Source of the DNA: Thermoproteota archaeon
GTDB taxonomy: Archaea; Korarchaeota; Korarchaeia; B14-G2
Length of the DNA stretch: 10,468 bases
Assembly: GCA_003661385.1 (NCBI GenBank)
Contig: QMWA01000048.1
Location: 1-10,468, forward strand
Direction of reading: 5' to 3'
Position numbers and translations under genes: made by a program. The notes beneath the pieces were generated by a model. That model saw only the letters and a program-made list of their open reading frames with translations. It made no database searches and was not told the DNA's origin. Shown here piece after piece: positions 1 through 10,468 of the stretch (positions are counted from its first letter, which is position 1; each line of letters starts with the position of its first letter).

Positions 1-1489
1 ACTTGGCTGCCTTCAGCTCCTCCTCTGCCCTCCTTATCCTCCTGAGGAGCTCCACCCTGGCGTCTAAGCCTGTCAGGGCCCTGAGCTCCCTTTCAAGCCT
101 CTCCCTCTCTACAGTGGCTTCCTCAAGCATGGCTCTGAGCCTCTCAAGCTCCCTCCTCAGCGCCTCACCCTCAAGCTCCTCTGGTGGAGCCTTGGTTGGT
201 TTTTTTGCAGCCCACTCCACGCAGGCTCTCAGGAGCTCATACCTCCTGCCCTTCCAGTAGCTGTGGTTCCTGAAAGGCCAGCTTTCCCCTACGACGACGA
301 GCCTGCCCTCCCCGACCTCGGCTGCAGCTGCAACACACTTGAACCCTCCTAAGACACCCCACATCAGCACCTCCTTAGCTGGAGGCTTAACTCTCATTGT
401 GAGAGGTGTCATGAGCTTAGCCCCCAGCGCCGCTCTACCGACTGGGTGCTCTAAGCTGCCCTCGTACTCCCCTCCCCTGACCGGGGTCTTGTTCACCCTT
501 ATCCCAGCTCTCTGGAGGAACGTGTTCAGGTGCTCTACCCTGTGGCTCCTGTCCACCAGGAGCACTACGCCGCCGCCGCTCTCGAGGAACCCAGCTAGCT
601 TGTCTAGCTCATCAGGTGGAGGAGGGTCTACTGCAACCAGGACATCAGCCTCCATGCTAGAGGGCACTTCCATGGTGTAGCCTACGCTGAAACCCCTAGT
701 GTAGAGGTCCCATGCCAGCCTGTAGTAGCCCTCCTCCCCAAGCCCTCTGAAGGAGCTGTCCTCCATGGGATAGAGAAGCACACGCCCTCTTCCACCCCCT
801 CTCCTAGGCCTGACTCTAGCAAGCCAGCTCAGCAAGCTCATAGCGAAAACCCTGTTGTCATACTCTGTGATGTACTCGTCTGAGAGCATCCTGTAGTCTC
901 CTAGCCCAGCTACCCTCCCCGCATTCTCGCAGGCTACAGCAAGCCTCAGGAAGCCCTCTTGCCCCCCTAGGCTCCTGGCCGTCATCTCACTGTAGCATAT
1001 CACCTTACAGCCCTCAGCTGAGATCGAGGAGGGCGCGTGGAGGCAGATCTTTGTGATGCTCCTGTCAACTGCAGGGTGGTCTCTAGCAAGCTGCCCTGTC
1101 ACAGGAGTCTCCTCACTGAGGTGGAAGCTACCTGGGTCTCTGACGAGGTCGCTGCTGAACCTGAACCTGAACAAGCTTGAGATGAAGCTCGGTGACCTAG
1201 ACTCGTCAGCTCTCCCGTGGCCTGCTATCAGCAGCCCTCCCCCACCCTCGACATACTCCTTGATGAGCTCCCTGTCCTCCTCTGTGAACTCAGCTCCCCT
1301 AGCGGGGGCGAACACAAGGAGGAGGCTTGAGTCCATTAGCACATCCTCCTCAAGCCTGCTGTCGAGGTACTCTACCTCAAGCCCAAGGTCCTGTAGGACT
1401 GCTAGGAGCTCGCTGAACTCTCTGCCGAACTCCTCTATCCCAAGCCCTAGGTGGTAGAGGTCTATGGAGGCTAGCTTTATCTTACCCAA
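1..1489 (-). CDS. Tandem GIFT/DUF4350-like domain protein with C-terminal coiled coil (3' end outside window)
   Basis: An uninterrupted reverse-strand frame of 496 codons runs off the left edge, so the C-terminus is missing. The chosen start is TTG at 1489-1487, with GAGGAGG about 9 nt upstream; it overlaps the end of the winged-helix gene by 8 nt. Two similar domains are visible. Domain 1 (about 5-226) has EYVEGGGGLLIAGHG (79-92), DHPAV (137-141), GRVAGLGD (191-198), DNRVF (211-215) and a terminal SWLA. Domain 2 (about 234-428) has FLESGGGVVLLVD (301-313), EHPVG (347-351), GEGRLVVVGES (393-402) and terminal VEWAA. This layout matches GATase-like domains of the GIFT/DUF4350/IFT52 type, which usually lack catalytic residues and act as binding or scaffold modules. 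From about 437 the chain is an Arg/Glu/Leu heptad-rich coiled coil. No signal peptide or membrane helix is seen, so it is probably cytoplasmic. Its cellular role is unknown; linkage to the ESCRT-III-like/AAA pair suggests a partner. The frame is certain; the family assignment is by pattern only. Confidence 0.8.
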   Translation of the reverse strand, partial: MGKIKLASIDLYHLGLGIEEFGREFSELLAVLQDLGLEVEYLDSRLEEDVLMDSSLLLVFAPARGAEFTEEDRELIKEYVEGGGGLLIAGHGRADESRSPSFISSLFRFRFSSDLVRDPGSFHLSEETPVTGQLARDHPAVDRSITKICLHAPSSISAEGCKVICYSEMTARSLGGQEGFLRLAVACENAGRVAGLGDYRMLSDEYITEYDNRVFAMSLLSWLARVRPRRGGGRGRVLLYPMEDSSFRGLGEEGYYRLAWDLYTRGFSVGYTMEVPSSMEADVLVAVDPPPPDELDKLAGFLESGGGVVLLVDRSHRVEHLNTFLQRAGIRVNKTPVRGGEYEGSLEHPVGRAALGAKLMTPLTMRVKPPAKEVLMWGVLGGFKCVAAAAEVGEGRLVVVGESWPFRNHSYWKGRRYELLRACVEWAAKKPTKAPPEELEGEALRRELERLRAMLEEATVERERLERELRALTGLDARVELLRRIRRAEEELKAAK

Positions 1490-1817
1490 CTTTACCTGCC
1501 TCCTCAGCTACCTCATATAGGAAGGCTAGGAGCTTCTTTCCAGCTAAGCTCAGCCTATAGACCTTGTTCTTGCCTTCGCCGATAGGCTCTATGACCCCAG
1601 CCTCCTCTAGGATGTGGCATGCCTTGAAGACTGCCTGCCTGCTCACCGAGGCCCCTATGGAGTTCAGTGTGTAGTAGAGCTCAGACTGGCTCTTCGGGCC
1701 TGTGAGCAGGGCCTTGAGCAAGGCAAACCTCACTGGAACCTCTCCCCTCTGGGAGTGGAACACTGCTTTGCCAAGCTTCACAACAGCCATGTCAGCTTCA
1801 TTGAGCTCTAAGCTCAA
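1482..1817 (-). CDS. Winged-helix transcriptional regulator (ArsR/MarR-like)
   Basis: This 111-residue protein has a helix at about 29-39 (RFALLKALL), a helix-turn-helix at about 43-74 (SQSELYYTL, then SRQAVFKACHILEEAGVIE) and a wing at about 76-90 (GEGKNKVYRLS). It ends in a short amphipathic helix that could dimerise. This is the usual archaeal winged-helix form. I take the TTG at 1817-1815 as start because GGTGG lies 4-5 nt upstream; an internal ATG at codon 10 (1790) is the alternative and would leave the DNA-binding part intact. It is first in a leftward two-gene operon with the GIFT-domain protein and divergent from the ESCRT-III-like operon. The palindromes in the shared intergenic region suit a dimeric regulator, so autoregulation and control of both operons are likely (inference). 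No ligand-binding Cys cluster is apparent; the single Cys is at position 67. Confidence 0.85.
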   Translation of the reverse strand: MSLELNEADMAVVKLGKAVFHSQRGEVPVRFALLKALLTGPKSQSELYYTLNSIGASVSRQAVFKACHILEEAGVIEPIGEGKNKVYRLSLAGKKLLAFLYEVAEEAGKVG

Positions 1818-1831
1818 GCTACCACCTTATC

Positions 1832-1855
1832 AACCCCACCATACACAATGGGGTT
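1832..1855. repeat. Inverted repeat AACCCCA-N10-TGGGGTT in regulator promoter
   Basis: Perfect 7-bp arms at 1832-1838 and 1849-1855 are separated by 10 bp. The repeat lies between the proposed TATA box and start codon of the leftward winged-helix gene, and the left arm overlaps a half-site TCAAC (1830-1834) of the operator motif found further right. It could be a second operator or a variant site; a transcript hairpin is less likely because it would sit at the extreme 5' end. Confidence 0.45.
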
Positions 1856-1863
1856 CTAAAATG
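1856..1863 (-). promoter_or_regulatory. Probable TATA box for regulator/GIFT operon
   Basis: Read on the minus strand this is CATTTTAG, preceded by an A-rich GGAAA that could serve as BRE. Transcription would begin about 26 nt on, near 1834, leaving a leader of roughly 16 nt that contains the GGTGG ribosome-binding site. The alternative is ACTTAAGT at 1881-1888, which abuts palindrome 1888-1903 and would give a 40-nt leader. I cannot decide between them from sequence. Confidence 0.4.
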
Positions 1864-1887
1864 TTTCCTGCCACCAGCGAACTTAAG

Positions 1888-1903
1888 TCAACTACAGAGT
1901 TGA
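1888..1903. promoter_or_regulatory. Operator-like palindrome TCAAC-N6-GTTGA, site 1
   Basis: The sequence TCAACTACAGAGTTGA has perfect 5-bp arms and a 6-bp spacer. With its flanks (1887-1905) it matches site 3 (2117-2135) at 18 of 19 positions, spacer included. It lies directly beside CTTAAG (1882-1887), a possible TATA box readable on either strand. A winged-helix dimer binding one arm per subunit would fit this spacing. The cognate regulator is inferred to be the adjacent 1482-1817 product. Confidence 0.6.
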
Positions 1904-1906
1904 TAT

Positions 1907-2047
1907 GAGCACACACCCTGAAGCCGGCACTGCCCCTGCTCAGCTGCATGCTGGAGCACTTCCTCTCCTGAAACATGTCCTTTTAGGTGGTATGCCTGGG
2001 AGCTAGGTGCCTGATGCACGTGGAGGTATGCTGCAGCTCTCTGCTTT
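1907..2047. other. Non-coding middle of the divergent intergenic region
   Basis: I see no credible reading frame, tRNA, convincing C/D-box RNA or strong hairpin here. GGTATGC occurs twice (1989-1995 and 2025-2031), which may be chance. CCTTTTAGG at 1979-1987 resembles a weak TATA element reading rightward, but no start codon follows at a useful distance. The length alone, in such a compact genome, hints at regulatory spacing or a small RNA, without direct support. Confidence 0.4.
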
Positions 2048-2049
2048 TA

Positions 2050-2065
2050 TCAACTTTGCGGTTGA
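2050..2065. promoter_or_regulatory. Operator-like palindrome TCAAC-N6-GTTGA, site 2
   Basis: TCAACTTTGCGGTTGA has the same 5+6+5 architecture as sites 1 and 3 but a different spacer, which argues that the arms are the recognised part. It ends 6 bp before the TTTTAA box at 2072-2077, so a bound protein would touch the BRE and the TFB footprint. That placement could either help or block TFB/TBP loading. Confidence 0.6.
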
Positions 2066-2079
2066 CAATAGTTTTAAGC
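2066..2079 (+). promoter_or_regulatory. Probable BRE/TATA promoter of the ESCRT-III-like/AAA operon
   Basis: CAATAG followed by TTTTAAG (TATA core 2072-2077) has archaeal BRE/TATA form. Initiation is expected near 2100, giving a leader of about 46 nt before the ATG at 2147. The leader would carry palindrome site 3, so operators flank the core promoter on both sides. Confidence 0.55.
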
Positions 2080-2117
2080 CCAATAGCTTGAGGGCTGCTT
2101 GAGGATGGGTGATTATG

Positions 2118-2133
2118 TCAACTACAGGGTTGA
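2118..2133. promoter_or_regulatory. Operator-like palindrome TCAAC-N6-GTTGA, site 3
   Basis: TCAACTACAGGGTTGA lies downstream of the expected transcription start and only 2 bp before the GGTGA ribosome-binding site (2136-2140). A protein bound here would act as a roadblock repressor. As RNA, the arms could also pair weakly next to the ribosome-binding site, but its near identity to upstream site 1, which is not in this leader, favours a DNA operator. Confidence 0.6.
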
Positions 2134-2146
2134 TAGGTGAGCTGAG

Positions 2147-3418
2147 ATGAGGAGCTTACTTAGGCTTGGCAGAGGAGACAAGATCAACGTAGAGGAGGAA
2201 GAGTGGTTCTTCAGGAGGTACCTTGAGAGGAGGAAGGGTGTAGCCTCCCTCCCGACGTTCCTAGAGGAGTCCAAGAGCTTCTTCGGGAGCGACGCCCACA
2301 GCATGGATGAGGGGAAGGCTGTCCTCGAGTACTTCACCAAGCACTGGGCCTGCTACACCTACAAGAGGCGTGGGGTAGCATACTACGTCTTCCCTGAGTT
2401 CGTCCCAGAGAGCGTCGTTAACTGGATCAGGAGAGCTGGACGCGAAGCTAGCGCAGAGTTCGTGTCAAAGTACTTCGGGTACTCTGAGATAGAGGCTGAG
2501 ATCATAGTGGACTACGTGAGGAAGTTTGAGTCAGAGGACATAGACCCCCTCACACTCAGGCTCCTCGAGGCAGCTGAGAAAGCCAACCCAGTGGGGTTCC
2601 TCAAGGAGGCTGAGGCAGCTAAGCTAGTAGGGGCGCCGCTGCCATCTGTCCAGAGGGCTCTAGCTGAGCTAGCTGAGAGGGGGGCTGTAGAGGTCTATGA
2701 GGATGACGGTGAGAAGGTCTATGTGTTCAGGGAGGCTGCCTCAAAGGACAAGCTGAACACCTTGAGGGTCATGAGGCTCAGGGCTTTGAGGCTGAGGCGT
2801 AGCTTGGATGAGAAGCTTAAGCTGATGGAGAAGGCATATAGGGACAGGCTTAGGCTGGCTAGGGAGGTTGAGAGGAGGGTTGGTGAGCTCCAGAGTGAGG
2901 CTAGGAGGCTTGAGAGGCACATAAGGGCTCTTGAAGCTGAGAGGCAGGCTCTAGCTGAGGCTGGGAGGGCTAAGGAGGCTGAGGCAGTCAAGGCTAGGGA
3001 GATACAGCTCATAAGGAGCAAGAAGAGGATTGAAGACGAGATCGGGGAGCAGGAGAGCTACATAATGGACGTTAAGCAGTTCAAGATAGAGCTGATAGAG
3101 CAGAGGATCAAGCTAGACAAGATAGAGAGGCTGATAAAGGACCTTGAGCTCAAGATCAGGATAGGAGAGACCATACCCTCACCTATGGGAGGAGAGGAGG
3201 ACATAGAGCAGTTCATAGAGCAGACCAGACGCTACCTTGAGGAGGAGTACAAGGAGGTTAAGGAGCTTGAGAGGGAGGTCTTCGGGATAGAGGAGGAGCC
3301 TCTCCTGGAGGAGGCTGAGGTCTCAGAGGAGGTTCTCAGCGAGCTTGAGAAGGTTGAGAAGGAAGTCAGAGTCATGAGGCAGAGGGAGCCCCTGGAGGAG
3401 GCTGAGCAGGAGGCATGA
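2147..3418 (+). CDS. ESCRT-III-like (Snf7/CdvB-type) coiled-coil protein with N-terminal winged helices
   Basis: This 423-residue protein starts at the only in-frame ATG after a stop at 2138; GGTGA lies 6 nt upstream. Residues about 15-85 and 137-196 look like two winged-helix units; the second has SVQRALAELAERGAVEV followed by a wing ending VYVFRE. A very basic helix then begins near 204 (LRVMRLRALRLRR) and continues to about 268. A turn containing EAGRAKEAEA (271-280) follows, then a second long helix (280-337), a Pro/Gly linker (343-349), a further helix (351-378) and an acidic tail. A basic first helix, hairpin, and acidic C-terminus are the hallmarks of ESCRT-III proteins, which polymerise on membranes in division and scission; winged helices before such a core recall eukaryotic CHMP7. 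A clear MIM motif is absent. The stop overlaps the AAA ATPase start. A generic coiled-coil protein, or one akin to SMC, is the alternative. Confidence 0.6.
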   Translation: MRSLLRLGRGDKINVEEEEWFFRRYLERRKGVASLPTFLEESKSFFGSDAHSMDEGKAVLEYFTKHWACYTYKRRGVAYYVFPEFVPESVVNWIRRAGREASAEFVSKYFGYSEIEAEIIVDYVRKFESEDIDPLTLRLLEAAEKANPVGFLKEAEAAKLVGAPLPSVQRALAELAERGAVEVYEDDGEKVYVFREAASKDKLNTLRVMRLRALRLRRSLDEKLKLMEKAYRDRLRLAREVERRVGELQSEARRLERHIRALEAERQALAEAGRAKEAEAVKAREIQLIRSKKRIEDEIGEQESYIMDVKQFKIELIEQRIKLDKIERLIKDLELKIRIGETIPSPMGGEEDIEQFIEQTRRYLEEEYKEVKELEREVFGIEEEPLLEEAEVSEEVLSELEKVEKEVRVMRQREPLEEAEQEA

Positions 3419-5454
3419 AGCCAGTGAAGGTCCTAGTGGCTCCGCTGCCAAGGGAGTACTCTAGCAGAGGCTTAGCTCGCCTAGACGTTGGGACTGCAGC
3501 TAAGCTCAAGGTGGACACTGGAGACTACATCATGGTAGAAGGCAGAGCTAAGGCTGCTGCCATAGTAGTCTTATGTGAGAGCTCTCAGCCAGTAGTTGAG
3601 CTAGACCCCTTAACCAGGGAGAACGCTGGCGTCAAGGTTGGAGAGGAGGCCGTAGTCAGGAGGGTAAGCCCCTCCAGGGCGCTGAGGCTCGTGGTCAAGG
3701 CGAGCAGGCCTGCTAGCGCAGCTGCAGTCAGGTCCAAGCTAGCAGGCTTCCCTCTCATAGCTGGCAACAAGCTCAGAGTAGCTCTCCCAAAGGGGCTATG
3801 CGAGCTCCACGTGCTCGAGACGACACCAGAGGGCCCTGTTGTAGCTGACAGGAGCACTGCGATAACGCTTGTGGACTCCAAGCCTGGGGCTAAGGCCTCT
3901 CTGAGCGACCTAGGCGGCTTAGGGCCTCAAGTTGAGGAGCTGCTAGCTAGGGTCATCGAGCCAGTCAAGAACAGAGAGGCCTATGAGAGGGTTGGTGCAG
4001 CACCACCACGTGGAGTCCTCATCTATGGGCCACCTGGAACAGGGAAGACGCTCCTAGCCAGGGCGCTAGCATGCGAGCTTGGTGCTGTAGCTGAGCTCTC
4101 TGGCCCAGAGCTAGCTGCAATGCCTCTCGACCAGGCTAGGGAGGCCTTAGAGCACGCATACAAGCAGGCTGTTGAAGCAGGGCTCGGCTCAGTCCTCCTG
4201 GATGACGTTGACAGGCTCAGTGGGGAGCTAGCTAGGCTAGCTGCATGCCTGATGGACAGGTATGAGCCCTCTCTGACGATAGCTACAGCAGCTAGCATAG
4301 ACTCAGTAGATCAGTCGCTGAGGAGGAGCGGTAGGCTTGAGGTTGAGGTCGAGCTCCCAGTCCCAGACAGGAAGGCTAGAGAGGAGATCCTCGAGGTCCT
4401 GGCTAGAGACCTGCCTCTTGCAAGCGAGCTCTACTCCTATAGGTGCCCTAAGTGCGGTGGAGCCTACAGCCTCCCAGGGGTCTGCTCAGAGTGCAGGGCT
4501 GAGCTGGAGCCTAAGCCTAGCTTAGCTAGAGTAGCTGAGGCAGCTAACGGCTACGTTGGCGCAGACTTGGCTGCAGTGTGCAGGGAGGCTGCTGTCCTGG
4601 CAGCTAGAGCTGGTAGCAGCGTGATAAGGCTAGAGCACTTCATGGAGGCCCTGAAGCTCGTTAGACCTACCGCCACGAGGGAGATCAGGACTGAGACCCC
4701 GAGGGTCAGTTGGAGCGATGTAGGAGGGCTCTCTGACGTGATCCAGCAGCTCAGGGAGGCAGTTGAGTGGCCTCTGAAGCACCCTGAGGTCTTTGAGAGG
4801 ATGGGTGTCAAGCCCCCTAAAGGGGTGCTCTTGTATGGGCCACCCGGCACGGGGAAGACCTTGCTTGCTAAGGCTGCTGCAAGCGAAAGCGGGGCCTCAT
4901 TCATAGCTGTCAAGGGCCCTGAGCTCCTAAGCAAGTGGGTTGGGGAGTCTGAGAAGGCTATAAGAGAGGTCTTCAGGAAGGCAAGGCAGTACTCCCCCTC
5001 GATAGTGTTCTTCGACGAGATAGATGCCCTAGCACCTAGGAGGAGCGACAGCGGCTCCAGGGTAAGCGAGAGGGTTGTGGCTCAGCTCCTGACTGAGATG
5101 GATGGGATAGAGGAGCTTGAGGGCGTTGTGGTGATGGCTGCCACGAACAGGCCTGACCTGCTTGACCCAGCTTTGCTGAGGCCAGGTAGGCTAGACAGGG
5201 TGATACAGGTCCCCCTCCCAGATGAGGAGGGTAGGCTTGAGATCCTCAGGATCCACACCAGGGAGATGCCTCTAGCCCCAGATGTAGACTTAGCTGAGGT
5301 AGCTAAGCTCACCCACGGGGCCTCTGGAGCAGACCTGAAGGCAGTATGCATCGAGGCAGCGATCCTAGCCTTAAGGGAGTCCCTTGAGGCAAGAGAGGTG
5401 AGGATGGAGCACTTCATGGAGGCTGTCAAGAAGGTGATGGCTTCACGTAAGTAA
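3415..5454 (+). CDS. CDC48/VCP-like tandem AAA+ ATPase with zinc-ribbon insertion and degenerate D1
   Basis: The 679-residue protein has the CDC48 order. Its N-domain (about 1-155) has [19 protein letters not shown] and [11 protein letters not shown], and is followed by D1 (about 163-415) and D2 (about 430-675). D2 is complete: Walker A GPPGTGKT 475-482, pore loop KWVGESE 507-513, Walker B FFDEID with D534/E535, sensor-1 N578, arginine fingers R592 and R595. D1 keeps Walker A (205-212) but has Walker B LLDDVD (263-264: DD in place of DE), no sensor-1 Asn (TAAS at 291-294), only the first finger arginine (R307) and no KxxGE pore loop. D1 may bind ATP without efficient hydrolysis. Between the D1 core and its lid sits a zinc-ribbon-like insert with C344, C347, C357 and C360. 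The family unfolds or disassembles protein complexes. The ATGA overlap with the ESCRT-III-like gene indicates coupled translation and suggests that protein as substrate or partner (inference). No MIT domain of the Vps4/CdvC type is present. Confidence 0.9.
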
Positions 5455-5460
5455 CTTAAG
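5453..5460 (+). promoter_or_regulatory. TATA box of the membrane-protein pair
   Basis: AACTTAAG overlaps the stop codon of the AAA ATPase. Its centre lies about 26 nt before 5483, so the transcript would start 3-4 nt upstream of the ATG at 5487. The two membrane genes can thus be expressed apart from the ATPase, though read-through is possible because no terminator separates them. Confidence 0.5.
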
Positions 5461-5486
5461 CCCACCTTACATGGGGCTGAGGGAGC

Positions 5487-5813
5487 ATGCTAGGTGTAGT
5501 CCTCGCAATAGCTTTGGAGACCATGGCGCTGTGGGCTAGCCAGAAGATAATCCTGCCAGCAGAGAAGGAGAGGAGCTTGCCTTCAGTCCTGGCCCTGGTG
5601 CTAGTGGGCTTGCTTGCCTCAGCTGGGATAAGCCTGCTCATACCTGTGCTCGGCTGGCTGATCTCAGCTTTAGCTTGGCTCTGGCTCGTGAAGGTGTGGT
5701 TTAGGGTAGGCTGGCTTAGAGCTCTGGTGATAGCTCTGCTAGCTGTCATCATGCTAGCTGCTATAGCTCTCCTCGTAGGCCTCCCATTCCTAGCTGTAGA
5801 AAGGCTGAGGTGA
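5487..5813 (+). CDS. Small polytopic membrane protein, function unknown
   Basis: The 108-residue product is almost entirely hydrophobic. Likely membrane helices are at about 33-52, 51-70 and 77-103, and a shorter hydrophobic N-terminus (1-17) may form a fourth. A charged loop (PAEKERSLP, 24-32) separates the N-terminal segment from the rest. The ATG at 5487 is chosen because a TATA-like element lies about 30 nt upstream and a short GAGGGAG precedes it. I do not recognise a family. Its stop lies 4 nt before the next start, so the two are probably co-transcribed and may form a membrane complex. Confidence 0.75.
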   Translation: MLGVVLAIALETMALWASQKIILPAEKERSLPSVLALVLVGLLASAGISLLIPVLGWLISALAWLWLVKVWFRVGWLRALVIALLAVIMLAAIALLVGLPFLAVERLR

Positions 5814-5817
5814 GCTT

Positions 5818-6576
5818 ATGAGGCAGTTCACTCTAGGCATCCTAGCTGGGCTAGGCTTATCCCTGGTGGCGCTCTCAGCATTAGGCTATGTGCTGGCTTC
5901 ATCCGTGTATGAGCCTGCTTACAGGAGGATGGTTGAGGCTAAGCCCATGCTAGAGGACGCGCTAGCTCTGTTGGAGTCCAGTGAGGTAGAGGGCATGCTC
6001 TCCTCCTACAGGGAGCTCTGCTCTGCCATCCCGAAGGCTGAGGCTGCAGCGGAAGCGTACTCGAAGGCCTACCCTGCCTTAGTCAAGCTATCTGGCTTAG
6101 CTCAGGAGATGTATGAGGTGTCTCACAGCAGGCAGTACAACGAGATGATAGCTGCACTTGAGAAGGTGGCTGAAGCAGCTTCCGAGCTCAAGCCTCTGCT
6201 GGCTGCCGCAGGCTTAACAGACCTGTATGCTCTAGTTGACTCAGCTAGCATGGCAGCTGAGTTCATGAGGGAGGCTCAGAGGGCATCTGAGGCTGCAGCT
6301 GAAGGCTCTAAGCTCCTGGAGTCCATGCCACCTGAGGAGCTTAAAGCCCAAGTCGAGGCTCTCAAGAGGATGGCTGAGGAGCTTCCTCCAAGCAAGCTTG
6401 AGGGCATTGTCCAAGCTGCTAGGGTGAACGTCAGAGAAGCCTTAGCTGTGGTCGAGAAGGCTGAGAGGCACCCTCCAGGTCAGCTTAAGCTCCTGCTTGC
6501 AGCTGCTGGAGCAGCTGGCATAGCCTTGTCAGCTGTATCTGTAGCTGTAGCCCGGCACAGTATGGGGCTACAGTAG
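5818..6576 (+). CDS. Two-helix membrane-anchored protein with long helical central domain
   Basis: This 252-residue protein has a hydrophobic helix at each end (about 5-28 and 222-245). Between them lies a roughly 190-residue, Ala/Glu/Leu/Lys-rich region predicted to be helical, with heptad-like stretches such as KAEAAAEAYSKAYPALVKL and LKAQVEALKRMAEEL. Pro-containing breaks (PKA 72-74, MPPEEL 170-175, LPPSKL 189-194) suggest several helices rather than one rod. If both ends span the membrane, the middle lies on one side, most likely outside. Only two Cys-free domain breaks and one Cys (68) are seen, so disulfides are unlikely. GAGGTGA ends about 5 nt before the ATG. The family is not recognised; it resembles in general form surface or scaffold proteins of archaeal envelopes. 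Confidence 0.75.
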   Translation: MRQFTLGILAGLGLSLVALSALGYVLASSVYEPAYRRMVEAKPMLEDALALLESSEVEGMLSSYRELCSAIPKAEAAAEAYSKAYPALVKLSGLAQEMYEVSHSRQYNEMIAALEKVAEAASELKPLLAAAGLTDLYALVDSASMAAEFMREAQRASEAAAEGSKLLESMPPEELKAQVEALKRMAEELPPSKLEGIVQAARVNVREALAVVEKAERHPPGQLKLLLAAAGAAGIALSAVSVAVARHSMGLQ

Positions 6577-6601
6577 GCGAGTAGCGTGAACTACGACCAA
6601 G

Positions 6602-6619
6602 GGTTAGTAAACCTTAAAG
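6602..6619 (+). promoter_or_regulatory. BRE/TATA promoter of the DUF885 gene, with small palindrome
   Basis: TTAAA (6614-6618) preceded by GTAAACC has archaeal promoter form and would start transcription near 6642, 2-3 nt before the proposed TTG start. The BRE part lies inside a small palindrome, GGTT-AGTA-AACC (6602-6613), which could be an operator or chance. Confidence 0.5.
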
Positions 6620-6644
6620 CTACGCGCATGGGGGTGTTGGGGTC

Positions 6645-7889
6645 TTGTTGGCAGCTAGAGCTAAGCTAGCTGAATACGACACTGCATGCGATAGGCTGCT
6701 CTCGAAGCTAGACCTCCTCCTCAAGGTTAAGAGCGTAACGCTCGCGGAGAAGCTTGCTGAAGAGGCCTTAGCCTTGAAGAGCGTGTGCGAAGGCCTCAAG
6801 ACAGACTCCTCTCTCGAGCTGTGGAAGCTCCACCTCACAGAGCTCTGCGAGTACATAGCTGTATGCTCTGCTGCAGCCCCCCTGCCAGAGGCATCCTACA
6901 GCCTCATGCTCACAGTATGGGGGTGCAACAGAGAGCTCATAGGAGAGGAGAAGCTGAGGAGCGAGGTCAGGAGGGCTGCAGCAAAGTACAGGAGGCTAGC
7001 CCACGTTAAGAGCAGCTTGAAGGAGATCCCCTACCGTGAAGCCATAGTGGTGGATGAAGCTAGGAGGATCCTGCGTGAGCTAAGGGAGGTCACCACCAGG
7101 CACGTCGTTGAGCTGCCAGACGACCTGGATCCACCGATATCTGTTTCACCAAGCTACTCAGGGTATGTCTCAGGCTGCTTCAACACCATGAAGGGCATAC
7201 TGGTCATAAACTTCACCCCTGGAGGAACTAGAGAGGAGCTTGTCTCAGTGATAGCTCACGAGGTCTACCCTGGCCACCACGTCCAGAGGGTCTTCACATC
7301 TAGAGCTGACCTCCCAGCCACCATGAAGCTGAACTGGGTTGGCCGAGCGCTCAGGTGCTCTACTCCAGTAGAGGAGGGGCTAGCTCAGCTTGCTCAGAGG
7401 ATAGCTGAGGAGAAGCTCCTAGAGCCAGAGGTAGCAGAGTACTTCAAGGCTAGAAGAGAACTCTACTCCCGAGCTAGAGCTCTGATAGACCTGCTAGCCC
7501 ACTACTATGGGATGGGTGAAGCTGAGATAAGAGATGAGCTTGTGAAGCTCGGTGTTCCAGGAGAGCACGCTGACAACATGCTCTCCACCCAGGCTACAAG
7601 CTGCATGGACTCAGCCTACTACTACGGCGAGATGTATGTGGAGTGGATTCTAGAGCACGCTAGCCCCCTGCTAGAGGACAGGGAGCTCTCCTGGCCCCTA
7701 TACAAGCTCCTCTACACAGGCTACACCACACCCTACGTGAAGGCTGCTCAGGTAGCAAAGCTCCTAGAGGAGGAGCACCCTGAGAGAGCTAGGAGCTTGC
7801 TTGAGAGGTTCGAGCCAACTAGGCCCAGGTACCAGAAGAGGAGGAAGAGGATCGAGATAATAGACCCCCTGCTTGAGGAGGTGTTCTAG
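6645..7889 (+). CDS. DUF885-type putative zinc metallopeptidase (short form)
   Basis: The 414-residue product has HEVYPGHH at 205-212, the HExxPGHH motif of DUF885 proteins, a group placed among zinc-dependent gluzincin-like peptidases. H205 and H209 are not both in HExxH spacing, so the zinc ligands are probably H205, E206-assisted catalysis and the following histidines plus a downstream Glu. EEGLAQLAQ (243-251) matches the family's EGWALY-like element that could give that Glu. An N-terminal half of helices (1-150) and a helical C-terminus with an Arg/Lys-rich patch (394-402) complete it. Members are usually 550-600 residues, so this is a compact form. The start is TTG 6645 (or 6648): no ATG or GTG lies in frame after the stop at 6615, and the promoter spacing suggests a nearly leaderless mRNA. 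No signal peptide is seen, so it is likely cytoplasmic; its substrate is unknown. Confidence 0.8.
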   Translation: MLAARAKLAEYDTACDRLLSKLDLLLKVKSVTLAEKLAEEALALKSVCEGLKTDSSLELWKLHLTELCEYIAVCSAAAPLPEASYSLMLTVWGCNRELIGEEKLRSEVRRAAAKYRRLAHVKSSLKEIPYREAIVVDEARRILRELREVTTRHVVELPDDLDPPISVSPSYSGYVSGCFNTMKGILVINFTPGGTREELVSVIAHEVYPGHHVQRVFTSRADLPATMKLNWVGRALRCSTPVEEGLAQLAQRIAEEKLLEPEVAEYFKARRELYSRARALIDLLAHYYGMGEAEIRDELVKLGVPGEHADNMLSTQATSCMDSAYYYGEMYVEWILEHASPLLEDRELSWPLYKLLYTGYTTPYVKAAQVAKLLEEEHPERARSLLERFEPTRPRYQKRRKRIEIIDPLLEEVF

Positions 7890-8351
7890 TTGCCTGAAGG
7901 CAGAGAGGTTGTTGAGGTGCTTAAGCCCCATGAGGCCCTGGAGAGGGGGATGGAGCTCATTGCATGCGGCAGAGTAGAGGAGGCTAGGGAGATGCTGTGG
8001 AAGCTGGTGAGCCACAGCGTCAACGCAATAAACAGGATAGTAGACAGGAGGGGGAAGGAGAGCTTCCTCCCAGTCTACTACACCGCGCTAGCCATGCACG
8101 CCATAGTGCTCATTGAGATGAGCTACGCTGCCAGGGAGAAGGTTAGAGGGTGGATGGCGAAGCTCTCTGGCCTAGTGGACTTCCTGAACAACGTCATGGA
8201 GCCAGTGCTGAGGAGGTGGCTCATACACTACCCCGAGCTCAGAGAGCCCTTCAAGGTCATGGACAGGCTAAGCGACATCATAGGAAGGGAGTGCAGGAGG
8301 AAGAGCATACCAATGCTCCAGAAGAGCCGCTGGCTTCCACTAGAGCAGTAG
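7890..8351 (+). CDS. Helical protein of unknown function coupled to the DUF885 gene
   Basis: The TTG start follows the DUF885 stop with no gap, and GAGGAGGTG inside the end of that gene serves as ribosome-binding site. The 153-residue protein appears wholly helical: EALERGMELIACGRVEEAREMLWKLV at about 15-40 looks like a TPR-type helix pair, and two longer amphipathic helices follow (about 60-83 and 87-110). The end is basic (ECRRKS). A HEPN- or TPR-like bundle is possible, but I see neither the RxxxxH motif of HEPN nucleases nor repeated TPRs. No membrane segment or zinc motif is present. Tight coupling suggests a role with the putative peptidase. Confidence 0.7.
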   Translation: MPEGREVVEVLKPHEALERGMELIACGRVEEAREMLWKLVSHSVNAINRIVDRRGKESFLPVYYTALAMHAIVLIEMSYAAREKVRGWMAKLSGLVDFLNNVMEPVLRRWLIHYPELREPFKVMDRLSDIIGRECRRKSIPMLQKSRWLPLEQ

Positions 8352-8380
8352 CCAGCTTGACACCACTGTAGCGCACAGGG

Positions 8381-8393
8381 GAAAAGCTTATAC
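8381..8393 (+). promoter_or_regulatory. BRE/TATA promoter giving a leaderless transcript
   Basis: GAAAAG followed by CTTATAC is the best archaeal promoter in the window. The TATA centre (about 8390) is 27 nt before the ATG at 8417, so the mRNA should begin at or within a base of the start codon. No ribosome-binding site is needed or positioned for that ATG. Confidence 0.7.
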
Positions 8394-8416
8394 GTATACT
8401 ACCTCCTGCAGGCTTA

Positions 8417-8695
8417 ATGCAGGTAGAGGAGGCTATAAGAGAGTACAACTCAGCTAGGAGCCCTGAAGCCGAGGCCAAGCTGATCTCAGCTAGAGGAGGC
8501 CGAATAGAGGTGGAGTTCAAGCTAGCTAGGGCATGCAGCCTCCTAGACTGGGTTGAGGACCTAGCACTCATCCTAGAGGACAAGCTCAAGGCTAAGGTGA
8601 AGCTTGAGGAGATCAGAGAGCAGGAAGGTGAGGAGATAAAGGTTATAGGCGTGTTCAAGCTGGAGGCTGATAGAAGTGCAGGCGATAGTAGCTGA
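8417..8695 (+). CDS. Small protein of unknown function leading the ABC exporter operon
   Basis: The 92-residue product starts at a leaderless ATG. Its likely structure is a short N-terminal helix (MQVEEAIREYNSA), a strand (GRIEVEFKL, 28-36), an amphipathic helix (about 39-57) and two strands (KAKVKLEEI and EIKVIGVFKL), a beta-alpha-beta-beta form reminiscent of half a ferredoxin-like fold. I considered the KEOPS subunit Pcc1, which is of similar size and fold type, but its conserved pattern is not present. The last 20 nt overlap the ATPase gene, so its translation is probably coupled to that of the ATPase. It may regulate or assist the transporter; no function can be assigned. Confidence 0.65.
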   Translation: MQVEEAIREYNSARSPEAEAKLISARGGRIEVEFKLARACSLLDWVEDLALILEDKLKAKVKLEEIREQEGEEIKVIGVFKLEADRSAGDSS

Positions 8696-9650
8696 AGACC
8701 TGAGGAAAAGCTACACAACATACCTGAGGAGGGGGCTCAGGAGGGAGAAGAAGGTAGTTGAGGCGCTACGTGGAGTATCCTTTGAAGTCAGGTACGGGGA
8801 GGTCTTCGGGCTCCTAGGGCCAAACGGAGCAGGCAAAACCACCACAGTCAAGATACTGGCAACCCTGCTGCTACCCGACTCAGGGAAGGCTACGGTAGCC
8901 GGCTTCGATGTCGTGGAGCAGCCAACTGAGGTCAGGAGCAGAATAGGGGTGACACTGACAGTTGAGAAGGGCTTCTTCTGGAAGCTCACTGGGAGAGAAA
9001 ACCTGAAGTACTTCGGGCTGCTCAGAGGCCTCAGCGGATCCAGCCTAGACTCGAAGGTAAGTGAGCTTCTCAAGCTAACAGGCTTAGAGAAGCTTGGGGC
9101 ATCAGACAAGCTCTACGAGGAGTACTCCCTCGGGATGAAGGCCAAGCTCTCACTGGCTAGAGCTCTGCTAGCAGACCCCCCTGTCCTCATGCTAGATGAG
9201 CCCACCCTAGGCCTGGACCCGCCCTCAGCTAGAGAAGTCAGAGAGCTCCTGGTGAAGCTGGCTAGAGAGGAGGGGAAGGCTGTCCTAGTGACTACACACA
9301 ACATGTGGGAGGCTGAGGCAATATGCGACAGGGTCGCTATAATAAACCAGGGTATCATAGCTGCAGTAGGGAGCGTAGGAGAGCTGAAGAAGCTGGCTCC
9401 AAGGAGGTCAGCGCTGAAGGTGCTGCTTGAGGCCCCTAGGCTGGATGAGCTGAGGGAGGCTGTAGACTGGATTGGAGAGGAGGACGGGTGGACTGCTGTC
9501 AAGGTGTACTGTGAGCCAGGGGAGGAGGGTGAGGCCTTAGCTGGCATAGCCTCGCTGGTAGCTAAGCTAGGTGGCAGAGTACACAAGGTTGAGGTAGCTG
9601 AGCCCACGCTAGAGGACGTGTTCATAGAGCTGACCAGGGAGAGAGCATGA
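8676..9650 (+). CDS. ABC-2 type transporter, ATP-binding subunit
   Basis: The 324-residue protein has Walker A GPNGAGKT (48-55), signature SLGMK (151-155), Walker B LMLDEP (171-176), D-loop GLD (179-181) and switch H208. A basic insertion at 15-27 before strand 2 and a C-terminal extra domain of about 85 residues (245-324) are typical of DrrA/NatA-like exporters. The Q-loop glutamine is absent: the usual IGxxxQ reads IGVTLT (90-95) and is followed by GFFWKLTGRENL, a form I recall in a subset of ABC-2 ATPases with xFYWRLTGRxNL. The GTG at 8676 has GGAGG 9 nt upstream and gives a normal N-terminus. It powers export by the membrane subunit encoded next, at the cytoplasmic face; the substrate cannot be deduced. 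Confidence 0.93.
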   Translation: MQAIVAEDLRKSYTTYLRRGLRREKKVVEALRGVSFEVRYGEVFGLLGPNGAGKTTTVKILATLLLPDSGKATVAGFDVVEQPTEVRSRIGVTLTVEKGFFWKLTGRENLKYFGLLRGLSGSSLDSKVSELLKLTGLEKLGASDKLYEEYSLGMKAKLSLARALLADPPVLMLDEPTLGLDPPSAREVRELLVKLAREEGKAVLVTTHNMWEAEAICDRVAIINQGIIAAVGSVGELKKLAPRRSALKVLLEAPRLDELREAVDWIGEEDGWTAVKVYCEPGEEGEALAGIASLVAKLGGRVHKVEVAEPTLEDVFIELTRERA

Positions 9651-10453
9651 CTGCAGTAGACGTGGTGAAGGCAAGCCTATACCTAACGTACTCCTGGTAC
9701 AAGAACAACAGAGTCATGCTAGCCATGTCACTGCTCTGGCCCTACCTCATGGCCTTCCTAGTCCTGGCGCTGGGGAGCATGTACGGCAGCTTAAGCGAGT
9801 TCACCAGGAGGATGGGCGTATCAAACCCAGTCCTCTACATGCTCGCGTCAAGCACCGTAGCCTTCTCGAGCATAGCCATCCTGGAGGCTGCAGTCGGGTT
9901 CGTGATGTACAACAGGTGGCTTGGGACACTCCAGTACATAGTGCTCTCCCCAGTGAAGTCCAAGACCCTGATAGCTGTAGCAGGGATCCCAGACTCCATG
10001 ATATCAGCAGTGGTCTCAGTGACAGCTGTAGCCCCAGCTGCAGCCTACTTCGAGGGCCTCCACGGAGCCCTCAAAGCCATAGCTGTCCTCCTCCTGATCC
10101 TAGCTGGAATGACCCCCATGCTAGCCTTCTCAGTGATAGCTGCTGCAGCAACCCTCTCAGTGAGAGAGGAGACAAACGTACTAGCCTTCCTGAACCCGCT
10201 GATCCTCCTGCTCAGCGGCGTCTTCTACCCAATAGAGGTCTTGCCCAGGCTCCTGCAGCTCGCCTCAAAGGCAGTCCCCTCAAAGTACGTGATTGATGCA
10301 GCTAAGCTGGTTGCAACATACACGACACCAGAGGGTAAGCTCCTCATGCTAGCCCTCTACCCGCTGGCAGCCCTCGCCGTAGCCTACAACCTCATAGCCT
10401 TAGCTGGAGTAGACAAGGCTGTGAGCTTAGCTAAGAGGAGGGGGTTCGAGTGA
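9647..10453 (+). CDS. ABC-2 type transporter, permease subunit
   Basis: The ATG overlaps the ATPase stop (ATGA), the standard arrangement for an ABC pair. The 268-residue product has about six membrane helices: about 23-47, 62-88, 107-134, 141-171, 178-197 and 232-254. The connecting loop NRWLGTLQYIVLSP (89-102) is the coupling-helix region typical of ABC-2 permeases (R-x-G-T-L-x-x-x-xxSP), and SGVFYPIEVLP (190-200) is the family's characteristic motif before the last helix. It would form the membrane channel for a hydrophobic or envelope-related substrate, as a homodimer or with a second permease if the next gene encodes one. Confidence 0.92.
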   Translation: MTAVDVVKASLYLTYSWYKNNRVMLAMSLLWPYLMAFLVLALGSMYGSLSEFTRRMGVSNPVLYMLASSTVAFSSIAILEAAVGFVMYNRWLGTLQYIVLSPVKSKTLIAVAGIPDSMISAVVSVTAVAPAAAYFEGLHGALKAIAVLLLILAGMTPMLAFSVIAAAATLSVREETNVLAFLNPLILLLSGVFYPIEVLPRLLQLASKAVPSKYVIDAAKLVATYTTPEGKLLMLALYPLAALAVAYNLIALAGVDKAVSLAKRRGFE

Positions 10454-10468
10454 AGGCTAAGGCAGTGG
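10450..10468 (+). CDS. Start of a further gene in the ABC operon (cut by window edge)
   Basis: A GTG at 10450 overlaps the permease stop as GTGA, with a strong GAGGAGGGGG just upstream. The six visible codons read M-K-A-K-A-V. A second ABC-2 permease is common in this position, but nothing in the six codons shows it. Confidence 0.4.

Follow-up and report, generated by a model that had tools for sequence, protein, structure and literature searches.

Archaeal systems that combine an ESCRT-III-like protein with an AAA+ ATPase raise the question of what to make of a locus in which such a coiled-coil protein lies beside a CDC48-like ATPase and a GIFT-domain protein. The earlier note proposed that these genes encode a membrane-remodelling machine distinct from Cdv. 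We analysed the whole stretch of DNA, here called the window (10,468 nt), which is the entire contig C48 of genome G000, one of 29 genomes in a phylum with the look of Korarchaeota. The gene neighbourhood is more than chance, as it recurs in two further genomes of the phylum, G003 and G024. The locus seems to bring together a membrane-bending-type coiled-coil protein, a CDC48 motor of unusual kind and a membrane protein that resembles a receptor; we found no description of such a set. Its tie to known ESCRT machines is one of predicted shape and not of sequence.

Gene organization and conservation

The module is made up of five genes, encoding a wHTH regulator, a double-GIFT coiled-coil protein, a coiled-coil protein with signal peptide, GIFT domain and TM segment, a tandem-winged-helix coiled-coil protein, and a CDC48 ATPase. 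The gene layout confirms two divergent operons with a common intergenic region of 329 nt. Within the operons, the wHTH gene, 1482-1817(-), and the GIFT gene, 1489-1(-), overlap by 8 nt, and 2147-3418(+) and 3415-5454(+) by 4 nt. The window contains:

1-1489, minus strand: double-GIFT (DUF4350-like) soluble protein with C-terminal coiled coil (PF14258/PF23355/PF09822), cut by the contig end
1482-1817, minus strand: winged-helix transcription regulator, first gene in the GIFT operon (weak ArsR/wHTH-type matches)
1818-2146, no strand: divergent promoter region common to both operons, between the divergent gene starts
2147-3418, plus strand: tandem-winged-helix/long-hairpin protein of 423 aa, with ESCRT-III/PspA-like layout predicted by AlphaFold2
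3415-5454, plus strand: CDC48-type double AAA+ ATPase (Pfam/NCBIfam, tree, motif comparison)

The downstream window genes at 5487-8695 have no counterpart adjoining the module in G003 or G024 and were therefore excluded from it. All five module genes are present in 3/29 phylum genomes (G000, G003 and G024), arranged in two ways, and the GIFT genes and the ATPase gene have identical distributions (3/29). The neighbours are thus kept together in two further genomes, as expected of one conserved module. Orthologues of the wHTH regulator (50% identity in G003, 46% in G024) are found in unchanged position, and those of the double-GIFT protein are 44% (G003) and 36% (G024) identical. The 423-aa protein has an orthologue with 51% identity in G003, and the last codons of another are seen just before the ATPase gene in G024. 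Outside the phylum, no orthologues were detected among 40 diverse archaeal genomes or 398 Thermoproteota, nor in viral contigs. The matches in those outside genomes were short stretches, mostly winged-helix regions of unrelated proteins.

Operator-like palindromes

Three perfect palindromes of the form TCAAC-N6-GTTGA were identified by pattern counts in the window and the genome, all inside the shared promoter region:

1888-1903, no strand: operator-like palindrome TCAACTACAGAGTTGA
2050-2065, no strand: operator-like palindrome TCAACTTTGCGGTTGA
2118-2133, no strand: operator-like palindrome TCAACTACAGGGTTGA, 13 nt upstream of the start codon of the 423-aa protein gene

The window was expected to contain 0.10 such sites, and a count of three was reached by 0/200 shuffles. 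Genome-wide there are four sites, three of which sit in this region, so that a single local regulator, as previously suggested, is likely. The wHTH protein would govern both operons by binding these three palindromes as operators.

The ATPase is a derived CDC48

The ATPase is a true CDC48 and not a Vps4. Pfam profile search identified CDC48_N, CDC48_2 and two AAA domains, with no MIT, and the tree parted the protein from Vps4 at 100/100 and grouped it with CDC48, as a clade by itself (100/97). Domain content and tree hence bear out the claim of a CDC48-type ATPase without MIT. The features that define Vps4/CdvC (MIT, one AAA, a place in the Vps4 clade) are absent, and the CdvC model gave 230.8 bits where 650 are needed. 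Its main parts are:

3436-3870, plus strand: CDC48 N-domain, CDC48_N + CDC48_2 (Pfam)
4003-4404, plus strand: D1 AAA domain with degenerate motifs (motif comparison)
4444-4494, plus strand: zinc ribbon CPKC...CSEC (motif comparison)
4825-5217, plus strand: D2 AAA domain with DEID, ATNR and KWVGES intact (Pfam; motif comparison)

The N-domain, two AAA domains and tree placement are those of CDC48/VAT, but two intact rings are not found. Judged by its motifs, D1 is inactive-looking: Walker A is kept, Walker B reads DD, and the Walker-B Glu, sensor-1 Asn and pore-loop aromatic are lost in 3/3 orthologues. Between the AAA core of D1 and the lid of that domain lies a zinc ribbon, present in 3/3 orthologues versus 0/76 other archaeal CDC48s, the comparison set being ordinary archaeal CDC48s from the scan of genome contigs with the ATPase. 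The D1 motif loss, together with a score of 610.5 bits against TIGR01243 (CDC48), below the curated 802.65, identifies a derived CDC48 paralogue rather than an ordinary CDC48.

The GIFT proteins

The double-GIFT protein matches PF14258 in two stretches with 54.2 bits (cut-off 30.4) and PF23355 IFT52_GIFT with 33.7 bits (cut-off 27.2), and its G003 orthologue scores 77.4 and 38.2 bits, respectively. GIFT/DUF4350 membership is given by these profile matches above curated cut-offs, and the participation of GIFT proteins in the module is supported. Because DUF4350 scores higher than IFT52_GIFT, IFT52 is here a mere fold name, and both the parallel drawn to the ciliary protein and a ciliary IFT52 ancestry were put aside.

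The window copy ends at the contig edge; full-length orthologues have 579 and 591 aa. A near-identical copy carries on at contig G000:C201 (L093), with an overlap of 113 nt that contains several mismatches. The third gene of the GIFT operon, outside the window, encodes a coiled-coil protein with a signal-type segment, a GIFT domain and one TM segment. A pure scaffold role for GIFT domains and coiled coil, as first proposed, overlooks this membrane-spanning protein.

Predicted fold and relationships of the 423-aa protein

Structure models of the 423-aa protein were built on a two-sequence alignment, and the AlphaFold2 model (mean pLDDT 76.5) predicts the following elements:

2189-2392, plus strand: first winged helix, aa 15-82 (AlphaFold2 secondary structure)
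2534-2731, plus strand: second winged helix, aa 130-195 (AlphaFold2; weak wHTH Pfam matches)
2750-3172, plus strand: long helical hairpin, aa 202-271 / 275-342 (AlphaFold2)
3194-3283, plus strand: a4-like helix, aa 350-379 (AlphaFold2)
3326-3382, plus strand: C-terminal helix a5, aa 394-412, with conserved EVxx(M/L)RQR (AlphaFold2; sequence comparison)

The predicted order, wH-wH-long hairpin-a4-a5, is that of CHMP7. The second winged helix superposed on a human ESCRT-II chain with a VIA Z of 10.2 (rmsd 2.1, 68 residues), equal to DNA-binding winged-helix domains. In Foldseek, the best match of the winged-helix part was UFL1/DDRGK1 and not ESCRT-II; ESCRT-II chains were among the top matches (E 2.4e-4 to 7e-3), with UFL1/DDRGK1 and SelB of like rank, and TM-scores of the tandem were low (~0.3). 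PspA, Vipp1 and Asgard ESCRT-IIIB superposed on the hairpin with almost no gaps over 116-135 residues (Asgard ESCRT-IIIB filament, Z 11.1, rmsd 3.7, 116 residues; Vipp1, Z 9.3; PspA, Z 8.9, ~132 residues), among other coiled coils, of which unrelated ones fitted just as closely (chemoreceptor, Z 11.4; dynein stalk, Z 10.7). The EVxx(M/L)RQR helix was likened by eye to the C-terminal helices of Asgard ESCRT-III, and its functional reading is one that we infer; the partner ATPase is without MIT.

No Snf7 (PF03357) match was found in the protein, the genome or 22 phylum genomes, a search of limited sensitivity since it is weak even in TACK genomes, and Snf7 was dropped as a family label. With Asgard and TACK ESCRT-III, hhalign of the hairpin gave values below 1%, and profile-profile comparison did no better than heptad-preserving shuffles. 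PspA_IM30 (PF04012) did not match the protein either; the recognisable PspA of this genome sits on contig C148. A profile alignment of the hairpin with PspA covered 120 columns with the turn Gly aligned. Its score, about as strong as that of true CdvB pairs against PspA, was reached by 2/200 heptad-block shuffles and its length by 0/200, which suggests a weak similarity, in register. The 423-aa protein was not singled out among 2137 ORFs by hmmsearch with ESCRT/PspA profiles, and a PDB sequence search gave nothing useful. The ESCRT-III-like label first given to the coiled coil is supported in part: the layout of the AlphaFold2 model is compatible with it, but no profile similarity to Snf7/CdvB was found, and residues 204-378 are at most a candidate for ESCRT-III by descent.

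Function of the module

The explanation that we favour, tentatively and at somewhat less than even probability, is a locally regulated membrane-remodelling machine with an ESCRT-III/PspA-plus-AAA-like mechanism built from other parts. The gene set, its conservation and distribution, the domain make-up, the D1 motif loss and the operator copies are directly observed; to these the explanation would add polymerisation, membrane contact, protein contacts, operator binding, cargo and a signal. The membrane GIFT protein may sense or collect something outside the membrane and relay this across its TM helix to a helical tail in the cytoplasm, and the soluble double-GIFT coiled coil would connect this receptor with the tandem-winged-helix protein. 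The winged helices would set the latter at the membrane or on an adaptor, as does the N terminus of CHMP7, and its long hairpin would polymerise. The ATPase could then draw subunits through D2 as its sole active ring, with D1 plus the zinc ribbon as a putative docking and regulatory ring. Counted in favour are the five-gene set in three genomes, the wH-wH-hairpin-a4-a5 layout, the near-gapless superpositions with PspA, Vipp1 and Asgard ESCRT-IIIB, the PspA register, published precedents from haloarchaea, bacteria and CHMP7, and a single active ring as in Vps4, reached through D1 loss. Counted against are the lack of Snf7/PspA matches, the shuffle-level profile comparison with Asgard and TACK ESCRT-III, the unspecific coiled-coil superpositions, UFL1/DDRGK1 as best match, the low TM-scores of the tandem and the two-sequence alignment.

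It is conceivable, if doubtful, that the module represents a further archaeal ESCRT class besides those known from Asgard, TACK and euryarchaeal lineages. Its ESCRT-II/ESCRT-III protein would be a single chain laid out like CHMP7, the filaments of this protein would be disassembled by a CDC48 that has become a one-ring remodelling ATPase, and GIFT adaptors would couple the system to a membrane receptor.

Quality control or extraction of membrane proteins is a rather unlikely alternative. The CDC48 paralogue would unfold membrane proteins, the GIFT proteins would recognise damaged envelope proteins, and the 423-aa protein would serve as substrate adaptor, by analogy with UFL1/DDRGK1-type winged-helix proteins, which are scaffolds of protein-modification machines. 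Extraction and unfolding are the usual work of CDC48, and both the top Foldseek match and the missing ESCRT-III sequence match suit an adaptor. However, D1 looks inactive and has lost its pore loop, the predicted hairpin, a4 and a5 agree with the PspA layout, and the conserved set has no ubiquitin-like or protease gene. AAA+-driven secretion or surface assembly, with the ESCRT-like protein as a structural coiled coil, is improbable: archaeal DUF4350 (arCOG01314) proteins with signal peptide, single TM segment and AAA+ gene are predicted to form a secretion/remodelling complex (PMC5898192), and the third GIFT-operon gene has such an architecture, but the COG0714 AAA+, vWA and surface proteins of that neighbourhood are absent from the conserved set, and most conserved module proteins lack signal or TM segments. 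A DNA-related machine, with DNA-binding winged helices and an SMC-accessory-like or partition coiled coil, would accord with the best scores of the second winged helix against DNA/RNA-binding domains and with ScpB and MukBEF chains among weak Foldseek matches, yet is improbable given a conserved set without SMC, ParA or DNA enzyme, a partner GIFT protein that spans the membrane, and operators that already fit the separate wHTH regulator. Core cell division is unlikely as the module's job and was set aside, since FtsZ occurs in 29/29 phylum genomes and the module in 3/29.

As a further ESCRT class, the module would offer a present-day counterpart to the step by which Vps4 is proposed to have arisen from CDC48. 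Here a full CDC48 chassis, with both rings kept and the first inactivated, adjoins an ESCRT-like protein whose own chain bears tandem winged helices. If the ESCRT reading is correct, the CDC48-to-Vps4 transition would become testable with purified proteins, and so would the way in which CHMP7-type fusions arose. Should that reading fail, the module still stands as a membrane-linked AAA+ system, conserved and regulated, for which we found no description.

Comparison with known systems

Published work derives Vps4 from CDC48 via loss of one AAA ring and regards an N-domain of CDC48 type as perhaps a relic (PMC10936438). In haloarchaeal Halo_adaptin loci, a VAT-N ATPase without MIT adjoins a PspA-like protein and winged-helix proteins (Makarova et al. 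2024, PMC10936438). These loci share with the module an ATPase with CDC48/VAT N-domain and no MIT, a PspA-like ESCRT-III candidate immediately upstream, and winged-helix partners. They differ in a Vps4-like ATPase, separate winged-helix and ESCRT-III proteins, and adaptin-like IG and beta-propeller partners, whereas in the module the ATPase is a double-AAA CDC48 with a zinc ribbon and a dead-looking D1, the winged-helix pair and the hairpin form one chain, and the partners are GIFT proteins. In bacteria, PspA adjoins a protein with two AAA+ domains, the N-terminal one inactive (Ravi et al. 2024, PMC11237479). A PspA/ESCRT-III-type coiled coil there likewise lies beside a two-AAA ATPase with an inactive first AAA; neither winged helices on the coiled coil nor GIFT proteins are mentioned.

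The predicted secretion complex of archaeal DUF4350/arCOG01314, with its COG0714 AAA+, vWA and surface proteins (PMC5898192), resembles the module in the DUF4350 (GIFT) domain, signal peptide, single TM segment and nearby AAA+ gene, but has a COG0714 ATPase and vWA partner in place of CDC48 and the ESCRT-like protein.

Cdv (CdvABC) of TACK archaea also pairs an ESCRT-III-like protein with an AAA+ ATPase, and CdvB, too, has a winged helix. That winged helix is single and C-terminal, however, CdvC has MIT and one AAA, and the phylum of the module has FtsZ in all 29 genomes. The module is distinct from Cdv, as first proposed, in its CDC48-type ATPase without MIT and in the participation of GIFT proteins.

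The partner ATPase of CHMP7/Chm7 is Vps4. Eukaryotic CHMP7/Chm7, as is predicted for the 423-aa protein, has tandem winged helices followed by ESCRT-III-type helices in a single chain (PMC5069351), a likeness of domain order only, with no sequence similarity shown. The tandem winged helices of CHMP7 bind membrane (PMC5069351), and p97/UFD1, too, is active at sites on the nuclear envelope (PMC5023845).

Organization of the locus

The source genome is a 1.74-Mb assembly of 206 contigs (91% complete), with the window as the whole of contig C48, and is the sole representative of its order among the 29 genomes compared for the phylum. Gene calls on the window agree with the two divergent operons of the earlier note, including the internal overlaps of 8 nt and 4 nt:

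Window, minus strand: winged-helix (wHTH) protein, 111 aa (gene calls)
Window, minus strand, cut by contig end: two-GIFT/DUF4350 and coiled-coil protein (domain search)
2147-3418, plus strand: 423-aa protein (gene calls)
3415-5454, plus strand: CDC48-type ATPase (gene calls)

Contig C201 of the same genome starts with about 113 nt matching window positions 1-113 with several mismatches and, to judge from this edge match, represents a close variant of the window locus. The mismatches point either to a genome bin composed of closely related strains or to a second, near-identical copy of the locus. The part of the GIFT protein that the window lacks is encoded on C201, followed by a gene of 812 aa.

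Conservation of the module

The neighbourhood of the 423-aa, CDC48-like and GIFT-like genes recurs in G003, a genome from a different family of the same class, and is split over two contigs in a third genome, G024. Within 8 kb, G003 has orthologues of the 423-aa protein, ATPase and GIFT protein at 51%, 52% and 44% identity, respectively, together with a wHTH gene and a gene for an 871-aa protein with signal segment, GIFT domain, TM and coiled coil; the operons are convergent there, whereas those of the window are divergent. The G024 contig C77 holds the wHTH, GIFT and TM-protein genes in the order found elsewhere, and C231 holds the ATPase gene. Directly before the latter, at the start of C231, codons reading VRVMRQRTPLLEEEKEGEY* (frame read by eye) correspond to the VRVMRQREPLEE end of the window's 423-aa protein, a match indicating that the 423-aa protein/ATPase pair is present in G024 too, cut by the contig end. 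An MNT-like nucleotidyltransferase and HEPN-like gene pair (L092:4646-5453; named by eye) adjoins the G024 wHTH gene.

The GIFT protein and the zinc-ribbon type of ATPase occur in the identical 3 of 29 phylum genomes (the source genome, G003 and G024), an overlap with a chance of 1 in 3654 by simple combinatorics, assuming independence and equal completeness. Orthologues of the 423-aa protein were found in none of 40 other archaeal genomes and none of 398 Thermoproteota.

Downstream of the ATPase, positions 5487-6576 encode a pair of small membrane proteins, of which the second has TM helices at both ends, and counterparts are absent at the module in G003 and G024. A DUF885-type protein (PF05960, 40.2 bits; 6645-7889) with the metallopeptidase-like motif HEVYPGHH follows, and then an ABC transporter ATPase and permease pair (8676-10453), not seen adjoining the module in those parts of G003 and G024 that were read. 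GldG-type GIFT proteins elsewhere are parts of ABC exporters.

The CDC48-type ATPase

The three module ATPases group as a single clade (100/97) in a tree built from the C-terminal AAA domain, and fall on the CDC48 side of a CDC48/Vps4 split with support of 100/100, which upholds their assignment to the CDC48 type, apart from Vps4. Aligned with ordinary archaeal CDC48s, all three have DD instead of DE in the D1 Walker B motif, have lost the D1 sensor-1 Asn and aromatic pore loop, and carry a zinc ribbon after D1; the comparison CDC48s have DExD in D1 in 76 of 76 cases and the zinc ribbon in none of the 76. The Walker B, sensor-1 and pore-loop motifs of D2 are all kept, and from this pattern of loss and retention the module ATPase probably works with one active ring. 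G003 also has an ordinary CDC48 gene (L083:10670-12940) at a distance of 0.9 kb from the module's wHTH gene. Long stretches of its D2 are identical to the zinc-ribbon paralogue even though the two are separated in the tree, so that local gene conversion may have occurred between them.

Predicted structure of the 423-aa protein

The 423-aa protein was modelled with AlphaFold2 on a two-sequence alignment, and its N-terminal part also alone. The predicted N-terminal half comprises a winged helix (15-82), a helical linker and a second winged helix (130-195), followed by a hairpin of 70- and 68-residue helices (aa 202-342) and C-terminal helices at 350-379 and 394-412. The same domain order is found in CHMP7, in which the tandem winged helices bind membrane (PMC5069351). 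The predicted layout is compatible with the earlier label 'ESCRT-III-like'; the proposed profile comparison with Snf7 gave no match, and no Snf7 domain was detected in the protein by sequence profiles.

Near-gapless structure alignments were obtained with Asgard ESCRT-IIIB (Z 11.1, 116 residues), Vipp1 (9.3) and PspA (8.9), but chemoreceptor and dynein stalk score equally high, so the fold match is by itself unspecific. The profile alignment with PspA spans the hairpin, and the glycine at its turn is aligned; among 200 heptad-block shuffles, 2 reach the score of this alignment and none its length, and the scores of true CdvB pairs against PspA are no higher than that of the 423-aa protein. The genome's own PspA gene lies elsewhere, apart from the module. 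The winged-helix half finds its best matches in UFL1/DDRGK1 and ESCRT-II subunits (E 1e-4 to 1e-3), at low TM-scores. That the protein works like ESCRT-III is plausible; true membership of ESCRT-III is not established.

Putative regulatory sites

The palindrome TCAAC-N6-GTTGA has three mismatch-free copies in the shared intergenic region (1888-1903, 2050-2065 and 2118-2133) and none in the rest of the window, against 0.10 expected; none of 200 shuffles gives three. The longer GTCAAC-N6-GTTGA has four sites in the whole genome, three of them in this intergenic region. In G003 a single perfect copy precedes the wHTH gene; G024 has no copy of N6 spacing, and GTTGAC/GTCAAC motifs lie upstream of its wHTH gene. 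The wHTH protein would be the obvious candidate to bind the palindromes.

Possible function and comparison with known systems

The best reading, which we hold tentatively, is a chain of receptor, adaptor, polymer and ATPase that would serve local membrane remodelling or repair under control of the wHTH regulator. Its main rival, somewhat unlikely in our estimate, is extraction driven by CDC48 with the tandem winged-helix protein as adaptor. A DUF4350-type secretion system appears improbable beside these two, and a DNA machine is more doubtful still.

The GIFT protein matches DUF4350 better than IFT52 in profile searches. Hydropathy of the third GIFT-operon gene places a GIFT domain and a long helical stretch between a signal-type segment and a TM segment, with a further helical tail behind the latter; the side of the membrane on which each part lies is inferred. 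A comparable topology, with signal peptide and one TM, is that of an archaeal DUF4350 family for which membership of a secretion or membrane-remodelling complex containing a different AAA+ ATPase has been proposed (PMC5898192).

Core cell division is unlikely to be the module's job, since FtsZ is present in 29 of 29 phylum genomes and the module in only 3. Besides two ordinary FtsZ genes, G005 has a tandem cluster of several FtsZ-like paralogues (C1:900642-906124), with similar arrays in G006, G009, G019, G020 and G024.

No description of the combination of GIFT, CDC48 and wH-wH-hairpin proteins was found in the main texts of open-licence papers, and the main text of an ESCRT survey (PMC10936438) nowhere mentions GIFT or IFT52. 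Closest among published systems are the Halo_adaptin loci and bacterial PspA with its double-AAA partner, in which the first AAA is inactive.
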